This document shows positions 1-64,000 of a stretch of 64,000 nucleotides of DNA, piece by piece. The notes below the pieces were generated by a model. It did not search any database, was not told the DNA's origin, and saw only the letters and a list, made by a program, of their open reading frames with translations. This DNA comes from Pseudomonas sp. JM0905a (GTDB taxonomy: Bacteria > Pseudomonadota > Gammaproteobacteria > Pseudomonadales > Pseudomonadaceae), in assembly GCF_014700075.1 (NCBI RefSeq), contig NZ_JACXBU010000005.1:62001-126000 (forward strand), given 5' to 3'. A program made the position numbers and the translations under genes. The stretch's first letter is position 1. Each line of letters begins with the position of its first letter.

Positions 1-250
1 TCCAGGCGGCGACGGCGGCGAAGGAGGCGGCGAGGATCCAGCTCAGGGTGGCGGCGGAGAAGAAGCTGGCGACCCAGGAACCCACGGCACCGGCGGCGAA
101 GTGGTTGGCTAGGGTGGCGACGACGATGCCCCAGATGATCGGCCAGGGCTTGCGGAAGCGGGCGGCGAGAAGAAGCGCGAGCAGCTGCGTCTTGTCGCCG
201 ATTTCGGCGAGCGCAACGATCAGGGTCGGGACGAAGAGGGATTCCAGCAT
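1..250 (-). CDS. TMEM165/GDT1 (UPF0016) family Mn exporter, N-terminal part
   Basis: The reverse strand from an ATG at 250 reads into the window edge, giving the first 83 residues of a hydrophobic protein. It contains the signature ExGDK(T/S) motif (EIGDKTQ, about residues 16-22) in the first membrane helix, followed by a second hydrophobic segment. This is the UPF0016/GDT1 family, whose bacterial members (MneA type) export manganese. AGGAAA lies about 7 bases before the ATG. The 5' leader carries a yybP-ykoY-like element, which independently points to Mn homeostasis. The second ExGDK motif and the C-terminus lie outside the window, so completeness cannot be judged. Confidence 0.88.
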   Translation of the reverse strand, partial: MLESLFVPTLIVALAEIGDKTQLLALLLAARFRKPWPIIWGIVVATLANHFAAGAVGSWVASFFSAATLSWILAASFAAVAAW

Positions 251-284
251 CAGGTTTCCTACGGGGGCGGGTCGACTAATCACC

Positions 285-330
285 ATGACACACGCAATCT
301 GCCCGCCCCGGGTCAGGTTGTGTGTGTCAT
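285..330 (-). promoter_or_regulatory. Expression-platform hairpin of the Mn riboswitch
   Basis: ATGACACAC just 3' of the aptamer core (322-330) is perfectly complementary over 9 bases to GTGTGTCAT (285-293), with a GC-rich segment (CCCGGGGCGGG) between the arms. On the transcript this hairpin lies between the aptamer and the ribosome-binding site of the exporter gene. Its upper arm begins immediately after the conserved ACAAGACC segment. It is therefore a plausible switch element, but whether it controls transcription or translation cannot be told by eye. Confidence 0.55.
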
Positions 331-458
331 AGGTCTTGTCAAACCGCGGACCTGTCTAGGCAGGTTCTGGGTCGCATGCGCCATGGTCTGTGGACCAAGT
401 GTGTTGACGCACGCCGGGCGAGCAGGGCGCTCGCGGGAGACTACTCCCCTAGGACGGG
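318..458 (-). promoter_or_regulatory. yybP-ykoY (manganese) riboswitch
   Basis: The leader of the UPF0016 gene, read on the minus strand, starts with GGGGAGTAG (441-449), continues through a GC-rich stem and CGTCAACACAC, and closes with TTTGACAAGACCT (331-343). The opening GGGGAGUAG and the closing GACAAGACC blocks are the conserved ends of the yybP-ykoY class, which senses Mn2+. UPF0016 genes are among the commonest targets of this class. An Infernal search with the Rfam model RF00080 would settle it. Confidence 0.85.
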
Positions 459-462
459 GCGC

Positions 463-491
463 ATTGTGCACAAGCCGGGTTGCCCCGGCAA
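463..491 (-). promoter_or_regulatory. Candidate sigma-70 promoter for the riboswitch transcript
   Basis: On the minus strand TTGCCG (486-491) and CACAAT (463-468) are separated by exactly 17 bases. Transcription from here would begin just upstream of the GGGGAGTAG block of the riboswitch. It was found by eye, so support is moderate. Confidence 0.45.
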
Positions 492-509
492 GCGCGAATT
501 GTCGGGCGG

Positions 510-1985
510 TCAGTTGTCGCCGCCGCGAACGTCCATCTCCGAATAGCTCACCAGTCGGCTGCCCTTCTTCAAGCGGTAACCCAGCCAGATGGCGAGGAAC
601 AGCGGCAGGCTGATGTAGGTAGCGGCCAGGCCTGCCCAGTCGATGCGATCGCCGAAGAAGGCCTGGTAGTTCTGCCCGAGGGTGATCAGCAGGCACAGGG
701 TGAAGGCGAACAGCGGGCCGAAGGGGAACAGCTTGGCGCGATAGGGCAGGTCGGCCAGGCGCCCGCCCTGGGTCAGGTAGCCCTTGCGGAAGCGGTAATG
801 GGAAATGGCGATGCCCAGCCAGGCGATGAAGCCGCACATGCCCGAGGTATTGAGCAGCCAGGTATAGAGGGTGCTGTCTCCGACTATGGAGGTGAAGAAG
901 CACAGCGCACCCACCAGGGTGGTGGCGTAGAGCGCATTGCGCGGCACGCCGTTGGCGGACAGGCTGGCGAACAGCTTGGGTGCCTTGCCCTGCAATGCCA
1001 GGTTGTAAAGCATGCGGGTGGATGCATACATGCCCGAGTTGCCGGCCGAGAGGATGGCGGTGAGGATCACGGCGTTCATCACGCTGGCGGCAGCAGCGAA
1101 GCCGGCGCGCTCGAAGAGCAGGGTGAAGGGCGACACGCTGATGTCGCTGGCGTCGTTCTTCAGCAGGGTTGGTTCGGTGTAGGGGATCAGCATGCCGATC
1201 ACGAAAATCGCCAGGATGTAGAACATCAGGATGCGCCAGAACACCTGGCGGATGGCGATGGGGATGTTCTTCTTCGGGTTTTCCGACTCGCCCGCGGCGA
1301 TGCCGATCAGTTCGGTGCCCTGGAACGAGAAGCCGGCGATCATCGCCACCCCGACCATGGCCTGCAGGCCGCCGACGAAGGGGGCGTCACCCAGGGTGAA
1401 GTTGCTGAAGCCCGGGGATTCGATGCCGCCCATGATGCCGAAGATGGTGGCCAGGCCGATGCCGATGAACACCACGACCGTCACCACCTTGATCAGCGCA
1501 AACCAGAACTCGCTCTCGCCGAAGCCCTTCACCGAAACGAAGTTGAGCAGGAACATCAGGCCAAGGAACAGGGCGCTCCAGTAGATGCCGGGTACGTCCG
1601 GCAGCCAGAAACTCATGATCAATTGGGCTGCCACCAGCTCAGCGGCGATGGTCACCGCCCAGTTGTACCAATAGTTCCAGCCAAGGGCGAAGCCGAAGCC
1701 ATCGTCGACGAAGCGACTGCCGTAGGTGCTGAACGAGCCGGAAACCGGTATGTGCGCCGCCATCTCGCCGAGGCTGGTCATGAGGAAGTAGACCATCAGG
1801 CCGATCAGCGCGTAGGCCAGCAGCGCTCCACCGGGACCCGCAGTGGCCACGGTGGCGCCGGACGCGACGAACAGGCCGGTGCCGATGGAGCCGCCGATGG
1901 CGATCATGTTCAGGTGGCGGGGCTTGAGGGAGCGGTGCAGCCCATCCTTGGCGGGAGTGGCGCTGGCAGTGTTCAGATCAGTCAC
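510..1985 (-). CDS. Amino-acid permease, APC superfamily (LysP/AAT type)
   Basis: 491 residues with about twelve hydrophobic segments, the normal size for the amino acid transporter (AAT) branch of the APC superfamily. The N-terminus has the family pattern HLNMIAIGGSIGTGLF in helix 1, followed by GPGGALLAYALIG. It is an inner-membrane, proton-coupled importer. Similarity in helices 1 to 6 is strongest to lysine/aromatic permeases, but the substrate is not certain. The start is a GTG at 1985 (MTDLNTAS), chosen because GGAGA lies 7-8 bases upstream and because the open frame beyond it is low-complexity and overlaps rsmC. It ends just downstream of the Mn-exporter leader. Confidence 0.85.
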   Translation of the reverse strand: MTDLNTASATPAKDGLHRSLKPRHLNMIAIGGSIGTGLFVASGATVATAGPGGALLAYALIGLMVYFLMTSLGEMAAHIPVSGSFSTYGSRFVDDGFGFALGWNYWYNWAVTIAAELVAAQLIMSFWLPDVPGIYWSALFLGLMFLLNFVSVKGFGESEFWFALIKVVTVVVFIGIGLATIFGIMGGIESPGFSNFTLGDAPFVGGLQAMVGVAMIAGFSFQGTELIGIAAGESENPKKNIPIAIRQVFWRILMFYILAIFVIGMLIPYTEPTLLKNDASDISVSPFTLLFERAGFAAAASVMNAVILTAILSAGNSGMYASTRMLYNLALQGKAPKLFASLSANGVPRNALYATTLVGALCFFTSIVGDSTLYTWLLNTSGMCGFIAWLGIAISHYRFRKGYLTQGGRLADLPYRAKLFPFGPLFAFTLCLLITLGQNYQAFFGDRIDWAGLAATYISLPLFLAIWLGYRLKKGSRLVSYSEMDVRGGDN

Positions 1986-2073
1986 AAAAATCTCCAGGTC
2001 CCCCGGTCGAAACCGGGGGAGGGGGGCTATCGGGTGCCGCTTGAGTATGGATAAAGGGCCAGGGCCCGCCAGG

Positions 2074-3072
2074 TCAGCCCCGGCGGGCGCGGTAGATGCG
2101 GAAGCCATCTCCCTCGGCGAGGGTCTGGCAGGGGCCGAGATGGTACTCGATAAGCGGGGGGTATTTGAGGAAGCTGTTGGCCACGATGCGTAGCTCGCCA
2201 CTGGGCAGCAGGTGATTCCGCGCCTCGCGCAGCAGGTCCTCGCTGGCCTGGTAGTCGGTGTGCACGCCTTGGTGGAAGGGGGGATTGCTGACGATGGCGG
2301 CCAGCCCTTCGGGGGCACCGTGAATACCATCGGCGGCGATCACATCGCCCTCAAGGTTATTGGCGGCCAGGGTCAGGCGGCTGCTGGCAACGGCGAAGGC
2401 ATCCACGTCCAGCAGGCTCAACCGGTTCTGTGGATAACGCCGCTTGAGCACTGCGCCGAGCACCCCGGCGCCGCAGCCGAAGTCCAGCAGGTGGCCGCTG
2501 GGCAGTCCGTCCAGTTGCGCTAGCAGCAGGGCGCTACCGCGATCCAGGCGGCCGTGGCTGAACACGCCGGGCAGACTGACCACGTCCAGCGGGCCATCGG
2601 CCAGGTCCAGGCGGTAGCGCTGGGCCAGTGCTTCCAGGTTGGGGGCTGCCGGAGCCTGGTCGACGGTCACCTGCCAGAGCTGGCAATGACGGGCGCTGTC
2701 CAGCTTGCGCGGCTTGCCGAATGCGGCCAATTGCTTGGCGGCGCGTTCGATGCCGCCGCGCTTCTCGCCGACGAGGAAAAGCTCGCCTCCGGGCAGGCGG
2801 GCGGCGAGGGCGGCCAGCAGGTAATCGGTCAGTTCACGGGACTTGGGCAGGAACAGCACGGCAGCCTCGAAGGCATGCTCCGGCGGCGTGGTGCCGAACT
2901 GGCTGCGTCCGGAGAAGCGGCTTTCCAGGGCGGCCTGGTCGCCGGCGTGCCAGCTCCAGCCGCTGGCCTGCGGCAGGGTGCCGAGCATGTCGTCCGCTGG
3001 CAGCCCGGCCAGCAACAGCGGGCGTTGGAACAGTTCGGCCTGTCGAAGCAGGACTTCGCTGCGTGGGTCCAT
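2074..3072 (-). CDS. rsmC: 16S rRNA m2G1207 methyltransferase
   Basis: 332 residues, the expected length for RsmC. It has an N-terminal degenerate methyltransferase-like domain and a C-terminal SAM-dependent domain. The C-terminal half shows the glycine-rich SAM loop [11 protein letters not shown] (about residues 197-207) and the catalytic NPPF motif (SNPPFHQG, about 262-269) typical of N2-guanine methyltransferases. It would methylate G1207 in the 30S subunit. The ATG at 3072 is the natural start. It is read in the same direction as the permease but 88 bases upstream of it, so linkage is uncertain. Confidence 0.93.
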
Positions 3073-3123
3073 CTGAAGAAGATCCTGATAAAAGCAGCGA
3101 ATTTTATCAGGGTCTTGTGGGAA

Positions 3124-4086
3124 TTATCCGATGACTCTGACGGGCGATTCCTTGAACCAGGCTGTGGCGTTCTCGGCAAGCTGCAGGACGATGCGTTGCC
3201 GGGCCTCACGGCTGCCCCAGGCGCTGTGCGGGGTAACGATCAGGCGCGGGATATCGGCGGCCAGCAGCGGGTTGCCATTGCGCGGGGGTTCCTGGGTCAG
3301 CACGTCGGTGGCAGCGCCCCCCAGATGACCGCTGCGCAGGGCGGCGGCCAGGGCCTCTTCGTTCACCAGGCCACCTCGGGCGGTGTTCACCAGCAGGGCG
3401 CCGGGTTTCATCAGGGCCAGTTCGGCGGCGCCGATCATGTCGCGGGTCTGCTCGTTGAGCGGGCAGTGCAGGGTCAGGGCATCCACCTGGGGCAGCAGCT
3501 CATGCAGCGGCAGGCGGTCGGCGCGGGGCGGGCGTCCCGGTAGCTGGCCCAGTAGTACGCGCATGCCGAAGGCTTTCGCCAGCCGTGCGACCGCTCCGCC
3601 CAGTTCGCCGTGACCGAGCAGGCCGAGGGTCTTGCCCTCCAGTTCGAAGATGGGGAAGTCCAGCAGGCAGAACTGGCTGGCCTGCTGCCAGCGGCCGGCA
3701 CGCACGGCCGCCTGGTAGTCCGTGAGGCTGGTGGCCAGGGCGAGCAGCAGCGCGAGGGTGTGCTGGGCCACCGACGGCGTGCCGTAGGCCTGGCAGTTGC
3801 AGACGGTGATGCCATGGGCGCGCGCCGCTTCGAGGTCGATGTTGTTGGCGCCGGTGGCGGCCACCAGGATCAGCTTGAGGTCCGAGCTGGCGGCCATGGT
3901 GGCGGCGTCGATGCGGACCTTGTTGCTGATCGCCACCTGGGCGCCGCGCAGGCGTTCGGCAACTTCGTCATTAGCGGTCTGCGCGTGCAGCTCCAGTTGG
4001 CCGAAGGCCTGCCGCAGGGGAGCCAGGTCGAGGTCGCCGAGGTCGAGGGAAGCGTGATCGAGGAAGACGGCGCGACTGCTGTTCAT
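3124..4086 (-). CDS. D-2-hydroxyacid dehydrogenase (glycerate dehydrogenase/hydroxypyruvate reductase type)
   Basis: 320 residues of the D-isomer-specific 2-hydroxyacid dehydrogenase family. The NAD(P)-binding loop reads GLLGHGELGG (about 155-164). Downstream are PLNEQTRDMI, NTARGGLVNEEAL with the substrate-binding Arg, a catalytic Glu region and TPHSAWGS with the catalytic His. The family reduces 2-keto acids such as hydroxypyruvate or glyoxylate. HprA-like annotation is likely, but the exact substrate cannot be fixed from sequence. It lies 51 bases upstream of rsmC on the same strand and is divergent from the LysE gene. Confidence 0.85.
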   Translation of the reverse strand: MNSSRAVFLDHASLDLGDLDLAPLRQAFGQLELHAQTANDEVAERLRGAQVAISNKVRIDAATMAASSDLKLILVAATGANNIDLEAARAHGITVCNCQAYGTPSVAQHTLALLLALATSLTDYQAAVRAGRWQQASQFCLLDFPIFELEGKTLGLLGHGELGGAVARLAKAFGMRVLLGQLPGRPPRADRLPLHELLPQVDALTLHCPLNEQTRDMIGAAELALMKPGALLVNTARGGLVNEEALAAALRSGHLGGAATDVLTQEPPRNGNPLLAADIPRLIVTPHSAWGSREARQRIVLQLAENATAWFKESPVRVIG

Positions 4087-4167
4087 GCGGGCTGTACCTT
4101 TTTCGGGGGCGTGGGAAGGCGTAAGGTTGCCAGCCTAACAGGTCCCGTCACATCCATCGGAGGTCGC

Positions 4168-4797
4168 ATGTACTGGACGGAATTCCTCACCGTTGCCTTG
4201 ATCCACCTGCTGGCCGTGGCCAGTCCCGGACCTGACTTCGCCATCGTTGTGCGCGAGAGCGTGGCCCATGGACGTCGCGCCGGCACCTGGACCGCGCTGG
4301 GTGTAGGCACCGGCATCTTTGTGCATGTGGCCTATTCGCTGCTGGGCATCGGCCTGATCGTGTCCCAGTCGATCATGCTGTTCAACGCGCTGAAGTGGGC
4401 GGCGGCGGCCTATCTCCTGTACATCGGCATCAAGGCCCTGCGCGCCAAGCCCGCTGACCCGGTTGCCGCCGAGGCCGCCCTGATGGCTGGCGAACGCAGC
4501 CCGCGCGGAGCCTTCGTCACCGGTTTCGTCACCAACGGCCTGAATCCCAAGGCGACCTTGTTCTTCCTGTCGCTGTTCACCGTGGTCATCAACCCGCACA
4601 CGCCGCTGGCCATCCAGGCCGGTTACGGCGTCTACCTGGCCTTCGCCACCGCCGCCTGGTTCAGCCTGGTTGCGATGCTGTTCAGCCAGCGCCGGGTACG
4701 CGCCGGCTTCGCCCGCATGGGGCACTGGTTCGACCGGTTGATGGGCGCGGTACTGGTGGGGCTGGGGATCAAGCTGGCCTTTACCGAACTGAAGTGA
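4168..4797 (+). CDS. LysE/RhtB family amino-acid exporter
   Basis: 209 residues with six hydrophobic segments. The N-terminal motif HLLAVASPGPDFAIVVR (about residues 13-29) is the hallmark SPGPD of the LysE/RhtB family, and GFVTNGLNPKATLFF (about 117-131) is the second conserved block. These inner-membrane proteins export amino acids or homoserine-type compounds. ATG at 4168 is chosen because GGAGG lies 7 bases upstream; the longer open frame is antisense to the dehydrogenase. It is divergent from the dehydrogenase across about 80 bases. Confidence 0.9.
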   Translation: MYWTEFLTVALIHLLAVASPGPDFAIVVRESVAHGRRAGTWTALGVGTGIFVHVAYSLLGIGLIVSQSIMLFNALKWAAAAYLLYIGIKALRAKPADPVAAEAALMAGERSPRGAFVTGFVTNGLNPKATLFFLSLFTVVINPHTPLAIQAGYGVYLAFATAAWFSLVAMLFSQRRVRAGFARMGHWFDRLMGAVLVGLGIKLAFTELK

Positions 4798-4806
4798 ACC
4801 GTTTTG

Positions 4807-4847
4807 GGCGGACCTTCGGCCCGCTTGGCGAATGAATTCGCCCCTAC
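4807..4847. repeat. REP-like element, single right arm
   Basis: Contains the 20-base core gcgaatgaattcgcccctac (4828-4847) preceded by gggcggaccttcggcccgcttg. The same right arm recurs at 30387-30428, 49102-49144, 54500-54541 and 63553-63595. It sits between the convergent LysE and AraC genes and probably acts as a REP/terminator-like spacer. Confidence 0.75.
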
Positions 4848-4857
4848 AGGTTCCGGT

Positions 4858-5682
4858 TCATTCCTTCTCCAGCGTGGCCAGCTGACCCAGGCTGGCCACG
4901 TACTCCCGCGGATTCTCCCCCAGCAGGCGCCGGAACATGGCGCTGAAGGCGCGTCCGCTGCCATAGCCCAGGTCCGTTGCCACGCGCTGCACACTCTGCC
5001 CGGCCAGCAGGCGGGGCAGGGCTTCGGTGAGGCGCAGTTGCTGGCGCCAGTCGTTGAAGCTCATGCCTAATTCACGGGCAAACAGCCGCGCAAGGGTGCG
5101 GCTGCTGGCGCCTACTTCCAGCCCCCAGTCATCCAGAGTGCGGCCTTGCTCAGGTGCCTGCAGCAGGGCCAGGCAGATGCTGCGAAGGCGGCGGTCGTCC
5201 GGCAGCGGCAGATGCAGAGGCATGTGCTCCAGGGCGGCGATCTCGTGGAGGATCAGCCGCTGCACCAGGACCCGATGTTCCCCGGTTTCCACCTCCTCCA
5301 GTTGAATTGCCCGCAGGATCAATTCCCGCAGCAGCGGCGACACCGCCAGCACGCAGCAACCGTCCAGCGTCGCGGGGGCTGCCTCGGCGGCAATGAACAG
5401 GGTGCGCATCTCCACCTGTCCGGACATGAATATCTGGTGCTCCACCCCTGGCGGAATCCACACCGCCTGGGTCGGCGGTATTACCCAGGCGCCGGCTGCG
5501 GTGACCAGGCGCATCAGGCCGCGTGCGGCATAGAGGAATTGCGCTTCGTCATGGCGGTGGAGTTCGACGTGGGCGCCATCCTGATAGTCGCGGGCGACGG
5601 CGCTCAGGCGGCCTTGCTGGTGGAGTCTGATCAGCATGTCAGTTTCGATGACTTCTATGGCAGGTTGAATCGTTCTGGACAA
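4858..5682 (-). CDS. AraC family regulator with N-terminal cupin sensor
   Basis: About 274 residues. The N-terminal half is an AraC-type cupin (HVELHRHDEAQFLYAARG) with HRHD as likely metal or effector pocket. The C-terminal third contains two helix-turn-helix motifs; the second reads RVATDLGYGSGRAFSAMFRRLLGE-like over about residues 222-245 and is typical of AraC/XylS. It is divergent from an MFS transporter with only 38 bases between them, so it probably regulates that transporter. The frame opens with TTG at 5682; ATG at 5637 (MLIRLHQQ) is an alternative that would trim 15 residues. Neither has a strong ribosome-binding site. Confidence 0.85.
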   Translation of the reverse strand: MSRTIQPAIEVIETDMLIRLHQQGRLSAVARDYQDGAHVELHRHDEAQFLYAARGLMRLVTAAGAWVIPPTQAVWIPPGVEHQIFMSGQVEMRTLFIAAEAAPATLDGCCVLAVSPLLRELILRAIQLEEVETGEHRVLVQRLILHEIAALEHMPLHLPLPDDRRLRSICLALLQAPEQGRTLDDWGLEVGASSRTLARLFARELGMSFNDWRQQLRLTEALPRLLAGQSVQRVATDLGYGSGRAFSAMFRRLLGENPREYVASLGQLATLEKE

Positions 5683-5720
5683 CCTAGCATGGCGTTTCCA
5701 ATAACCCGAAATACACCGTC

Positions 5721-6905
5721 ATGAATCGACCTCGAACCGTCATCCGTTTCATCAACGCCGCCCATGTGATCGACCACATGTTCATGCTGATCTTCCCGGC
5801 CGCTGTTCTCGGCATGGGCCGCGATTTCGGCCTGTCCTACGGTGAGCTGATCGGTCTGTCCCTGGGGGGCTTCATCGCCTTCGGTGCTTGTTCCCTGCCG
5901 GCTGGCTGGCTCGGGGATCGCTGGAGCCGGCGGCAGATGCTACTGCTGTTCTTCGTGGGCATTGGTGCTGCCGCCATCTTCACCGGCCTCAGTACGTCGG
6001 TGCCGGCGCTCGTGGCTGGCCTGACCCTGGTGGGCGTGTTCGCCGCCATCTACCACCCCGTGGGGACGGCCATGCTGGTGGCCCACGCCGAGAATAGGGG
6101 GCGGGAAATCGGCATCAACGGCATGTGGGGCAACCTGGGCGTCGCCTTCGCCGCCTTGCTCACCGGTTTTCTCACCGCACGTTTCGGTTGGCGCGCTGCG
6201 TTCATCCTGCCGGGCGCCGTGGCCTTGCTGCTGGGTGTCTGGTTTGCCTGGTGCGTGAAGGACGATGCCCCACCAGCCCTGGCCGCCGGAGCCAAGCGCA
6301 TCGGGAGCGGCATGCGCGTATCGATGCCGCTGGTCTTCGGTGTGCTGGCCCTGGTCACCGCCACCGGGGGCGTGGTGTTCAATGCTTCCACCGTGACCTA
6401 TCCCAAGCTGTTCCAGGAGCGCCTGCATGACCTCTTCGCTGCACCGGAAACCCTCGGCGTGGTGGTCAGCCTGGCCTATGCCTTCGGCGCCATCGCGCAG
6501 TTGCTGATCGGCCGGGTGATCGACCGCGTCAGCCTGAAGGTGCCGTTCGTGCTGCTGACCTTCTTCCAGGCACCGTTGCTTCTGGCGATGGCCTGGGCCG
6601 ATGGCTGGGTGGTGATCCTGCTGGGCGCTGCCTTCATGTTCGCGGTGTTCGGTCAGGTGACGGTAAACGATTCGATGGTGGCCAACTTCGTCGCGCCGCA
6701 GTGGCAGGCGCGGGTGTTCGCGCTGCGCTACTTCGTTTCCTTTGGCGCCAGTGCGGCGGCGATCCCGATGATCGCGTTCATCGAGCCACGGCAGGGGCTG
6801 ACGGGGTTGTACCTGGTGCTGACGGGCTTTGCCGTGCTGACCTTTGCCGCGGCGCTGGTGTTTCCAAGAACGCCGGCGCATGTGCCGAAGGTGGTGGCGG
6901 CATAG
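5721..6905 (+). CDS. MFS transporter
   Basis: 394 residues with about twelve hydrophobic segments and the MFS motif A-like loop GWLGDRWSRRQMLL between helices 2 and 3 (about residues 59-72). YHPVGTAML in helix 4 resembles the fosmidomycin-resistance (Fsr)-like branch. It is an inner-membrane, proton-driven small-molecule efflux or uptake protein; the substrate is unknown. It is divergent from the cupin-AraC gene at 4858-5682, its probable regulator. Confidence 0.87.
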   Translation: MNRPRTVIRFINAAHVIDHMFMLIFPAAVLGMGRDFGLSYGELIGLSLGGFIAFGACSLPAGWLGDRWSRRQMLLLFFVGIGAAAIFTGLSTSVPALVAGLTLVGVFAAIYHPVGTAMLVAHAENRGREIGINGMWGNLGVAFAALLTGFLTARFGWRAAFILPGAVALLLGVWFAWCVKDDAPPALAAGAKRIGSGMRVSMPLVFGVLALVTATGGVVFNASTVTYPKLFQERLHDLFAAPETLGVVVSLAYAFGAIAQLLIGRVIDRVSLKVPFVLLTFFQAPLLLAMAWADGWVVILLGAAFMFAVFGQVTVNDSMVANFVAPQWQARVFALRYFVSFGASAAAIPMIAFIEPRQGLTGLYLVLTGFAVLTFAAALVFPRTPAHVPKVVAA

Positions 6906-6909
6906 GTGT

Positions 6910-6967
6910 GTAGGGTGGGCTGACGCCCACCCTACAAAAAAGGCGCAGCCAAGCTGCGCCTTTTTCT
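6910..6967. terminator. Two adjacent terminator hairpins between convergent genes
   Basis: A first hairpin gtagggtggg/cccaccctac (6910-6935) is followed at once by aaggcgcagc/gctgcgcctt flanked by A and T tracts (6936-6967). The second works in both directions and would end both the MFS gene and the convergent thiolase gene. Confidence 0.85.
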
Positions 6968-6980
6968 GTTCCAGCAACGC

Positions 6981-8156
6981 TTACAGCAGCTCGATCGCCA
7001 CCGCAGTCGCTTCACCGCCACCGATGCACAGCGAGGCGATGCCGCGCTTGCCGCCCTTGTTACGCAGGGCGTTGATCAGGGTGATGATGATGCGCGAGCC
7101 GGTGGAGCCCACCGGGTGGCCCTGGGCGCAGGCGCCGCCGTAGACATTGACCTTGGCGTGGTCCAGGCCGTGTTCGCGCATGGCCAGCATGGTCACCATG
7201 GCGAAGGCTTCGTTGATCTCGAACAGATCCACGTCGTCCTTGTTCCAGCCGGTCTTCTTGAACAGGTTGGTCATGGCGCCGATAGGGGCGAGGGTGAACT
7301 CCGCCGGGTCCTGGCTCTGGGTGGCGTGGCCGACGATCTTCGCCAGGGGCTTGAGGCCACGGCGCTCGGCTTCTTCGGCAGTCATCAGGACCAGCGCGCT
7401 GGCGCCATCGGAGATGGAGCTGGCGTTAGCTGCGGTGATGGTGCCGTCCTTGCGAAAGGCGGGTTTCAGGCCCGGGATCTTGTCCAGGTTGGCGGTCAGC
7501 GGTTGCTCGTCGTCCTTCACCACCACCTCACCCTTACGGGTGGTCACGGTGACCGGGACGATCTCGGCGGCCAGCGAGCCATCGGCGATGGCGGCTTGGG
7601 CGCGCTTCAGGGATTCGATGGCATAGGCGTCCATCTCTTCACGGGAAACGCCGTACTTGTCGGCGGTTTCCTGGGCGAAGGAGCCCATCAGGCGGCCAGT
7701 ACGGGCATCTTCCAGGCCATCGAGGAACATGTGGTCCTTGATCTCGCCGTGGCCCATGCGCAGGCCGGTACGGGCCTTTTCCAGCACGTAGGGGGCGTTG
7801 GACATGCTTTCCATGCCGCCGGCCACCATCACCGAGTTGGTGCCCGCCTTGAGCAGGTCGTGGGCCAGCATCACGGCCTTCATGCCGGAGCCGCAGAGCT
7901 TGTTGATAGTGGTGCAGCCGGTGGCGGCAGGTAGGCCGGCGTTCAGGGCCGCCTGGCGGGCCGGGCCCTGCTTGAGGCCGGCGGGCAGCACGTTGCCCAT
8001 GATCACCTCCTGCACGTCGGCCGGCTGGATGCCGGCGCGGCTGACGGCCTCGCGTATGGCCAGCGCTCCAAGGTCCACGGCGGAAACGCCGGACAGGCTG
8101 CCCTGGAAGCCGCCCATGGGTGTACGGGCGCCACTGACGATAACGATATCGGACAT
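6981..8156 (-). CDS. atoB: Acetyl-CoA C-acetyltransferase (thiolase)
   Basis: 391 residues, full thiolase length. Active-site Cys88 lies in INKLCGSGMKAV. The second half carries NEAFAM and GGACAQGHPVGSTG with the catalytic His and Cys. It condenses two acetyl-CoA or cleaves 3-ketoacyl-CoA in the cytosol. The biosynthetic-type spacing and length favour AtoB/PhaA-like thiolase II over the fatty-acid oxidation FadA. It is divergent from an acyl-CoA ligase with 180 bases between, containing nested inverted repeats, so the two may be co-regulated in acyl-CoA metabolism. Confidence 0.92.
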   Translation of the reverse strand: MSDIVIVSGARTPMGGFQGSLSGVSAVDLGALAIREAVSRAGIQPADVQEVIMGNVLPAGLKQGPARQAALNAGLPAATGCTTINKLCGSGMKAVMLAHDLLKAGTNSVMVAGGMESMSNAPYVLEKARTGLRMGHGEIKDHMFLDGLEDARTGRLMGSFAQETADKYGVSREEMDAYAIESLKRAQAAIADGSLAAEIVPVTVTTRKGEVVVKDDEQPLTANLDKIPGLKPAFRKDGTITAANASSISDGASALVLMTAEEAERRGLKPLAKIVGHATQSQDPAEFTLAPIGAMTNLFKKTGWNKDDVDLFEINEAFAMVTMLAMREHGLDHAKVNVYGGACAQGHPVGSTGSRIIITLINALRNKGGKRGIASLCIGGGEATAVAIELL

Positions 8157-8230
8157 CTCGAACCTACCTATGTGGAAAACGGGCCGCGACCGGCCGGAGC
8201 CGACGATTCTATCTCGTGACCGAAAAGCTA

Positions 8231-8269
8231 AAAAGAGTCACCCATCAAATCACTCTTTTGACTGATTTG
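8231..8269. promoter_or_regulatory. Nested inverted repeats in a shared divergent promoter
   Basis: Two perfect inverted repeats overlap: aaaagagt (8231-8238) with actctttt (8252-8259), and caaatca (8246-8252) with tgatttg (8263-8269). They sit between the divergent thiolase and acyl-CoA ligase genes, where a fatty-acid-responsive repressor site would be expected. The binding protein is unknown. Confidence 0.4.
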
Positions 8270-8336
8270 CGCCTGGACGAGGGGGCCTAAAGTCAGGAAC
8301 AACAAAAAAGTCCTCCAACCTCACCAGGTGCGCCTC

Positions 8337-10019
8337 ATGCTTCAGACCCGCGTCATCAAGCCCGCCGACAACGCCTACGTCTACCCGCTGCTGATCAAGC
8401 GCCTGCTGATGTCCGGCAGTCGCTACGAGAAGACCCGCGAGATCGTCTACCGCGACCGCATCCGCTACAGCTACGCCACTTTCAACGAACGTGTCGCGCG
8501 CCTGGCCAACGTGCTCACCGAGGCCGGTGTGAAGGCTGGGGACACGGTCGCGGTGATGGACTGGGACAGCCATCGCTACCTGGAGTGCATGTTCGCCATC
8601 CCGATGATCGGCGCCGTGCTGCACACCATCAACATCCGCCTTTCGCCGGACCAGATCCTCTACACCATGAACCACGCCGACGACCGCTTCGTGCTGGTCA
8701 ACAGCGAGTTCCTGCCGATCTTCAAGGCCATCGGCAGCCAGCTGACCACGGTGGAGAAGACGCTGCTGCTCACCGACGGCACCGACCACGACGCCGACCT
8801 GCCGAACCTGGTGGGCGAGTACGAGACCCTGCTGGCCGCCGCCAGCCCGAAGTACGACTTCCCTGACTTCGATGAAAACTCGGTGGCCACCACCTTCTAC
8901 ACCACCGGCACCACCGGCAATCCCAAGGGCGTCTACTTCACCCACCGCCAACTGGTGCTGCACACCCTGTCCATGGCTTCCACCATCGGCGCGCTGGACA
9001 GCATCCGCCTGATGGGCACCGATGACGTCTACATGCCCATCACCCCGATGTTCCACGTGCATGCCTGGGGCGTGCCCTATGTGGCCACCATGCTCGGGGT
9101 GAAGCAGGTTTACCCCGGCCGCTACGAACCGGACATGCTCTGCAAGCTGATCCGTGAGGAGAAGGTGACCTTCTCCCACTGCGTGCCCACCATCCTGCAG
9201 ATGGTGATGAATGCGCCTACCGCCCAGGGCCACGACTTCGGCGGCTTGAAGATGATCATCGGCGGCAGCGCGCTGAATCGCAGCCTGTACGAAACCGCCA
9301 AGTCCCGTGGCATCCAGCTCACCGCCGCTTACGGCATGTCCGAGACCTGCCCGCTGATCTCGGTGGCGCACCTCAATGAAGAGCTGCTGGCCGGCAGCGA
9401 AGACGAGCGCATTACCTACCGCATCAAGGCCGGTGTGCCGGTGCCGCTGGTGGAGGCGGCCATCATGGGCGCAGATGGCCAGTTCCAGCCGGTGGATGGG
9501 GAATCCCAGGGCGAGCTGGTACTGCGAGCCCCCTGGCTGACCTACGGCTATTTCAACGAAGCGCAGAAGAGCGAGGAGCTCTGGGAGCACGGCTGGCTGC
9601 ACACCGGGGACGTGGCCACGCTGGACGGCATGGGCTACATCGATATCCGCGACCGCATCAAGGACGTGATCAAGACCGGCGGTGAGTGGATCTCTTCCCT
9701 GGAACTGGAAGACCTGATCAGCCGCCATCCGGCTGTACGTGAAGTAGCCGTGGTAGGAGTACCCGATCCGCAGTGGGGGGAACGTCCGTTCGCCCTCGTG
9801 GTGGTTCGTGACAACCAGACCCTCGACGCCAAGGTTCTGAAGGAACACCTCAAGCCGTTCGTTGAGCAAGGTCACATCAATAAGTGGGCTATTCCCAGCC
9901 AGATCGCCGTTGTTACTGAAATTCCCAAGACCAGCGTGGGCAAACTGGACAAGAAACGCATTCGTGTCGACATCGCCCAATGGCAGGCCACAGGCAGCAC
10001 TTTCCTCTCCGCTCTCTGA
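8337..10019 (+). CDS. Medium-chain acyl-CoA ligase, AMP-binding family (AlkK-like)
   Basis: 560 residues. The AMP-binding P-loop TTGTTGNPKGVYFTHR lies near residues 186-201. MSETCPL, a TGD motif (GWLHTGDVA) and the C-terminal lysine region (KTSVGKLDKKRIR) complete the adenylate-forming set. Family resemblance is to AlkK-type medium-chain fatty acid:CoA ligases, which activate free fatty acids with ATP and CoA. ATG at 8337 is preferred (AGG 9-11 bases upstream) over GTG at 8328. It lies upstream of DUF1302, DUF1329 and a MalT-like regulator, an order I recall from P. putida (PP_0763-PP_0767). Confidence 0.9.
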   Translation: MLQTRVIKPADNAYVYPLLIKRLLMSGSRYEKTREIVYRDRIRYSYATFNERVARLANVLTEAGVKAGDTVAVMDWDSHRYLECMFAIPMIGAVLHTINIRLSPDQILYTMNHADDRFVLVNSEFLPIFKAIGSQLTTVEKTLLLTDGTDHDADLPNLVGEYETLLAAASPKYDFPDFDENSVATTFYTTGTTGNPKGVYFTHRQLVLHTLSMASTIGALDSIRLMGTDDVYMPITPMFHVHAWGVPYVATMLGVKQVYPGRYEPDMLCKLIREEKVTFSHCVPTILQMVMNAPTAQGHDFGGLKMIIGGSALNRSLYETAKSRGIQLTAAYGMSETCPLISVAHLNEELLAGSEDERITYRIKAGVPVPLVEAAIMGADGQFQPVDGESQGELVLRAPWLTYGYFNEAQKSEELWEHGWLHTGDVATLDGMGYIDIRDRIKDVIKTGGEWISSLELEDLISRHPAVREVAVVGVPDPQWGERPFALVVVRDNQTLDAKVLKEHLKPFVEQGHINKWAIPSQIAVVTEIPKTSVGKLDKKRIRVDIAQWQATGSTFLSAL

Positions 10020-10042
10020 CCTGCCCCGCTTCGCTTCACCCC

Positions 10043-10080
10043 AGCCCAGGCCGCGCCTTGCGCGGCCTGGGCTTTTCTTT
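10043..10080 (+). terminator. Rho-independent terminator after the acyl-CoA ligase
   Basis: agcccaggccgcg and its complement cgcggcctgggct flank a 4-base loop, followed by TTTTCTTT. A strong stem plus T tract directly after the stop at 10019 separates the ligase from the DUF1302 gene. Confidence 0.85.
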
Positions 10081-10090
10081 GTGCAGGCAA

Positions 10091-10106
10091 CCAAGCAAAC
10101 GCTTGG
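10091..10106. promoter_or_regulatory. Inverted repeat upstream of the DUF1302 gene, candidate operator
   Basis: CCAAGC-AAAC-GCTTGG is a perfect 6-base-arm inverted repeat at the start of the 210-base promoter region of the DUF1302-DUF1329 pair. Such short palindromes resemble TetR-type operators of lipid genes. The protein that binds is not known and it could also be a minor hairpin. Confidence 0.35.
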
Positions 10107-10292
10107 CTTGTTAATTGCTGCTTTCTGAGAATTACTGGCTATCTTTCCTACCGAAGGATCGGACTAGACCGTCGGAAGGTGCGAGCCAGAGTGCCTGGGG
10201 GTTCCAAATCACACTTTCGAGGGATCAAGCGCTAATACCCGCTGGCTATAGTCCGCAACCATCAATAACAAAAAACACATGGAGTAGCGTCG

Positions 10293-12257
10293 ATGACAAC
10301 AACCACAACGTTCTGGCGCCTGGCGAAACTGCCGCTGGCCGTCAGCCTCGCTTCCACGCTTGCAGCTCCGGCATTCGGCGTGACGTTCAACATCGGTGAA
10401 ATCGAAGGTCAGTTCGACTCTTCGCTGTCCGTGGGGGCCAGTTGGTCGATGCGGGGAGCCGACAAGGACCTGATCGGCGTTAACAACGGTGGGGATGGTC
10501 TGTCCCAGACCTCCGACGATGGCCACCTGAACTTCAAGAAGGGCGAAACCTTCTCGAAGATCTTCAAAGGCATCCATGATCTCGAACTGAAATACGGCGA
10601 TACCGGCGTCTTCGTGCGTGGCAAGTACTGGTACGACTTCGAGCTGAAGGACGAGAGCCGCCCGTTCAAGGACATCGAGGAAAGCGGTCGCAAGGAAGGC
10701 GCAAAGTCCTCCGGCGCACAACTGCTCGACGCCTTCGTCTACCACAACTACAACATCGCCGACCTGCCGGGCAGCGTACGCCTGGGCAAGCAGGTGGTGA
10801 GCTGGGGTGAAAGCACCTTCATCGGCAACAGCATCAACTCGATCAACCCGGTCGACGTGTCCGCGTTCCGTCGCCCAGGTTCCGAGATCAAGGAAGGCCT
10901 GATTCCGGTCAACATGTTCTACGTGTCCCAGAGCCTGACCGACAACCTGTCGGCCGAAGCCTTCTACCAGATCGAGTGGGACCAGACCGTCATCGACAAC
11001 TGCGGCACCTTCTTCTCCCAGCCGGACGTGGTGGCGGACGGTTGCGATCGGAACCTCGCCGTACTCAGCCCCGCCCTCGGCGCGCTGTCTCCTTTCGCAG
11101 CTGCTCAAGGTTTCGGGTATGAAACGACTTCCGAAGGGGTGATTGTCCCCAGGGGCGCGGATCGCGATGCCCGTGACAGCGGCCAATGGGGTACTGCCCT
11201 CCGCTATTTCGCCGAGGAACTTGATACCGAGTTCGGCGCCTACTTCATGAACTACCACAGCCGTGCCCCGATCTTCAGCGGTCGCGGTGCTCCGGCTGCC
11301 GCTTTTGCCGCCGCGGGCGCGGCGACTCAAGGATTCGCTGCCTCTCAGGTAGCCGCGCAGTGCGCCGCTCTGGGTGGTGCCTGTGCCAACCCCGCGGTGC
11401 TTGCGGCAGTACAGGCGGCGGTGGTGGGCAGCCCTGCCTTCCAACAAGCCGCCAGGGGACTGGCATCCGCCACAATTGCAGGTAATAGCCAGTACTTCAT
11501 CGAATACCCGGAAGATATCCAGCTCTTTGGCCTGAGCTTCTCCACCACCCTGCCCACCGGCACGGCCTGGAGCGGTGAGGTGAGCTATCGCCCCAACGCC
11601 CCGGTGCAGCTGAACACCACCGATATTCTGTTCGCCGGCCTCACGCCGCTGGGTAACCCGAACATATCGGTTCTCTCGGGACGTCCGGATAGCGATCTCC
11701 ACGGCTATCGCCGCAAGGAAATCACTCAGTTCCAGACCACCTTCACCCACTTCTTCGATCAGGTGATGGGCGCCAGCCGCCTGACCCTGGTGGGTGAAGT
11801 CGGTGTCGTTCACGTGGGCGGCCTGGAGAGCACCACCAAGGCCCGTTACGGCCGCGATCCGGTATTCGGTCCTGGCCCGCTGCCGAACAATACTTGCGTG
11901 GCTCTCAATACCGGCACCCTGGGCAGCCCCACCGCTGAAAACGTCAGCAAGTACTGCGAAGACGACGGCTTTGTCACCAGCACCGCCTGGGGTTATCGCA
12001 TGCGTGCTGTGTGGGACTACAACGACGTCTTCGCCGGCATCAACCTGAAGCCGAACATTGCCTGGTCCCACGACGTTGACGGTTACGGTCCGAACGGCCT
12101 GTTCACCGAAGACGCCAAGGCCGTGAGCCTGGGCCTGGATGCCGAGTACCAGAACACCTACACCGCTAGCCTGGCCTACACCGACTTCTTCGGTGGCAAG
12201 TACAACACCCTGATTGATCGCGATTTCCTCGCGCTCAGCTTCGGCGTGAACTTCTAA
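10293..12257 (+). CDS. DUF1302 family outer-membrane-type protein
   Basis: 654 residues with an N-terminal signal peptide (hydrophobic core LAKLPLAVSLASTLAAPAFG, cleavage after about residue 29). The body is rich in alternating polar/aromatic strands, ends with FLALSFGVNF (C-terminal Phe, as in beta-barrels) and matches DUF1302. Such proteins sit next to DUF1329 partners and are linked to growth on lipophilic substrates; the biochemical role is unproven. An Ala/Gln-rich low-complexity stretch covers about residues 330-395. ATG at 10293 follows GGAG by 7-9 bases. The DUF1329 gene starts 25 bases downstream, so they form an operon. Confidence 0.85.
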   Translation: MTTTTTFWRLAKLPLAVSLASTLAAPAFGVTFNIGEIEGQFDSSLSVGASWSMRGADKDLIGVNNGGDGLSQTSDDGHLNFKKGETFSKIFKGIHDLELKYGDTGVFVRGKYWYDFELKDESRPFKDIEESGRKEGAKSSGAQLLDAFVYHNYNIADLPGSVRLGKQVVSWGESTFIGNSINSINPVDVSAFRRPGSEIKEGLIPVNMFYVSQSLTDNLSAEAFYQIEWDQTVIDNCGTFFSQPDVVADGCDRNLAVLSPALGALSPFAAAQGFGYETTSEGVIVPRGADRDARDSGQWGTALRYFAEELDTEFGAYFMNYHSRAPIFSGRGAPAAAFAAAGAATQGFAASQVAAQCAALGGACANPAVLAAVQAAVVGSPAFQQAARGLASATIAGNSQYFIEYPEDIQLFGLSFSTTLPTGTAWSGEVSYRPNAPVQLNTTDILFAGLTPLGNPNISVLSGRPDSDLHGYRRKEITQFQTTFTHFFDQVMGASRLTLVGEVGVVHVGGLESTTKARYGRDPVFGPGPLPNNTCVALNTGTLGSPTAENVSKYCEDDGFVTSTAWGYRMRAVWDYNDVFAGINLKPNIAWSHDVDGYGPNGLFTEDAKAVSLGLDAEYQNTYTASLAYTDFFGGKYNTLIDRDFLALSFGVNF

Positions 12258-12282
12258 GCGGACTGCAATCTTGAGGAAGACG

Positions 12283-13656
12283 ATGAAAATGAAAACAACA
12301 AAGAGTCTGCTGCAAACCGGCGCGCTGGCGCTTTCCCTGCTGGCCACCAGCGTCATGGCGGCAGTGTCCGCCGACGAGGCGGCCAAACTGGGCTCCACCC
12401 TGACCCCGCTGGGCGCCGAGAAGGCCGGTAACGCCGATGGCTCCATCCCGGAGTGGACCGGTGGTCTGCCGAAGAATGCCGGCACCGCTGATGCCCGTGG
12501 CTTCCTGTCGGACCCCTTCGCCAGTGAGCAGCCGCTGTTCACCATCACCGCGCAGAACGTCGACCAGTACAAGGACAAGCTGACCCCCGGCCAGCTGGCG
12601 ATGTTCAAGCGTTACCCCGACACCTACAAGATGCCGGTGTTCAAGACCCACCGCTCGGCTACCGTTCCGGCGGACGTGCTCGAGGCTACCCAGTACAACG
12701 CCACCCACACCAAGCTGGTGGAAGGCGGCAACGGCCTTGAAGACTTCCGCACCGCCAACCCCTTCCCGATTCCGAAGGATGGCCTGGAAGCGATCTGGAA
12801 CCACATCACCCGCTATCGCGGCGGCAGCGTGCGCCGTCTGGTGACCCAGGCGACCCCGCAGCCGAACGGTTCCTACAGCCTGGTGTACTTCCAGGATGAG
12901 TTCACCTTCCGCGACAAGTTGAAGGACTACGACGCGAGCAAGCCGAGCAACGTGCTGTTCTACTTCAAGCAGCGCGTGACTGCGCCGTCCCGCCTGGCCG
13001 GTAACGTGCTGCTGGTGCACGAGACCCTCAACCAGGTGAAGGAGCCGCGTCTGGCCTGGCTCTACAACGCCGGTCAGCGTCGCGTGCGCCGTGCGCCGCA
13101 GGTGTCCTACGACGGTCCGGGTACCGCCGCGGACGGTCTGCGTACTTCCGACAACTTCGACATGTACAACGGTGCGCCGGACCGCTACGACTGGAAGCTC
13201 GAAGGCAAGAAGGAGATCTACATCCCCTACAACAGCTACAAGCTGGATGGTCCGAACCTGAAGTACGCCGACATCATCAAGGCTGGCCACATCAACCAGG
13301 ACCTCACCCGCTACGAGCTGCACCGCGTATGGCACGTGGTAGCGACCCTGAAGCCGGGGGAGCGCCACATCTACGCCAAGCGTGACTTCTACATCGACGA
13401 AGACACCTGGCAGGCCGCTGCCATCGACCACTACGACGGTCGTGGCACCCTGTGGCGCGTCGCCGAGGCCCATTCCCAGTACTACTACAACCACCAGGTA
13501 CCGTGGTACACGCTGGAAAGCCTCTACGACCTGCTGTCCGGCCGTTACCTGGCGCTGGGCATGAAGAACGAGGAGAAGCAGTCCTACGACTTCAGCTACA
13601 CCGCTGGCGAAAGCGACTACACCCCGGCGGCCCTGCGCCAGGCGGGCGTTCGCTGA
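12283..13656 (+). CDS. DUF1329 family periplasmic protein (LolB/LolA-like fold)
   Basis: 457 residues. The signal peptide runs to about residue 23 (ALSLLATSVMA). The N-terminus then reads VSADEAAKLGSTLTPLGAEK, followed by GSIPEWTGGL, the recognisable opening of DUF1329 proteins; the rest is rich in YKMP and Tyr/Trp motifs. By family, it is a periplasmic lipid/ester-binding-like partner of DUF1302. ATG at 12283 is preceded by GAGGAAG at good spacing; a TTG at 12271 is not needed. It is transcribed with the DUF1302 gene and followed by a terminator. Confidence 0.87.
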   Translation: MKMKTTKSLLQTGALALSLLATSVMAAVSADEAAKLGSTLTPLGAEKAGNADGSIPEWTGGLPKNAGTADARGFLSDPFASEQPLFTITAQNVDQYKDKLTPGQLAMFKRYPDTYKMPVFKTHRSATVPADVLEATQYNATHTKLVEGGNGLEDFRTANPFPIPKDGLEAIWNHITRYRGGSVRRLVTQATPQPNGSYSLVYFQDEFTFRDKLKDYDASKPSNVLFYFKQRVTAPSRLAGNVLLVHETLNQVKEPRLAWLYNAGQRRVRRAPQVSYDGPGTAADGLRTSDNFDMYNGAPDRYDWKLEGKKEIYIPYNSYKLDGPNLKYADIIKAGHINQDLTRYELHRVWHVVATLKPGERHIYAKRDFYIDEDTWQAAAIDHYDGRGTLWRVAEAHSQYYYNHQVPWYTLESLYDLLSGRYLALGMKNEEKQSYDFSYTAGESDYTPAALRQAGVR

Positions 13657-13680
13657 TACACCTGCAACACCTTGTAGTGA

Positions 13681-13707
13681 AGCCGGCCTCCGGGCCGGCT
13701 TTTCTTT
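13681..13707 (+). terminator. Rho-independent terminator after the DUF1329 gene
   Basis: agccggcc/ggccggct stem with a short loop, followed by TTTCTTTG. It lies 25 bases after the DUF1329 stop and isolates the operon from the LuxR gene. Confidence 0.85.
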
Positions 13708-13809
13708 GTCTGTACTTCCTTCCCGGCGGGGCTTCTATTGGGTCCCCCGAACAGCTAGGCTCGTTCGGGTTTGCGCCTCCGCACGCACAACATTCCTAGA
13801 AGCTGGGTG

Positions 13810-16530
13810 ATGACCGTACTGACCAGTTCGCGCTCCGTGACGCCGTCCGCCCCATTGGCGGATGCGCGCTTCTTCCGCCCGCCGCGCCCCGCCGGCCATG
13901 TTCCGCGTCCGCGACTGTGCGAGCGGCTTGCCGATGGCCTCGACGGCCGCCTGCTGATGCTCAGCGCGCCGGCCGGTTTCGGCAAAAGCTCCCTGGCCAT
14001 CGAGTTCTGCGAAAGCCTGCCCCACGGCTGGCACAGTCTCTGGCTCAGCCTGAGCCGACGCGACAGCGATCCGGGTCGCTTCCTCGAACGCCTGCTGGAC
14101 GGCCTGCGCCAGTTCTATCCAGGCCTGGGCGACGAAGCCATGGGGCACCTGAAGATGCGCCAGCGGCACCAGCCGTTCGCCTTCGAGCAGTGGCTGGATG
14201 GCCTGCTCGACGAGGTTGCCGAACGCCTCGACGCCAACCAGCCCCTGCTGCTGGTGCTGGACGACTATCACCTGGCGCAGAACGCGGTGCTCGACCGCTG
14301 CCTGCAGTTCCTGCTCAACCACCTGCCCGATGGCTGGGTGCTGCTGGTCACCAGCCGCCAGCGTCCGGACTGGCACCTGGCGCGTCTGCGCCTTTCGCGT
14401 CACCTGCTGGAGCTCAACGAACAGGACCTGCGCCTGACCGAAGACGAATGCCTGGCGCTGCTCAGCAGCCAGGGTGCAAGGCTCGAGGGTGAAGAACTGG
14501 AAGGTCTGCTACAGCGCAGCGAAGGCTGGGTTGCTGGCCTGCGCCTGTGGCTGCTCTCCGGTCAGGACGCACCTGCCGGCACTGGCATGGAGCAGGTTGC
14601 CCGAGGCGACGAAAGCCTGATCCGTGAATACCTGCTGGAAGAAGTCATCGAGCGCCAGCCGCCGGAGGTGCAGGCGTTCCTCTTCGAGACCGCACGCTTC
14701 GAGCGCTTCTGTGCCGAACTCTGCGATGCCGTGCGCGAGAGCCACGACAGCGCCGCCATCCTCCGTCACCTGCAGGCCCACCAGATGTTCCTGGTGCCGC
14801 TGGACGAACAGGGCCAGTGGTTCCGCTACCACCATCTTTTCTCCGACCTGCTGCGCACGCGCGGCACCACCAGTCTGGCGCCCTCTGGCATGCACTTGCG
14901 GGCCTGCCGTTGGTTCAGCGCGCGCGGCCTCTTGGACGAAGCGGTGGAACAGGCGCTGCGCGCCGGCCAGCCCGATGTGGCGGCCTCACTGGTGCAGAAC
15001 CTGTCGGAAGAACAACTGCTGGCGAACCAGAACATCGCCATGCTGCTGCGCTGGAAGATGGACCTGCCCGACAGCCTCCTGTCCAGCACACCACGACTGA
15101 TCGTGCTCTACAGCCTGGCCCTGGGGCTGGCCTGCCAATTGGACGCGGCGGAAGAACTGGCCGGCAACCTGGCGCGCTTCCTGCCGGCGCCGGATGCAGC
15201 ACAACAACGCAGCCTGCTGGTGCAATGGCAGGCAATCAATGGGCTGATCGCCCGAGGCCGTGGCGATATCGAGCGCGCGGAAAATTCCTGTACCGAGGCC
15301 CTGACCGCGTTGTCGCCGGAAAACTACGGCCAGCGCCATCTCTGCCTGTCCCTGCTGGGCAACATCGCCCTGGTGCGCGGTGATCTCTGGCGCGCCCGCG
15401 GCCTCAATCGCGAAGCGTTGGAAATGGCCCAGCGCGGCGCCAATCCCCTGTTCGAATCCCTGGTTCATTACGACCGTGCCCGCGTCCTGCAAGTGCGGGG
15501 CGAAACCCTGCGTGCCCAGGCCGAGGTGCAGCAGGGCCTGGAGTGTCTGCGCGGTGTCGACGTGCCCAGGGCCTGCGTGGCCCGTGCGCGATTGATGCTC
15601 TACCAGGGCTTCCTGCTGTGCATGCGCATGCAGAACCAGGCCGCGCGGGTCAGCCTGCAGGCCGGCATCGCCGAAGCCCGTGCCTGCCGCGACATCAGCC
15701 TGCTGATCGGACACTGTGCCCTGGCCGCACTGGAAGGCCGCGAGGGCCGCTTCGCCGCCGCCTTCGCGCAACTGGCCGAGGCCGAGCGGCTGATGCATAT
15801 CTGGGACGTGCCGCCGGTCTATTACCTGGCCATGATCACCCTGTCCAAGTGCGAGCTCTGGCTGGCCCAGGGACAGCTGGAACTGGCCGAGGCCTGGCTC
15901 CCGCGCCTGGCGGAAACCTATGCCGGCGAAGGCGCCGCCGCCGCACCCGAATTCCATCCGTTGTTGCCGCTGTGCATCGAGCAGCAATCGGCCGCGCTGG
16001 CCCGTGCCCAGGGCAAGGTCGCGGAGGCCGAGACGTGTCTGCGTGCCTTGCTGGAAAAGGCCGAAGGGCGGGGGATCATGCATGTCGCGCTGGGCGCGCG
16101 GCTGCAACTCGTGAGCCTGCTGCGTGCCAGTCGCGAGCGAGAGGCCGCGGCGCTGCTCGAACGCTCCCTGGAAAGCCTGAAATGCGGCTCCCTGCTGCCG
16201 TATCGCGAGCTGCTGGAGCAGCACCCGCAGTGGCTGCGCGAACAACTGGCGACGCACTCACCAGACGATGTGCGGGAACTGCTCGAACTGCTGCCCGGCG
16301 CCGACGTTGTGATGCCGGCGGACGCTGGCGCCGCCGAGGCACTGAGTTCACGTGAGCTGGCGGTGTTGCAGTTGATCGCCCAGGGCTGTTCGAACCAGGA
16401 GATCAGCGATCGCCTGTTCATCTCCCTGCACACGGTGAAGAGCCACGCCCGCCACATCAACAGCAAGCTGGGCGTGGAGCGCCGGACCCAGGCCGTAGCC
16501 CGGGCCAAGGCCCTCGGCCTACTTCGCTGA
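13810..16530 (+). CDS. MalT-like LuxR family ATP-dependent activator
   Basis: 906 residues with STAND-ATPase architecture. Walker A SAPAGFGKSSLA is near residues 52-63 and Walker B LLLVLDDYH near 149-157. A winged-helix/TPR-like region rich in Ala and Leu follows. A C-terminal LuxR HTH (SSRELAVLQLIAQGCSNQEI then HTVKSHARHI) occupies about residues 845-905. Such proteins activate transcription after binding an inducer and ATP. Its position directly downstream of DUF1302-DUF1329 suggests it controls them. ATG at 13810 is preferred over the upstream TTG at 13771. The 3' end overlaps a convergent gene by 12 bases. Confidence 0.9.
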   Translation: MTVLTSSRSVTPSAPLADARFFRPPRPAGHVPRPRLCERLADGLDGRLLMLSAPAGFGKSSLAIEFCESLPHGWHSLWLSLSRRDSDPGRFLERLLDGLRQFYPGLGDEAMGHLKMRQRHQPFAFEQWLDGLLDEVAERLDANQPLLLVLDDYHLAQNAVLDRCLQFLLNHLPDGWVLLVTSRQRPDWHLARLRLSRHLLELNEQDLRLTEDECLALLSSQGARLEGEELEGLLQRSEGWVAGLRLWLLSGQDAPAGTGMEQVARGDESLIREYLLEEVIERQPPEVQAFLFETARFERFCAELCDAVRESHDSAAILRHLQAHQMFLVPLDEQGQWFRYHHLFSDLLRTRGTTSLAPSGMHLRACRWFSARGLLDEAVEQALRAGQPDVAASLVQNLSEEQLLANQNIAMLLRWKMDLPDSLLSSTPRLIVLYSLALGLACQLDAAEELAGNLARFLPAPDAAQQRSLLVQWQAINGLIARGRGDIERAENSCTEALTALSPENYGQRHLCLSLLGNIALVRGDLWRARGLNREALEMAQRGANPLFESLVHYDRARVLQVRGETLRAQAEVQQGLECLRGVDVPRACVARARLMLYQGFLLCMRMQNQAARVSLQAGIAEARACRDISLLIGHCALAALEGREGRFAAAFAQLAEAERLMHIWDVPPVYYLAMITLSKCELWLAQGQLELAEAWLPRLAETYAGEGAAAAPEFHPLLPLCIEQQSAALARAQGKVAEAETCLRALLEKAEGRGIMHVALGARLQLVSLLRASREREAAALLERSLESLKCGSLLPYRELLEQHPQWLREQLATHSPDDVRELLELLPGADVVMPADAGAAEALSSRELAVLQLIAQGCSNQEISDRLFISLHTVKSHARHINSKLGVERRTQAVARAKALGLLR

Positions 16531-17379
16531 AGCGGCCGGCGGTACCGAGAGGTCCAGCGCCGGTTGGGCCGGCTTGGCTGGCGCCGGCCTGGCCAGCTGG
16601 GCGTCCACATCCTGCTGGATGCCGACCAGCACCGGTAGCAGGTCGGCCATGTTGCCGCGCACTTCGCTGTACTGATGCTTGTCGGCCAGTTCACTCACCC
16701 GCGCCAGTAGCTGCCCGCGAATGTCGGCCGGCAGGTGCACGAACAGCTCTGGTAACTGCTTGGCCAGTTCAGCGCTGTAGAGCACCAGGTCCTCGCGGTT
16801 GAACTGGCGCGTCAGGCCCAGGTAATCCAGCGCGCTGGAGGTCAGCATGGCCGCCGCGGCCTTGGTTTCCTGCAGGCCCTGCAGGCGGATCTGGCTGCTC
16901 TGCTCCTTCTCCGAAAGCGTCATCCAGAACTCCACCGTGAGGGTGAAGAGAATGGCCTGCTGGCGCAGCGAATAGGTCATCAGGCCCAGGGCTTCCGCCC
17001 CGTAGGGCTGCTGCGCGGCCTTGAAGTCGAAATACAGGCGCATCAGCTCCTTGAGCTGGAACAGCACGTCACGCGCCTCGTTCTGCCGCAGCTCCAGCGG
17101 TGCATAGATGTTCAGCTGCGGCTTGAAGTTGTCTTCGCTGACCATGCGCGTGTAGATCGGGCCGGTGAACTCGCCGCTGCGCCGGGGCAGGGCGTTGACC
17201 TGGGTGGTGTCGACTTTCTGCAGGGCCAGGAGCAACTGGTGATAGTCGGCGCTGACCCAGGGACGCTGGATGTCCGGGATCTTCTGCCCCAGGTAGAACA
17301 GCTCGGCAGCCGGCGTTAGCCGCGCGAAAACCAGCAAAAGGATGGCCAGCGGCCAGAGCAGGGGGCGTGATAGCGTCAT
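16519..17379 (-). CDS. Exported protein of unknown function
   Basis: 286 residues with an N-terminal hydrophobic stretch (LLWPLAILLLVFARL) ending in TPAAEL, typical of a Sec signal peptide. I do not recognise the family. The mature part is mostly predicted helical and soluble, with no cysteine pair or obvious catalytic motif, and a Pro/Ala-rich tail (RPAPAKPAQPALDLSVPPA). ATG at 17379 is chosen; a TTG at 17391 could extend it by 4 residues. Its last 12 bases overlap the end of the LuxR gene on the other strand, and it is divergent from a TetR gene. Confidence 0.7.
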   Translation of the reverse strand: MTLSRPLLWPLAILLLVFARLTPAAELFYLGQKIPDIQRPWVSADYHQLLLALQKVDTTQVNALPRRSGEFTGPIYTRMVSEDNFKPQLNIYAPLELRQNEARDVLFQLKELMRLYFDFKAAQQPYGAEALGLMTYSLRQQAILFTLTVEFWMTLSEKEQSSQIRLQGLQETKAAAAMLTSSALDYLGLTRQFNREDLVLYSAELAKQLPELFVHLPADIRGQLLARVSELADKHQYSEVRGNMADLLPVLVGIQQDVDAQLARPAPAKPAQPALDLSVPPAASAK

Positions 17380-17468
17380 CGGTCTGGACAATCCTGCGGG
17401 GAGGGCCGGCCAAGAGTAGCGAGGCCGTGCTGCGCCGTCACCCGCGCCTTGGTTGGGGATGCAAGCCG

Positions 17469-18131
17469 ATGGAAACGAGCGAGCAGGGCGCCGTACGCGC
17501 GGTGTTCGAGGACCTGGGTGGCTTCAACGCCGTGCGCCAGCAAGGAGACGGAGAAGGGCCGTTGGTTGGCCACCTGCTGCGGGCCAATATCCAGCTGGCG
17601 GCCATCCCGGTGTTCGCCCGCAAGGGTATTGCCGACACCACGGTGAACGATCTGCTGGACGCGGCCAGGGTGTCGCGGCGCACCTTCTACAAATACTTCG
17701 CCAACAAGATGGACGTGCTGGAAAGCATCTACCGCACGGCCGTGGTCCTGCTGCTGGCGCGCTTTCGCGAAATGCAGGGCGGCGCCGGCAGCGCCGAGGC
17801 CTGGCTGCGTGGCATGGTGGCGCGCTTCTTCGACTACCACCTGGCGGTGGGGCCGATCATTCGCCTGATGCAGGAAGAGGCCCTGCGCGCCGACTCTCCC
17901 CTGGCCAGCCATCGTCAGCGCGCCCACGAGGAAATGGGCCGCCTGCTCGCAGAGCGCCTGCACGGAGAAGGCGACGAACGCGACCCGCTGACCTACCGCG
18001 CACTGATCTGGGCGATGGAAGCGGCGTCCCTGGAGCTGCTGGCCGGTGCGGCGTCGGCGGGACGGATCGAACACGCCAAGACCGTCCTCGGCGACCTGCT
18101 GATCTCGGCGCTCTGTCGACGCTCAACCTAG
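17469..18131 (+). CDS. TetR/AcrR family transcriptional regulator
   Basis: 220 residues. An N-terminal HTH reads GIADTTVNDLLDAARVSRRT followed by FYKYFANKMDVLESI (about residues 57-92), the classic TetR pattern in which the FY(K/H)(Y/H)F segment follows the recognition helix. The N-terminal extension of about 40 residues before the HTH is longer than usual. The C-terminal ligand-binding domain is unrelated to well-known members. ATG at 17469 has a weak GGA upstream; the frame is also open further upstream. It lies 69 bases upstream of an alpha/beta hydrolase on the same strand. Confidence 0.85.
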   Translation: METSEQGAVRAVFEDLGGFNAVRQQGDGEGPLVGHLLRANIQLAAIPVFARKGIADTTVNDLLDAARVSRRTFYKYFANKMDVLESIYRTAVVLLLARFREMQGGAGSAEAWLRGMVARFFDYHLAVGPIIRLMQEEALRADSPLASHRQRAHEEMGRLLAERLHGEGDERDPLTYRALIWAMEAASLELLAGAASAGRIEHAKTVLGDLLISALCRRST

Positions 18132-18200
18132 GTTGGGCGCGGCAGGCCGGGCCCCGTGCTGTGATAGGCCCTCGATAACAACAGCCACGAGGTGCCCCGC

Positions 18201-19142
18201 ATGTCCGCATCCAGCTTGCCGCTGTCGCCGCCGCTTGCCGTCGGTTTCGCCCGCCTGGGCTTCGGCTCCCTGCCGCTTGACCGCCTCAAGGCGCGCTACG
18301 CCAGCGCCGACAGCGGTTCGCGTTTCATCGAGCTGGATGGCTTCAACGTCCACTACCGCGACGAAGGCAGCCGCGACAAACCGGTGCTGGTGATGATCCA
18401 CGGCGTCGTGGCCTCCCTGCATACCTGGGACGACTGGGTCGAAGCCTTCGCCCCGCACTACCGGATCATCCGCTTCGACGTGCCGGGTTTCGGCCTCACC
18501 GGGCCCAAGCGTAGCGGCGACTACTCGGCCGAACGCATGATCGGCATTCTCGGCCTGCTGATGGACTACCTGGGCGTGGCCAAGGCGTCCATCGCCGGCA
18601 ACTCCCTGGGCGGCTACATCGCCTGGAACTTCGCCCTGGCCCAGCCGCGGCGGGTGGACAAGCTGGTGTTGATCGACCCGGCCGGCTACCAGATGCGCAA
18701 GGTGCCCTGGATGATCGCCGCTGCCGCGCTGCCCGGCGCGACCCTGGCCATGCCGATGTGGATGCCGCGCGCCTTGATCGCTCAGGGCATCAAGGAAGTC
18801 TATGGCGAGCCCGGCCGCATCAGGCCCGGCGTGGTGGACCGCTACTACGACATCACCCGCCGGCCGGGAAATCGCCGGGCGATGATGGACATCTTCCGCG
18901 TGCTGCTGAAGGTCAACCAGGAAGAGCTGGGGGAAAGCGGCCAGCGCGTGGCGCAGATCAAGGCACCGACCCTGCTGATGTGGGGCGAGAAGGACCGCTG
19001 GATTTCGCCGAAGCACGTACCGCTGTGGCAGCGCGACCTGCCGGGTATCCAGGTGAAGACCTATCCGGGGGTGGGGCATATCCCCATGGAAGAGATTCCA
19101 CAGCAGAGTGCGGCGGATGCGATGAGGTTCTTGTTGGGGTGA
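18201..19142 (+). CDS. Alpha/beta hydrolase
   Basis: 313 residues. The oxyanion-hole segment MIHGVVAS, nucleophile elbow GNSLGG with the catalytic Ser (about residue 136), acid residue in WGEKDRW and His in GVGHIPMEE form a full catalytic triad in canonical order. It acts on an ester, amide or C-C bond; the substrate is unknown. ATG at 18201 follows GAGG by 9 bases. A GTG at 18192 would add three residues. It lies directly after the TetR gene, which may control it. Confidence 0.87.
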   Translation: MSASSLPLSPPLAVGFARLGFGSLPLDRLKARYASADSGSRFIELDGFNVHYRDEGSRDKPVLVMIHGVVASLHTWDDWVEAFAPHYRIIRFDVPGFGLTGPKRSGDYSAERMIGILGLLMDYLGVAKASIAGNSLGGYIAWNFALAQPRRVDKLVLIDPAGYQMRKVPWMIAAAALPGATLAMPMWMPRALIAQGIKEVYGEPGRIRPGVVDRYYDITRRPGNRRAMMDIFRVLLKVNQEELGESGQRVAQIKAPTLLMWGEKDRWISPKHVPLWQRDLPGIQVKTYPGVGHIPMEEIPQQSAADAMRFLLG

Positions 19143-19182
19143 CATTTGCCTGGCACTTGCTACCAGCCAAGTACGGAAGGCT

Positions 19183-19215
19183 CCCTCTCCCTCTGGGAGA
19201 GGGCTGGGGTGAGGG
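19183..19215. repeat. Interspersed CCCTCTCC...GGTGAGGG palindromic repeat
   Basis: ccctctccctctgggagagg continues into gctggggtgaggg. Related copies are at 37046-37079 (opposite orientation), 42391-42420 (degenerate) and 63632-63664. The inner ccctct/agaggg arms make a stable hairpin. It is a REP-like intergenic repeat rather than a gene-specific terminator. Confidence 0.7.
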
Positions 19216-19237
19216 AAGCAGCCACCACTCCGAGCAC

Positions 19238-19270
19238 AAAAGAAAACGGCCCCGAAGGGCCGTTTTTCTT
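19238..19270. terminator. Bidirectional terminator between convergent hydrolase genes
   Basis: aaacggccc/gggccgttt flank a GAA loop, with A-rich and TTTTTCTT flanks on the two sides. It would end both the alpha/beta hydrolase on the plus strand and the PF10118-type gene on the minus strand. Confidence 0.85.
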
Positions 19271-19278
19271 GTCCGGGC

Positions 19279-20115
19279 TCAAGCCGCACTCGTCTGCGGC
19301 ACATCGAACTCTTCCCGCGTCTTGTACAGCAGCTCCAGGTTGTCGTGCTGCCAGGGGTGGAAGCCCTTCTTGAAGAAGTCCAGATAGGTGCGCACCAGCG
19401 GACGGAAAATGCCATGGCGGCCCCACATCCAGATCAAGCCGTCCCGCCAGACGCGCCAGTTCCACAGCAGGCCGTCGCGCTTGAGCATGTGGGCCAGGCC
19501 GCGGGTGGTGTCGAGGACGAAGAAGAAGGTGCCCATCATCATCGCCCGGCGCAGCATGCGGTGGCTGCCGCAGACCTGGTTGTAGACGTCGAAGGCCACT
19601 GCCTTGTGCTCGGTTTCCTCCAGCGCGTGCCAACGCCACAGGCGGGCCATCACCGGGTGGGCGCCGGCCATGTATTCCGGGTTCTTCAGCAGGCCGTCGG
19701 CCATGATCGCGGTGATGTGCTCCAGGGCTGCAGTGGCGGCCAGCTGGCGGCGGGCGGAGAACTTCTTCTGGGTGAAACGGATGCGCGCCTGGGCACGGCG
19801 TTCGATGGCGCCGATGTCGTAGCCGAGGTCGCGCAGGCGGTTGCTGTACTCCAGGTGTTCACGGCTGTGGTGGCCTTCCTGGCCGATGAATCCGCGGATC
19901 TGCTCCTTCAGGACCGGGTCCTCGATCTGGTCGCGGAACTGGCGCACCGAGTCGATGAAGAAGCGCTCGCCGTCAGGGAAAAGCACCGACATCGCGTCGA
20001 ACAGGTGGCTCTTGAAGGCGTCGCCGCTGTGCCAGTGGCGGGGCAGCGGATTGGGAAATTCGAAATCCATGTGGCGTGGACGGATAACCAATCCTTCGGG
20101 TGTGGTGCTGGCCAT
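19279..20115 (-). CDS. Predicted metal-dependent hydrolase, PF10118 family
   Basis: 278 residues. Histidine/acidic clusters QEGHHSREH (about residues 91-99) and WHALEETEHKAVAFD (about 170-184) are the metal-ligand motifs of this all-helical hydrolase family (metal_hydrol, PF10118). The function is not experimentally clear; membership is secure. ATG at 20115 is preceded by AAGGAG 5 bases away; the longer frame is not needed. It is divergent from an AraC regulator with a 12-base palindrome between, which makes it the probable target. Confidence 0.8.
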   Translation of the reverse strand: MASTTPEGLVIRPRHMDFEFPNPLPRHWHSGDAFKSHLFDAMSVLFPDGERFFIDSVRQFRDQIEDPVLKEQIRGFIGQEGHHSREHLEYSNRLRDLGYDIGAIERRAQARIRFTQKKFSARRQLAATAALEHITAIMADGLLKNPEYMAGAHPVMARLWRWHALEETEHKAVAFDVYNQVCGSHRMLRRAMMMGTFFFVLDTTRGLAHMLKRDGLLWNWRVWRDGLIWMWGRHGIFRPLVRTYLDFFKKGFHPWQHDNLELLYKTREEFDVPQTSAA

Positions 20116-20136
20116 GGGGGCTCCTTGAGGCTGTAT

Positions 20137-20148
20137 GGACCATGGTCC
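20137..20148. promoter_or_regulatory. Perfect palindrome in the divergent promoter
   Basis: ggaccatggtcc is a 12-base perfect palindrome located 22 bases upstream of the metal-dependent hydrolase start, in the 121-base region shared with the AraC gene at 20237. It is a possible operator, but AraC proteins usually bind direct repeats, so another repressor could be involved. Confidence 0.3.
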
Positions 20149-20236
20149 CAATATCCGCTTGCCGGCTTTTTTCGGACAAGGTTATCTTCTGCCAACCTTC
20201 GGGTCATATCCGGCCACAACAAAACAAGACGCCAAT

Positions 20237-21256
20237 ATGAAGCAACCCCTGACCTTCTCCGCCGAACTGGTGCCCGTCGCCTACGCCGAAGCCCTGCTGG
20301 GGCTGGCCGAAGAACTGGGCGTGGCGCGCGAGACGCTGTTCACCGGCGCCAGGGTGCGGCCGGAGATCCTCGGCAATCCTAATGGCCGGCTGTCCTTCCT
20401 TGATTTCAACCAACTCGCCGGCGCCGCCTTGCAGCTTTGCCGCGAGCCGGCCCTGGGCCTGGTGCTGGGCCAGCGCCTGAACGTGTCCACCCACGGCATT
20501 CTTGGCTACGCGGTGCTTTCCAGCGCCAACCTCGGCCGTGCGCTGCAATTCGCCCTGAAGTACTACCGGGTGCTGGGCCTGGCCTATGAGCTGGAGCTGG
20601 CGGAGCAGGGCGATTGCCTACAATTGCGCGCTACCGAATCCTTCCCCATGGGGCCCCTGGGGCGCTTCGCCGGTGAGGGATTGCTGGCCAGTTTCTTCAG
20701 CATCGCCCGCTTCCTGGTGGGCGAAGAACTGCGTGGCCAGCAGGTGGGTTTCGCCCATTCAGCGCCTGCGTATGCCGCACGTTACGCGGACGTATTCGGC
20801 GTACCGGCGCAGTTCGGCCAGCCGTGTCACTGGCTGAGCCTGCCCAAGGCTTACCTGGAGCGCCCGATGGCCCTGGCCAACCCGGCCACGGTGCAGATGT
20901 GCGAGCAACAGTGCGAGGCGCTGCTGGCCACGCTGGACGTGCAGGATGCGCTGCTGACCCGCGTGCGCCGCCTGCTGCTGGCGCGCCCTGGCGACTTCCC
21001 TGACCTCGACGGCGCCGCCCGCGCTCTGCACACCAGCGGCCGCAGCCTGCGCCGGCACCTGGCGGCCATGGGGACGAGTTATCAACAGGTGCTGGATGAG
21101 GTGCGCAAGGGCCTGGCCCTGCAATACCTCAGCACGACCCAACTGCCGTTGTTCGAGATCGCCAACCTGCTGGGCTTCAACGACCCCTCCAACTTCCGCC
21201 GGGCCTTCAAGAAATGGACGGGCAGGCTGCCAGGCGATTATCGTTCCGGGCCGTGA
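20237..21256 (+). CDS. AraC family regulator with PF12625-type N-terminal domain
   Basis: 339 residues. The N-terminal region LVPVAYAEALLGLAEELG, then LGLVLGQRLNVSTHGILGYA, matches the arabinose-binding-like domain of OruR/ArgR-type AraC proteins. Two HTH motifs occupy the C-terminus, with FEIANLLGFNDPSNFRRAFK (about 306-325) the typical second helix pair. It lies divergently from the PF10118 gene, its likely target. ATG at 20237 has no strong ribosome-binding site upstream, but it is the first in frame that matches the family's usual N-terminus. Confidence 0.87.
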   Translation: MKQPLTFSAELVPVAYAEALLGLAEELGVARETLFTGARVRPEILGNPNGRLSFLDFNQLAGAALQLCREPALGLVLGQRLNVSTHGILGYAVLSSANLGRALQFALKYYRVLGLAYELELAEQGDCLQLRATESFPMGPLGRFAGEGLLASFFSIARFLVGEELRGQQVGFAHSAPAYAARYADVFGVPAQFGQPCHWLSLPKAYLERPMALANPATVQMCEQQCEALLATLDVQDALLTRVRRLLLARPGDFPDLDGAARALHTSGRSLRRHLAAMGTSYQQVLDEVRKGLALQYLSTTQLPLFEIANLLGFNDPSNFRRAFKKWTGRLPGDYRSGP

Positions 21257-21305
21257 AGCCATTCCCCGTGCGCCGCAGAGCGCACCGCCGTACCGGAGCT
21301 GCCCG

Positions 21306-21947
21306 ATGACCCAGTCCACCGCCCTGATCCGCGAAACCTTCCCCGTCGGCCCCTTGCAGTGCAACTGCACCCTGATCGGCGATCCCGTCAGCAAGAAGGC
21401 CATCGTCGTCGATCCGGGCGGCAACCATGAGCTGATCCTGGCGCGGCTGGAGGCCCATGGGCTGAAGCTGGTCAGCATCATCCACACCCATGCCCACCTG
21501 GATCACTTCCTCGCTTCCGGCGAGTTGAAGAAGGCCACTGGCGCAACGCTGCACCTGCACAAGGACGACCAGTTCCTCTGGGACAGCCTGGAAATGCAGT
21601 GCCGCATGTTCGGTGTGCCCTACAAGCCGGTGCCGGCTCCCGACCAGTGGCTGGCCGACGACGAGGAGCTGGCCTGCGGTTGCGGCGTCGCCCTGCACAC
21701 CCCGGGGCACACGCCGGGTTCCATGAGTTTCTGGTTCCCTGAGGCCAAGCTCCTGATCGCCGGCGACACCCTGTTCCGCCGTGGCATCGGCCGTACCGAC
21801 CTCTGGGGCGGCGACTACAACACCATTGAGCGGTCCATCAAGCAGCGCCTGTACAGCCTGGACGAGGAGGCCACCGTGGTCACCGGCCACGGTCCGGACA
21901 CGCGACTGGGCGACGAGATGCGAGAAAATCCGTTCGTCCGTGCCTGA
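21306..21947 (+). CDS. MBL-fold metallohydrolase (glyoxalase II-like)
   Basis: 213 residues. HxHxDH metal motif is THAHLDH (about residues 57-63), TPGHTPGSM (about 133-141) supplies the next His and GDTLFRRGIGRTD the bridging Asp. The short length and FRxGIGRTD resemble the YcbL/glyoxalase II branch of the beta-lactamase fold, which hydrolyses thioesters. ATG at 21306 has weak upstream complementarity. It starts 49 bases after the AraC gene on the same strand. Confidence 0.9.
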   Translation: MTQSTALIRETFPVGPLQCNCTLIGDPVSKKAIVVDPGGNHELILARLEAHGLKLVSIIHTHAHLDHFLASGELKKATGATLHLHKDDQFLWDSLEMQCRMFGVPYKPVPAPDQWLADDEELACGCGVALHTPGHTPGSMSFWFPEAKLLIAGDTLFRRGIGRTDLWGGDYNTIERSIKQRLYSLDEEATVVTGHGPDTRLGDEMRENPFVRA

Positions 21948-22027
21948 ACTACGGAATTTCTACACGGTTTGATGTCTAATCGCCGGCAGCCACACCGGCT
22001 AAAAGATTTCTCAGGAGTAAATCGTCC

Positions 22028-22729
22028 ATGTTCACCCCGCGTCGCCTGATCATCGCCGCTACCGCTTTCGCCATGCTGTCGGGTTGTGCTCAGAACCCCT
22101 ACAACCAACAGGGCGAAGTCCAGGCTCCCGCCGAAGGCGGCATGAGCAAAACCGCCAAGTACGGCGCCCTGGGTGCCCTGGCGGGTGCCGTAGCGGGCGC
22201 TGCGATCAACCATGACAACCGTGGCAAGGGTGCGCTGATCGGCGCCGCCGTGGCGGGTGCCGCCAGCGCAGGTTATGGCTACTACGTCGACAAGCAGGAA
22301 GCCGAACTGCGCCGCAGCATGGAAGGCACCGGCGTGCAGGTGCAGCGCCAGGGCGACAACATCAACCTGATCATGCCCGGCAACATCACGTTCGCCACCA
22401 ATTCGGCGGATATCGCCAGCAACTTCTACACCCCGCTGAACAACCTGGCGACGTCGTTCAAGCAGTACGACCAGAACAACATCGAAGTGGTTGGCCACAC
22501 CGACAGCACCGGCAGCCACCAATACAACATGAACCTGTCGCAACAGCGCGCCCAGAGCGTGGCCAACTACCTGATGGCCCAGGGCGTCAACGGTACCCGC
22601 GTGAGCTCCCGCGGCATGGGCCCGGACCAGCCGGTTGCCACCAACGCCAACGAGGCCGGCCGTTCGCAGAACCGCCGCGTGGAAATCAAGCTGACCCCCA
22701 TCCCGGGCGCCCAGGCTCCGCAGCAGTAA
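22028..22729 (+). CDS. OmpA-family outer-membrane lipoprotein (YiaD-like)
   Basis: 233 residues. A lipobox LSGC puts the lipidated Cys at residue 20. A glycine-zipper region (GALGALAGAVAGAAI, then GAAVAGAASAGYGYY) follows and could span or pack in the membrane. The C-terminal OmpA-like domain has VVGHTDSTGSHQYNMNLSQQRA, broken here at the peptidoglycan-binding TD...LS..RA motif. It anchors the outer membrane to peptidoglycan. AGGAG lies 9 bases before the ATG. A strong terminator follows. Confidence 0.9.
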   Translation: MFTPRRLIIAATAFAMLSGCAQNPYNQQGEVQAPAEGGMSKTAKYGALGALAGAVAGAAINHDNRGKGALIGAAVAGAASAGYGYYVDKQEAELRRSMEGTGVQVQRQGDNINLIMPGNITFATNSADIASNFYTPLNNLATSFKQYDQNNIEVVGHTDSTGSHQYNMNLSQQRAQSVANYLMAQGVNGTRVSSRGMGPDQPVATNANEAGRSQNRRVEIKLTPIPGAQAPQQ

Positions 22730-22740
22730 TCCCCGCCCTC

Positions 22741-22774
22741 AACGAAAAGGCCCGCAGCAGCGGGCCTTTTCGTT
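22741..22774. terminator. Terminator after the OmpA lipoprotein gene
   Basis: aaaaggcccgc/gcgggcctttt hairpin with A and T flanks, symmetrical enough to act in both directions, 12 bases after the stop at 22729. Confidence 0.88.
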
Positions 22775-22922
22775 CCTGCCGCTCGTCGCTCGACTACTGG
22801 CTCAACGCCAGTTGCCACTTTCCTGTCTAGACTGCGTTGCAGGGCTCCGTTGAGCCCAGCCGGAACCACCTGTTCGCATTCCCTGCAATGCGGCGGCGGC
22901 CATGGATAGGACAGGAGACTGC

Positions 22923-25900
22923 ATGGACGAACGTCAAATCCCCCGATTCCGCATGTACCTGCTGCCATTGCTGGTGACGCTCACCCTGATGCTCCTTTCC
23001 GGGGGGCTGGTGCTCTGGCAATGGCTAGCTCTTGAGGCGCGTAACCGAGCCGAATACGAGCAGCGTTTCCAGGTCGAGGCGGAGGAAATCGCCCAGCGCA
23101 TCGGTATCAGGATGCGTGCCTACGAGATGGTGCTGCGCGGCATGGCTGGCCTGATGGTCGGCAGTACCTCCGTGTCGGCCGAAGAGTGGGCGCGGGCCAC
23201 CGACCAGTTGCAATTGCAGGAGCGCTACCCGGGCATCCAGGCACTGGCTTGGGCACGCTACCTCAAGCACGAGGAGCTCAACGAGTTTGTCGGCGAGATC
23301 TGGGAGCAGGGCCGGCGGGAGTTCCGCGTGTTTCCTACGGACCCGCGGGAGGAGTACTTGGTGGTGCAGTACACCAGCCCCATGGACTGGCGAAATCGCC
23401 GCACCCTGGGTTTCGACATGCTGACCGAATCGGTGCGTCGGGACGCCATCGAGCGCGCCTGGGAGAGTGGTGAGCCCAGCCTCACCGGACCGCTCAAGCT
23501 TCGGCAGGAAACCGAACAGCAGGCGCAGACCGGACTGCTGCTTTACATGCCGGTGTACCGCACGGACGCGCCCAGCAGCACGGAGGAAGAGCGGCGCGCA
23601 GCGCTGGTCGGCATGGTCTGCGGCGCATTTCGCCTGAACGATCTGATGGACGGCATCCTGGGTGCCCAGGGCAACCTCTACCGCATCGACCTCAAGGACC
23701 AGGGCAGCCCCGGAGCGCCCATGCTCGAACACCAGGACGGCGCCGGCCAGCCACGCTTCCACCGGGTCGAGGAGCTGAAGCTGTTTGGCCGCACCTGGGC
23801 GCTGGGCGTGGGCAGTACGGCCCAATACGAGGCGATGCTCGGCAACAATCGCATCACCTTCAGCCTGTGGACCGGCCTGGCCGCCGCGATGCTGCTGTCG
23901 CTGCTGGTGGGTGGCTACCTCTACCAGCGCGAGCGTCAGTTGCTGCTCAGCCTGTCTTCCACCTCCGAGTTGGCCGAGCGCGAAGAGCGTTTCCGCCTGC
24001 TGCTGCAGCACCTGCCGGTGGCGACCCTGACCTGCCTCGAGGACGGCCGCATCGAGATGGCCAACGCCCGCACCGGGGACCTCTTCGGCAGCGCGACGGG
24101 AAACCTCGTGGGGCAGAACCTGCGCCGGTTCCTGCCGGGCCTGCTCGACTTGCCGCAACAGCTGTCCAAGCAGGCACCCGCCGACCTGGTGGAGACGGAG
24201 CTTGTGCAGGATGACGGCGAGCGCATCGCCGTGGCCTTCAGCCTGAGCACCATCAATCACGGCCCCGACCAGCGCTACCTGTTCAACCTGGTGGATCTGC
24301 AGGCACGCAAGAGCGCCGAGGAGCGCTTCCGCCTGGTGGTCGAAGCCTCGCCCAACGCCATCGTGCTGGTGGACAGCCGTGGACGGATCGCCATGGTCAA
24401 CCGCCAAACCGAGCAGCTCTTCGGCTACAGCCGCGCGGAGATGCTCGACTCTCCTGTGGAAATGCTCCTGCCCGAGTCCCTGCGCGAGGCCCATGTGGCC
24501 ATGCGCGAAAGCTTCCAGAAAAAACCCGAACAACGGCGCATGGGGAGCAATCGCGAGCTGTACGGCCAGCACCGCGACGGTCGCCTGGTCCCGCTGGAGG
24601 TCGGGTTGTCGCCGATCCGTGCCGGCCGCGAACTGATGGTCCAGGCGGTGATCATCGACATCAGTGAGCGCAAGGCTGCCGAACAACGACTGCGTGACCA
24701 GGCCGAGCAACTGATGCTGGCCAACCGTTACAAGTCCGAGTTCCTCGCCAACATGTCCCACGAGCTGCGCACGCCGCTGAACAGCATCCTGATCCTCAGC
24801 GACCAGTTGCGGCAGAACATGGTCGGCAACCTCACCGAGAAGCAGACCCGGCACGCCGACATCGTCCACCGTGCCGGCAGCGACCTGCTGCAACTGATCA
24901 ACGACGTGCTCGACCTGGCCAAGGTCGAGGCGGGACGCATGCAGCTCAAGCTTGAACCGCTCAATGTGCAGGACATGCTCGCGGAACTGGACGGCAGCCT
25001 GCGTCCCATGGCCGAGATCAAGGGCCTGCGCCTGAACACCCATGTCCAGGCGGGCGTGCCACGGGTTATCCACAGCGACCGGGTGCGCCTGCACCAGATC
25101 CTGCGCAACCTGTTGTCCAACGCCCTCAAGTTCACCGAGCAGGGCGAGGTGGAGCTGTCGGTGGAGTTGGACCCATCAGCGGCAATCGACGAGCGCGAAG
25201 TGCTCTGCTTCGTTGTCCGGGATACCGGCATCGGCATTCCCGAGGACCAGCACGAACGCATATTCCAGGCCTTCCAGCAGATCGACGGCTCCACCAGCCG
25301 GCGCTTCGGCGGTACCGGCCTGGGGTTGGCCATCACTCGCCAACTGGTGCTCGCCCTGGACGGCGACATCACCCTGGAAAGCGTTCCGGGACGGGGCTCG
25401 CGCTTTATCGTGCGCCTGCCGGTGGCCGTGGCTGCCAACCAGCCGAAGGGTGACGAGGAACCAGCACAACCGGTGCGCAGCGGCCAAGGGGCGGCGGTGC
25501 TGATCGTCGAAGACGACGTCAACTTTGCTTCGGTGATCGCCGAAGAAGCACAGGCCCACGGCTTCTCCAGCGTCCACTGCCGCAGTGGCAAGCAGGCCAT
25601 CAGCCTGCTGCACAACGAGCGGTTCGCGGCGGTGATCCTCGACATCCTGCTGCCGGATATCAGCGGCTGGCAGATCTACCGTCGCCTGCGCGGCCACGCG
25701 AACCACCGCACCACCCCGGTGAACATCATTTCCTGCGTGCCCCAGCCCCAGGACTGGAACGAGGACGCCACCCGCTACCTGGTCAAACCCATCGCCCGCG
25801 AGGACCTGGAGCAGGTATTCCAGGACCTGGAAGGCGGCCACCCGCAGGAGGATCGCAAGCTGCTGCTGGTGGAAGACGTTGAAGTGGAGCGCGAGCACTA

Positions 25901-26651
25901 TCGCGAGCACCTGAAGCAACTGGGATTCGATGTGGTCGCCAGCGCCAACGGCGAGAGCGCCCGCAAGGCTTACGCGGAAGGTGACTTCTCCGCCCTGGTG
26001 ATCGACCTCGACCTGCCCGACCAGGACGGTTTCGAGCTGCTCGACAGCCTCGACCGCGAACGCCCGCTGGACGGCTCGCGCGTGGTCATCAACACCGGCG
26101 TCGACGTCAACCAGCAGAACCTGCAGCGCCTGCGCCGCTATTCGGCGGTGGTGGTGCGCAAGGCGGGCAACGACCTCGACAACCTCAGTTCCGCGGTCCA
26201 GGGCTTCCTCTCCGGCCTGCGTCAACCGCAGAACGGCTCGGTGGCGGATCCGCTGGAGGGCAGTCGTGTTCTGCTGGTGGACGACGATGTACGAAACATC
26301 TACGCCCTGAGTGCCCTGCTCGATGAAACCGGTATGAAAGTCACCGCCGCCCGCGATGGTGTGGAAGCCATCGATTGCTTCCAGCGCGAACCCTTCGACC
26401 TGATCCTGATGGACATGGCCATGCCCAATATGGACGGCTACACCGCCACCCGTGTGCTCAAGCAGGAGCACGGCTGTGGCATCCCGATCATCGCCCTGAC
26501 CGCCCATGCGATGAAGGGCGACCGGGAGAAATGCATCACCGCCGGTGCCGACGACTACCTGGCCAAACCGGTGAGTCGCCAGGAACTGCTGGACATGCTC
26601 TACCGCTGGCTGGAACAACCGGGAGGTCGCCATGGCGCACCTGCAGCTTAA
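22923..26651 (+). CDS. Hybrid sensor histidine kinase: CHASE-PAS-PAS-HisKA-HATPase-REC-REC-REC
   Basis: 1242 residues. TM1 is about 12-33, a CHASE-like periplasmic domain about 70-230, TM2 about 315-337. Two PAS domains follow (about 355-460 and 470-590). His613 lies in the H-box (ANMSHELRTPLNS). The N-box is LRNLLSNALKF and the G-boxes are DTGIGIP and GTGLGLAI. Three receiver domains carry Asp907, Asp1028 and Asp1164. REC2 lacks a usual Lys/Thr pattern (VVRKAGN-type end) but keeps D-x-D. ATG at 22923 follows AGGAGA closely. The downstream gene overlaps by 20 bases, so the two proteins form a signalling pair. Confidence 0.93.
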   Translation: MDERQIPRFRMYLLPLLVTLTLMLLSGGLVLWQWLALEARNRAEYEQRFQVEAEEIAQRIGIRMRAYEMVLRGMAGLMVGSTSVSAEEWARATDQLQLQERYPGIQALAWARYLKHEELNEFVGEIWEQGRREFRVFPTDPREEYLVVQYTSPMDWRNRRTLGFDMLTESVRRDAIERAWESGEPSLTGPLKLRQETEQQAQTGLLLYMPVYRTDAPSSTEEERRAALVGMVCGAFRLNDLMDGILGAQGNLYRIDLKDQGSPGAPMLEHQDGAGQPRFHRVEELKLFGRTWALGVGSTAQYEAMLGNNRITFSLWTGLAAAMLLSLLVGGYLYQRERQLLLSLSSTSELAEREERFRLLLQHLPVATLTCLEDGRIEMANARTGDLFGSATGNLVGQNLRRFLPGLLDLPQQLSKQAPADLVETELVQDDGERIAVAFSLSTINHGPDQRYLFNLVDLQARKSAEERFRLVVEASPNAIVLVDSRGRIAMVNRQTEQLFGYSRAEMLDSPVEMLLPESLREAHVAMRESFQKKPEQRRMGSNRELYGQHRDGRLVPLEVGLSPIRAGRELMVQAVIIDISERKAAEQRLRDQAEQLMLANRYKSEFLANMSHELRTPLNSILILSDQLRQNMVGNLTEKQTRHADIVHRAGSDLLQLINDVLDLAKVEAGRMQLKLEPLNVQDMLAELDGSLRPMAEIKGLRLNTHVQAGVPRVIHSDRVRLHQILRNLLSNALKFTEQGEVELSVELDPSAAIDEREVLCFVVRDTGIGIPEDQHERIFQAFQQIDGSTSRRFGGTGLGLAITRQLVLALDGDITLESVPGRGSRFIVRLPVAVAANQPKGDEEPAQPVRSGQGAAVLIVEDDVNFASVIAEEAQAHGFSSVHCRSGKQAISLLHNERFAAVILDILLPDISGWQIYRRLRGHANHRTTPVNIISCVPQPQDWNEDATRYLVKPIAREDLEQVFQDLEGGHPQEDRKLLLVEDVEVEREHYREHLKQLGFDVVASANGESARKAYAEGDFSALVIDLDLPDQDGFELLDSLDRERPLDGSRVVINTGVDVNQQNLQRLRRYSAVVVRKAGNDLDNLSSAVQGFLSGLRQPQNGSVADPLEGSRVLLVDDDVRNIYALSALLDETGMKVTAARDGVEAIDCFQREPFDLILMDMAMPNMDGYTATRVLKQEHGCGIPIIALTAHAMKGDREKCITAGADDYLAKPVSRQELLDMLYRWLEQPGGRHGAPAA

Positions 26652-28788
26652 GGAGGCCCCAGCGGACAACATCCTGCTGGTGGTGGACGACCGCCAGGAA
26701 AACCTCGCTGCCATGGAGGCGCTGCTGGACGACGGCGAATGGCAGGTGCGCACCGTCGACTCAGGCGAAGCCGCGTTGAAATGCCTGCTCGAAGAAGAGG
26801 TCGGTCTGGTCCTGCTGGACGTGCAGATGCCACGCATGGACGGCTTCGAAGTGGCCCGGCTGATGCGCAGCAGTCCGCTGACCCGCTTCACGCCGATCAT
26901 CTTCATCTCTGCCATCGCCCACACCCAGGACGCCGTGCTGCGCGGCTATACCTCCGGAGCGGTGGACTTCATCCTCAAACCCTTCGACCCCCAGGTGTTG
27001 CGCCACAAGATTCAGTCCCTGCTGGCCCACGAACGCAACCGACGCGACCTGCTGCAACTCAGCCAGCAACTGGACAGCGCCCGCGCCTTCAACGCTTCGG
27101 TGTTGGAGAACGCCGCCGAAGGCATCCTGGTGGTTGGCGAAGACGGCCTCATCAGCTTCGCCAACCCGGCCATGGCGCAGATGCTCCAGGGCTCGGTGGA
27201 GGATCTGGAAGGCCGGCCGCTGCTGAGCCTGATCGCCCATCCGGAGACGGGCAGTGAGTGGAAGTTCTCGGACTTCTACCGCCACTGGAAACAGAACGAG
27301 ACCTACCGCCTGCACGACGCCAGCCTCAAGACCATGAGTGGGGAATGCCTGCCGGTGGCGCTGTCGTCGTCGCCGCTGCCGCGTCTGCAGCGCTCCATGG
27401 TGGTCATCGCCCTGGACATGTCGGTGGTGCGCCAGTTGCACGCGCAGCTCGAATCCCAGGCCATCACCGATGCGCTTACCGGGCTGCTCAACCGCCGTGG
27501 TTTCCACCAGGCGCTGGAGGCTTCGCTCGCGCGCATCGAGCGCAACGGCAAGCGCATGGCGGTGCTCTACCTGGACCTGGACGGTTTCAAGCTGATCAAC
27601 GATTCCCTCGGCCATGAGGCCGGAGACCGCGTGCTGCGGCGGGTGGCGGAGCAGTTGAAGAATTGCCTGCGCCCCTACGACATCCTGGCGCGCATGGGCG
27701 GCGACGAGTTCACTGCGCTGCTGGACACCCTTGACCATCCCGAGGATGCCGCGCGGGTGGCAGAGAAACTCATCGAACTGGTCTCGGTCCGGCATCGCAT
27801 CGAGGGCATCGACGTCACCCTCGGCGCCAGCGTCGGCATCGCTTGCTTCCCCGAATGCGGGCAGAGCGTGGACGGCCTGTTGCGCGCGGCGGATATCGCC
27901 ATGTACGAGGCCAAGCGCGCCGGTCGCCAGCAGTACCGCTTCTACTCGCCGGAGATGAATGGCCGCGCCCGTTCGCGGCTGATGCTGGAAGAAAGCCTGC
28001 GCAACGCCATCGAGCAGAACGATTTCCACCTCGTCTACCAGCCGCAGATCCACATCGAGACCGGCCGCCTGCGCGGGTTCGAGGCGCTGCTGCGCTGGGA
28101 GCACCGGGTGGCCGGCACCGTGGCGCCCAACGTGTTCATACCGTTGCTGGAGGAAACCCGCCTGATCAACCGCCTGGGTGATTGGGTGCTGCGCGAGGGC
28201 GCCAGCCAGTGCAGTACCTGGCAGTCGTCCTTTGGCGACGACCTGGTGGTGAGTCTGAACGTCAGCCCGGTGCAATTCGGCATGCCGCAGCTGGTGGATG
28301 ACCTGCGGCGGGTGCTGGGTGAGTTCAGGCTGCGGCCCGCTCAGCTGGAAGTGGAGGTCACCGAAAGCGCGCTGATGCAGGACCTGGAAATGACCCGCGA
28401 ACAGTTGCGGCAACTGCGCGCCCTTGGGGTACGCATCGCTATCGACGACTTCGGTACCGGTTATTCGTCCCTCGCGTACCTGCGTCACTTCGAGCTGGAT
28501 ACCCTGAAGATCGACCGCCTGTTCATCTCCAGCATGCTGGAGTCGCGGCGCGATGCTGCGGTGGTCAGCACCATCATCGACCTCAGCCGCCACCTGGGCC
28601 TGGAAGTGATTGCCGAAGGGGTAGAAACCATGGCCCAGCGTGACTGGCTGCTGGAGCATGGATGCACCTTCATGCAGGGCTTCCTGGTGGCGCCGGGGCT
28701 GCCGGTGGCCCGGGCCGAGGCCTTCCCCAGGGTGGTGGACTGGCGTGCCCTGCAGGAGGGTGTCGATAGCCTCACCCCCTCGCCCTGA
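26632..28788 (+). CDS. Response regulator with PAS, GGDEF and EAL domains
   Basis: 718 residues: REC with phospho-acceptor Asp63 (LLDVQMPRMDG), PAS about 160-275, GGDEF about 280-440 and EAL about 460-705. GGDEF is intact at 356-360 and is preceded by RPYD at the I-site spacing. EAL keeps EALLRW (484-489), DDFGTGYSSL and EGVET, so both c-di-GMP synthesis and hydrolysis appear possible; direction cannot be inferred. ATG 26632 lies inside the kinase gene end (20-base overlap), with GGAGG upstream. It is likely phosphorylated by the kinase at 22923-26651. Confidence 0.92.
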   Translation: MAHLQLKEAPADNILLVVDDRQENLAAMEALLDDGEWQVRTVDSGEAALKCLLEEEVGLVLLDVQMPRMDGFEVARLMRSSPLTRFTPIIFISAIAHTQDAVLRGYTSGAVDFILKPFDPQVLRHKIQSLLAHERNRRDLLQLSQQLDSARAFNASVLENAAEGILVVGEDGLISFANPAMAQMLQGSVEDLEGRPLLSLIAHPETGSEWKFSDFYRHWKQNETYRLHDASLKTMSGECLPVALSSSPLPRLQRSMVVIALDMSVVRQLHAQLESQAITDALTGLLNRRGFHQALEASLARIERNGKRMAVLYLDLDGFKLINDSLGHEAGDRVLRRVAEQLKNCLRPYDILARMGGDEFTALLDTLDHPEDAARVAEKLIELVSVRHRIEGIDVTLGASVGIACFPECGQSVDGLLRAADIAMYEAKRAGRQQYRFYSPEMNGRARSRLMLEESLRNAIEQNDFHLVYQPQIHIETGRLRGFEALLRWEHRVAGTVAPNVFIPLLEETRLINRLGDWVLREGASQCSTWQSSFGDDLVVSLNVSPVQFGMPQLVDDLRRVLGEFRLRPAQLEVEVTESALMQDLEMTREQLRQLRALGVRIAIDDFGTGYSSLAYLRHFELDTLKIDRLFISSMLESRRDAAVVSTIIDLSRHLGLEVIAEGVETMAQRDWLLEHGCTFMQGFLVAPGLPVARAEAFPRVVDWRALQEGVDSLTPSP

Positions 28789-28889
28789 CCGGGCGGGGGC
28801 CATCGCGCAGACCAGAATCGACAGGCCTACACTTCACCTGTCGGGGCATCCGGGATCAGGTCCCCGGCCAATCGCGATAAGGAGGCTCC

Positions 28890-29204
28890 ATGTACTGCTT
28901 TGTTGTGGCGTACCCCAATGCACCGGGCGCCAAGTTCGACTTCACCTACTACTGCGAGGAACACATCCCACTCCTGTCCCGCCTGATCGGCGAAAACCTG
29001 GTGAAAGTCGAAGTGCGCAAGGGATTGGCCGCAGTGGATGGCGCGGTGGCGCCCTTCATCTGCATAGCCAATATCTGGGTACTGTCGGTGGAGGAATTGC
29101 GCAGCACGCTGGAACTGAACGGCGACGAGATAAGCGCCGATATCCCCAACTACACCAACCTGGCGCCGTTGCTCCAGGTGGATGAGGTGTTACAGACCGC
29201 ATAG
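28890..29204 (+). CDS. EthD family protein
   Basis: 104 residues. Sequence KFDFTYYCEEHIPLLSRLIGE, broken here into its recognisable FDFTYY.EEH core, is the ferredoxin-like EthD (dimeric alpha-beta barrel) pattern with the conserved Tyr and His residues. It is a small cytosolic protein, linked in some species to ethyl tert-butyl ether degradation, but in Pseudomonas the role is unknown. AGGAGG lies 5-9 bases upstream of the ATG. It is followed by a terminator. Confidence 0.8.
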   Translation: MYCFVVAYPNAPGAKFDFTYYCEEHIPLLSRLIGENLVKVEVRKGLAAVDGAVAPFICIANIWVLSVEELRSTLELNGDEISADIPNYTNLAPLLQVDEVLQTA

Positions 29205-29216
29205 GCGTGTAAAAGA

Positions 29217-29244
29217 AAAAGCCCGCCAATCGGCGGGCTTTTCG
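29217..29244. terminator. Bidirectional terminator
   Basis: aaaagcccgcc/ggcgggctttt hairpin, 12 bases after EthD and 9 bases before the end of the convergent acyltransferase gene. Confidence 0.88.
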
Positions 29245-29253
29245 TATCCGGCA

Positions 29254-30159
29254 TCAGACCGGCGGGAATTGCTGGTGCAGCTTTGCCAGCTGGGCGTCCT
29301 TGGCTTCCCACAGGCGGTTGACCCATTGCTGGAAGGCCAGGCGGTACTGCTCGTCCTGGTCGTAGTTCTTGCCGATGAATTCGCGGGGGATATCCAGCTT
29401 CTCGATGCGCACAACGACCTGACGCAGGCGACCGGCCAGCAGGGTCCAGAAGCTCGGGTTGCCATCGGGATAGTGGATGGTGACATTGACCAGCGAATGC
29501 AGTTGCTCACCCATGGCGTCCAGCACGAAGGCGATACCGCCGGCCTTGGGCTTGAGCAGGTACTGGAAGGGCGAACCCTGTTGATCGTGCTTGGCGCGGG
29601 TGAAGCGGGTGCCTTCGAGGAAATTGAAGATACCCACCGGGTTGTCACGGAACTTGGCGCAGGTGCGGCGGGTGGTTTCCAGGTCCTTGCCTTTCTTCTC
29701 CGGGTGCTTGGCCAGGTAGGCTTTGGAGTAGCGCTTCATGAACGGGAAATCCAGCGCCCACCAGCACAGGCCGATCACCGGGACCCAGATCAGCTCCTGC
29801 TTGAGGAAGAAACGCAGCAGGCGGATGCGGCGGTTGAACAGGTGCTGCAGCACCAGGATATCCACCCAGCTCTGGTGATTGCTGGTGACCAGGTAGCTGT
29901 GCTGGTAATCCAGCCCGGCCAGGCCGTCGACGTCCCAACGGGTGTCGCGCACCAGGCGCATCCACGCCTTGTTGCAGCTGATCCAGCCTTCGGCGATGAA
30001 GCTCGCGGCCCAGTTCAGCACGCCCTTCGTGGCGCGGAACGGCAGCAGCAGTTTCAGCGCCGTGATGGCGAACAGCGGCATGCACCAGAACAGGGTGTTG
30101 AGGGCCAGCAGGACAGCCGCCAGGGCACCGAGCAGGGGAGAGGGGATAAAGCTGAGCAT
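29254..30159 (-). CDS. 1-acyl-glycerol-phosphate-type acyltransferase (YihG-like)
   Basis: 301 residues. One long N-terminal hydrophobic stretch (about 7-37) precedes the catalytic HX4D motif NHQSWVD (about residues 92-98) and FLEGTRFT (about 169-176, block III). This places it in the PlsC/LPLAT superfamily, and the layout with the long second half resembles E. coli YihG, a membrane 1-acylglycerol-3-phosphate acyltransferase. The acyl-donor preference is unknown. ATG at 30159 has no strong ribosome-binding site. Confidence 0.85.
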   Translation of the reverse strand: MLSFIPSPLLGALAAVLLALNTLFWCMPLFAITALKLLLPFRATKGVLNWAASFIAEGWISCNKAWMRLVRDTRWDVDGLAGLDYQHSYLVTSNHQSWVDILVLQHLFNRRIRLLRFFLKQELIWVPVIGLCWWALDFPFMKRYSKAYLAKHPEKKGKDLETTRRTCAKFRDNPVGIFNFLEGTRFTRAKHDQQGSPFQYLLKPKAGGIAFVLDAMGEQLHSLVNVTIHYPDGNPSFWTLLAGRLRQVVVRIEKLDIPREFIGKNYDQDEQYRLAFQQWVNRLWEAKDAQLAKLHQQFPPV

Positions 30160-30330
30160 GAAAGGGATGGAGCCTCACCGTGGGGTGGTCATGGCCACCT
30201 CGTTATGGACGGGCCCGCTGCATTCCCTGACTGCGGGCAGAATGGTGGCAAAGGTTAACGGTTGTTCACTCAACTGCAAGCGCGAAGGGTGACCGGGTGG
30301 TCGGGAGCGAGGCTGATTCGGTGGCTCTGT

Positions 30331-30428
30331 TGTAGGGGCGAATTCATTCGCCAAGGGCTGCGCAGCAGCCCCGGTCGAGTCAGGCGGGCAGACCTTCGGC
30401 CTGCTTGGCGAATGAATTCGCCCCTACA
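30331..30428. repeat. REP pair, 22-base perfect inverted arms
   Basis: tgtaggggcgaattcattcg (arm 30331-30352) is mirrored perfectly at 30407-30428. The 54-base middle differs between copies but includes the conserved gcagaccttcggcctgcttg on the right side. Comparable pairs lie at 49047-49144 and 54443-54541. It lies in the 292-base space between the acyltransferase and the end of pta. Confidence 0.8.
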
Positions 30429-30451
30429 AAGAAGCTCAGCGCCCGCCGTGG

Positions 30452-32488
30452 CTAGGCTTCGCTCCCACACGCCGCCTGTATCGCCGTCAACGCGATGGTG
30501 TGGATGATGTCGTCCACCAGGACATTGCGCGGCAGGTCGTTCACCGGTTTGCGCAGGCCTTGCAGCATCAGGCCGCCGCTCACCACGGGGTGGCTCTGCT
30601 GCGCGTCCTTGTAGGCGGCATCGCCGGTGGCGAGGTCGGGGAAGACGAATACCGTGGTGCTGCCCTCGCGGGTGGCGGCGGACCAGGGCAGGGGGCCTTC
30701 GATGGTCAGCTCGGGGCGCGCGGCGCGGGCCAGGCGGGCGGCTTCGCGGACCTTGGCCAGCGCGGCTTCATCGAGCGAATCGCAGATCATCGCCACGCGC
30801 GGCACGATGCCGAGGGCCTCGGCCGAATCCGCGCTCTGCAGGGCGATTTCCGCCAGGTCGCTGGCATCGGGCTCGGGGTTCACCGCGCAGTCGCCGTAGA
30901 CCACCACCTGTTCCGGCAACAGCATCAGGTAGACGGAGGAGGCGATGCGGTAGCCGGGCGCCGACTTGATCAGTTGCAGCGCAGGACGGATGGTGTTGGC
31001 GGTGGGGTGGATGGCGCCGGACACCAGACCGTCCACCTCATCCAGCGCCAGCATCATGGTGCCCAGCACGACGTTGTCTTCCAGCTGGGCGGTGGCCATC
31101 GGCGCGTTCAGGCTCTTGTTCTGCCGAAGGTCCACCATGGGCTGCACGTAGCGTTCACGGACAAGTTCCGGATCGAGGATTTCCAGGCCTTCGGGCAAAT
31201 CGATGCCATGGGCGCGGGCTACCGCGTGCACGTCCTCCGGCCGGGCCAGCAGTACGCAATGGGCGATGCCACGAGCTTGGCAGGCGGCGGCTGCCTGCAC
31301 GGTGCGCGGCTCGCTGCCTTCGGGCAGGACGATGCGCTTGCCGGCGAGCTGCGCCTGCTGGATCAGGCGATGGCGGAAGGCTGGTGGCGACAGGCGCTGG
31401 CTCGCGCTGGGGGCGCCACACCGGGCGCGCAGCCAGTTGAGGTCCAGGTTGCGGGCGACGAATTCGGTGACCTTCTCCGCGCGCTCGCGGTCGTCCACCG
31501 GGATTTCCTTGTTCATCCGGTTCAGGTTGGTCGCCGTGTCGTAGGTGCCGGTGGCCACGCCCAGTACCGGCAGGCCGCCTTGCAGGGCGCCACGGCAGAG
31601 TTCCAGGGTGCGCGGGTCGGGCTGGATGTCACTGGAAAGCAGCAGGCCGGCGAGCGGTACACCGTTCATGGCGGCGAGGCTGGCGGCAAGAATGATGTCG
31701 TCGCGGTCGCCCGGCGTCACCACCAGTACACCCGGCTTGAGCTGCTGCACGGTGTTGGGCACGGTGCGTGCGCAGACCACGATCTTCTGCACCCGGCGCT
31801 GGTCGTAATCGCCGGCGTTGATGACCTGCGCCTGCAGCAATTCGGCGACGTCGCGGGTACGCGGTGCGTTCAGCTCATCCAGCCAGGGCACACTGCCGAG
31901 CAGGCGGAAGTCGTCGCCGCGCAGAAGGGGCGACTGGTCCTTGAGGCGGCGGGTGAACTCTTCGTCGCGCACCTTGTTGAGGATCACCCCGAGTACCTTC
32001 GGGTCGCGCGGGCCGCCGAATTGCTGGGCCTGGATCTCCAAGCGGTCGGACAGTTCGGAAAGGCTTTCATCTTCCGGCGCCGACACCAGGATCACATCGG
32101 CGTCGAGGCTCTTGGACAGGTGGAAGTTGATCCGCGCGGCGTAGCTGGCATGGCGGGTCGGCACCATGCCTTCGACGATCACCACGTCCTTGCCTTCGGC
32201 CGCCAGGTGGAACAGGCCGGTGATCTCATCCAGCAGTTCTTCCAGTTGGCCGTCGGCGAGCATCCGCTCGACGTGGGACTGGGACAGCGGCATCGGGGGC
32301 TTCAGGCCGTGGGTGCGTGCCACCAGTTCGGTGGAGCGTTCGGGGCCGAGGTCGCCGGGGTGTGGCTGGGCCACGGGCTTGAGGAAGCCGACCTGCAGGC
32401 CAGCCAGCTCCAGGGCGCGCACCAGGCCCAGGCTGGTGGAGGTGAGGCCGACGCCGAAACCGGTCGGGGCGATGAAAAAGCAGTGCAT
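30452..32488 (-). CDS. pta: Phosphate acetyltransferase homologue with altered active-site regions
   Basis: 678 residues. N-terminal P-loop-like DRTGG-type domain (IAPTGFGVGLTSTSLG) and a C-terminal phosphotransacylase domain are both present. Compared with my recollection of E. coli Pta, the Gly-rich YSTGTSG loop after RVAM is replaced by CDSLDEA, and about 17 residues (the KAPNSPVAGR block) are absent after GPL, where PWSAATREGS now stands. The GPMLQG motif is SGGLMLQG. The Arg and Asp of ND-P-R-N-V-L-V-DD are retained. ATG 32488 follows AAGGAG; the longer frame overlaps ackA. It is cotranscribed with ackA 22 bases upstream. Retention of full frame and ribosome-binding sites suggests a functional, perhaps altered, protein. 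Confidence 0.85.
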   Translation of the reverse strand: MHCFFIAPTGFGVGLTSTSLGLVRALELAGLQVGFLKPVAQPHPGDLGPERSTELVARTHGLKPPMPLSQSHVERMLADGQLEELLDEITGLFHLAAEGKDVVIVEGMVPTRHASYAARINFHLSKSLDADVILVSAPEDESLSELSDRLEIQAQQFGGPRDPKVLGVILNKVRDEEFTRRLKDQSPLLRGDDFRLLGSVPWLDELNAPRTRDVAELLQAQVINAGDYDQRRVQKIVVCARTVPNTVQQLKPGVLVVTPGDRDDIILAASLAAMNGVPLAGLLLSSDIQPDPRTLELCRGALQGGLPVLGVATGTYDTATNLNRMNKEIPVDDRERAEKVTEFVARNLDLNWLRARCGAPSASQRLSPPAFRHRLIQQAQLAGKRIVLPEGSEPRTVQAAAACQARGIAHCVLLARPEDVHAVARAHGIDLPEGLEILDPELVRERYVQPMVDLRQNKSLNAPMATAQLEDNVVLGTMMLALDEVDGLVSGAIHPTANTIRPALQLIKSAPGYRIASSVYLMLLPEQVVVYGDCAVNPEPDASDLAEIALQSADSAEALGIVPRVAMICDSLDEAALAKVREAARLARAARPELTIEGPLPWSAATREGSTTVFVFPDLATGDAAYKDAQQSHPVVSGGLMLQGLRKPVNDLPRNVLVDDIIHTIALTAIQAACGSEA

Positions 32489-32510
32489 GGTGCTCCTTGG
32501 CAAAGGCGGT

Positions 32511-33677
32511 TCAGGCAAGCAGGGCCAGGGTGTCGAGGGCGATCTGGCGTTCTTCGTTGGTCGGCACCACCAGCACGCGCGGATGGCCGCGCTTGTGGAT
32601 GGGGCCGGCGACGCCACGCACGCAGCGTGCGTTGGCTTCGCGGTCGATGGCCAGGTTGAGCAGCTTCAGGTGATCCACCGTCCGGCTGCGCACAAGGGGT
32701 GAATTCTCGCCGATCTCGCCGGTGAAGATCAGCCCATCCAGCTGTGGCAGCGCACAACCCACGGCGGCCAGGGTCCTGGCCAGGCGGTAGCAGAAGACTT
32801 CGATGGCCAAGGTGGCGCCGGCGTGGCCCTGGTCGCGGGCCTGTTCCAGGCTGCGCATGTCGCCGGCCAGTTCCGAGAGGCCGAGCAGGCCGCTTTCCTG
32901 GCGAAGCACCTGGTCGATTTTCTCCAGGCTCCAGCCGAGGCTGCGGTGCAGCTGGGTGTAGAGGTGCGGGTCGATGTCGCCGCTGCGCCTCGCCATCACC
33001 AGGTTCATGCTGGCGTCGCGGCTCTGGCCGTTGACGATGGCGCAGGTGGAACAGTGCTCGCCCAGATGGGCGGAGAGCCAGCAGCTGTCACCGAGGGAAA
33101 GCCCGGCCAGTTCGGCAGCACGGCGGCTGACATAGCGGTGGCTGTTACCGTGGAAGGCATAGCGGCGCAGGCCGTGGTCGCGGTAGACGATGTCCGGCAG
33201 GGCGAGGCGGTAGACGTGCTCGGGCATGCTCTGGTGGAAGGCCGTGTCGAACACTGCGACATGGGGCAGGTTCGGCAGCAGGTGCATGGCGGCGTCGATG
33301 CCCACCAGGCTGGCCGGCATCTGCTGCGGCGCCAACGGGACCAGGGCCTGCAGGCGGCGGACCACCTGGGCGTCCACCCGGCAGGCGGAGGTGAACAGCT
33401 CGCCGCCATGCAGCACGTGATGGCCGACGCCGTGCAGCTTGCCGCCGGCGGCGCCCTGCACGATGGGCAGCAGCTGCGACAGCGCGGCGCGGTGGTCGGC
33501 GTTGGGGATCATCAGGCTGTCCTTGTCGCCGCCGCGCTGCCAGCGCAATTCCGCGTCGCGGCTGCCGAGTCCGTCGGCCATGCCGTGGAGGATGAACTGG
33601 CTGTGGGCTTCGTTGACCAGGGCGAAGCGCAACGACGTCTTGCGCGCGTGGATCACCAGGATGTTGCGTGCGGGCAT
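32511..33677 (-). CDS. ackA: Acetate kinase homologue with replaced catalytic residues
   Basis: 388 residues, full length for acetate kinase. The fold markers remain: [24 protein letters not shown] and TNEERQIA. Key catalytic segments differ: the N-x-G-S-S-S phosphate loop reads [10 protein letters not shown], the Arg of HRVVHGG is His (HHVLHGG), HLGNGxS is HLGEHCS, about six residues of SMGLTPLEG are missing ([14 protein letters not shown]), and FTGGIGEN is FTGEIGEN. Acetyl-phosphate formation therefore seems unlikely in the usual way. The ATG overlaps the upstream DUF3565 stop by one base and follows GAGGAA. Acyl-kinase activity on another substrate, or a regulatory role, is possible. Confidence 0.85.
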
Positions 33678-33952
33678 CAGGTTTCCTCAGTGGACTCGGG
33701 CGCCAGGCCCTGGGCGCACCAGCCGCAGGGGAACAGGCGACCCAACTGGGCGGCGCGCAGTTCGGGGTCGAGCACCCAGGTGCGTGACTGCCAGGGCGGC
33801 TGGTGCCGCAAGTGCTGAGTATGGCCGCAGGAAAGCACCGCCACCCAGTGACCGTCTTCGTCTTGCCTGTAGCCGACGAGCCGGGGCCGCCCGTCAGCGT
33901 TCGGGTCGCAATCGACCGGCCGCGCGGTTAAACTTGCGCTTTCATCATTCAT
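33677..33952 (-). CDS. DUF3565 domain protein
   Basis: 91 residues, hydrophilic, with a C-G-H motif ([16 protein letters not shown]) and a C-terminal CGWC pair. Four cysteine/histidine sites could bind zinc, as in DUF3565 members. I cannot assign a reaction. Its TGA overlaps the ackA ATG in TGATG, so it is the first gene of a DUF3565-ackA-pta unit. It is divergent from slyD with 18 bases between start codons. Confidence 0.8.
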
Positions 33953-33970
33953 TCCAGAAGGTCTCGCACC

Positions 33971-34456
33971 ATGCTGATCGCCGCCAACAAGGCCGTGTCC
34001 ATCGACTATACCCTTACCAACGACGCCGGTGAGGTGATCGACAGTTCCGCCGGCGGCGCCCCGCTGGTGTACCTGCACGGCGCCGGCAACATCATCGCTG
34101 GCCTGGAGCGCGCTCTGGAAGGCAAGCAGGTGGGTGACGAGCTGAACGTTGCCGTTGAGCCTGAAGACGCCTACGGCGAGTACAGCGCCGAGCTGGTTGC
34201 CACCCTGGACCGCGCCATGTTCGAAGGCGTCGACCAACTGGAAGTCGGCATGCAGTTCCACGCTTCCGGCCCGGACGGCAGCATGCAGATCGTGACCATC
34301 CGCGACATCGACGGCGACGACGTCACCGTTGACGGCAACCACCCGCTGGCTGGCCAGCGCCTGAACTTCAAGGTCAAGGTCGTCACCGTGCGTGACGCCA
34401 GCGACGAAGAGATCGCCCACGGCCACATCCACGGCGAAGGTGGTCATCACCACTGA
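33971..34456 (+). CDS. slyD: FKBP-type peptidyl-prolyl isomerase SlyD
   Basis: 161 residues. The FKBP core (AVSIDYTLTNDAGEVIDSS) is interrupted by an IF-type insertion (AVEPEDAYGEY onward), and the tail is His-rich (GHIHGEGGHHH), typical of SlyD, which handles nickel and acts as a chaperone and isomerase. The C-terminus is shorter than in E. coli SlyD. It is divergent from DUF3565 and followed by a strong terminator. Confidence 0.93.
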   Translation: MLIAANKAVSIDYTLTNDAGEVIDSSAGGAPLVYLHGAGNIIAGLERALEGKQVGDELNVAVEPEDAYGEYSAELVATLDRAMFEGVDQLEVGMQFHASGPDGSMQIVTIRDIDGDDVTVDGNHPLAGQRLNFKVKVVTVRDASDEEIAHGHIHGEGGHHH

Positions 34457-34517
34457 CCGATCGTCCGCGACTGTCGACCCGGCAAATCGCGATTCGGCTG
34501 CTAAGCTGAAAAAACGG

Positions 34518-34544
34518 AAAAGGCGCCCCGGGGCGCCTTTTTTG
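34518..34544 (+). terminator. Terminator after slyD
   Basis: aaaaggcgcccc/ggggcgcctttttt, a long perfect stem and a T6 tract, 60 bases after the slyD stop. Confidence 0.9.
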
Positions 34545-34582
34545 TCTGCTGTGAAATCCCTGAGATTTTCGAGGAGTCAGTC

Positions 34583-35065
34583 ATGAGTGCGTTCCACGAC
34601 CTCAATTTGCGCGCGCTCGACGGTCAGGACCTGCCGTTGGCGCCATACAAGGGCCAGGTGGTGCTGGTGGTGAACGTCGCCTCCAAGTGCGGCCTGACCC
34701 CACAGTACGCCGGGCTGGAAAAGCTCTACCAGCAATACCGCGACAAGGGCTTCACCGTGCTCGGCCTTCCCTGCAACCAGTTCGCCGGGCAGGAGCCGGG
34801 CAGCGAGGAAGAGATCCGCGAGTTCTGCAGCCTGAACTATGGCGTGACCTTCCCCCTGGGCAGCAAGATCGAGGTCAACGGCTCGGCACGCCACCCGCTG
34901 TACCGCCTGCTGGCAGGCGAGGGTGCCGAGTTCCCCGGCGAGATCACCTGGAACTTCGAGAAGTTCCTCGTTGGCAAGGACGGTCGCGTACTGGCGCGCT
35001 TCTCGCCGCGCACCGCACCGGACGATCCCGCGCTGATCCAGGCCGTCGAAAAGGCCCTGGCCTGA
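34583..35065 (+). CDS. Glutathione peroxidase (Cys type)
   Basis: 160 residues. The peroxidatic Cys36 lies in NVASKCGLTPQY; LPCNQFAGQEPG and WNFEKFLV give the Gln and Trp of the catalytic set. Cysteine replaces selenocysteine, as in most bacteria, and the resolving arrangement resembles BtuE/Gpx5-type thioredoxin-dependent peroxidases. It reduces hydroperoxides in the cytosol. It has GGAG upstream and lies between slyD and a TetR gene, with the terminators separating it from slyD. Confidence 0.93.
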   Translation: MSAFHDLNLRALDGQDLPLAPYKGQVVLVVNVASKCGLTPQYAGLEKLYQQYRDKGFTVLGLPCNQFAGQEPGSEEEIREFCSLNYGVTFPLGSKIEVNGSARHPLYRLLAGEGAEFPGEITWNFEKFLVGKDGRVLARFSPRTAPDDPALIQAVEKALA

Positions 35066-35180
35066 TTCACCTTCCTCACTCATGGCGACCGGGGCGAAAG
35101 GACGCGCCCCGAGCTCTCCCGCTCCGAATCCTTCCTTTCCTGTAATCGCCAATCACGCTGATCAATAGTGCTGGGCAGGG

Positions 35181-35199
35181 CGAGACGACCGGTCATATG
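35181..35199. promoter_or_regulatory. Duplicated operator, copy 1 (TetR/NemR-type)
   Basis: cgagacgaccggtcatatg is repeated exactly at 35819-35837. The core gaccggtc is palindromic, as in NemR-type sites. Copy 1 lies immediately before the TetR gene and covers the ATG at 35197, which argues for autoregulation and for the next ATG as the real start. Confidence 0.75.
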
Positions 35200-35208
35200 C
35201 TCGCCGCC

Positions 35209-35799
35209 ATGACCAGTATCCGACTCGACAAACGCGACCTCATCCTCGCCAAGGGCTCCCAGGTGATGACCCGCCGTGGCTATCACGGCACCGGCGTGCA
35301 GGAGATCGTCCAGGCCGCCGGGATCCCCAAGGGCTCCTTCTATCACTACTTCGCCAGCAAGGAAGACTTTGCCGTCCAGGCGCTGGAGTACCTCTACCTG
35401 CCGCGGCTGGATCGTTATGCACAGGCCCTCGGCAACCCGGCGTTGAGCCCCTGCCAGCGCATCCTCGGCTATTACCGCGAGCTGCTGGCGCATTTCTCCA
35501 GCCGCGAGAAACCGGAATACCACTGTTTCATCGGCAGCCTCGGTTACGAGATGGCCGAGCTCTCGCCCGCCATCGGCGAGCAGGTGGAAAACATCCTTCA
35601 GGGTTCGGTGGACATCCTCCAGGCCTGCCTGGAAGAAGCCGTGGCTACTGGCGAGCTGCCGGCCGATGAAGACTGCGCCAACCTCGCGGCCTTCATCGCC
35701 AATGCCTGGCAGGGCGTGCTCACGCGTCTGAAGGTAGGCGGTGGCACCGCACCCATGAACGCATTCGTCGACCGCCTGGAGCTGCTGCTCCGGGCCTGA
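35209..35799 (+). CDS. TetR family repressor (NemR-like)
   Basis: 196 residues. The HTH VQEIVQAAGIPKGSFYHYF is typical of TetR. C-terminal domain contains Cys (KPEYHCFIGSLGYEM), as in redox/electrophile-sensing NemR repressors. It precedes an OYE enzyme that starts 58 bases later, and both genes carry the same operator, so it very likely represses itself and the reductase, responding to electrophiles. ATG 35209 is used; ATG 35197 would add MLAA but lies inside the operator. Confidence 0.87.
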   Translation: MTSIRLDKRDLILAKGSQVMTRRGYHGTGVQEIVQAAGIPKGSFYHYFASKEDFAVQALEYLYLPRLDRYAQALGNPALSPCQRILGYYRELLAHFSSREKPEYHCFIGSLGYEMAELSPAIGEQVENILQGSVDILQACLEEAVATGELPADEDCANLAAFIANAWQGVLTRLKVGGGTAPMNAFVDRLELLLRA

Positions 35800-35818
35800 T
35801 TTTTCATTGCCTTGAAAC

Positions 35819-35837
35819 CGAGACGACCGGTCATATG
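35819..35837. promoter_or_regulatory. Duplicated operator, copy 2
   Basis: An exact second copy of cgagacgaccggtcatatg, 20 bases before the OYE reductase start. Having the same 19 bases ahead of both regulator and enzyme is strong evidence for a shared repressor. Confidence 0.75.
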
Positions 35838-35856
35838 GCCGGCCACAGGAGAACCC

Positions 35857-36966
35857 ATGACCGCTCCCGTACAAGCCCTGTTCGAACCCTTCCGCCTCGG
35901 CGGCCTGGAACTGCCCACCCGCGTGGTGATGGCGCCGATGACCCGCTCCTTCTCGCCGGGCGGCGTGCCCAACGCCAAGGTGGTCGAGTACTACCGCCGC
36001 CGCGCCGCTGCCGGCGTGGGCCTGATCATCACCGAGGGCACCACCATCGGTCACAAGGCCTCCAACGGTTATCCCCATGTCCCGCGCTTCTTCGGTGAAG
36101 ACGCCCTGGCGGGCTGGAAGGAAGTGGTCGACGCGGTACACGCCGAAGGCGGCCGTATCGTTCCGCAGCTGTGGCACGTGGGCAACGTGCGTCGCCTGGG
36201 CACCGAGCCGGACGCCAGCGTTCCCGGTTACGGCCCGACGGAAAAAGTGAAGGACGGCCAGGTGGTCGTTCACGGCATGACCAAGGACGACATCCAGGAA
36301 GTGGTCGCCGCCTACGCCCAGGCCGCCCGTGACGCCAAGGCCATCGGCATGGACGGCGTGGAAATCCACGGCGCCCACGGTTACCTGATCGACCAGTTCT
36401 TCTGGGAAGGCACCAATCAGCGCACCGACGAATACGGTGGCAGCCTGGCCAACCGCTCGCGCTTCGCCATCGAAGTGATCCAGGCCATCCGCGCCGCCGT
36501 CGGCCCGGATTACCCGATCATCTTCCGCTACTCCCAGTGGAAGCAGCAGGACTACACCGCGCGCCTGGTGACCACCTCCGAGGCCTTGGGCGCGTTCCTC
36601 AAGCCGCTGTCCGATGCCGGTGTGGATATCTTCCACTGCTCCACCCGCCGCTTCTGGGAGCCGGAGTTCGAAGGCTCCGAGCTCAACCTGGCCGGCTGGA
36701 CCCGCCAGCTCACCGGCAAACCCACCATCACCGTCGGCAGCGTCGGCCTGGATGGTGAGTTCCTGCAGTTCATGGTCAAGACCGACAAGGTCGCACAGCC
36801 GGCCAACATCGAAGGCCTGCTGGAGCGCCTGAACAAGGAAGAATTCGACCTGGTCGCCGTGGGCCGCGCCCTGCTGGTGGACCCGGACTGGGCGGTGAAG
36901 GTGCGTGAAGGCCGCATGCACGACATCCTGCCGTTCAGCCGGGATGCGCTGGGCAGCCTGGTGTAA
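35857..36966 (+). CDS. Old yellow enzyme family alkene/flavin reductase (NemA-like)
   Basis: 369 residues of the FMN-binding TIM barrel OYE family. MAPMTRSFS at the N-terminus, the substrate-binding HGAHGYLIDQFF with the pair of His/His-type ligands and RYSQWKQQDY distinguish a NemA/12-oxophytodienoate reductase-like subgroup. It reduces activated C=C bonds and electrophiles with NAD(P)H in the cytosol. AGGAG lies 6 bases before ATG 35857. It is regulated with the TetR gene through the operator repeated upstream. Confidence 0.9.
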   Translation: MTAPVQALFEPFRLGGLELPTRVVMAPMTRSFSPGGVPNAKVVEYYRRRAAAGVGLIITEGTTIGHKASNGYPHVPRFFGEDALAGWKEVVDAVHAEGGRIVPQLWHVGNVRRLGTEPDASVPGYGPTEKVKDGQVVVHGMTKDDIQEVVAAYAQAARDAKAIGMDGVEIHGAHGYLIDQFFWEGTNQRTDEYGGSLANRSRFAIEVIQAIRAAVGPDYPIIFRYSQWKQQDYTARLVTTSEALGAFLKPLSDAGVDIFHCSTRRFWEPEFEGSELNLAGWTRQLTGKPTITVGSVGLDGEFLQFMVKTDKVAQPANIEGLLERLNKEEFDLVAVGRALLVDPDWAVKVREGRMHDILPFSRDALGSLV

Positions 36967-36978
36967 GGCACTGGTTTG

Positions 36979-37010
36979 AACAAGCCCCGCTTAGGCGGGG
37001 CTTCTTGTTT
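36979..37010. terminator. Terminator after the OYE reductase
   Basis: caagccccgc/gcggggcttcttg hairpin with flanking A-rich and T-rich ends, 12 bases after the stop at 36966. Confidence 0.85.
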
Positions 37011-37363
37011 GTGCGCTTGACCCGAGTCCCAGCAAAGTTCGGCTTCCCTCACCCCAGCCCTCTCCCAAAGGGAGAGGGTGCTGAACCGTGCAGGACTGAG
37101 AAAACGTGCCAGGCGAGGGTCACCCCTCGCCCGCTTGCGGGGTGAAGAGGCACGCTTTCGGAAGCACCGCTTCCGGTGCCGATGAACGCCTGAGCGCGAA
37201 GCGATCAGGCCGGGGCGCCGAGCGGGGGGGCGGGGGTGAGGGTAGCCAATCCCGCTCGGACTTCCCCTCAAACCCTCTTTCAGTTGGGCTGACACCCCCA
37301 CCTTCGCCCGGCACTGTGCGCGCATCACAACAAGCGCCGGCACACCGGCCGAAGGAGTAACCC
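37011..37363. other. Gene-free interval with an interspersed repeat
   Basis: About 350 bases lie between the reductase terminator and degV. They hold an inverted copy of the CCCTCACC...GGGAGAGGG repeat (37046-37079), a perfect ggcgagggt/acccctcgcc hairpin (37111-37130), and a GC-rich segment ending in GAAGGAG before degV. No convincing gene or RNA was seen. The 37111-37130 motif recurs in part near 42380, so it may belong to the same repeat family. Confidence 0.6.
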
Positions 37364-38323
37364 ATGCGCATTGGCCTGGTAGTGGACGCCACCTGTGACC
37401 TGCCCCAGGACTTTCTCCAGAAGCACCGCATTCCGGTGCTGCCCATTCGTATCCGGCTGGGGGACCATTCGCTGGTGGACCGTCGTGTACCCCAGGCTAT
37501 CCAGGCCTTCTACAGCGAGTTGCTACCCAAGGTCGGAGCGGCGGATCGCAGCGAGCCGTTGCAGGTCATGGAGATGCAGGAGTGGTTCCTGGAAGAGCTA
37601 GTCACTCGCTACGACCATGTGATCTGCCTGACCATCTCCTCCCAGCGCAGCCCGATCTTCGAGCACGCCACCCAGGCCTCCTTCGGCCTGCTCCAGCGCT
37701 ACCGCGACCGCCGCGCGGCAGCAGGCGTGGCCGGGCATTTCGCGATGCGCGTGGTGGATGGCGGCAACATCTTCGCCGGCACCGCCGTGCTCGCCGCCGA
37801 GGCCATGCGGCTTATCGGCGATGGCGCCCATCCCAATGCCGTGCGGACGCGGCTGGAGCAGTTGTCCGGGCAGGTCTGCACCTTCCTGCTGCCCGACGAC
37901 CTCGGGCACCTGCGCCAGCGTGGTTTCCAGAAGGGCGAACGCAGCGGCCTGCTCGATCGCCTGCGCGGGGCGGCGCTGGGGCTGGGATCTTTACTGGACG
38001 TGAAGCCGGTGATCAGCGTGCTGCAGGGCGAAGACAAGCCCGTATCACTGGCACCCAGCTTCGACAAGGCGGCGGAAAAACTGTTTGCTCACGCCCGCTC
38101 GCGGGTGCTGGCCGGCGAGTTGCTGGCGCCGCAGTTGTGCATGAGTTTTGCCGGGGAGTTGTCGCAGGTTCGTGACCTGCCCGGCTTCGCTGAGCTGGAG
38201 GCGTCCTGCGTGGAGCGAGGTGTGACGCTGCATCTGGCGATGCTCAGTCCGACCGGGGCGATCAACCTCGGACGTGGCACCCTGAGCCTGGCCTTCGCCG
38301 CGCCCCCTGCCGCTTTCTCCTAA
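37364..38323 (+). CDS. DegV family fatty-acid-binding protein
   Basis: 319 residues. The N-terminal MRIGLVVDATCDLP is the DegV opening (DS/AT(C)DLP type), followed by SL.D-type linker, ICLTISSQRSPIFEHA with the lipid-carboxylate-binding Ser region, and the second domain with DVKPVISVLQGE. The family binds fatty acids and supplies them to a kinase in Gram-positives; the Pseudomonas role is unclear. GAAGGAG lies upstream. The 3' end overlaps the convergent glycosyltransferase by 4 bases. Confidence 0.88.
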   Translation: MRIGLVVDATCDLPQDFLQKHRIPVLPIRIRLGDHSLVDRRVPQAIQAFYSELLPKVGAADRSEPLQVMEMQEWFLEELVTRYDHVICLTISSQRSPIFEHATQASFGLLQRYRDRRAAAGVAGHFAMRVVDGGNIFAGTAVLAAEAMRLIGDGAHPNAVRTRLEQLSGQVCTFLLPDDLGHLRQRGFQKGERSGLLDRLRGAALGLGSLLDVKPVISVLQGEDKPVSLAPSFDKAAEKLFAHARSRVLAGELLAPQLCMSFAGELSQVRDLPGFAELEASCVERGVTLHLAMLSPTGAINLGRGTLSLAFAAPPAAFS

Positions 38324-39507
38324 GCCTGCGGGGGCAGGGGGCTGCCGACGGGAGCTTCCCGTTCAGGACGGCGGGCATGCAGCAGGTATTGCTCGAACTG
38401 CTGGACGATGGCTTCCCAGCCCTGGCGCCCGGCGTGCATGCGTGCATTGAGGCGAACGCGGCGCAGGCATTCCGGGTCTTCCAGCAGCCAGGTGGCGGCC
38501 TCGATGAAGCTGGCTGGTTCATCGGGCAGGGCCAGTGCCCCGTTGTGACCGTGGCGAATGTGCTGGGCGGCCGCGGCCTGGTCGAAGGCCACCACTGCAA
38601 GGCCGGAAGCCAGGGCTTCGAGCACCACGTTGCCGAAGGTTTCCGACAGGCTGGGGAACAGGAACAGGTCCCCCGAGGCATAGTGCCGCGCCAGTTCCTC
38701 GCCGCGCTGCACGCCGCAGAAAATGGCTTCGGGCAGGGCGCGCTGGAGCTGCGTCCGTTGCGGACCATCGCCCACCACCACCAGCTTCAGGTTCCGCTGT
38801 GGATAGCGTTGTTGCAGGCGCTGGAAGGTGTCGCCGAGCAGGCTGAGGTTCTTTTCCGCAGCCAGGCGGCCGACATGGATCACCGCGACGTCCTGCTCAC
38901 CCACACCCCACTGCGCGCGCAGGTCCGGGCAACGGCGGGCGGGGTTGAACAACTGGCCGTCGACGCCGCGGGAGAGCAGCTGCAGGCGCTCGAAACCGCG
39001 CCGGGTGAGGTCCTGCAACTGGCTGACGCTGGGCACCAGGGTCAGCCGCGTGGCGTTGTGGAACCAGCGTAGGTAGTTGGTCAGCAACCGGGTCAGCAGG
39101 CCGGCGCCGTAGTGGCCGGTGTACTGCTGGAAATTGGTGTGGAAGCCGCTCACCACCGGAATCCCCAGGCGCCGTGCCGCGCGCAGGGCGGAGAAGCCCA
39201 GCGGGCCCTCGGTGGCGATGTAGAGCACATCCGGCTTGCGCTGGCGCCAGCGGCGCAACAGCTTGTGCAGGCAGGACTGGCCCCATTGCAGGCCGGGGTA
39301 GCCCGGCAGCGGCCAGCCCCGGATCAGCAGCAGATCCTCGTCACTCCGACGGCCCTGGTCGCAGGACTGGCGCGGACGCACCAGCTGCAGTTTGTGGCCA
39401 GCCGCCCGCAGACCGTCGCAGAGGCGGCCAAGGGTATTGGCCACGCCATTGACTTCGGGCAGGAAGGTTTCGCTGATCAGCGAGATGTACAGGGGCGCTA
39501 TGGTCAT
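38320..39507 (-). CDS. Glycosyltransferase family 4 (MgtA-like)
   Basis: 395 residues with GT-B organisation. N-terminal SLISETFLPEVNGVANTLGRL with the LPEVNGV acceptor loop matches GT4 mannosyl/glucosyltransferases (MgtA/PimB type). The C-terminal donor domain has VGRLAAEKNL, VGDGPQR and the E-x7-E motif SETFGNVVLEALASG. It probably transfers a sugar from an NDP-donor to a lipid or polysaccharide. It follows degV in convergent orientation. Confidence 0.9.
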   Translation of the reverse strand: MTIAPLYISLISETFLPEVNGVANTLGRLCDGLRAAGHKLQLVRPRQSCDQGRRSDEDLLLIRGWPLPGYPGLQWGQSCLHKLLRRWRQRKPDVLYIATEGPLGFSALRAARRLGIPVVSGFHTNFQQYTGHYGAGLLTRLLTNYLRWFHNATRLTLVPSVSQLQDLTRRGFERLQLLSRGVDGQLFNPARRCPDLRAQWGVGEQDVAVIHVGRLAAEKNLSLLGDTFQRLQQRYPQRNLKLVVVGDGPQRTQLQRALPEAIFCGVQRGEELARHYASGDLFLFPSLSETFGNVVLEALASGLAVVAFDQAAAAQHIRHGHNGALALPDEPASFIEAATWLLEDPECLRRVRLNARMHAGRQGWEAIVQQFEQYLLHARRPEREAPVGSPLPPQA

Positions 39508-39873
39508 GACGCCAGTGTCGGTACTGGCGATGTAGCCCGTGTGACAGCTGGATGACCGCTGAATGACGTCGCTTCCGGGGCTCGGTCCACGGGGACGCCT
39601 GTCGCCCGCTGCCGGGTGTGTCGCTGGACGCTCCTAGACTTGTCAGGGCATGTCCCTCATGCCGGCGAGGCCCCGTAATCCTTTGCTTCCAGGCACAGGC
39701 CAGCGGATGGCCCGGCAGTGACCACGTCCCTCCTGACATGATGGGCAATGCATCTGCACCGGACCCTCACCGGCTGCGGATCGATCCAGCCGACGGACGT
39801 TTCCCGTCCAGCGCTGGGTGCCCCGCCTCTACGGCCAGGTAGAGGCTCACTCTGAATCTCCCGGAGGTTCGAG
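39508..39873. other. Gene-free interval, 366 bases
   Basis: Lies between the glycosyltransferase start and a small exported-protein gene. No gene is convincing. A hairpin cctctac/gtagagg (39826-39845) lies 28 bases before the following ATG, and a shorter acggac/gtcc-type stem near 39792-39809. These may form a structured 5' leader. I cannot link the leader to a known riboswitch class. Confidence 0.5.
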
Positions 39874-40236
39874 ATGAACAAAGTGCTTCTTTTAAGCGGA
39901 TTCGCGGCTTGCCTGCCGCTGATGGCATTCGCCGACGCCAGGATGGAGGCTGAACTGAACGGCCTCGATATCGACCTGATGCTGAGTGCACCGTTGATCC
40001 ATGACGTCGATGCCTCTGCGATCAGCCGGGGTGCCAGTCAGATTCTCAAACTCACCAACCGCGGTGTGCAGGCCGCCCAGTGCCAGGTCGAACCGGGTGT
40101 GGCCGACGCCATGCGTCCGGCGGGCAAGCGAGCGCTGCTCGAACCGGGCACCAGCGCGCTGGTTCTCGTCGACAGCCGGCCAATCGGCCGGAGCACGAGC
40201 GCCAGGCTTTCCTGCACCCCCGAACGTAGCTCATAA
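39874..40236 (+). CDS. Small secreted protein of unknown function
   Basis: 120 residues with a signal peptide (LLLSGFAACLPLMAFA) and a mature domain that starts DARMEAELNGLDIDLMLSAP. The family is unknown to me; similar short Pseudomonas proteins are sometimes mislabelled 3-phosphoglycerate kinase. There are two Cys (CQVEP and LSCTPE), possibly a disulfide pair. GGAGG lies 5-10 bases before the ATG. It stands alone, 57 bases before the convergent cysZ. Confidence 0.65.
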   Translation: MNKVLLLSGFAACLPLMAFADARMEAELNGLDIDLMLSAPLIHDVDASAISRGASQILKLTNRGVQAAQCQVEPGVADAMRPAGKRALLEPGTSALVLVDSRPIGRSTSARLSCTPERSS

Positions 40237-40246
40237 CCCCATCTCC

Positions 40247-40282
40247 GGCAGGGTGCCCAAGGCTTTCACTGGGTACCCTGCC
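40247..40282. terminator. Hairpin between convergent genes
   Basis: ggcagggtgccca (40247-40259) pairs with tgggtaccctgcc (40270-40282) with one wobble. It lies between the exported-protein stop and the cysZ stop. It lacks a clear T tract, so a terminator role is likely but not certain. Confidence 0.45.
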
Positions 40283-40293
40283 GCGACGCTGCC

Positions 40294-41040
40294 TTACTTC
40301 ACCAGCGCCTTGTCGCCACCTTCGCGCACCCAGAACAGGGTCGCGCCGGCCACGGCGGCGGGCATCATCAGGATGTTGACGAAGGGAATCATCAGCGCGA
40401 GGTAGGTGATGCCGCCAAAACCCAGGCTCTGCCAGCGCTTCTCGCGCAGCCAGGCGAGCATCTCGTTCCAGCCCAGCTTGTGGTTGTCCGCCGGGTAGTC
40501 GATGTACTGCACCGCCATCATCCAGACGCCGAACACGATCCACAGCGGCGCGGCCACCAGGTTGACGACGGGGATGAAGGACAGGATCAGCAGGGCGCCG
40601 GCCCGTGGCAGGAAATAGGCCAGCTTGCGCAATTCGCGGCCTACGGTGCGGGGGATCATCGCCATCAACTCGGCCCAGCTGAAGGCCGGGAACTCGTCCT
40701 TGCCGCGTACCACCACTTCCACCTTTTCCGCGAGGAAACCGTTGAACGGCGCGGCGATGATGTTGGCCAGCATGGTGAAGCTGAAGAACACCAGCACCAG
40801 GACCAGTAATACGAAGAGCGGCCAGAGCAGGTACTGGAGGAAGCTCAGCCAGTCGGGGAGGCTGGGCATGAAGGCGTCGACCCAGCCGCTGAATTCCTGC
40901 ATGGCGAAGCCGATCAGGGCGGCGAACAGCAGCAGGTTGACGGTCAGTGGCAGCAGGACGAACAGGCGCAGTCCGGGGCTGAGGACCAGTTTCAGTCCTT
41001 CGCCGAGGTACTGCGGTCCGGAAAGTGCGGGTGCAGGCAT
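40294..41040 (-). CDS. cysZ: Sulfate transporter CysZ
   Basis: 248 residues with four hydrophobic segments. The block [20 protein letters not shown], then [22 protein letters not shown], is diagnostic of CysZ, which imports sulfate for cysteine biosynthesis. ATG 41040 follows GGAGGG at 8 bases. It is divergent from trxB, giving a pair that supplies reduced sulfur and reducing power, though regulation is not shown here. Confidence 0.9.
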
Positions 41041-41204
41041 TGTGGTCCCTCCAGGTTGAAAATGCGCCGACCTTAACGGCTTTGCCGACGGCGTGGAAAG
41101 CGCGGAAAAGGCTAGGAACAAATTTGATCGCGGTTATGCAAATAGGTGTCACCTATGGGCGGGATTGAGAGCGGGTATTTCCGCTATCGATCGCCCACCG
41201 GTAA

Positions 41205-42275
<1,071 letters not shown>

Positions 42276-42291
42276 GTAGCGCCAGATGAGG

Positions 42292-42320
42292 AAAGCCCCG
42301 CGAATGCGGGGCTTTTTCTT
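42292..42320 (+). terminator. Terminator after trxB
   Basis: aaagccccgc/gcggggcttt with a GAAT loop and TTCTT, 16 bases after the trxB stop. Confidence 0.88.
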
Positions 42321-42377
42321 TGGCGTTGGGCAAACCGAATTTGCTCGGTAGCCAGGCTACGCAGGCGCTTCGGCGCG

Positions 42378-42420
42378 AGTCACCCCTCGCGCTCTGGGAG
42401 AGGGGCTGGGAGAGGTAGGG
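42378..42420. repeat. Degenerate copy of the interspersed repeat
   Basis: agtcacccctcgcgctctgg, then gagaggggctgggagaggtaggg, resembles the CCCTCTCC...GAGAGGG repeat at 19183-19215 and shares gtcacccctcgc with 37117-37128. It is an intergenic repeat remnant between trxB and the glycolipid-binding gene. Confidence 0.5.
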
Positions 42421-42458
42421 GGCCTGCGCGGCAGTCCTTCGGCCCCACAGGCTACGGA

Positions 42459-43046
42459 TCAGACCCAGGTATTCAACGACAGCGTCCGCGCGCTCATGCG
42501 CTGGTACAGGCCCTGGGCTTCCAGCAGCAGGGACTGGCGGTCCACCGTCAGTTCGATGGCCTTGCGGCCCTCCGCCTCGCAGCGATAGAGGCTGTTCTGG
42601 GCTTGCTGGCGCAGGCAGTGGTAGCGCAACTGGCGGGCTTCCACCCGCAGGCTCGGCAGGTCGATGTAGGCGACCTGCAATTGCTCGCTCTGGCCGGTGT
42701 CCAGGCCGCAGCGTTGCAGGGCCGGCGTGTGGGTGAAGGGCGTGGCGGAGAGCATCACCAGCTGGCACGGGTCGAGGTCGTGGCGGCGCTGGCCGTTCAG
42801 CAACCAGCGTCCGCGGATATCGCGCTCCAGGCGCAGGCTGCATGAGCCCTGGTTTTCCACCTTCAACCAGAGATGACGGAAGCGCCAGCGCGGGTCGCTG
42901 TCCAGCACGTAGGTGGCGGCGATGCTCTGGCCGTTGCGGTTCTGCACCAGATGGCTGCTGGCGTGGATACCCTGCTCATCCATGGACAGGCGCAGGCTTT
43001 CCACGCCGGACGTCGTCAGGGGCTTCCATACGAGGGTTTGCTGCAT
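42459..43046 (-). CDS. Glycolipid-binding domain protein (PF06475/DUF1089)
   Basis: 195 residues, mostly beta-rich by eye. TLVWKPL..G.ESLRL, LSATPFTHTPAL and VAYIDLPSLRVEARQLRYHC are the conserved blocks of the glycolipid-binding family. No enzymatic motif or signal peptide is seen. The cellular role is unclear. ATG 43046 follows GGAG at 7-10 bases; upstream the frame is open but matches no family start. It lies alone between trxB and hopJ. Confidence 0.8.
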   Translation of the reverse strand: MQQTLVWKPLTTSGVESLRLSMDEQGIHASSHLVQNRNGQSIAATYVLDSDPRWRFRHLWLKVENQGSCSLRLERDIRGRWLLNGQRRHDLDPCQLVMLSATPFTHTPALQRCGLDTGQSEQLQVAYIDLPSLRVEARQLRYHCLRQQAQNSLYRCEAEGRKAIELTVDRQSLLLEAQGLYQRMSARTLSLNTWV

Positions 43047-43191
43047 CCGTGCGCTCCGCAAGTGGTGTTGTCGCTGGCCAATCGTGTGGGAGCGATCAGG
43101 CCAAGCATCCACAACAGATGAGAATCCTACGCGTTTGGTAGAAAAATGCTGTCAGCCATTGCCGACAGAAAGCGGAAGCCAAAGCGTAAGA

Positions 43192-43217
43192 AAACCGCCC
43201 CGGACGGGGCGGTTGGA
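43192..43217 (-). terminator. Terminator after hopJ
   Basis: Read on the minus strand, aaccgccccg/cggggcggtt is followed by TTCTTA just past the hopJ stop at 43222. Confidence 0.85.
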
Positions 43218-43221
43218 TGGG

Positions 43222-43563
43222 TCAGGCCTTGCGTTGCAGCGGCTGGCGCTCGAAGCGAACGCCGGCTAGCCCAGTGTTCATCAGGGCGCGGATGTTGCCG
43301 TGGTCGTTGCCTTCCGGCGTGGCCAGCACGGAGCGGTAGTGCTCGCCGAAGGCCAGCAGGGTTTCTTCCAGGCTGAAGCCTTCCAGCAGGGCCAGGCCGA
43401 GGGTCTTGCAGGAACCTTCGTTCTGGCCAGCGGCGTTTTCCACCGAACCATTGGCAAAGGCGCTCTGCTGGTAGTCGTAGCCTTCGGTGATGAAGGCCAG
43501 GGTCTCGGCGAAGAGGAACTGGTCGCTGTGCAGGCGGGCGCGGAAGTCGTTCAGGTTGCTCAT
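43222..43563 (-). CDS. HopJ type III effector-like protein
   Basis: 113 residues. FLFAETLAFITEGYDYQQSAFANG and CKTLGLALLEGFSLEETLLAFGEHYR, each seen in part, match the HopJ family. Despite the name it is widely conserved in non-pathogens, so a type III effector role is doubtful. ATG 43563 overlaps the DUF1244 stop by four bases (ATGA), so both are translated as a pair. Confidence 0.85.
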   Translation of the reverse strand: MSNLNDFRARLHSDQFLFAETLAFITEGYDYQQSAFANGSVENAAGQNEGSCKTLGLALLEGFSLEETLLAFGEHYRSVLATPEGNDHGNIRALMNTGLAGVRFERQPLQRKA

Positions 43564-43853
43564 TCTTTGTTCGCTTTGTTGAAGGCCGCTTGTTGCTCGG
43601 CGCTGGCTTCTTTCTGGTGCTTGGCCTTCCAGTCGGCGTAAGGCATGCCGTAGATCTCTTCGCGGGCCTGGTCTGGCGTTACTTCCAGGCCGAGGTCGTC
43701 GGCGGCGGCCTTGTACCACTTCGACAGGCAATTGCGGCAGAAGCCGGCGAGGTTCATCAGGTCGATGTTTTGTACATCGGGGCGGCTACGCAGGTGTTGC
43801 ACCAGACTGCGGAAGGCTGCGGCCTCGAGTTCAAGGCGTTCTTGCTCGGTCAT
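43560..43853 (-). CDS. DUF1244 domain protein
   Basis: 97 residues. AAAFRSLVQHLRSRPDVQNIDLM leads to NLAGFCRNCLSKWY (about residues 37-50), the Cys-Arg-x-Cys core that is invariant in DUF1244. The fold is a small helical domain with possible metal or oxidoreductase role; function is unproven. It is overlapped by hopJ and separated from folX by about 100 bases. Confidence 0.85.
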   Translation of the reverse strand: MTEQERLELEAAAFRSLVQHLRSRPDVQNIDLMNLAGFCRNCLSKWYKAAADDLGLEVTPDQAREEIYGMPYADWKAKHQKEASAEQQAAFNKANKE

Positions 43854-43957
43854 GGCAGGATTCTCCTGGGGCTTTCGGGAGGGGCTGGCGGGGATGATAG
43901 GAGCCCTCCTTGGCCCCGGCAATCGACTCTGAACAGGTCAGCGACAAAGCGGACCTG

Positions 43958-44311
43958 TTACTCGCGATGGCTGGCAAGTGTGATCGACACCGATTCGGCG
44001 AAGCGCAGCGCGTGGGGCTTGTCCACCTCCACCTCGGCGTAGCGCACGTTGGGGTTGGCCATCACCAGGTCGAGGATTTCCTGGGTCAGGCGCTCCAGCA
44101 GGGCGAAACGGTTCTCTTCGACGTGGCGGATGATCGCCTTGGTGATGGTGCGGTAGTTCAGCGCGTGGTCGATGTCGTTGTCGCGCACGGCCTCGGTGGC
44201 CGGGTAGAGGATGGTGAGGTTGATCAGCACATCCTGCTTGTTGAGGATTTCTTCCTCCTTGATTCCGATGAAGGTGCGCAGGCGCAGGTCCTTGACGCGG
44301 ATTCGCGCCAT
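43958..44311 (-). CDS. folX: Dihydroneopterin triphosphate 2'-epimerase
   Basis: 117 residues. [18 protein letters not shown] is nearly the E. coli FolX N-terminus, and [24 protein letters not shown] matches its core. FolX epimerises dihydroneopterin triphosphate to dihydromonapterin triphosphate, which FolM then reduces. Start ATG 44311 is chosen because GGAG lies 8 bases upstream; ATG 44332 would add seven residues. It follows folE and folM in the same direction, in a compact operon. Confidence 0.9.
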
Positions 44312-44335
44312 TCCGGGCTCCAGTCTCGGCATTCT

Positions 44336-44896
44336 CTAGTTACTCCGTCCGATCAATTTCAGGAATTCGTGGCGGGTGTTCTGGGATTCCCTGAAGGCTC
44401 CGAGCATCACCGAGGTGCTCATCACCGAATTCTGCTTTTCCACGCCGCGCATCATCATGCACATGTGCTGGGCCTCGATCACTACCGCCACGCCGGCGGC
44501 GCCCGTCACCCGCTGCACCGCGTCGGCGACCTGGCGAGTGAGGTTCTCCTGGATCTGCAGCCGTCTCGCGAACATGTCGACGATGCGGGCGACCTTCGAC
44601 AGGCCCAGCACTTTGCCGGTGGGAATGTACGCCACATGGGCCTTGCCGATGAAGGGCAGGAGGTGGTGTTCGCAGAGGGAATAGAGCTCGATGTCCTTCA
44701 CCGTCACCATCTCGTCGTTGTCCGAGGCGAAGAGGGCGCCGTTGACGAGCTCCTCCAGGTTCTGCTCGTAGCCGTGGCACAGGTAGCGCATGGCCTTGGC
44801 TGCGCGCATGGGCGTGTCGCGCAGGCCTTCGCGGTCAGGGTTTTCCCCCAGCCCCCGCAGGATTTCCCGGTAATGCAGGTCCAGTTCATCGCTCAT
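44336..44896 (-). CDS. folE: GTP cyclohydrolase I
   Basis: 186 residues. The zinc-binding Cys/His set appears in [21 protein letters not shown] and [15 protein letters not shown], the two signatures of FolE. It opens GTP to dihydroneopterin triphosphate, the first step of folate, monapterin and queuosine biosynthesis. It lies between folM and folX; a monapterin branch (FolE-FolX-FolM) is therefore complete in one operon. Confidence 0.95.
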
Positions 44897-44916
44897 GGTG
44901 GCAGTCCTTGCGGCGC

Positions 44917-45624
44917 CTACTTGAGGTGGCGGCCGCCGTTGAGGGTCAGGGTCGTTCCGGTGACGTAGGAATTGTCCAGGAGATAGCGCAGGCCCTGGTA
45001 GACCACCTGCGGGCCGGGCTCGATGCCCAGCGCCGACTTGGCCAGGGTCTTCTTGCGGTAGGCGTCATCGTCTTCGGCATTGAACATCACAAGCGCCGGG
45101 GCGATGCCGTTGACCTTGATGTCTGGTGCGAAGCGCGCGGCGAAGGACAGCGTGAGGTTGTCCAGCCCGGCCTTGCTGGCGCAGTAGGCGACGCGTTTCT
45201 CGCTGCCCCGGCGCGCCACGTCGTCGCTCAGGTGGATGATGTCCGCGGGGCTGCTGCGGCGCAGCAGTTCCTCGCAATGCAGGTTGATCAGGTAGGGCGC
45301 CAGCATGTGCACGCTGAACATGCGCTGGAAAGCGTCGGCCTCGTGGCCGGGTGTTTCCGTCAGCCAGTCCGACGCGTTGTGGACGATGGCGCGCAGGCTG
45401 TCGGTGCAGCCCTTGAGCGCTTCGATGAAGGCGAGGATGCCGGCTTCGCTGGAAAAGTCCGCGGCGAGCGCCGTGGCGCCGCGTTCGCGCAGGTGCTTCA
45501 CGCCGTCGCGCTCGGTGCGGTAGCTGATGATCACTGGCTGGCCTTCGTCCAGCAGGCGTTCGGCACAGTAGAGACCGATGCGCTGGCTGGCGCCGGTGAT
45601 GAGGATTGGGGCGGGTCGGCTCAT
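44917..45624 (-). CDS. folM: Dihydromonapterin reductase
   Basis: 235 residues, short-chain dehydrogenase. The N-terminal [12 protein letters not shown] is the NADPH-binding loop, the catalytic Ser region [22 protein letters not shown] contains Tyr-x3-Lys as YCASK, and [10 protein letters not shown] replaces the usual PG motif, as in FolM and pteridine reductases. It reduces dihydromonapterin and dihydrofolate. It is the first gene of folM-folE-folX, with its own promoter at 45695-45720. Confidence 0.92.
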
Positions 45625-45694
45625 TGACGCCTCGAAGCGGGAGGTACTGAGGGCGATGGCCGGAAGGCGGTGCAGACGGCCTGATCTGCACCAC

Positions 45695-45720
45695 GTTATA
45701 CCAGGGGTGGGGCTTGTACA
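45695..45720 (-). promoter_or_regulatory. folM promoter with LitR-like TGTACA-N12-GGTATA box
   Basis: On the minus strand TGTACA (45715-45720) is followed by exactly 12 bases and GGTATA (45697-45702); TATAAC (45695-45700) forms an extended TGG-TATAAC -10. The arrangement differs at only one base from the T(G/A)TACA-N12-TGTA(C/T)A box I recall for LitR-family light-responsive promoters. An 8-base-arm hairpin (45669-45692) lies directly downstream in the leader. The box precedes folM-folE-folX. Confidence 0.6.
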
Positions 45721-45738
45721 AATTGCCGGTGGCTGGCC

Positions 45739-46308
45739 TCAGCGGGGTTGCACCGCCGCCGCGACGCGGACCGGGGAGGGACGGCTGGCCTGTAGCCAGG
45801 GTGCCAGCAGGCGAGTGGAAAGCGGGATGAACCAATAGGTCATCAGCGGCGTCAGCGCCAGGGTGCTGAGGAATATCCGCAGGGCCAGTGGCAGGTCGCC
45901 CAGCCAGCCGCCGAACAGCAGGTTGAAGGCCAGGGAAACGGGGAAGAAAGCCAGCCAGATGGCCACGCTTTGCTTCCAGCGCGGCGGCCGCTGCTCGGCC
46001 TTGCCGAACCAGGCGTCCAGGCCGAGGGCGCGATGCTCGTGGGGCTGCTCGAACAGCCCGCTGCCACGCTCCAGCCAGGCGCGGCGCGACGCGGAGTGCT
46101 CCCAAGCGGCCAGGGTCGGTTCGTCGGTGAAGCGGAAGATCATCTGGAACTCGTCGTCATCCGGCGGCGGTGCCAGCACGCCCGAGCCGAGGTATCCGGG
46201 AAAGTCGGCGGCCAGTTGCTCGCCTTCGCGCAGCCAGGCCATGAAGTCTTGGTAGCGCTCGCGGGCGACGCGGCGCGCCACCATCAGGGTGACGGGATCG
46301 GCAGACAT
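45739..46308 (-). CDS. Antibiotic-biosynthesis-monooxygenase domain protein with membrane tail
   Basis: 189 residues. The first half (MVARRVARERYQDFMAWL, then GYLGSGVLAPPPDDDEFQMIFRF) is a dimeric alpha-beta barrel ABM domain. The second half carries two hydrophobic segments (about 120-142 and 148-170), giving an ABM-plus-membrane architecture. Reaction unknown. ATG 46308 follows AAGGAGATACACG closely. It is on the same strand as, and upstream of, the fol genes but separated by a promoter. Confidence 0.85.
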   Translation of the reverse strand: MSADPVTLMVARRVARERYQDFMAWLREGEQLAADFPGYLGSGVLAPPPDDDEFQMIFRFTDEPTLAAWEHSASRRAWLERGSGLFEQPHEHRALGLDAWFGKAEQRPPRWKQSVAIWLAFFPVSLAFNLLFGGWLGDLPLALRIFLSTLALTPLMTYWFIPLSTRLLAPWLQASRPSPVRVAAAVQPR

Positions 46309-46543
46309 CGTGTATCTCCTTGCAACCGGGTGCCCGCCCGGATAGGGCCGGGGCACGTGACGCAGCGCCGGGGTGGTGGGCTGCGTTGAAACAGAGGCAA
46401 GGATTATTCCGGTTTTTCGCCAAAGCGCCAGCGGGAAGGATGACCGGCGGGTCGTCCCCGCGCCTGTCGCGGCCTTCGGTCGATTGGAATCCCCGCAACA
46501 AGGTTTAAACTGCGTGAATCTTTCCCCTGACGATTCCCACGCC

Positions 46544-47491
46544 ATGACCGAATCCGGTGCATCCATCGCCTCGGCCGCCCCGAAACAGGAAGAACTCTTC
46601 CCGATCCGGGAAGTTTCTCGCCTGACCGGGGTGAATCCGGTCACCCTGCGGGCCTGGGAGCGGCGTTACGGGCTGATCCAGCCGACCCGCACCGAAAGCG
46701 GCCACCGCCTGTATTCCATGGCCGATGTCGAGGCGGTGCGTAGCATCCTCGCCTGGATCGAGCGCGGCGTTTCAGTGAGCAAGGTGGGCAAGCTGCTGGC
46801 TCGCAGCGGTGCCGCCAGGATGCCGGTGGCACCTGTCCACCCGGATGCGGCCTCGGGGGAGTGGAACGAGCGGCGCGCCCAGGTGCGCAATGCCGTCGCC
46901 ACCCTGGACGAGGCCGAACTGGAACGGGTCTACGGCCAGGTGTTTTCCACTTATCCACTGCACGTGGCGTTCGCCGATGTGCTGATGCCGGTCTGGCAGT
47001 CACTGCTGTTGCGCCAGGACGAGTTCGGTCGCGGCAGCGAATGGGTGTTCTTCGACAGCTTCCTGCGCGCCCGCGTCCTGCAGCGTCTGCAACTGTCGCG
47101 CAATAACCAGCGGGAGCGGGTGCTGCTGGCCCCGTTGCCAGGGCAGGGGCGCGAGCTGGAGTTGCTGGTGGCCGGCCTGTTGCTGGGCAGCGGCGAGGTG
47201 GTGGTGAGCGTGCTCGGCCTGGGCCAGCCGCTGGCGGAACTGGAGCTGGTTTGCGGCAAGCTGCAACCCCAGGCGCTGGTGCTGTTCTCCAACCAGCCGC
47301 CAGCCGACGACCTCGGCCAGCAGCTCAACCGCTTGGCCCTGGGGCTGGACTGCCCCCTGGCACTGGCCGGCGAAACCGCCGATCTGATGAGTGAGGAACT
47401 GGACGGCACTCCCGTGGCCTGCCTGGGCAGTGAGGGGCGGCTGATGCAGCGGCGCCTGCGGCAGTTCCTGGCCGGGCACCTGGATACCTGA
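46544..47491 (+). CDS. MerR family regulator, class II LitR-like (B12-ligand lacking)
   Basis: 315 residues. The MerR HTH reads FPIREVSRLTGVNPVTLRAW and ERRYGLIQPTRTESGHRLYS. The C-terminal domain is B12-binding-like, but the CarH/LitR cobalamin-contacting W-x9-EH is WVFFDSFLRARV and the DxHxxG loop reads GQGRELEL, so the His ligand is absent. Light-sensing in the class II LitR (PplR-type) is done by a separate LOV protein, which lies adjacent at 47571-48017. ATG 46544 lacks a strong ribosome-binding site; a GTG at 46514 is an alternative. Confidence 0.85.
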   Translation: MTESGASIASAAPKQEELFPIREVSRLTGVNPVTLRAWERRYGLIQPTRTESGHRLYSMADVEAVRSILAWIERGVSVSKVGKLLARSGAARMPVAPVHPDAASGEWNERRAQVRNAVATLDEAELERVYGQVFSTYPLHVAFADVLMPVWQSLLLRQDEFGRGSEWVFFDSFLRARVLQRLQLSRNNQRERVLLAPLPGQGRELELLVAGLLLGSGEVVVSVLGLGQPLAELELVCGKLQPQALVLFSNQPPADDLGQQLNRLALGLDCPLALAGETADLMSEELDGTPVACLGSEGRLMQRRLRQFLAGHLDT

Positions 47492-47508
47492 AACGGCCGT
47501 TGTCCCGT

Positions 47509-47575
47509 TGTAGGAGCGAGCTCCGCTCGCGAAAGCTCTAATCAAAGCGCTTCGCGAGCAGAGCTCGCTCCTACG
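47509..47575. repeat. REP palindrome TGTAGGAGCGAGCTC...
   Basis: tgtaggagcgagctccgctc, then gcgaa, is mirrored by ttcgcgagcagagctcgctc, then ctacg. This is the typical Pseudomonas REP class (gtaggagcgagc). It lies between the convergent merR and LOV genes, and its right arm supplies the LOV stop codon. Confidence 0.8.
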
Positions 47576-48017
47576 CCTTTAGTCCTGCAAGTTCTGATCT
47601 GAGTGCCGCAACCTCCGCCTCCAGCTCGCGTACCCGCTGGCGGGCTTCCATCTGCTCGGTGACGTCTTTCTGGATGCCGATGAAATAGGTGAGCTGGTCC
47701 GACTCGTTGAATACCGGGGTGATGGACAGCTCGTTCCAGAACGCGCTGCCGTCCTTGCGGTAGTTGCGCAGGATCTGTCGGCACGGCTGGCCATTGCGGA
47801 TCGCCTGGCGGATGGCGGGGATGCCCAGCTGATTGCGGTCCGTGCCCTGGAGGAAACGGCAGTCCTGGTAGAGGATTTCGTCGCGGAGGTAGCCGGTGAG
47901 GCGCTCGAAGGAGGCGTTGGCGTAGATCAGGATGTTGTCTTCACCCTCTTGCTCGGCGACCACGATACCGTCGTTGGACGCGTCTATTACCAGTTGCAGC
48001 AGCTTGGCGTTGATCAT
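47571..48017 (-). CDS. Short LOV photoreceptor protein
   Basis: 148 residues. The LOV core includes ANASFERLTGYLRDEIL and the photoactive Cys53 in DCRFLQG, with NYRKDGSAFWNELSITP and YFIGIQKDVTEQ downstream, plus a C-terminal helical extension rich in Glu/Ala/Leu. It matches the PpSB1-LOV-type short LOV proteins of Pseudomonas, in which blue light forms an FMN-cysteinyl adduct. ATG 48017 is preceded by AGGAAC. The stop codon TAG lies in a REP element. It is adjacent to a LitR-like regulator, its likely partner. Confidence 0.9.
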   Translation of the reverse strand: MINAKLLQLVIDASNDGIVVAEQEGEDNILIYANASFERLTGYLRDEILYQDCRFLQGTDRNQLGIPAIRQAIRNGQPCRQILRNYRKDGSAFWNELSITPVFNESDQLTYFIGIQKDVTEQMEARQRVRELEAEVAALRSELAGLKA

Positions 48018-48122
48018 GTTCCTGGCTCTGTCCGACCTGACCGGAAGCAGTCTACGGCATCCTGCGGACCTCGCCAGTTGCGGCATAATGCGAGGCATTT
48101 CGCCCCTCAGTTCGGAGTCCTC

Positions 48123-48572
48123 ATGAAAGTCGCCATCCTGTCCGGCTCGGTGTACGGCACCGCCGAAGAAGTCGCCCGTCACGCGGAAAAGCTGCTCAAG
48201 GCCGCCGGCCTGGAGGCCAGCTACCTGCCCCGGGTGAGCCTGGACGACCTGATCGCCTTCGACCCCGAAGCGCTGCTCACCGTGACCGCCACCACCGGCA
48301 TGGGCGAGCTGCCGGATAACCTGCTGCCGCTGTACGCCGAGCTGCGCGACCGCCTGCCCAACTGGCGCGGCCGTTCCGGCGCCATCCTCGCCCTGGGGGA
48401 TTCCAGCTACGACGTGTTCTGCGGCGGCGGCGAACTGATGCGCGAGCTCTATGCCGAGCTCGGCCTGCGCGAAGTGGTGGAGATGCAGCGCCTGGACGCC
48501 AGCGAAACCGTCACCCCGGAACTGGATGCCGAGCCCTGGCTGAACGCCGTTATCGCCGCGCTGAAAGCCTGA
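48123..48572 (+). CDS. Flavodoxin (MioC-like)
   Basis: 149 residues. The FMN phosphate loop SGSVYGTAEEVA and the later ALGDSSYDVFCGGGE are typical of flavodoxins, with TATTGMGELPD giving the second FMN-contact loop. It is an electron carrier in the cytosol. It is divergent from the LOV gene with 105 bases between, and co-located with a flavin photoreceptor, although a functional link is not shown. Its stop overlaps the next start (TGATG). Confidence 0.9.
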   Translation: MKVAILSGSVYGTAEEVARHAEKLLKAAGLEASYLPRVSLDDLIAFDPEALLTVTATTGMGELPDNLLPLYAELRDRLPNWRGRSGAILALGDSSYDVFCGGGELMRELYAELGLREVVEMQRLDASETVTPELDAEPWLNAVIAALKA

Positions 48573-49030
48573 TGCACCCGCGCGCCGAATTCCTCATCCG
48601 CGAACTGCAACTGGAGCCGCACCCTGAAGGCGGCTTCTATCGCCGGGTGTTCGAATCGGCCACCCAACTGCCGGGTGGCCGCGCCGCGTCGTCGTCCATC
48701 TTCTTCCTGTTGCCGCAGGGTGGCGTGAGCCGCTGGCACCGGGTGGATGCCGACGAGGCCTGGCACTTCTACGAAGGCGACCCGCTGGAACTGCTGGTTG
48801 CCGAATCGCCCGCCGAGGTGCGCCGGGAAGTCCTTGGCGTGGTGGCGGAGGGCAGCCTGCCCCAGCGCACCGTACCCGCCCACGCCTGGCAAGCGGCCCG
48901 TTGCCTGGGGGCCTATACCCTGGTGGGCTGCAACGTGGCGCCCGGCTTCGAATTCGCCGGCTTTCGCCTGTTGTCCGACGACCCGCAGGCGCAGCGGGAA
49001 TGGCCATTGCTGGATCGCGAACTGATCTGA
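48572..49030 (+). CDS. Cupin family protein (DUF985)
   Basis: 152 residues. The N-terminus LIRELQLEPHPEGGFYRR and the block WHRVDADEAWHFYEGDPLEL are the DUF985/cupin_5 signatures with metal-binding His and Glu. LVGCNVAPGFEFAGF closes the beta-barrel. Function is unknown. It starts in the flavodoxin stop (TGATG), so translational coupling is likely. Confidence 0.88.
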   Translation: MHPRAEFLIRELQLEPHPEGGFYRRVFESATQLPGGRAASSSIFFLLPQGGVSRWHRVDADEAWHFYEGDPLELLVAESPAEVRREVLGVVAEGSLPQRTVPAHAWQAARCLGAYTLVGCNVAPGFEFAGFRLLSDDPQAQREWPLLDRELI

Positions 49031-49046
49031 TCCTGCATTGCATTCC

Positions 49047-49144
49047 TGTAGGGGCGAATTCATTCGCCATGGGCAGCGTAGCTGCCCCAATTGGCCTTGA
49101 AGGGCAGACCTTCGGCCTGCTTGGCGAATGAATTCGCCCCTACA
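49047..49144. repeat. REP pair, 22-base perfect inverted arms
   Basis: Arms 49047-49068 and 49123-49144 are perfect inverted copies of tgtaggggcgaattcattcg plus cc. The middle includes gcagaccttcggcctgcttg as at 30331-30428. It lies between the cupin gene and the convergent LysR gene, whose stop codon it provides. Confidence 0.8.
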
Positions 49145-50042
49145 AGACCTCTTCATCTCGTCCCAACGGCGAATACTCCCGCAATAACTCCAACCAGGCC
49201 TGCGCCGCCCGCGACAGGTAGGCACCGCGCCGCCAGACGAAGGCGATGTCCCAGTGCAGGTCGGGGTCGCGCAGCGGCACCAGGCGTAGGCCGGGGCGTT
49301 GCAGCGGGCGGGCGACGATGCGCGGCAGCAGCACCACGCCCTGGCCGGCGGCCACCAGCGCGGCGAGGAAGTCCGCCTGGCCGCTGCGGCCCACTTCGCG
49401 CGGGGTGAAGCCGACCTGCCGGCACGCCTGCAGCAGACGGTCGTTGAGGGTGAAGCTCTGCTGGTAGAGCAGGAAGGGCGAGTCGGCCAGTTGTGCGAGC
49501 GCGAGGCTCTCTTCGCCTGCCAGGGGATGGTCCTCGGGCACGAGGATATCCAGCGGCTCGTTGCAGAAGGGCTGGTAGTCCAGCGCGGGGTCGTTGGGTG
49601 TGAGGCTGCCACCCAGCTCCAGTTCACCCTGGAGCAACGCCTCTTCCATCAGCTTGCTGCCGCCCTCGAACAGCCGCACCACGATGTTCGGATAGCGCCG
49701 CCGGTACTGGGCGAACAGCTCGGCGAAGAGCACCTCGCCGCCCAGCAGCGGCAGTCCCAGGCGCAACTCGCCACGGCGCAGTTGGCTGAGATCGTCCAGT
49801 TCGCTGTGCAGGTCCTGGCGCTGGCGCAGCATGTCCTCGGCGTGGCGCAGCACCACCGCGCCGGCGTCGGTCAGGCGCAGGTGCGGGCCGCTGCGCTCCA
49901 GCAACTGCACGCCCAGGCGCTGTTCCAGCTGGGCCACCTGCTTGCTGATGGTGGACTGGGTGGCGTGCAGGGTTTTGCCGGCCTGGGTGAAGCCACCCTG
50001 GCGGACCACCTCGACGAAGCTGCGTAACTGGCGGAATTCCAT
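49140..50042 (-). CDS. LysR family transcriptional regulator
   Basis: 300 residues. The HTH MEFRQLRSFVEVVRQGGFTQ then TQSTISKQVAQLEQRLGVQL is classic LysR, with a C-terminal effector domain. It is divergent from the cidA-lrgB pair and thus resembles CidR-type regulators that respond to acetate-type or other effectors and control the holin-like operon. ATG 50042 has GGAA upstream. Its TAG stop falls within a REP element at the edge of the repeat. Confidence 0.88.
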   Translation of the reverse strand: MEFRQLRSFVEVVRQGGFTQAGKTLHATQSTISKQVAQLEQRLGVQLLERSGPHLRLTDAGAVVLRHAEDMLRQRQDLHSELDDLSQLRRGELRLGLPLLGGEVLFAELFAQYRRRYPNIVVRLFEGGSKLMEEALLQGELELGGSLTPNDPALDYQPFCNEPLDILVPEDHPLAGEESLALAQLADSPFLLYQQSFTLNDRLLQACRQVGFTPREVGRSGQADFLAALVAAGQGVVLLPRIVARPLQRPGLRLVPLRDPDLHWDIAFVWRRGAYLSRAAQAWLELLREYSPLGRDEEVL

Positions 50043-50138
50043 GGCTATTCCAATCTCGAATGGCTGCAAGTCGAACAATTCGCTTTTGGGATGATAGGCG
50101 CGGACCTAAGCTGGCCACCAGTACCGAGGGTCACCGCC

Positions 50139-50525
50139 ATGAACCGTTCCCGCCTGCTCCATTTCAGCCGTCTCGCCGCCGAACTCGTTGCCCTGGTCGG
50201 CCTCTATGCCCTGGGCTGCAAACTCGCGGCGGTGCTGGGTTGGCCGATTCCCGGCGGCGTGATCGGCCTTGGCCTGCTGCTGGCTGCCTTCGCCAGCGGC
50301 TGGGTGAAACCGGCGGCGCTGCAACTGGGAGCCGGCCTGCTGATGGCCGAGATGCTGCTGTTCTTCATCCCGGCGCTGATGAGCCTGCTGGACTACGGCG
50401 CGCTCCTGCGCGAGGACGGCGTGCGCATCCTGGTGGTGATCGGCGCCAGCACCCTGCTGGTGATGTTGGCCACTGCACTGACCGTGGAAGCTGTGTGCCG
50501 CTGGAGGATGCGCCATGAACATTGA
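50139..50525 (+). CDS. CidA/LrgA family holin-like protein
   Basis: 128 residues with about four hydrophobic segments. Core IPGGVIGLGLLLAAF with the PG-V(I/L)G motif and FIPALMSLLDYG are typical of CidA/LrgA. These inner-membrane proteins are implicated in programmed cell lysis, murein hydrolase export or pyruvate-type transport. The ATG at 50139 is the natural start. The lrgB-type gene overlaps by 11 bases, so they form a complex. Confidence 0.88.
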   Translation: MNRSRLLHFSRLAAELVALVGLYALGCKLAAVLGWPIPGGVIGLGLLLAAFASGWVKPAALQLGAGLLMAEMLLFFIPALMSLLDYGALLREDGVRILVVIGASTLLVMLATALTVEAVCRWRMRHEH

Positions 50526-51201
50526 GCCCATGTCCTGGTTCTGGCTGGCGCTGACCCTGGCCGGCTACCTGGCCAGCCGCTGGATGTACCGGCGCACTGG
50601 CCGCTACCTGCTGTCGCCGCTGATCTTCGTGCCCGCGCTGCTGCTGGCAGTTGCGGTGCCGCTGCATACCGCCTATGCCGAATACGCCGGGGCGACCCAC
50701 TGGCTGATGCTGCTGCTGGGCCCGGCCACCGTGGCTTTTGCCGTGCCCATCTGGCAGCAGCGCGCCTTGCTCGCCCGCCACTGGCCGGCACTGATGCTGG
50801 GCATGCTGGCCGGCAGTGGCGTGGCCATCGCCAGCTCCTGGGGCCTGGCCAATGCGCTGGCGTTGGAGTCCCAGGTGAGCCTGTCGTTGGTGCCGCGTTC
50901 CATCACCACACCCTTCGCCATGCCGCTCGCCCAGGACCTCGGCGGCGTGCCCGAACTGACGGCGGTTTTCGTCATGCTCACCGGCGTGTTCGGCGCTGTC
51001 GCCGGTGGCCTGCTGATCCGCTGGCTGCCCCTGAAGAGCGCCCTGGCCCGTGGCGCGCTGTTCGGCGTCGGCGCCCATGGCGCGGGTGTCAGCCGGGCCC
51101 AGGAAGTGGGCCGCGAAGAGGGCACGGTGGCCGGTCTGGTGATGGTGCTGATGGGCCTGCTCAACCTCTTCGCCGCACCGCTGGTCGCCGCGCTGATCTG
51201 A
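50515..51201 (+). CDS. LrgB/CidB family membrane protein
   Basis: 228 residues, about seven hydrophobic segments. LLGPATVAFAVPIW and SLVPRSITTPFAMPLAQDLGG, followed by FGVGAHGAGVSRAQE, are LrgB/CidB hallmarks. It is the partner of the 50139-50525 holin-like protein and is translationally coupled to it (11-base overlap). Both are likely under the divergent LysR gene. Confidence 0.9.
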   Translation: MNIEPMSWFWLALTLAGYLASRWMYRRTGRYLLSPLIFVPALLLAVAVPLHTAYAEYAGATHWLMLLLGPATVAFAVPIWQQRALLARHWPALMLGMLAGSGVAIASSWGLANALALESQVSLSLVPRSITTPFAMPLAQDLGGVPELTAVFVMLTGVFGAVAGGLLIRWLPLKSALARGALFGVGAHGAGVSRAQEVGREEGTVAGLVMVLMGLLNLFAAPLVAALI

Positions 51202-51295
51202 CTCGCAAGGCCATTAAGCTGGCTGCCAAGGCGACTATCGCCCTGGCGGCCCATGGCTAGACTCGTCGCACATACAACAACAACGAGGTTCCGCC

Positions 51296-52078
51296 ATGAC
51301 CGCCGCTCAAGCCCTCCCGTCGCTCAACCTCAAGGACAAGGTGTCCGCCGCCGAATGGCAGACCCGCGTCGACCTGGCCGCCTGCTACCGCCTGATCGCC
51401 CTGTATGGCTGGGACGACCTGATCTTCACCCACATTTCCGCCAAGGTTCCCGGCACCGAAGATTTCCTGATCAACCCCTACGGGCTGATGTTCCACGAGA
51501 TCACCGCGTCGAGCCTGGTGAAGATCGACCTGGCCGGCAACAAGCTGATGGACAGCCCGTACGACATCAACCCGGCCGGCTACACCATCCACAGCGCGGT
51601 TCACGAGGTACGCCCGGACGTGGGCTGCGTGCTGCATATCCACACCTCGGCCGGCATCGCCGTATCCGCGCAGAAGAACGGCCTGCTGCCGCTGTCCCAG
51701 CAGTCGCTGTTCGTGCTCGCCAGCCTGGCCTACCACGGCTACGAAGGCGTGGCCTTGCACCACGAGGAAAAGGCCCGCCTGCAAGCCGATCTCGGCCAGG
51801 CCAACTTCATGATCCTGCCCAACCACGGCCTGCTCACCGCCTTCGGCAGCATCGCCGACGCCTTCCTCGGCATGTTCACCATGCAGCGCGCCTGCGAGAT
51901 CCAGGTAATGGCTCAGGCCGGTGGCGGCGAACTTATCCACATCCCGCAGCAGATCCTCGACGGTGCCCGGGCGATGATCGCCGGCGTAATGAAAACCTCC
52001 ACCGGCATGGGCGGTGCGCTGCCGTGGCCGGCGCTGCTGCGCAAGCTCGACCAGCAAATGCCCGGGTACGACCAGTGA
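51296..52078 (+). CDS. Class II aldolase/adducin family protein
   Basis: 260 residues. Zinc-ligand motifs are HIHTSAG (HxH) about 114-118 and NHGLLTAFG (about 185) as in fuculose-1-phosphate aldolase/adducin folds. GWDDLIFTHISAKVPG is the N-terminal conserved segment. The aldol substrate is unknown. GAGG precedes the ATG. Its TGA overlaps the next gene's GTG (GTGA), so the two are translationally coupled. Confidence 0.87.
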   Translation: MTAAQALPSLNLKDKVSAAEWQTRVDLAACYRLIALYGWDDLIFTHISAKVPGTEDFLINPYGLMFHEITASSLVKIDLAGNKLMDSPYDINPAGYTIHSAVHEVRPDVGCVLHIHTSAGIAVSAQKNGLLPLSQQSLFVLASLAYHGYEGVALHHEEKARLQADLGQANFMILPNHGLLTAFGSIADAFLGMFTMQRACEIQVMAQAGGGELIHIPQQILDGARAMIAGVMKTSTGMGGALPWPALLRKLDQQMPGYDQ

Positions 52079-52950
52079 CGGCGCTGGCCGGCATTCCCCT
52101 GGGCGACTGGCGCGCCCAGGCAAAGGATATGGACTTCCGTGGCCTGCGCGTCCGCTACTGGACGGCGGGAGAGGGCGAGCCGCTGCTGCTGATCCACGGC
52201 TTTCCCACCGCCTCCTGGGACTGGCACTACCTCTGGCAGCCCCTGGCCCGGCGTTTTCGCGTCATCGCCTGCGACATGCTGGGCTTCGGTTACTCGGCCA
52301 AGCCGCGCGGCCATGACTACCGGCTGCTGGAGCAGGCGGACCTGAAGCAGGCGCTGCTCGCTCACCTTGGCGTGGAGGGGCCGGTCCACGTGCTGGCCCA
52401 CGACTACGGTGACAGCGTTGCCCAGGAGTTGCTGGCGCGGCATCACGAAGGGCGCTTCACGCTGGCCAGCTGCGTCTTCCTCAACGGCGGTCTGTTCCCG
52501 GAAACCCACCGTCCGGTGCTGGTGCAGAAGCTGCTGCTGAGCCCGCTCGGTGGCCTGGTCGGGCGGCTGTTTTCGCGACGCAAGCTGGCCGCCAGCTTCG
52601 CCCAGGTGTTCGGCCCCGACACCCAGCCCAGCGACCGGGAACTGGACGACTTCTGGCAATTGATCGCCGAGCAGGACGGCCCCGCCGTCATGCACCGGCT
52701 GATCCACTACATTCCCGAACGGCGCCAGCAGCGCGACCGCTGGGTGGCCGCGATGCAAAAGGGCGGGGTGCCGTTGCGGGTGATCGACGGGGCGGTGGAC
52801 CCCATCTCCGGCGTCCACATGGTGGCGCGCTACCGCGAGCTGATCCCTGATGCGGACACCGTCCTCCTCGAAGGCATCGGTCACTATCCACAGACCGAAG
52901 CGCCGGAGCAGGTGCTGGAGCATTACCTGGCTTTTCAGGACCGGCTCTGA
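52075..52950 (+). CDS. Alpha/beta hydrolase, MEST/epoxide-hydrolase type
   Basis: 291 residues from a GTG at 52075 that overlaps the aldolase stop. The oxyanion segment IHGFPTASWDWHYLW and nucleophile elbow LAHDYGDSVAQELLAR, in which Asp replaces Ser, match the eukaryotic MEST and haloalkane-dehalogenase/epoxide-hydrolase branch. Acid DPISG and His GIGHYPQTE complete the triad. It may act on epoxides or halides; direct evidence is lacking. ATG 52129 is an alternative start. Confidence 0.87.
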   Translation: MTALAGIPLGDWRAQAKDMDFRGLRVRYWTAGEGEPLLLIHGFPTASWDWHYLWQPLARRFRVIACDMLGFGYSAKPRGHDYRLLEQADLKQALLAHLGVEGPVHVLAHDYGDSVAQELLARHHEGRFTLASCVFLNGGLFPETHRPVLVQKLLLSPLGGLVGRLFSRRKLAASFAQVFGPDTQPSDRELDDFWQLIAEQDGPAVMHRLIHYIPERRQQRDRWVAAMQKGGVPLRVIDGAVDPISGVHMVARYRELIPDADTVLLEGIGHYPQTEAPEQVLEHYLAFQDRL

Positions 52951-53057
52951 CAACGGAATCGGATCATTCCTAGACCGCCTCCACGGGGCGTGGCACTAGT
53001 ATCCGGACCTCCCTGAACCGCCGGGCAGAAACTGCCCGGCAGCATCGAGGTCCACTC

Positions 53058-53309
53058 ATGCTTTTCCGTCTCCTGGTATTCCTCTATCCCGTCATCCGTA
53101 CCCTTGGGCCGGGCGTCGCGGCCCTGTTGTTCATCTGCAGCCTGAGCCTCATCGGCTACGCCATCCTGCGCGATCCGGGCCCCTGGAGCTGGTTGGCCGC
53201 GATCGGATGCCTCCTGGCTTCTGCCCTGCTTGCGCTGCTCTGCCACAGCTACAACTGGTGGCTGTTCAAGCTGCGTCCACGCGGAACCCTGTTCATTCCC
53301 ATCAAGTAA
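53058..53309 (+). CDS. Small membrane protein of unknown function
   Basis: 83 residues with two or three hydrophobic segments (about 1-12, 19-39, 45-64) and a positively charged C-terminus (LRPRGTLFIPIK). I do not recognise it. GAGG lies upstream of the ATG. A GC-rich hairpin (gccgggca/tgcccggc, 53020-53040) precedes it by 17 bases, perhaps ending the upstream operon. Confidence 0.6.
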   Translation: MLFRLLVFLYPVIRTLGPGVAALLFICSLSLIGYAILRDPGPWSWLAAIGCLLASALLALLCHSYNWWLFKLRPRGTLFIPIK

Positions 53310-53412
53310 CGTCGCCCTTATCGGGCACCATTCATGGCGGTTCCGATTCTTGTGGGGCTGGGGAAGCTGCCGGAGACTCGGCCGATACCCAGGCCTGCCA
53401 AGGAGCCAGCCC

Positions 53413-54324
53413 ATGAGCGATGCAATCCGCTTCGAAGACAAAGTCGTAGTCGTCACCGGCGCCGGTGGCGGTATTGGCCGCGCCCATGCGCTGCTGTTCG
53501 CCCGTCATGGAGCCCGGGTTGTGGTCAACGACCTCGGCGGCAGCACCCACGGTGAAGGCGCCAACGCTTCGGCGGCCGACCGCGTGGTGGCGGAAATCCG
53601 TGAAGCCGGCGGCACCGCCGTGGCCAGCCATGACTCGGTGACCGACGGCGAGAAGATCGTCCAGGCCGCGCTTGATCACTTCGGCCGCGTCGACGTGGTG
53701 GTGAACAACGCCGGCATCCTGCGCGACAAGACCTTCCACAAGATGGAGGACTCCGACTGGGACCTGGTCTACAAGGTCCACGTCGAAGGCGCCTACAAGG
53801 TCACCCGCGCCGCCTGGCCGCACATGCGCGAGCAGGGCTACGGCCGCGTCATCTTCACCTCGTCCACCTCGGGCATCTACGGCAACTTCGGCCAGTCCAA
53901 CTACGGCATGGCCAAGCTCGGCCTCTATGGCCTGACCCGCAACCTGGCCATCGAAGGCCGCAAGAACAACATCCTGGTCAACGCCATCGCCCCTACCGGC
54001 GGCACCCGCATGACCGAAGGCCTGATCCCGCCGCAAGTGTTCGAACAGCTCAAGCCCGAGCTGGTGAGCCCGCTGGTGGTGTTCCTCGGCAGCGAGCAGT
54101 GCCAGGAAACCTCCGGCCTGTTCGAAGTGGGCGGCGGCTGGATCGGCAAGGTGCGCTGGGAGCGCAGCCTGGGCTTCGGTTTCGACCCCAAGGCCGGCTT
54201 CGACGCCGAGGACGTGGCGGCTAACTGGAAGGCCATCTGCGACTTCACTGATGCAGCCCACCCGGCGGACAACGTCGAGGCGTTGCGCGAGATGATGGCC
54301 AACCTGCAGAAGTACGCCCTCTGA
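53413..54324 (+). CDS. SDR family oxidoreductase (HSD17B4-like 3-hydroxyacyl-CoA dehydrogenase)
   Basis: 303 residues. NAD-binding TGAGGGIGRAHA, then NNAG, catalytic Ser and Tyr-x3-Lys as SNYGMAKLG, and the NAIAPTGGTRM region. The N-terminal domain and its C-terminal extension (VRWERSLGFGFD) match the HSD17B4/(3R)-hydroxyacyl-CoA dehydrogenase subfamily. It probably acts on acyl-CoA. ATG 53413 follows AGGAG. A terminator and a REP pair separate it from the enoyl-CoA hydratase. Confidence 0.88.
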   Translation: MSDAIRFEDKVVVVTGAGGGIGRAHALLFARHGARVVVNDLGGSTHGEGANASAADRVVAEIREAGGTAVASHDSVTDGEKIVQAALDHFGRVDVVVNNAGILRDKTFHKMEDSDWDLVYKVHVEGAYKVTRAAWPHMREQGYGRVIFTSSTSGIYGNFGQSNYGMAKLGLYGLTRNLAIEGRKNNILVNAIAPTGGTRMTEGLIPPQVFEQLKPELVSPLVVFLGSEQCQETSGLFEVGGGWIGKVRWERSLGFGFDPKAGFDAEDVAANWKAICDFTDAAHPADNVEALREMMANLQKYAL

Positions 54325-54389
54325 TCCCGCCGTTCACCGGGGCAGTTCCGCCAGCGGGCTGAACATTCCTCCGGAGACGCACTATGTTG

Positions 54390-54423
54390 AAGGCCGGCCT
54401 TGTTGCCGGCCTTTTTCATTTTG
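54390..54423 (+). terminator. Terminator after the SDR gene
   Basis: aaggccggc/gccggccttt stem with CTTGTT loop and TTTTTCATTTT, about 66 bases after the stop at 54324. Confidence 0.87.
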
Positions 54424-54442
54424 TGGGAGCGAGTGAATCGAT

Positions 54443-54541
54443 TGTAGGGGCGATTTCAATCGCCAAGGGCGGCGCAGCTGCCCCCGTCTAACTCCATCGG
54501 GCAGACCTACGGCCTGCTTGGCGAATGAATTCGCCCCTACA
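54443..54541. repeat. REP pair with a degenerate left arm
   Basis: The right arm ggcgaatgaattcgccccta, ending ca (54520-54541), is exact; the left arm tgtaggggcgatttcaatcg (54443-54462) has substitutions. The middle carries gggcagacctacggcctgct as in other copies. It lies between the SDR and enoyl-CoA hydratase genes; a further tgtgggagcgag REP half-site starts at 54422. Confidence 0.75.
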
Positions 54542-54574
54542 GCTCTCCGTCACCTTGAACTTCCAGGAGCCCCC

Positions 54575-55348
54575 ATGAACGTCAGAGTCGAGAAGAATGG
54601 CCCCGTCACCACCCTGATCATCGACCGTCCCGAGGTGCGCAATGCCGTCGACCGGCCCACCGCCGAGGCCCTGGCCGCGGCGCTGCGGGCGTTCGAGGTG
54701 GACGAAGAGGCGCGGGTAGCGGTGCTTACCGGTTCAGGCGGCACCTTCTGCGCCGGCGCCGACCTGGGGGCCGTGGCCGAGGATGGCGCACGACGCAACC
54801 GCCTGGACTCCGAGGGCGACGGCCCCATGGGACCGAGCCGGATGCAACTGGCGAAACCGCTGATCGCCGCCATCGAGGGCCACGCGGTGGCCGGCGGCAT
54901 GGAGCTGGCGCTGCTGGCGGATATGCGGGTGATGGCCGAGGACGCGGTGTTCGGCGTGTTCTGCCGGCGTTTCGGCGTGCCGTTGATCGATGGTGGCACC
55001 GTGCGCCTGCCGCGCATCGTCGGCCAGGGCCGGGCGATGGACCTGATCCTCACCGGCCGTCCGGTCAAGGCCCAGGAAGCGCTGGCCATGGGCCTGGCGA
55101 ACCGGGTCGTGGCCAAGGGCGAAGCCCGCGCTGCAGCCGAGGAACTGGCCCACGCCATCGCTGCCTTCCCGCAGCGCTGCATGCTGGCGGATCGGGCCAG
55201 CGCCTATGCCCAGTGGGAACTGCCTTTCGAGGCCGCCATCGCCAATGAATTCAAGGGTGGGATGAAGGTTATCCACAGCGGCGAAACCCTGGCGGGCGCC
55301 CGGTCTTTCAAGGCGGGGCAGGGGCGGCACGGCAGCTTTGACGATTGA
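54575..55348 (+). CDS. Enoyl-CoA hydratase/isomerase family protein
   Basis: 257 residues, crotonase family. The CoA-binding IIDRPEVRNAVDRPT and oxyanion region GGTFCAGADLGAV and AIEGHAVAGGMELALLADMR are present. The acid-base Glu positions are less certain, so hydratase or another crotonase activity is possible. ATG 54575 follows AGGAGCCCCC. It follows the SDR enzyme in the same direction, across a REP pair. Confidence 0.87.
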   Translation: MNVRVEKNGPVTTLIIDRPEVRNAVDRPTAEALAAALRAFEVDEEARVAVLTGSGGTFCAGADLGAVAEDGARRNRLDSEGDGPMGPSRMQLAKPLIAAIEGHAVAGGMELALLADMRVMAEDAVFGVFCRRFGVPLIDGGTVRLPRIVGQGRAMDLILTGRPVKAQEALAMGLANRVVAKGEARAAAEELAHAIAAFPQRCMLADRASAYAQWELPFEAAIANEFKGGMKVIHSGETLAGARSFKAGQGRHGSFDD

Positions 55349-55362
55349 TCGTGATGGAACAC

Positions 55363-55384
55363 TGTGGAGGTGAATTCGTTCGCC
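55363..55384. repeat. Degenerate REP arm
   Basis: tgtggaggtgaattcgttcg, ending cc, resembles tgtaggggcgaattcattcg. A single, weathered REP arm at the end of the enoyl-CoA hydratase gene. Confidence 0.5.
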
Positions 55385-55417
55385 GAGCAGGGCAAAGCCC
55401 TGCCGGCTCCAGCTTCG

Positions 55418-55762
55418 TCAGCGAGAAATGATCACGTAGGTCTTGCGCAGGGTTTCCTTCACATCCCACACGCCCAGGCTGTTGGCCGGCAGTAGCAGGG
55501 CGTCGCCTGCCTTGATTTCGATGGGCTCGCCGCCGTCCGGGGTGAAGGTGCAGCTGCCGTGGGTGAAGTGGCAGAACTCCTGCTCGACGATCTGCCGGCG
55601 GAAGCGGCCGGGGCTGCATTCCCAGACGCCGGTTTCCACCTGATCGGTGCGCTCCACCGAATGCACGCGGGTGTGCGGCACCGGCTCGCCGACGGGCACC
55701 GCTACCGGGGCCGGTTCAGACAGGGGAAGGTCGTGGGTGTTCTTCAGCAGGGTGGCTTTCAT
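55418..55762 (-). CDS. Cupin domain protein
   Basis: 114 residues. VWECSPGRFRRQIVEQEFCH then GSCTFTPDGGEPIEIKAGDA is a small cupin of the DUF861/EutQ-like group, with metal-binding residues partly replaced (EFCHFTHG). It may act as a small-molecule sensor or isomerase. It lies 75 bases upstream of, and on the same strand as, the FAD-dependent oxidase, with which it is probably co-transcribed. Confidence 0.85.
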   Translation of the reverse strand: MKATLLKNTHDLPLSEPAPVAVPVGEPVPHTRVHSVERTDQVETGVWECSPGRFRRQIVEQEFCHFTHGSCTFTPDGGEPIEIKAGDALLLPANSLGVWDVKETLRKTYVIISR

Positions 55763-55787
55763 GTCGTTGGCTCCGCAAATGCCGGGA

Positions 55788-55814
55788 TGTAGGAGCGAGC
55801 GTTGCTCGCGAATG
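55788..55814. repeat. REP palindrome TGTAGGAGCGAGCG...
   Basis: tgtaggagcgagcgttgctc, then gcgaatg, is a single-unit REP of the same gtaggagcgagc class as 47509-47575. It lies between the cupin and oxidase genes. Confidence 0.7.
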
Positions 55815-55837
55815 GATGCAGTGAGATTTCGCGCGGA

Positions 55838-57244
55838 CTAGCGCATCAGGCCTTCCAGCAGGCCGGCCAGTTTGAGTGCCATGGTCCGGCGCCAGGGCGC
55901 GCTGTGGGGATTGGCCAGCACCCGGTCCTCGTGGACGAAGCTGCGGATGATGGCGTTGTAGCCGATCCAGCGGCAGGGTTCCGGTTCCCAGGCGCTGAGG
56001 CGCCCCAGCGGGCCGTCGCCCAGTACCCAGGGCTGGCGGGTGAGCAGGGATTCCTTGCCGAGGATCAGGTCGGCCAGGGTGCGCCCGCCCAGGTTGCTGG
56101 CACCCACGCCCTCGCCGCCGTAGCCGCCGGATAGCGCGATGCCGTTCTTGCGGTCCACCAGCATGTGCGGACGGAAGCGTCGCGCCATGCCCAGGTTGCC
56201 GCCCCAGCTATGGGTGATGCGCACATTGCGCAGTTGCGGGAAGAGTTCGCCCAACAGGTAGCGGCGCAGGCCGACTTCGTCTTCGGTGAGCTGGAAGTCC
56301 TGTCGCAGTTTGCCGCCGAAGCGGTAGCCGCCCCGTGCGCCGAAGGCCAGGCGGTTGTCGGCGGTGCGTTGTGCATAGGTGACCTGGCGGCTGCTCTCGC
56401 TGAAGGCCTGGCCGTGTTCCAGGCCGATCTCCGCCCATTGCTCGTCGGAGAGCGGTTCGGTGCCGATCAGCAGGCTCTGCACCGGCAGCTGGTACTTGCC
56501 CAGCGGCGGCAGGCTGGCGGCGTAGCCTTCGATGGCCGGTACCACCCAGTGCGCCTTGAGTTCGCCCTGGGTAGTGCGTACCAGCCCTGGCTGCCAGTGG
56601 GTGGCGGGGCTCTGCTCGAACAATTGCACGCCCATGCGTTCCACCGCCCTGGCCAGCCCGCGCACCAGCTTGGCCGGCTGGATGGTGGCGCAGTGCGGGG
56701 TGTGGATGCCGCCGTAGGGGTTGGCCACGCGCAACTGGCCGTTCAGTTCTTCGGGGCTCAGCCAGCGGTAGTCGGCTTCGGTCAGGCCTTCGGCATAGAG
56801 GTCGGCCAACTGCTCACGCAGGCGCTTTTCCTGCTCCGGGTAGCGTGCGGCGCAATAGAGGATGCCGCCCTTGCGGAAGTGGCAGTCGATTTCTTCGCGC
56901 TGCAGCACGTCGGCCACTTCGTCGGGTATGCCATGCAGCAGGTCGAAGGACGCCTTGCGCACTTCGCTGGGCAGCGGCGCCAGGGCACGGTCCTCACCCA
57001 GCAGGTTGCCCATCAGCCAGCCGCCGTTGCGACCGCTGGCGCCAAAGCCGGCGAACTCCGACTCGACGATGGCGATCTTCAGCCCGGGAGCCTGGCGCTT
57101 GAGGTAATAGGCCGTCCACAACCCGGTGTAGCCGGCGCCGATGATCGCCACGTCCACCACCAGCGAACCGGACAGCGCCGGTCGCAGCTTGAGGTCTTCG
57201 TCGAGCGTGTCCATCCACAGGCTGATCGAGCGCCAGTTCGGCAT
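55838..57244 (-). CDS. FAD-dependent amine oxidase (DAO/glycine oxidase type)
   Basis: 468 residues. The FAD-binding loop VDVAIIGAGYTGLWTAYYLK near the N-terminus, then GASGRNGGWLMG, match the DAO superfamily. ALSGGYGGEGVGASNLGGRT near the C-terminus closes the FAD site. The GRNGG motif and cupin neighbour resemble gamma-glutamylputrescine oxidase-like enzymes (PuuB type), but the substrate is unproven. ATG at 57244 is used. The SnoaL-AraC regulator lies upstream. Confidence 0.88.
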   Translation of the reverse strand: MPNWRSISLWMDTLDEDLKLRPALSGSLVVDVAIIGAGYTGLWTAYYLKRQAPGLKIAIVESEFAGFGASGRNGGWLMGNLLGEDRALAPLPSEVRKASFDLLHGIPDEVADVLQREEIDCHFRKGGILYCAARYPEQEKRLREQLADLYAEGLTEADYRWLSPEELNGQLRVANPYGGIHTPHCATIQPAKLVRGLARAVERMGVQLFEQSPATHWQPGLVRTTQGELKAHWVVPAIEGYAASLPPLGKYQLPVQSLLIGTEPLSDEQWAEIGLEHGQAFSESSRQVTYAQRTADNRLAFGARGGYRFGGKLRQDFQLTEDEVGLRRYLLGELFPQLRNVRITHSWGGNLGMARRFRPHMLVDRKNGIALSGGYGGEGVGASNLGGRTLADLILGKESLLTRQPWVLGDGPLGRLSAWEPEPCRWIGYNAIIRSFVHEDRVLANPHSAPWRRTMALKLAGLLEGLMR

Positions 57245-57423
57245 AGGCAGGTCCCCGTTGGCAGGTTGTTGTGGCTGGCAAGGCTAGAGCCTGGCCGGGG
57301 ACTTGTCGTGTGCGCGGGCACGCTGGGAATGAAGTACTGGGACTTGTCGGTAGGGCGCGCTGCGCGCACCAGCGTCACCGTGCAGGAATTGAACCCCGCC
57401 AGTGCGCACGGCGCACCCTGCGG

Positions 57424-58209
57424 TCAGGTCGGCAACTGCTTGAGATAAGCCTTGGGCGACAGCCCCGTGTGTTGGCGGAAGCAGCGGTAGAAGGCGGAGA
57501 GCGAATTGAAACCGGCGGTGAAGGCCAGCTCGTCGATGCGCACCGGCGGCACGGCGATTTCCAGCAGCTTGAGCAGGTGCTGCAGGCGCGCGTGGTTGAC
57601 GTACTGGTAGAAGCTCTGGCCGAGCATCTGGTTCAGCAGGTAGGAAATCTGGTTGCGGGTATAGCCGGTGGCGCTGGCCACCTGGTGCAGGTCCAGCGCC
57701 GGATCGAGGTAGGGCTGGGAACGCTGGAAGTATTCCTCGATGTCCCGCGCCAGCAGGCCGAGCTGGCGTGCCGACAGTCCGAGGCGGCTGGCTGCCGGCC
57801 GTTGCGACGGGGTTTTGCTGGACTGGGACGCAGGCTGCACCAGCAGAGCGTATTCGTTGATCCGCCAGATCAGCCCGTCGCGCACGGTGATGGCTTCGCT
57901 GGCGCGGAAGGTGCCGCCGCCGGCGACGCTGATGGCGTACTGGATGAAGGCGGTGTCGCCGTCGATGCGGATGCGGTCGTTGTGTTCGAGGAAGTCCTCG
58001 GGGCTGCTGGGCATGGTGGCGCGGACATAGTCCGCCAGCTCTTCGCGGTGCATGCAGCGGTTCTGGAAGAAGTCGTTGTATTCCACGTCGGGGTGGTAGA
58101 GCGCCAGAACGGCCTCGATGTCGCGGGCTTTCCAGCTCAAGTGGTAGCGCATCACCACGTCACGGGTGGCGGCGGTCTGGGGGGCGGGGGCTTGGTCGTG
58201 CGAACTCAT
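57424..58209 (-). CDS. SnoaL-like domain fused to AraC-type DNA-binding domain
   Basis: 261 residues. The first about 125 residues (RYHLSWKARDIEAVLALYHP, then EYNDFF) form a SnoaL/NTF2-like small-molecule-binding domain. The C-terminal HTH pair (ASATGYTRNQISYLLNQML and DELAFTAGFNSLSAFYRCFR) is AraC-type. A ligand-binding pocket replaces the usual cupin sensor. It is on the same strand as and upstream of the FAD oxidase and cupin gene, so it probably regulates them. ATG 58209 lacks a clear ribosome-binding site. Confidence 0.88.
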   Translation of the reverse strand: MSSHDQAPAPQTAATRDVVMRYHLSWKARDIEAVLALYHPDVEYNDFFQNRCMHREELADYVRATMPSSPEDFLEHNDRIRIDGDTAFIQYAISVAGGGTFRASEAITVRDGLIWRINEYALLVQPASQSSKTPSQRPAASRLGLSARQLGLLARDIEEYFQRSQPYLDPALDLHQVASATGYTRNQISYLLNQMLGQSFYQYVNHARLQHLLKLLEIAVPPVRIDELAFTAGFNSLSAFYRCFRQHTGLSPKAYLKQLPT

Positions 58210-58263
58210 GGGGCGGTCACGGCGGGAGGAATGTCAAAGCATGCCCGAGCCGCCGGGGCGCCA

Positions 58264-59067
58264 TCAATGCAGCGGCTGCACATGCCCCAGCCGGCGCAGG
58301 CGCTGGGCCAGTTGCAGGTGCTGGGCCGGGTTGTCGCAGAGCAGCAGGGCGCGCTCCAGGTCGTAGCGCTCCGCCTGGGGGCAATCCAGGCGCTGGTAGA
58401 TATCGGCACGCGCCAGGTGGTCGTGCATGGTCGGCGGGCCGAGCAGCAGCACGCGCTCGGCATCCTTCAGCGCGGCGAGGAACTCGCCCGCCTCCTGGTG
58501 GAGCATGCGCAGGTTGCGAGATAGGCGCTGGAGCATTTCCTTCGCGCTGGCCGTCTGCAGGTGGGCTGCCTGGAGCTCGGCCTGCGGGCCCTGGACACGC
58601 GCCAGCAGGTCGCGGCAATCGCGGGTGTACAGGCGACGGCCGCTGCTCGGGTCGAGCAGGTGGTCGGCACCGGGCACGCGCAGCAGGAAGTGGCCGGGAA
58701 AACCCACCCCGGCCAGGGGAATGCCCAGGCGTGCGGCCAGTTCCAGGGCGATCAGCGCCAGCGACAGCGGCTGTCCCCGGCGCCGGGTGAGCACCTCGGG
58801 CAGCAGCGCGGCACGCGGGCGCAGGGGCGTGTCGTCGTCCTCGTGGAAGTCCAGCTCGTTCAGCCGACGCAGCAGCGGCTGGGCCAGTTCGGCCGGCGCC
58901 AGGTTCGGCAGGCCGGCCGCCACCAGCTGGAGCAGGCCACCGAATTCGCGCAGCACCCGTTCCGGGTCCAGGCGCGGATTGTGTTCGGCGGCGATCCACA
59001 GGGCCGCCTCCAGCATCGCCGGAGGCTCGCGTTCGAGGCAGGCTAGACAGCGTTGGCGCGGGTCCAT
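58264..59067 (-). CDS. SirB1-like transglutaminase-fold protein
   Basis: 267 residues. The transglutaminase-like core is present as VLTRRRGQPLSLALIALELAAR and LAGVGFPGHFLLRVPGA, with the canonical Cys absent in view, followed by a helical/TPR-type C-terminus (DHLARADIYQRLDCPQAERY). It matches the SirB1 family (PF13369 type), of unknown function. ATG 59067 follows GGAGATACCC; the longer frame is antisense to the next gene's promoter. It is divergent from the amino-acid dehydrogenase. Confidence 0.85.
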   Translation of the reverse strand: MDPRQRCLACLEREPPAMLEAALWIAAEHNPRLDPERVLREFGGLLQLVAAGLPNLAPAELAQPLLRRLNELDFHEDDDTPLRPRAALLPEVLTRRRGQPLSLALIALELAARLGIPLAGVGFPGHFLLRVPGADHLLDPSSGRRLYTRDCRDLLARVQGPQAELQAAHLQTASAKEMLQRLSRNLRMLHQEAGEFLAALKDAERVLLLGPPTMHDHLARADIYQRLDCPQAERYDLERALLLCDNPAQHLQLAQRLRRLGHVQPLH

Positions 59068-59230
59068 GGGTATCTCCGAGAGGTTGTTTCCTTGTAGCCA
59101 ACTGGTTGATTTTCGTCCAGTAGTGGCACGAACGACGGTTATCTCGGCGCTCCGGCTTATGTCCGGATGCAAGGGGGCGGATGGCGCAGGCCGACCTATA
59201 CTGGCCCTAAAGTCAGGAAGGGAGACCGCC

Positions 59231-60250
59231 ATGTTCGCCATGATGGAAACCGCCCGGCTGGAGGCGTTGCACCTCGCCAACGACCCCGCCACCGGACTCA
59301 AGGCCATCATCGCCATCCACAACACCCGCCTCGGTCCAGCCTTGGGCGGGTGCCGTTATCTCGCCTACCCCGATGATGAAAGCGCCATCCGCGATGCCAT
59401 CCGCCTCGCCCAGGGTATGAGCTACAAGGCCGCCCTGGCCGGCCTCGACCAAGGGGGCGGCAAGGCGGTGATCATCCGCCCGGCCCACGTGAATGATCGC
59501 GCATCGCTGTTCGAAGCCTTCGGCCGCATGATCGAGTCCCTCAATGGCCGTTACATCACCGCGGTGGACAGCGGCACCTCCAGCGCCGACATGGACTGCA
59601 TCGCTCAGCAGACCCGCCACGTCACCAGCACCACGGCGGCCGGCGATCCTTCGCCGCACACCGCCCTCGGCGTCTTCGCCGGCATCCGTGCCACCGCCCA
59701 TGCGCGCCTCGGCAGCGACGACCTCGAAGGCTTGCGCATCGCCGTGCAGGGCCTCGGCCACGTGGGCTATGCCCTGGCCGAACAGCTCCATGCGGTCGGT
59801 GCCGAGCTGCTGGTCAGCGACCTGGACAGCGGCCGCGTGCAGTTGGCCATCGAGCAATTGGGCGCCCAACCGGTGGCCGCCGATGCCTTCCTCACCACGC
59901 CCTGCGACATCCTCGCGCCTTGCGGCCTGGGCGGTGTACTCAACGCCCAGACGGTGGGTCAGTTGCGGTGCGCAGCGGTGGCTGGCGCGGCCAACAATCA
60001 GCTCGCCAGCCCCGAGATCGCCGACGAGATGGAAGCACGCGGCATCCTCTATGCGCCGGACTACGTGATCAATTCCGGCGGGCTCATCTACGTCGCCCTC
60101 AAGCACAAGGGCGAGACGCTGCCGGCGATCACCGCGCACCTGTCGCGGATCCACCAGCGGCTCACCGAGATTTACGCGCACGCCCAGGCCGACAAGCGAT
60201 CCCCGGCGCGGGTCGCCGACGCCCTGGCCGAGCGCCTGCTGTTCGGCTGA
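59231..60250 (+). CDS. ldh: Leu/Phe/Val dehydrogenase
   Basis: 339 residues. MSYKAALAGLDQGGGKAVII contains the catalytic Lys with GGGK, TAAGDPSPHTALGVF is the substrate block, and VQGLGHVGYALAEQLHAVGA the NAD-binding loop. It oxidatively deaminates leucine and related amino acids to 2-oxo acids. These feed the E1/E2 branched-chain 2-oxoacid dehydrogenase genes immediately downstream. GGGAGACCGCC precedes the ATG. Confidence 0.92.
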   Translation: MFAMMETARLEALHLANDPATGLKAIIAIHNTRLGPALGGCRYLAYPDDESAIRDAIRLAQGMSYKAALAGLDQGGGKAVIIRPAHVNDRASLFEAFGRMIESLNGRYITAVDSGTSSADMDCIAQQTRHVTSTTAAGDPSPHTALGVFAGIRATAHARLGSDDLEGLRIAVQGLGHVGYALAEQLHAVGAELLVSDLDSGRVQLAIEQLGAQPVAADAFLTTPCDILAPCGLGGVLNAQTVGQLRCAAVAGAANNQLASPEIADEMEARGILYAPDYVINSGGLIYVALKHKGETLPAITAHLSRIHQRLTEIYAHAQADKRSPARVADALAERLLFG

Positions 60251-60342
60251 ACGGCCGCCAACCAGCGGCCCGGCCCGTTAGCTCCCGGAGCCACAAGCCC
60301 CGGGCACTGCACAGGCACTCAAAAGGTGTAAGGAGCGAAGCC

Positions 60343-61437
60343 ATGTCCAATCGGATCGATTTGCCCTATACGCGCTTCCTCGACCCCGAGGGACGGCTGG
60401 TCGGCGAACTGCCAGCCTGGGCCGACGATTTCAACCTGCTCACCGACCTCTATCGCCGCATGGTGCTGACCCGCCTCTTCGACCAGAAGGCGGTAGCCCT
60501 GCAACGCACCGGACGCATCGGCACCTACGCCCCGACCCTGGGCCAGGAAGCCATAGGCGTCGCCATCGGCAGCCTGATGCGCGGTGAGGATGTGCTGGTG
60601 CCCTATTACCGCGACACGGCCGTGCAGTTGATGCGCGGCGTGCGCATGGAGGAAATCCTGCTCTACTGGGGCGGCGACGAACGCGGCAGCGACTTCCAGG
60701 ACCCGCGCTCGAAAGAGGATTTCCCCATCTGCGTGCCCATCGCCACCCAGGCGCTGCATGCCTGTGGCGTGGCCTCGGCGATCAAGATCCGTGGGCAGCA
60801 CCGCGCGGTGGTCACCACCTGCGGCGACGGCGCCACCAGCAAGGGTGACTTTCTCGAAGCCCTCAATGTGGCCGGTGCCTGGCAGTTGCCGGTGGTCTTC
60901 GTGGTGAACAACAACCAGTGGGCCATCTCGGTGCCCCGGCGCATCCAGAGCGGCGCACCCACCCTCGCGCAAAAGGCCACTGGCGCCGGCTTCCACGGCG
61001 AACAAGTGGACGGCAACGACGTGCTGGCCGTCTATGACCGCGTGCGATGGGCGCTGGACCGTACCCGCCACGGCAAGGGACCAGTCCTGCTGGAATGCCT
61101 CAGCTACCGCTTGGGCGATCACACCACCGCCGACGACGCCACCCGTTACCGCAGCGCCGAGGAGGTCAAGGCGGCCTGGCAGGAAGAACCCATCAAGCGC
61201 ATGCAGGCCTTCCTCGCCGCCAACCGGGTCTGGGACGAAGGGCGCGAGCAGGCGTTGATCGCCGACTGCCAACGGCAAGTGCAGGCGGCTGTGGATAATT
61301 TCGAATCCGCCGGAATCCAGCCAGTGGAAGCGGTGCTCGACCACGTCTACGCACGTTGGCCCGCGGCCCTGGGTGAGCAACGCGAAATGCTGATGGAACG
61401 GGTTGCCCGGCGTGAGCAAGGAGGTAGTCATGACTAA
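60343..61437 (+). CDS. 2-oxoacid dehydrogenase E1 alpha subunit
   Basis: 364 residues. The ThDP-binding motif GDGATSKGDFLEALNVAGAW, broken by neighbours VVNNNQWAI, is the GDGxxxxGxxxEalNxA signature of E1 alpha. The opening part TYAPTLGQEAIGVAIGSLMR and YYRDTAVQLMRG is the conserved phosphorylation-loop-like region. With the beta subunit it decarboxylates branched-chain or pyruvate-like 2-oxo acids. AAGGAG precedes ATG 60343. Overlap of 8 bases with E1 beta. Confidence 0.93.
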   Translation: MSNRIDLPYTRFLDPEGRLVGELPAWADDFNLLTDLYRRMVLTRLFDQKAVALQRTGRIGTYAPTLGQEAIGVAIGSLMRGEDVLVPYYRDTAVQLMRGVRMEEILLYWGGDERGSDFQDPRSKEDFPICVPIATQALHACGVASAIKIRGQHRAVVTTCGDGATSKGDFLEALNVAGAWQLPVVFVVNNNQWAISVPRRIQSGAPTLAQKATGAGFHGEQVDGNDVLAVYDRVRWALDRTRHGKGPVLLECLSYRLGDHTTADDATRYRSAEEVKAAWQEEPIKRMQAFLAANRVWDEGREQALIADCQRQVQAAVDNFESAGIQPVEAVLDHVYARWPAALGEQREMLMERVARREQGGSHD

Positions 61438-62431
61438 CCTCAACGCCACCACTGAAAAACGCGCCCTGCTGGAAGCCGTGAACCTGGCCCTGCACCGCGC
61501 CATGCAGGAAGACGAGAACGTTGTGGTTCTCGGTGAGGATGTGGGCGTCAACGGCGGCGTGTTCCGCGCCACCCTCGGCCTGCGTGATCGCTTCGGCTTC
61601 AAGCGGGTGATCGACACACCGCTGGCGGAAACCATGATCGGGGGCCTTGCCGTGGGCATGGCCGCCCAGGGCCTGAAGCCGGTGATGGAAATCCAGTTCC
61701 TCGGCTTCATCTACGCGGCCATGGAACACCTGGTGTCCCACGCCAGCCGCATCCGCTGCCGCACCCGTGGCCGGCTCACCTGCCCGATGGTGCTGCGCAG
61801 CCCCATGGGCGCCGGCATCCGCGCGCCGGAGCACCACAGCGAAAGCACCGAAGCGCTGTTCGCCCACATACCCGGCCTGCGGGTGGTGATCCCGTCCTCG
61901 CCGGCACGGGCCTACGGCCTGCTGCTGGCGGCCATCGACGACCCGGACCCGGTGATCTTCCTCGAACCCACGCGACTCTACCGGATGAACCCGCAACCGA
62001 TCATCGACGACGGCAGGCGCCTGCCGCTGGACAGCTGCTTCACCCTGCGCGAAGGCTCGGACATCACCCTCGTCAGCTGGGGCGCCAGCGTCCACGAAAC
62101 CTTGCAAGCCGCCGCGAAGCTGGAGGAGCAGGGCGTCTCCGCCGAAGTGATAGACGTGGCCAGCATCAAGCCCCTGGACCTCGACACCCTGGAGGCGTCG
62201 GTGCGCAAGACCGGCCGCTGCGTGATCGTCCACGAGGCGCCGCGCAGTTGCGGGGTTGGCGCGGAGATCGCGGCCAGCCTTTACGAGCGCGCTCTGCTCG
62301 ACCTGCAGGCGCCCATCCAGCGGGTCACCGCGCCGGATATTCCACCGCCGCTGTATCGCCTGGAGCAGCTCTACATCCCCAGCCCGGAAGACATTCTTGC
62401 GGCCTGTGATCTGGTGCTGAACTACGCCTGA
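61430..62431 (+). CDS. 2-oxoacid dehydrogenase E1 beta subunit
   Basis: 333 residues. GEDVGVNGGVFRATLGLRDRFG and DTPLAETMIGGLAVGMAAQG, then SPMGAGIRAPEHHSES, are the transketolase-like E1 beta blocks. It completes the ThDP site with E1 alpha. ATG 61430 follows AAGGAGG; it overlaps the alpha gene by 8 bases (coupled). Downstream E2 starts after 15 bases. Confidence 0.93.
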   Translation: MTNLNATTEKRALLEAVNLALHRAMQEDENVVVLGEDVGVNGGVFRATLGLRDRFGFKRVIDTPLAETMIGGLAVGMAAQGLKPVMEIQFLGFIYAAMEHLVSHASRIRCRTRGRLTCPMVLRSPMGAGIRAPEHHSESTEALFAHIPGLRVVIPSSPARAYGLLLAAIDDPDPVIFLEPTRLYRMNPQPIIDDGRRLPLDSCFTLREGSDITLVSWGASVHETLQAAAKLEEQGVSAEVIDVASIKPLDLDTLEASVRKTGRCVIVHEAPRSCGVGAEIAASLYERALLDLQAPIQRVTAPDIPPPLYRLEQLYIPSPEDILAACDLVLNYA

Positions 62432-62446
62432 GACGAGGAGCGCACG

Positions 62447-63553
62447 ATGAAATACTTCAAACTGCCCGACCTGGGCGAAGGTCTGCAGGAAGCCGAGATC
62501 GTCCAGTGGCACGTGAAGGTGGGGGACAGCGTCAAGGCCGACCAACTGCTCGTCTCGGTGGAAACCGCCAAGGCGCTTGTGGATATCCCGGCACCCCATG
62601 ACGGCGTGGTGGCCAGGACATTCGGCAAGGAGGGCGACATTCTCCACGTCGGCGAGCCGTTGTTGGGTTATGAGGGCGAGGACGCCGACGCTGGCACCGT
62701 GGTCGGTCGTCTTGAAGGCGGAGGCAATGCCCAGGCCGACAGCTTCTTCGTCGGCGCCGCGCCATCTACCCGCGAACACCTGGCGCCACGCGCCACCCCA
62801 GCGGTACGCCAGCTCGCCCGCCAACTGGGCGTTGAGCTTGCCGCCCTGGCCGGCTCCGGCCCCGACGGCCTGGTGACGCGCACGGATGTGGAGCAGGCCG
62901 CCCAAAGCGCCCGCGACAGCTTCGGCGGCGAGCGCCTGCGGGGCGTGCGCCGCAGCATGGCGATCAACATGGCGCGATCCCATGCCGAGGTGGTGCCGGT
63001 GACCCTCTTCGGCGACGCCGACCTGCACCGCTGGCCGGAAGCCCGCGACCCGCTGATCCGCCTGGGCAAGGCCATCGCCGCCGCCTGCGAGGTGGAACCC
63101 ATCCTCAACAGCTGGTTCGACGGCCGAGCCCTGTCCATCCGCCAGCACGACGAGCTCGACCTCGGCATTGCCGTCGACACGCAGGACGGGCTCTTCGTGC
63201 CGGTGTTGCGCAATGTCGGTGGGCGCAGTGCCGAGGACCTGAAGGAAGGCATGGCGCGGCTGCGGGCCGACGTGAAGGCGCGCTCGATTCCACCGCAGGA
63301 AATGATGGGTGCGACCATCACCCTGTCCAACTTCGGCACCCTGTTCGGCCGCTATGCGAACCCCGTGGTGGTTCCGCCCCAGGTGGCGATCATCGGGGCG
63401 GGCGGTATTCGCGATGAGGTGGTGGCCTGGCAAGGCAAGGTGGAAATCCACCCGGTGCTGCCGCTGTCGCTGACCTTCGACCACCGGGCGGTGACCGGGG
63501 GCGAAGCGGCGCGGTTCCTGAAAGCGCTGGTGCAGGCGCTGGAGCAGCCGTAG
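62447..63553 (+). CDS. 2-oxoacid dehydrogenase E2 (dihydrolipoyl acyltransferase)
   Basis: 368 residues. The lipoyl Lys42 lies in SVETAKALVDIP within a single lipoyl domain; a short peripheral-subunit-binding domain (ATPAVRQLARQLGVEL) follows, and DHRAVTGGEAARFL carries the catalytic His. The overall length is shorter than many E2 proteins because the linkers are short. No E3 dihydrolipoamide dehydrogenase gene is within the window. It forms a complex with the two E1 subunits upstream. Confidence 0.92.
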   Translation: MKYFKLPDLGEGLQEAEIVQWHVKVGDSVKADQLLVSVETAKALVDIPAPHDGVVARTFGKEGDILHVGEPLLGYEGEDADAGTVVGRLEGGGNAQADSFFVGAAPSTREHLAPRATPAVRQLARQLGVELAALAGSGPDGLVTRTDVEQAAQSARDSFGGERLRGVRRSMAINMARSHAEVVPVTLFGDADLHRWPEARDPLIRLGKAIAAACEVEPILNSWFDGRALSIRQHDELDLGIAVDTQDGLFVPVLRNVGGRSAEDLKEGMARLRADVKARSIPPQEMMGATITLSNFGTLFGRYANPVVVPPQVAIIGAGGIRDEVVAWQGKVEIHPVLPLSLTFDHRAVTGGEAARFLKALVQALEQP

Positions 63554-63594
63554 GGCAGGGCTGTGCCCTGCTTGGCGAATGAATTCGCCCCTAC
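63553..63594. repeat. REP right arm
   Basis: gggcagggctgtgccctgct, then tg and the core gcgaatgaattcgcccctac (63575-63594), matches the right arm of the REP pairs. It begins at the last base of the E2 stop codon. Confidence 0.75.
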
Positions 63595-63631
63595 AGGAAA
63601 AAGCACGGCCAATCTCTGGCACGGCCAGCCC

Positions 63632-63716
63632 CCCTCTCCCTCTGGGAGAGGGTTGGGGTGAGGGCTGTGTCAGGTCCGCTCGGCGCCCACCTATTTCGCC
63701 AATGAATTCGCCCCCA
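63632..63716. repeat. Interspersed repeat plus a degenerate REP arm
   Basis: ccctctccctctgggagagg, then gttggggtgaggg (63632-63664), is a copy of the repeat at 19183. A REP-like cgccaatgaattcgccccca (63697-63716) follows. Together with 63553-63594 these fill the space between E2 and the last gene. Confidence 0.65.
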
Positions 63717-63796
63717 CAAGTCACCTCGGCCCACCCCTTGCCGAACCGGCAACCGGCAGCTATTGCTGTCTGCCTGGAACCGGCAGGAGGCCCTCG

Positions 63797-64000
63797 ATGA
63801 TCGAATCACCCTGGCAGGGCGCGCTATGGATGGCCCGCGACTTCTGCCTGCTCGATGGCGTTGCAGGCAGCGCGCGTCCCCACGCCCACTACGCCCATCA
63901 GGCGCTATTGGCCAAGGCCACGCCATTGCGCCTGACCCTGGAGGGTGAACCATGTGGCGGGCGTTTCCTGCTGGTGGAGTCGATGCGCGCCCATGCCATC
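63797..64000 (+). CDS. AraC-like regulator or cupin protein, N-terminal part
   Basis: 68 residues before the window ends (MIESPWQGALWMARDFCLLD onward), with HAHYAHQALLAKATPLRLTL, a cupin-like histidine-rich strand seen at the N-terminus of AraC-type regulators. AGGAGG precedes the ATG. The family is a guess because the diagnostic HTH lies beyond the edge. It is after the E2 gene and its REP elements. Confidence 0.5.
   Translation, partial: MIESPWQGALWMARDFCLLDGVAGSARPHAHYAHQALLAKATPLRLTLEGEPCGGRFLLVESMRAHAI

Follow-up and report, generated by a model that had tools for sequence, protein, structure and literature searches.

Introduction

The phosphotransacetylase-acetate kinase (Pta-AckA) pathway belongs to the textbook routes of bacterial metabolism and is the classic source of acetyl phosphate. 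The window analysed here, a whole stretch of 64,000 nucleotides from Pseudomonas sp. JM0905a (contig NZ_JACXBU010000005.1), holds a homologue of ackA whose reading frame is intact and whose active-site segments depart from those of the family, which raises the question of what such a protein is kept for once the residues that define an acetate kinase have been replaced. An initial annotation, made from the DNA letters alone, had read the gene as a pseudokinase or as an acyl kinase of new specificity; it overlooked the ablation of pta, the next gene after ackA.

Identity and genomic context of the gene

The frame, intact and of 388 codons as the initial annotation had it, lies on the minus strand, is open over its whole length between ATG and stop, and occupies the position usual for ackA in Pseudomonas; the coordinates of this and all other features are collected in Table 1. 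Its membership of the acetate kinase family follows from homology over the whole domain: the Pfam profile PF00871 matches residues 6–380 with 326 bits, and the general NCBIfam model for ackA, TIGR00016, is passed with 312 bits against a cut-off of 293.4. The protein falls far below the narrower equivalog cut-offs of NCBIfam, and its best matches among solved structures are Salmonella-type propionate kinases and bacterial acetate kinases. A profile search returned it as the single PF00871 gene of its genome, which rules out a paralogue standing beside a normal AckA. Similarly, a second full-length Pta was ruled out, since the other PF01515 match of the genome is a weak one, in a frame of 337 residues that is common to all 18 genomes of the genus.

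Table 1. Features of the ackA-pta locus (positions in the window; residue numbers of the reference enzymes are marked Mt)
Feature	Position	Strand	Remarks
ackA homologue, 388-aa pseudo-acetate kinase	32511..33677	minus	open frame; PF00871, 326 bits
HARKTS replacing PHOSPHATE1 NxGSSS (residues 10–15; Mt N7–S12)	33633..33650	minus	residue alignment
His87 replacing catalytic Arg91 (Mt numbering)	33417..33419	minus	H in 13/13, R in 77/77 canonical
QQMPAS replacing LHNPAN (residues 118–123; Mt L122-H123-N124)	33309..33326	minus	residue alignment
HLGEHCS replacing PHOSPHATE2 HLGNGxS (residues 204–210; Mt 208–214)	33048..33068	minus	N211 lost, G212H, 13/13
Junction M224-N225, six LOOP3 residues (Mt 229–234) deleted	33003..33008	minus	13/13
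Glu321 replacing ADENOSINE Gly331 (Mt numbering)	32715..32717	minus	E in 13/13, G in 77/77 canonical
DUF3565 gene directly upstream of ackA	33677..33952	minus	gene start approximate
pta homologue of 678 aa with an ablated catalytic domain and a conserved N-terminal part	30452..32488	minus	ATG at 32488; Shine-Dalgarno-like AAGGAG upstream
Pta AAA_26 (P-loop-like) domain	31862..32479	minus	PF13500; strong purifying selection
Pta DRTGG domain, most constrained part in the clade	31514..31852	minus	PF07085
Pta PTA_PTB catalytic domain, ablated and relaxed	30482..31378	minus	PF01515, 267 bits
Pta junction, SYSTGDSG substrate loop lost (net 4-aa deletion)	30779..30784	minus	14/14 clade members
Pta junction, about 13 residues (APNSPVAG segment) deleted	30665..30670	minus	13/14; G001 keeps the segment
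Pro653 replacing catalytic Ser of DLSR (Mt Ser309)	30530..30532	minus	13/14; G001 keeps Ser

Distribution among genomes

The altered AckA of 388 residues was found in 13 of the 18 genomes of the genus, its own included, at 87–100% identity, and a normal AckA of 394 residues in three (71–72% identity). In G009, which has a canonical Pta, ackA is split into two overlapping pieces in different frames (L115 4067–5244) that were left unjoined. G010 was the genome without ackA among the 18 searched; the gene is gone from between DUF3565 and the dead pta (L117 8397–8519), and the frame of the latter is open. The 14 genus members made up of the 13 with an altered AckA and G010 are referred to below as the clade.

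A scan of named species was evaluated for the best 80 of 247 loci encoding a relative, of which six proved altered (Pseudomonas sp. BN411, P. resinovorans DSM 21078, P. taiwanensis xwS3, BN417, BN102 and P. boanensis DB1); these are presumably six of the 13 altered genus genomes. The diagnostic positions are normal in the other 74 loci, as they are in the three genus members with a normal AckA. Before the counts, rows were dropped that repeat genus genomes (L001, L020–L025), represent the split gene of G009 (L018–L019), come from a locus without Pta (L062), carry a partial Pta (L052) or are a fragment (L138); one outgroup comparison set comprised 73 AckA and 72 Pta sequences, L062 being left out of its AckA part as well.

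Losses in the active site of AckA

Numbering follows the Methanosarcina thermophila (Mt) enzyme (sequence of PDB 1g99), and the canonical set consisted of 77 rows, 75 of them distinct, as L016 and L017 repeat L026 and L034. Every motif substitution quoted in the initial annotation, FTGEIGEN included, was recovered in the window; its loss of about six residues from SMGLTPLEG amounts to exactly six, and the scaffold motifs VFDTAFH, SGLLGLS and TNEERQIA are intact, as it had described.

All 13 AckAs of the clade carry N7H, G9R, S10K/R/A, K14R, R91H, V93L, L122Q/D, H123Q, N211E/A/D/L, G212H, a deletion of residues 229–234, G235N and G331E, and 12 of the 13 carry G239A; the 77 canonical rows show no variation at the altered positions apart from residue 230, which is L in 75 and M in 2. 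For instance, in PHOSPHATE1 the His and Arg at residues 10 and 12 of the window protein are found in 13/13 clade members, at the places where Asn and Gly stand in every canonical row. The three ATP-binding motifs (PHOSPHATE1, PHOSPHATE2 and ADENOSINE, through N7, G9, N211, G212 and G331), LOOP3 and the acetate-site Arg91 are thus altered together; the acetate-site Arg241 is retained. Other residues kept in 13/13 are D148, T149, H180, H208, D283, R285, N335 and E384.

The proposal that catalytic residues had been selectively replaced holds statistically: among the columns that never vary in the canonical rows, all 13 clade members have a replacement at 17 of the 38 that lie in active-site motifs versus 7 of 113 elsewhere (odds ratio 12, Fisher p = 2.6e-7, a value that is somewhat flattering, the motif list having been drawn up with knowledge of the finding). 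This enrichment, together with the sharing of the changes by 13 genomes of different species, rules out chance, and with it the sequencing errors whose detection the initial annotation would have taken as a refutation.

Published mutants indicate what such changes cost singly. One paper gives 0.3% of kcat for R91A in the archaeal (Mt) enzyme (PMC6461089), and another reports a 6- to 200-fold loss when Ala, Ser, Thr or Gln is placed at N211, G239 or G331 of an acetate kinase (PMC4390882). Because all these positions have changed together and six loop residues are gone, acetate kinase activity would be very unlikely in the AckA of the clade. Two otherwise canonical AckAs, L059 and L083, have HIPVN instead of HNPAN.

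Ablation of the neighbouring phosphotransacetylase

The pta homologue belongs to the phosphotransacetylases by its PTA_PTB homology (PF01515, 267 bits). Among the elements on which catalysis depends, namely the Ser, Arg and Asp equivalent to Mt S309, R310 and D316 and the substrate loop, Arg and Asp are kept, whereas Ser has become Pro and the loop is deleted; the Ser309 equivalence was checked on the 1qzt alignment. Loop, VAG segment and Ser are all kept in the four canonical Ptas of the genus and in 72 outgroup Ptas, the first Ser/Thr pair of the loop being Ala in two canonical Ptas. The PF01515 scores are 396.6–401.5 bits in the four canonical genus members, 340 in G001 and 251–280 in the other 13. 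G001 has the dead AckA and the Pta loop deletion, yet it retains the catalytic Ser and the PVAG segment. In Porphyromonas Pta, mutating the equivalent Asp, Ser or Arg led to complete loss of activity, according to PMC6461089.

According to PMC12724200, the N-terminal part of E. coli Pta is required for full activity and oligomerisation, a mutation in the DRTGG domain of Salmonella Pta changed activation by pyruvate and left inhibition by NADH as it was, and the function of DRTGG is called unknown.

A phosphoketolase (XFP) match occurs in one of the 18 genus genomes, namely in G001 (G001:C1:309925-310428), the one clade member whose Pta retains the catalytic Ser.

History of the losses

A tree was built of six neighbouring proteins from the 18 genus genomes and four outgroups, GGDEF-EAL being missing in five of these 22 and plsC in one. 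It unites the 14 clade members with an ultrafast bootstrap of 87, with G001 as the deepest branch and the other 13 joined at 93; G004, G008, G009 and G017 fall outside. Since this tree is coherent and the flanking genes are syntenic in the stretches read, the ablation of AckA and the loss of the Pta loop would most simply have happened once, on the stem of the clade, and the remaining Pta losses after G001 had split off, with the deletion of ackA in G010 later still. A single origin of the losses is moderately supported, and horizontal replacement was ruled out by the same synteny and coherence.

Selection after the loss

All 13 ackA and 14 pta frames of the clade are open over a parsimony synonymous tree length of about 1.8–2.5 per site. 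Estimates of omega for the ackA of the clade depend on the method and are all far below 1: the NG86 median is 0.12 (78 pairs), against 0.25 for the canonical genes of the genus, a value which rests on three pairs; the maximum-likelihood (ML) value is 0.066 versus 0.081 in 22 canonical genes; and the parsimony value is 0.14 versus 0.16. Divergence is greater in the canonical comparison sets than within the clade, and IQ-TREE was run with kappa 1.0. By NG86, the neighbouring genes of the clade stand at 0.085 (fkbp), 0.17 (plsC) and 0.044 (gpx). The argument of the initial annotation that random decay would not spare the surrounding residues is therefore sound, selection after the loss having been purifying. 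The 19 replaced aligned columns hold 16 nonsynonymous changes where about 79 would be expected at the synonymous rate of the gene, and 10 of 13 replaced active-site positions show no amino-acid change on the clade tree.

In Pta, the ML omega is lower in the clade than in canonical genes for AAA_26 (0.046 versus 0.087) and DRTGG (0.021 versus 0.063) and higher for the catalytic domain (0.096 versus 0.060), which is relaxed but far from neutral, with a parsimony omega of about 0.2 in the clade. The nonsynonymous-to-synonymous odds ratio of the N-terminal to the C-terminal part is 0.40 in the clade, against values of 1.27 and 1.57 for two canonical sets, with z of −7.8 and −9.7; one of these sets, set B, is the first 24 in order of 45 eligible loci (L054–L099). 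The shift is weak in orphan Ptas, those without an orthologous AckA (z −1.7 and −3.1; DRTGG omega 0.129). Judged from these substitution patterns, the constraint on Pta has moved from the catalytic domain to the N-terminal regulatory domains.

Signals for translation have been preserved as well. The TGA of the DUF3565 gene overlaps the ATG of ackA in the string TGATG (window 33677–33679), which is kept in 13/13 clade members and suggests translational coupling, and a Shine-Dalgarno-like AAGGAG precedes pta in 13 of 14. Two properties expected of a pseudoenzyme are seen here: residues that active homologues need for catalysis are missing, and purifying selection has continued since they were lost.

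A probable pseudoenzyme pair and its alternatives

Four features of the locus can be read at the level of sequence: catalytic elements have been lost, purifying selection has continued, constraint has shifted to the N-terminus of Pta, and translation signals have been kept. From them we infer that activity is absent, that the genes are expressed and that the products have a sensing or scaffold role. Between the two options of the initial annotation, the pseudokinase is the better one, as the motifs and Arg91 are altered together, and a new acyl-kinase specificity is less likely; the loss of catalytic elements from the neighbouring pta as well suggests that the pathway disappeared as a whole, not that the substrate changed. 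Accordingly ordered, the evidence favours the view that ackA and pta form a conserved pseudoenzyme pair with a non-catalytic role, probably in sensing or regulation and centred on the N-terminus of Pta.

The ancestor of the 14 sampled species would then have lost the active site of AckA (its ATP and acetate sites) and the substrate loop of Pta, and after the deepest branch had split off, the others would have lost the catalytic Ser and the second active-site segment of Pta, both genes being kept by selection for proteins that act without need for the acetate reaction. The AAA_26 and DRTGG domains might serve as a metabolite sensor or partner binder and the dead catalytic domain of Pta as an oligomerisation scaffold, whereas pseudo-AckA might be a ligand-binding accessory, dispensable in one species, whose assets would be Asp148, His180, His208, Arg241, Arg285 and Glu384 besides the newly fixed His, Arg and Glu. 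A fuller version, possible but tentative, holds that the module has been converted as a unit into a non-catalytic, selected one, in which the P-loop/DRTGG part of Pta would sense metabolites or regulate proteins in Pseudomonas independently of acetyl phosphate, and the fixed His, Arg and Glu of pseudo-AckA would form a new site for a ligand in the old cleft; if true, a second and general function of class II Ptas would be exposed, present also in species whose enzymes are active.

Several findings weigh against a pseudoenzyme pair: eight classic catalytic positions of AckA are invariant, as they might be in a protein that still performs chemistry, the Pta catalytic domain remains far from neutral, G010 shows that pseudo-AckA can be lost, and the clade bootstrap of 87 lies below 95. 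Acetate activation need not depend on the ackA-pta operon, since AcsA-type enzymes score above cut-off in 18/18 genus genomes. Supply of acetyl phosphate by other enzymes was considered as the cause of the loss and rejected, with Xsc above cut-off in none of the 18 genus genomes and XFP in G001 alone.

Neofunctionalisation, in which pseudo-AckA would have acquired a new active site (the new His, Arg and Glu along with the retained Asp148, His180, Arg241 and Glu384) for another acyl substrate, phosphoryl donor or reaction and Pta would have changed alongside, is unlikely, although ten of the replaced active-site positions hold a fixed residue throughout the clade and the eight classic positions are kept in 13/13. 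Against it, N7, G9, R91, H123, N211, G212, six LOOP3 residues and G331 have all been lost at once; at N211 the clade varies between E, A, D and L, which would not be expected of a new catalytic residue; the catalytic parts of Pta disappeared stepwise and selection there is relaxed; and one species has deleted ackA. A precedent exists in the pyrophosphate-using acetate kinase of Entamoeba histolytica, which, going by its description in PMC4390882, is also altered at N211, G239 and G331; that enzyme is active, however, and the window protein is also without Arg91 and the six LOOP3 residues.

Slow decay of the pathway, with relic genes whose frames survive because inactivation is recent, because of their place in the operon or through weak residual use, appears quite improbable. 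The openness of all 13 ackA and 14 pta frames despite the synonymous tree length given above, an AckA omega as low as that of active relatives and the tighter N-terminal domains of Pta oppose it, even if the relaxed catalytic domain, the stepwise accumulation of losses from G001 to the rest, the missing ackA of G010 and the split ackA of G009, a neighbour whose Pta is canonical, would be in keeping with it. An ordinary acetate kinase with tolerated substitutions is a very remote prospect: the strong whole-length similarity and the passing of TIGR00016 would agree with one, but residues singly important in tested enzymes have been lost simultaneously, and Pta has been ablated in parallel. A sequencing or assembly artefact, for which nothing spoke, can practically be dismissed, since the changes are shared by 13 genomes whose phylogeny is coherent and of which six are assembled into one or two contigs.

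Comparison with known systems

The window AckA shares with the enzymes of M. thermophila and Salmonella (PF00871, TIGR00016) its whole-length homology, genomic position and scaffold motifs, along with Asp148, His180, His208, Arg241, Arg285 and Glu384, and differs in that PHOSPHATE1, PHOSPHATE2, ADENOSINE, LOOP3, Arg91 and His123 are altered or lost. Similarly, the window Pta has the AAA_26, DRTGG and PTA_PTB domains of class II Ptas, the position after ackA, the Arg of DLxR and the Asp at Mt 316; it departs from them in the deleted loop and second segment, the change of Ser to Pro and the shift of selection to the N-terminus. A ChrS variant and EcpK, examples of bacterial pseudokinases, are likewise kinase homologues described as pseudokinases with cellular roles, but these are histidine kinase and tyrosine kinase homologues rather than small-molecule kinases of the acetate kinase fold. 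Pseudoenzymes are a known kind, and novelty would lie in a dead AckA and a dead Pta kept as a conserved operon; no such case was found in print, in a search that had most subscription papers outside its reach.

A lineage that keeps both proteins after catalytic loss separates catalysis from any other role, and the function of the Pta N-terminal domains becomes testable in it without interference from changes in acetyl phosphate. Moreover, annotation by homology would assign these species an AckA and a Pta that they probably lack, as the passing of TIGR00016 by the window protein illustrates.

Related phosphotransacetylases and acetate kinases across the family

The change of the DLSR serine to proline was followed with a DNA pattern for KP(V/I)NDLPR, run over 298 sampled genomes of the family, and 78 of them matched (13 in the own genus, 64 in g14 and one in g9). 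A comparison of handles by eye shows no high-scoring AckA in any of the 65 matching genomes outside the genus: 58 are without a PF00871 match and seven have a low-scoring match only (six of another ACK subfamily, one more divergent). Conversely, 0 of 39 g14 genomes with a high-scoring AckA match the pattern, again by eye. Exceptions to a strict rule are G091, which is without AckA and has a Pta without the pattern, and likewise the incomplete G065 and G250. The single g9 genome, G137, has no PF00871 match and is possibly a third independent case.

Nine such Ptas from Pseudomonas without an orthologous AckA were read directly (L129–L137, g14; seven without PF00871, two with another ACK only). 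They resemble the window Pta in the proline, present in 9/9, and differ in that their loops are retained and tight constraint persists on the catalytic domain (omega 0.082). The Ser-to-Pro change alone is therefore weaker evidence than the deletions. Such Ptas may still be enzymes, altered rather than dead, and may retain activity. The pta of P. putida KT2440 is described as functional in PMC7789669.

Pseudo-AckA was also sought in the 298 genomes, the low scorers and two normal AckAs being read and the high scorers judged by score only. Seven low scorers (G187, G215, G221, G249, G256, G272 and G019) were rejected as members of other ACK subfamilies; they keep N7, G9, Arg91 and Gly331, with N211 replaced by Ser in G249 and G019. 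The AckA relative of G190 is more divergent, and that of G248 is a fragment. L120–L126, from six g14 genomes and one g3 genome, encode acetate kinases of another subfamily, 34–39% identical to the reference queries, in which most of the catalytic motifs are preserved.
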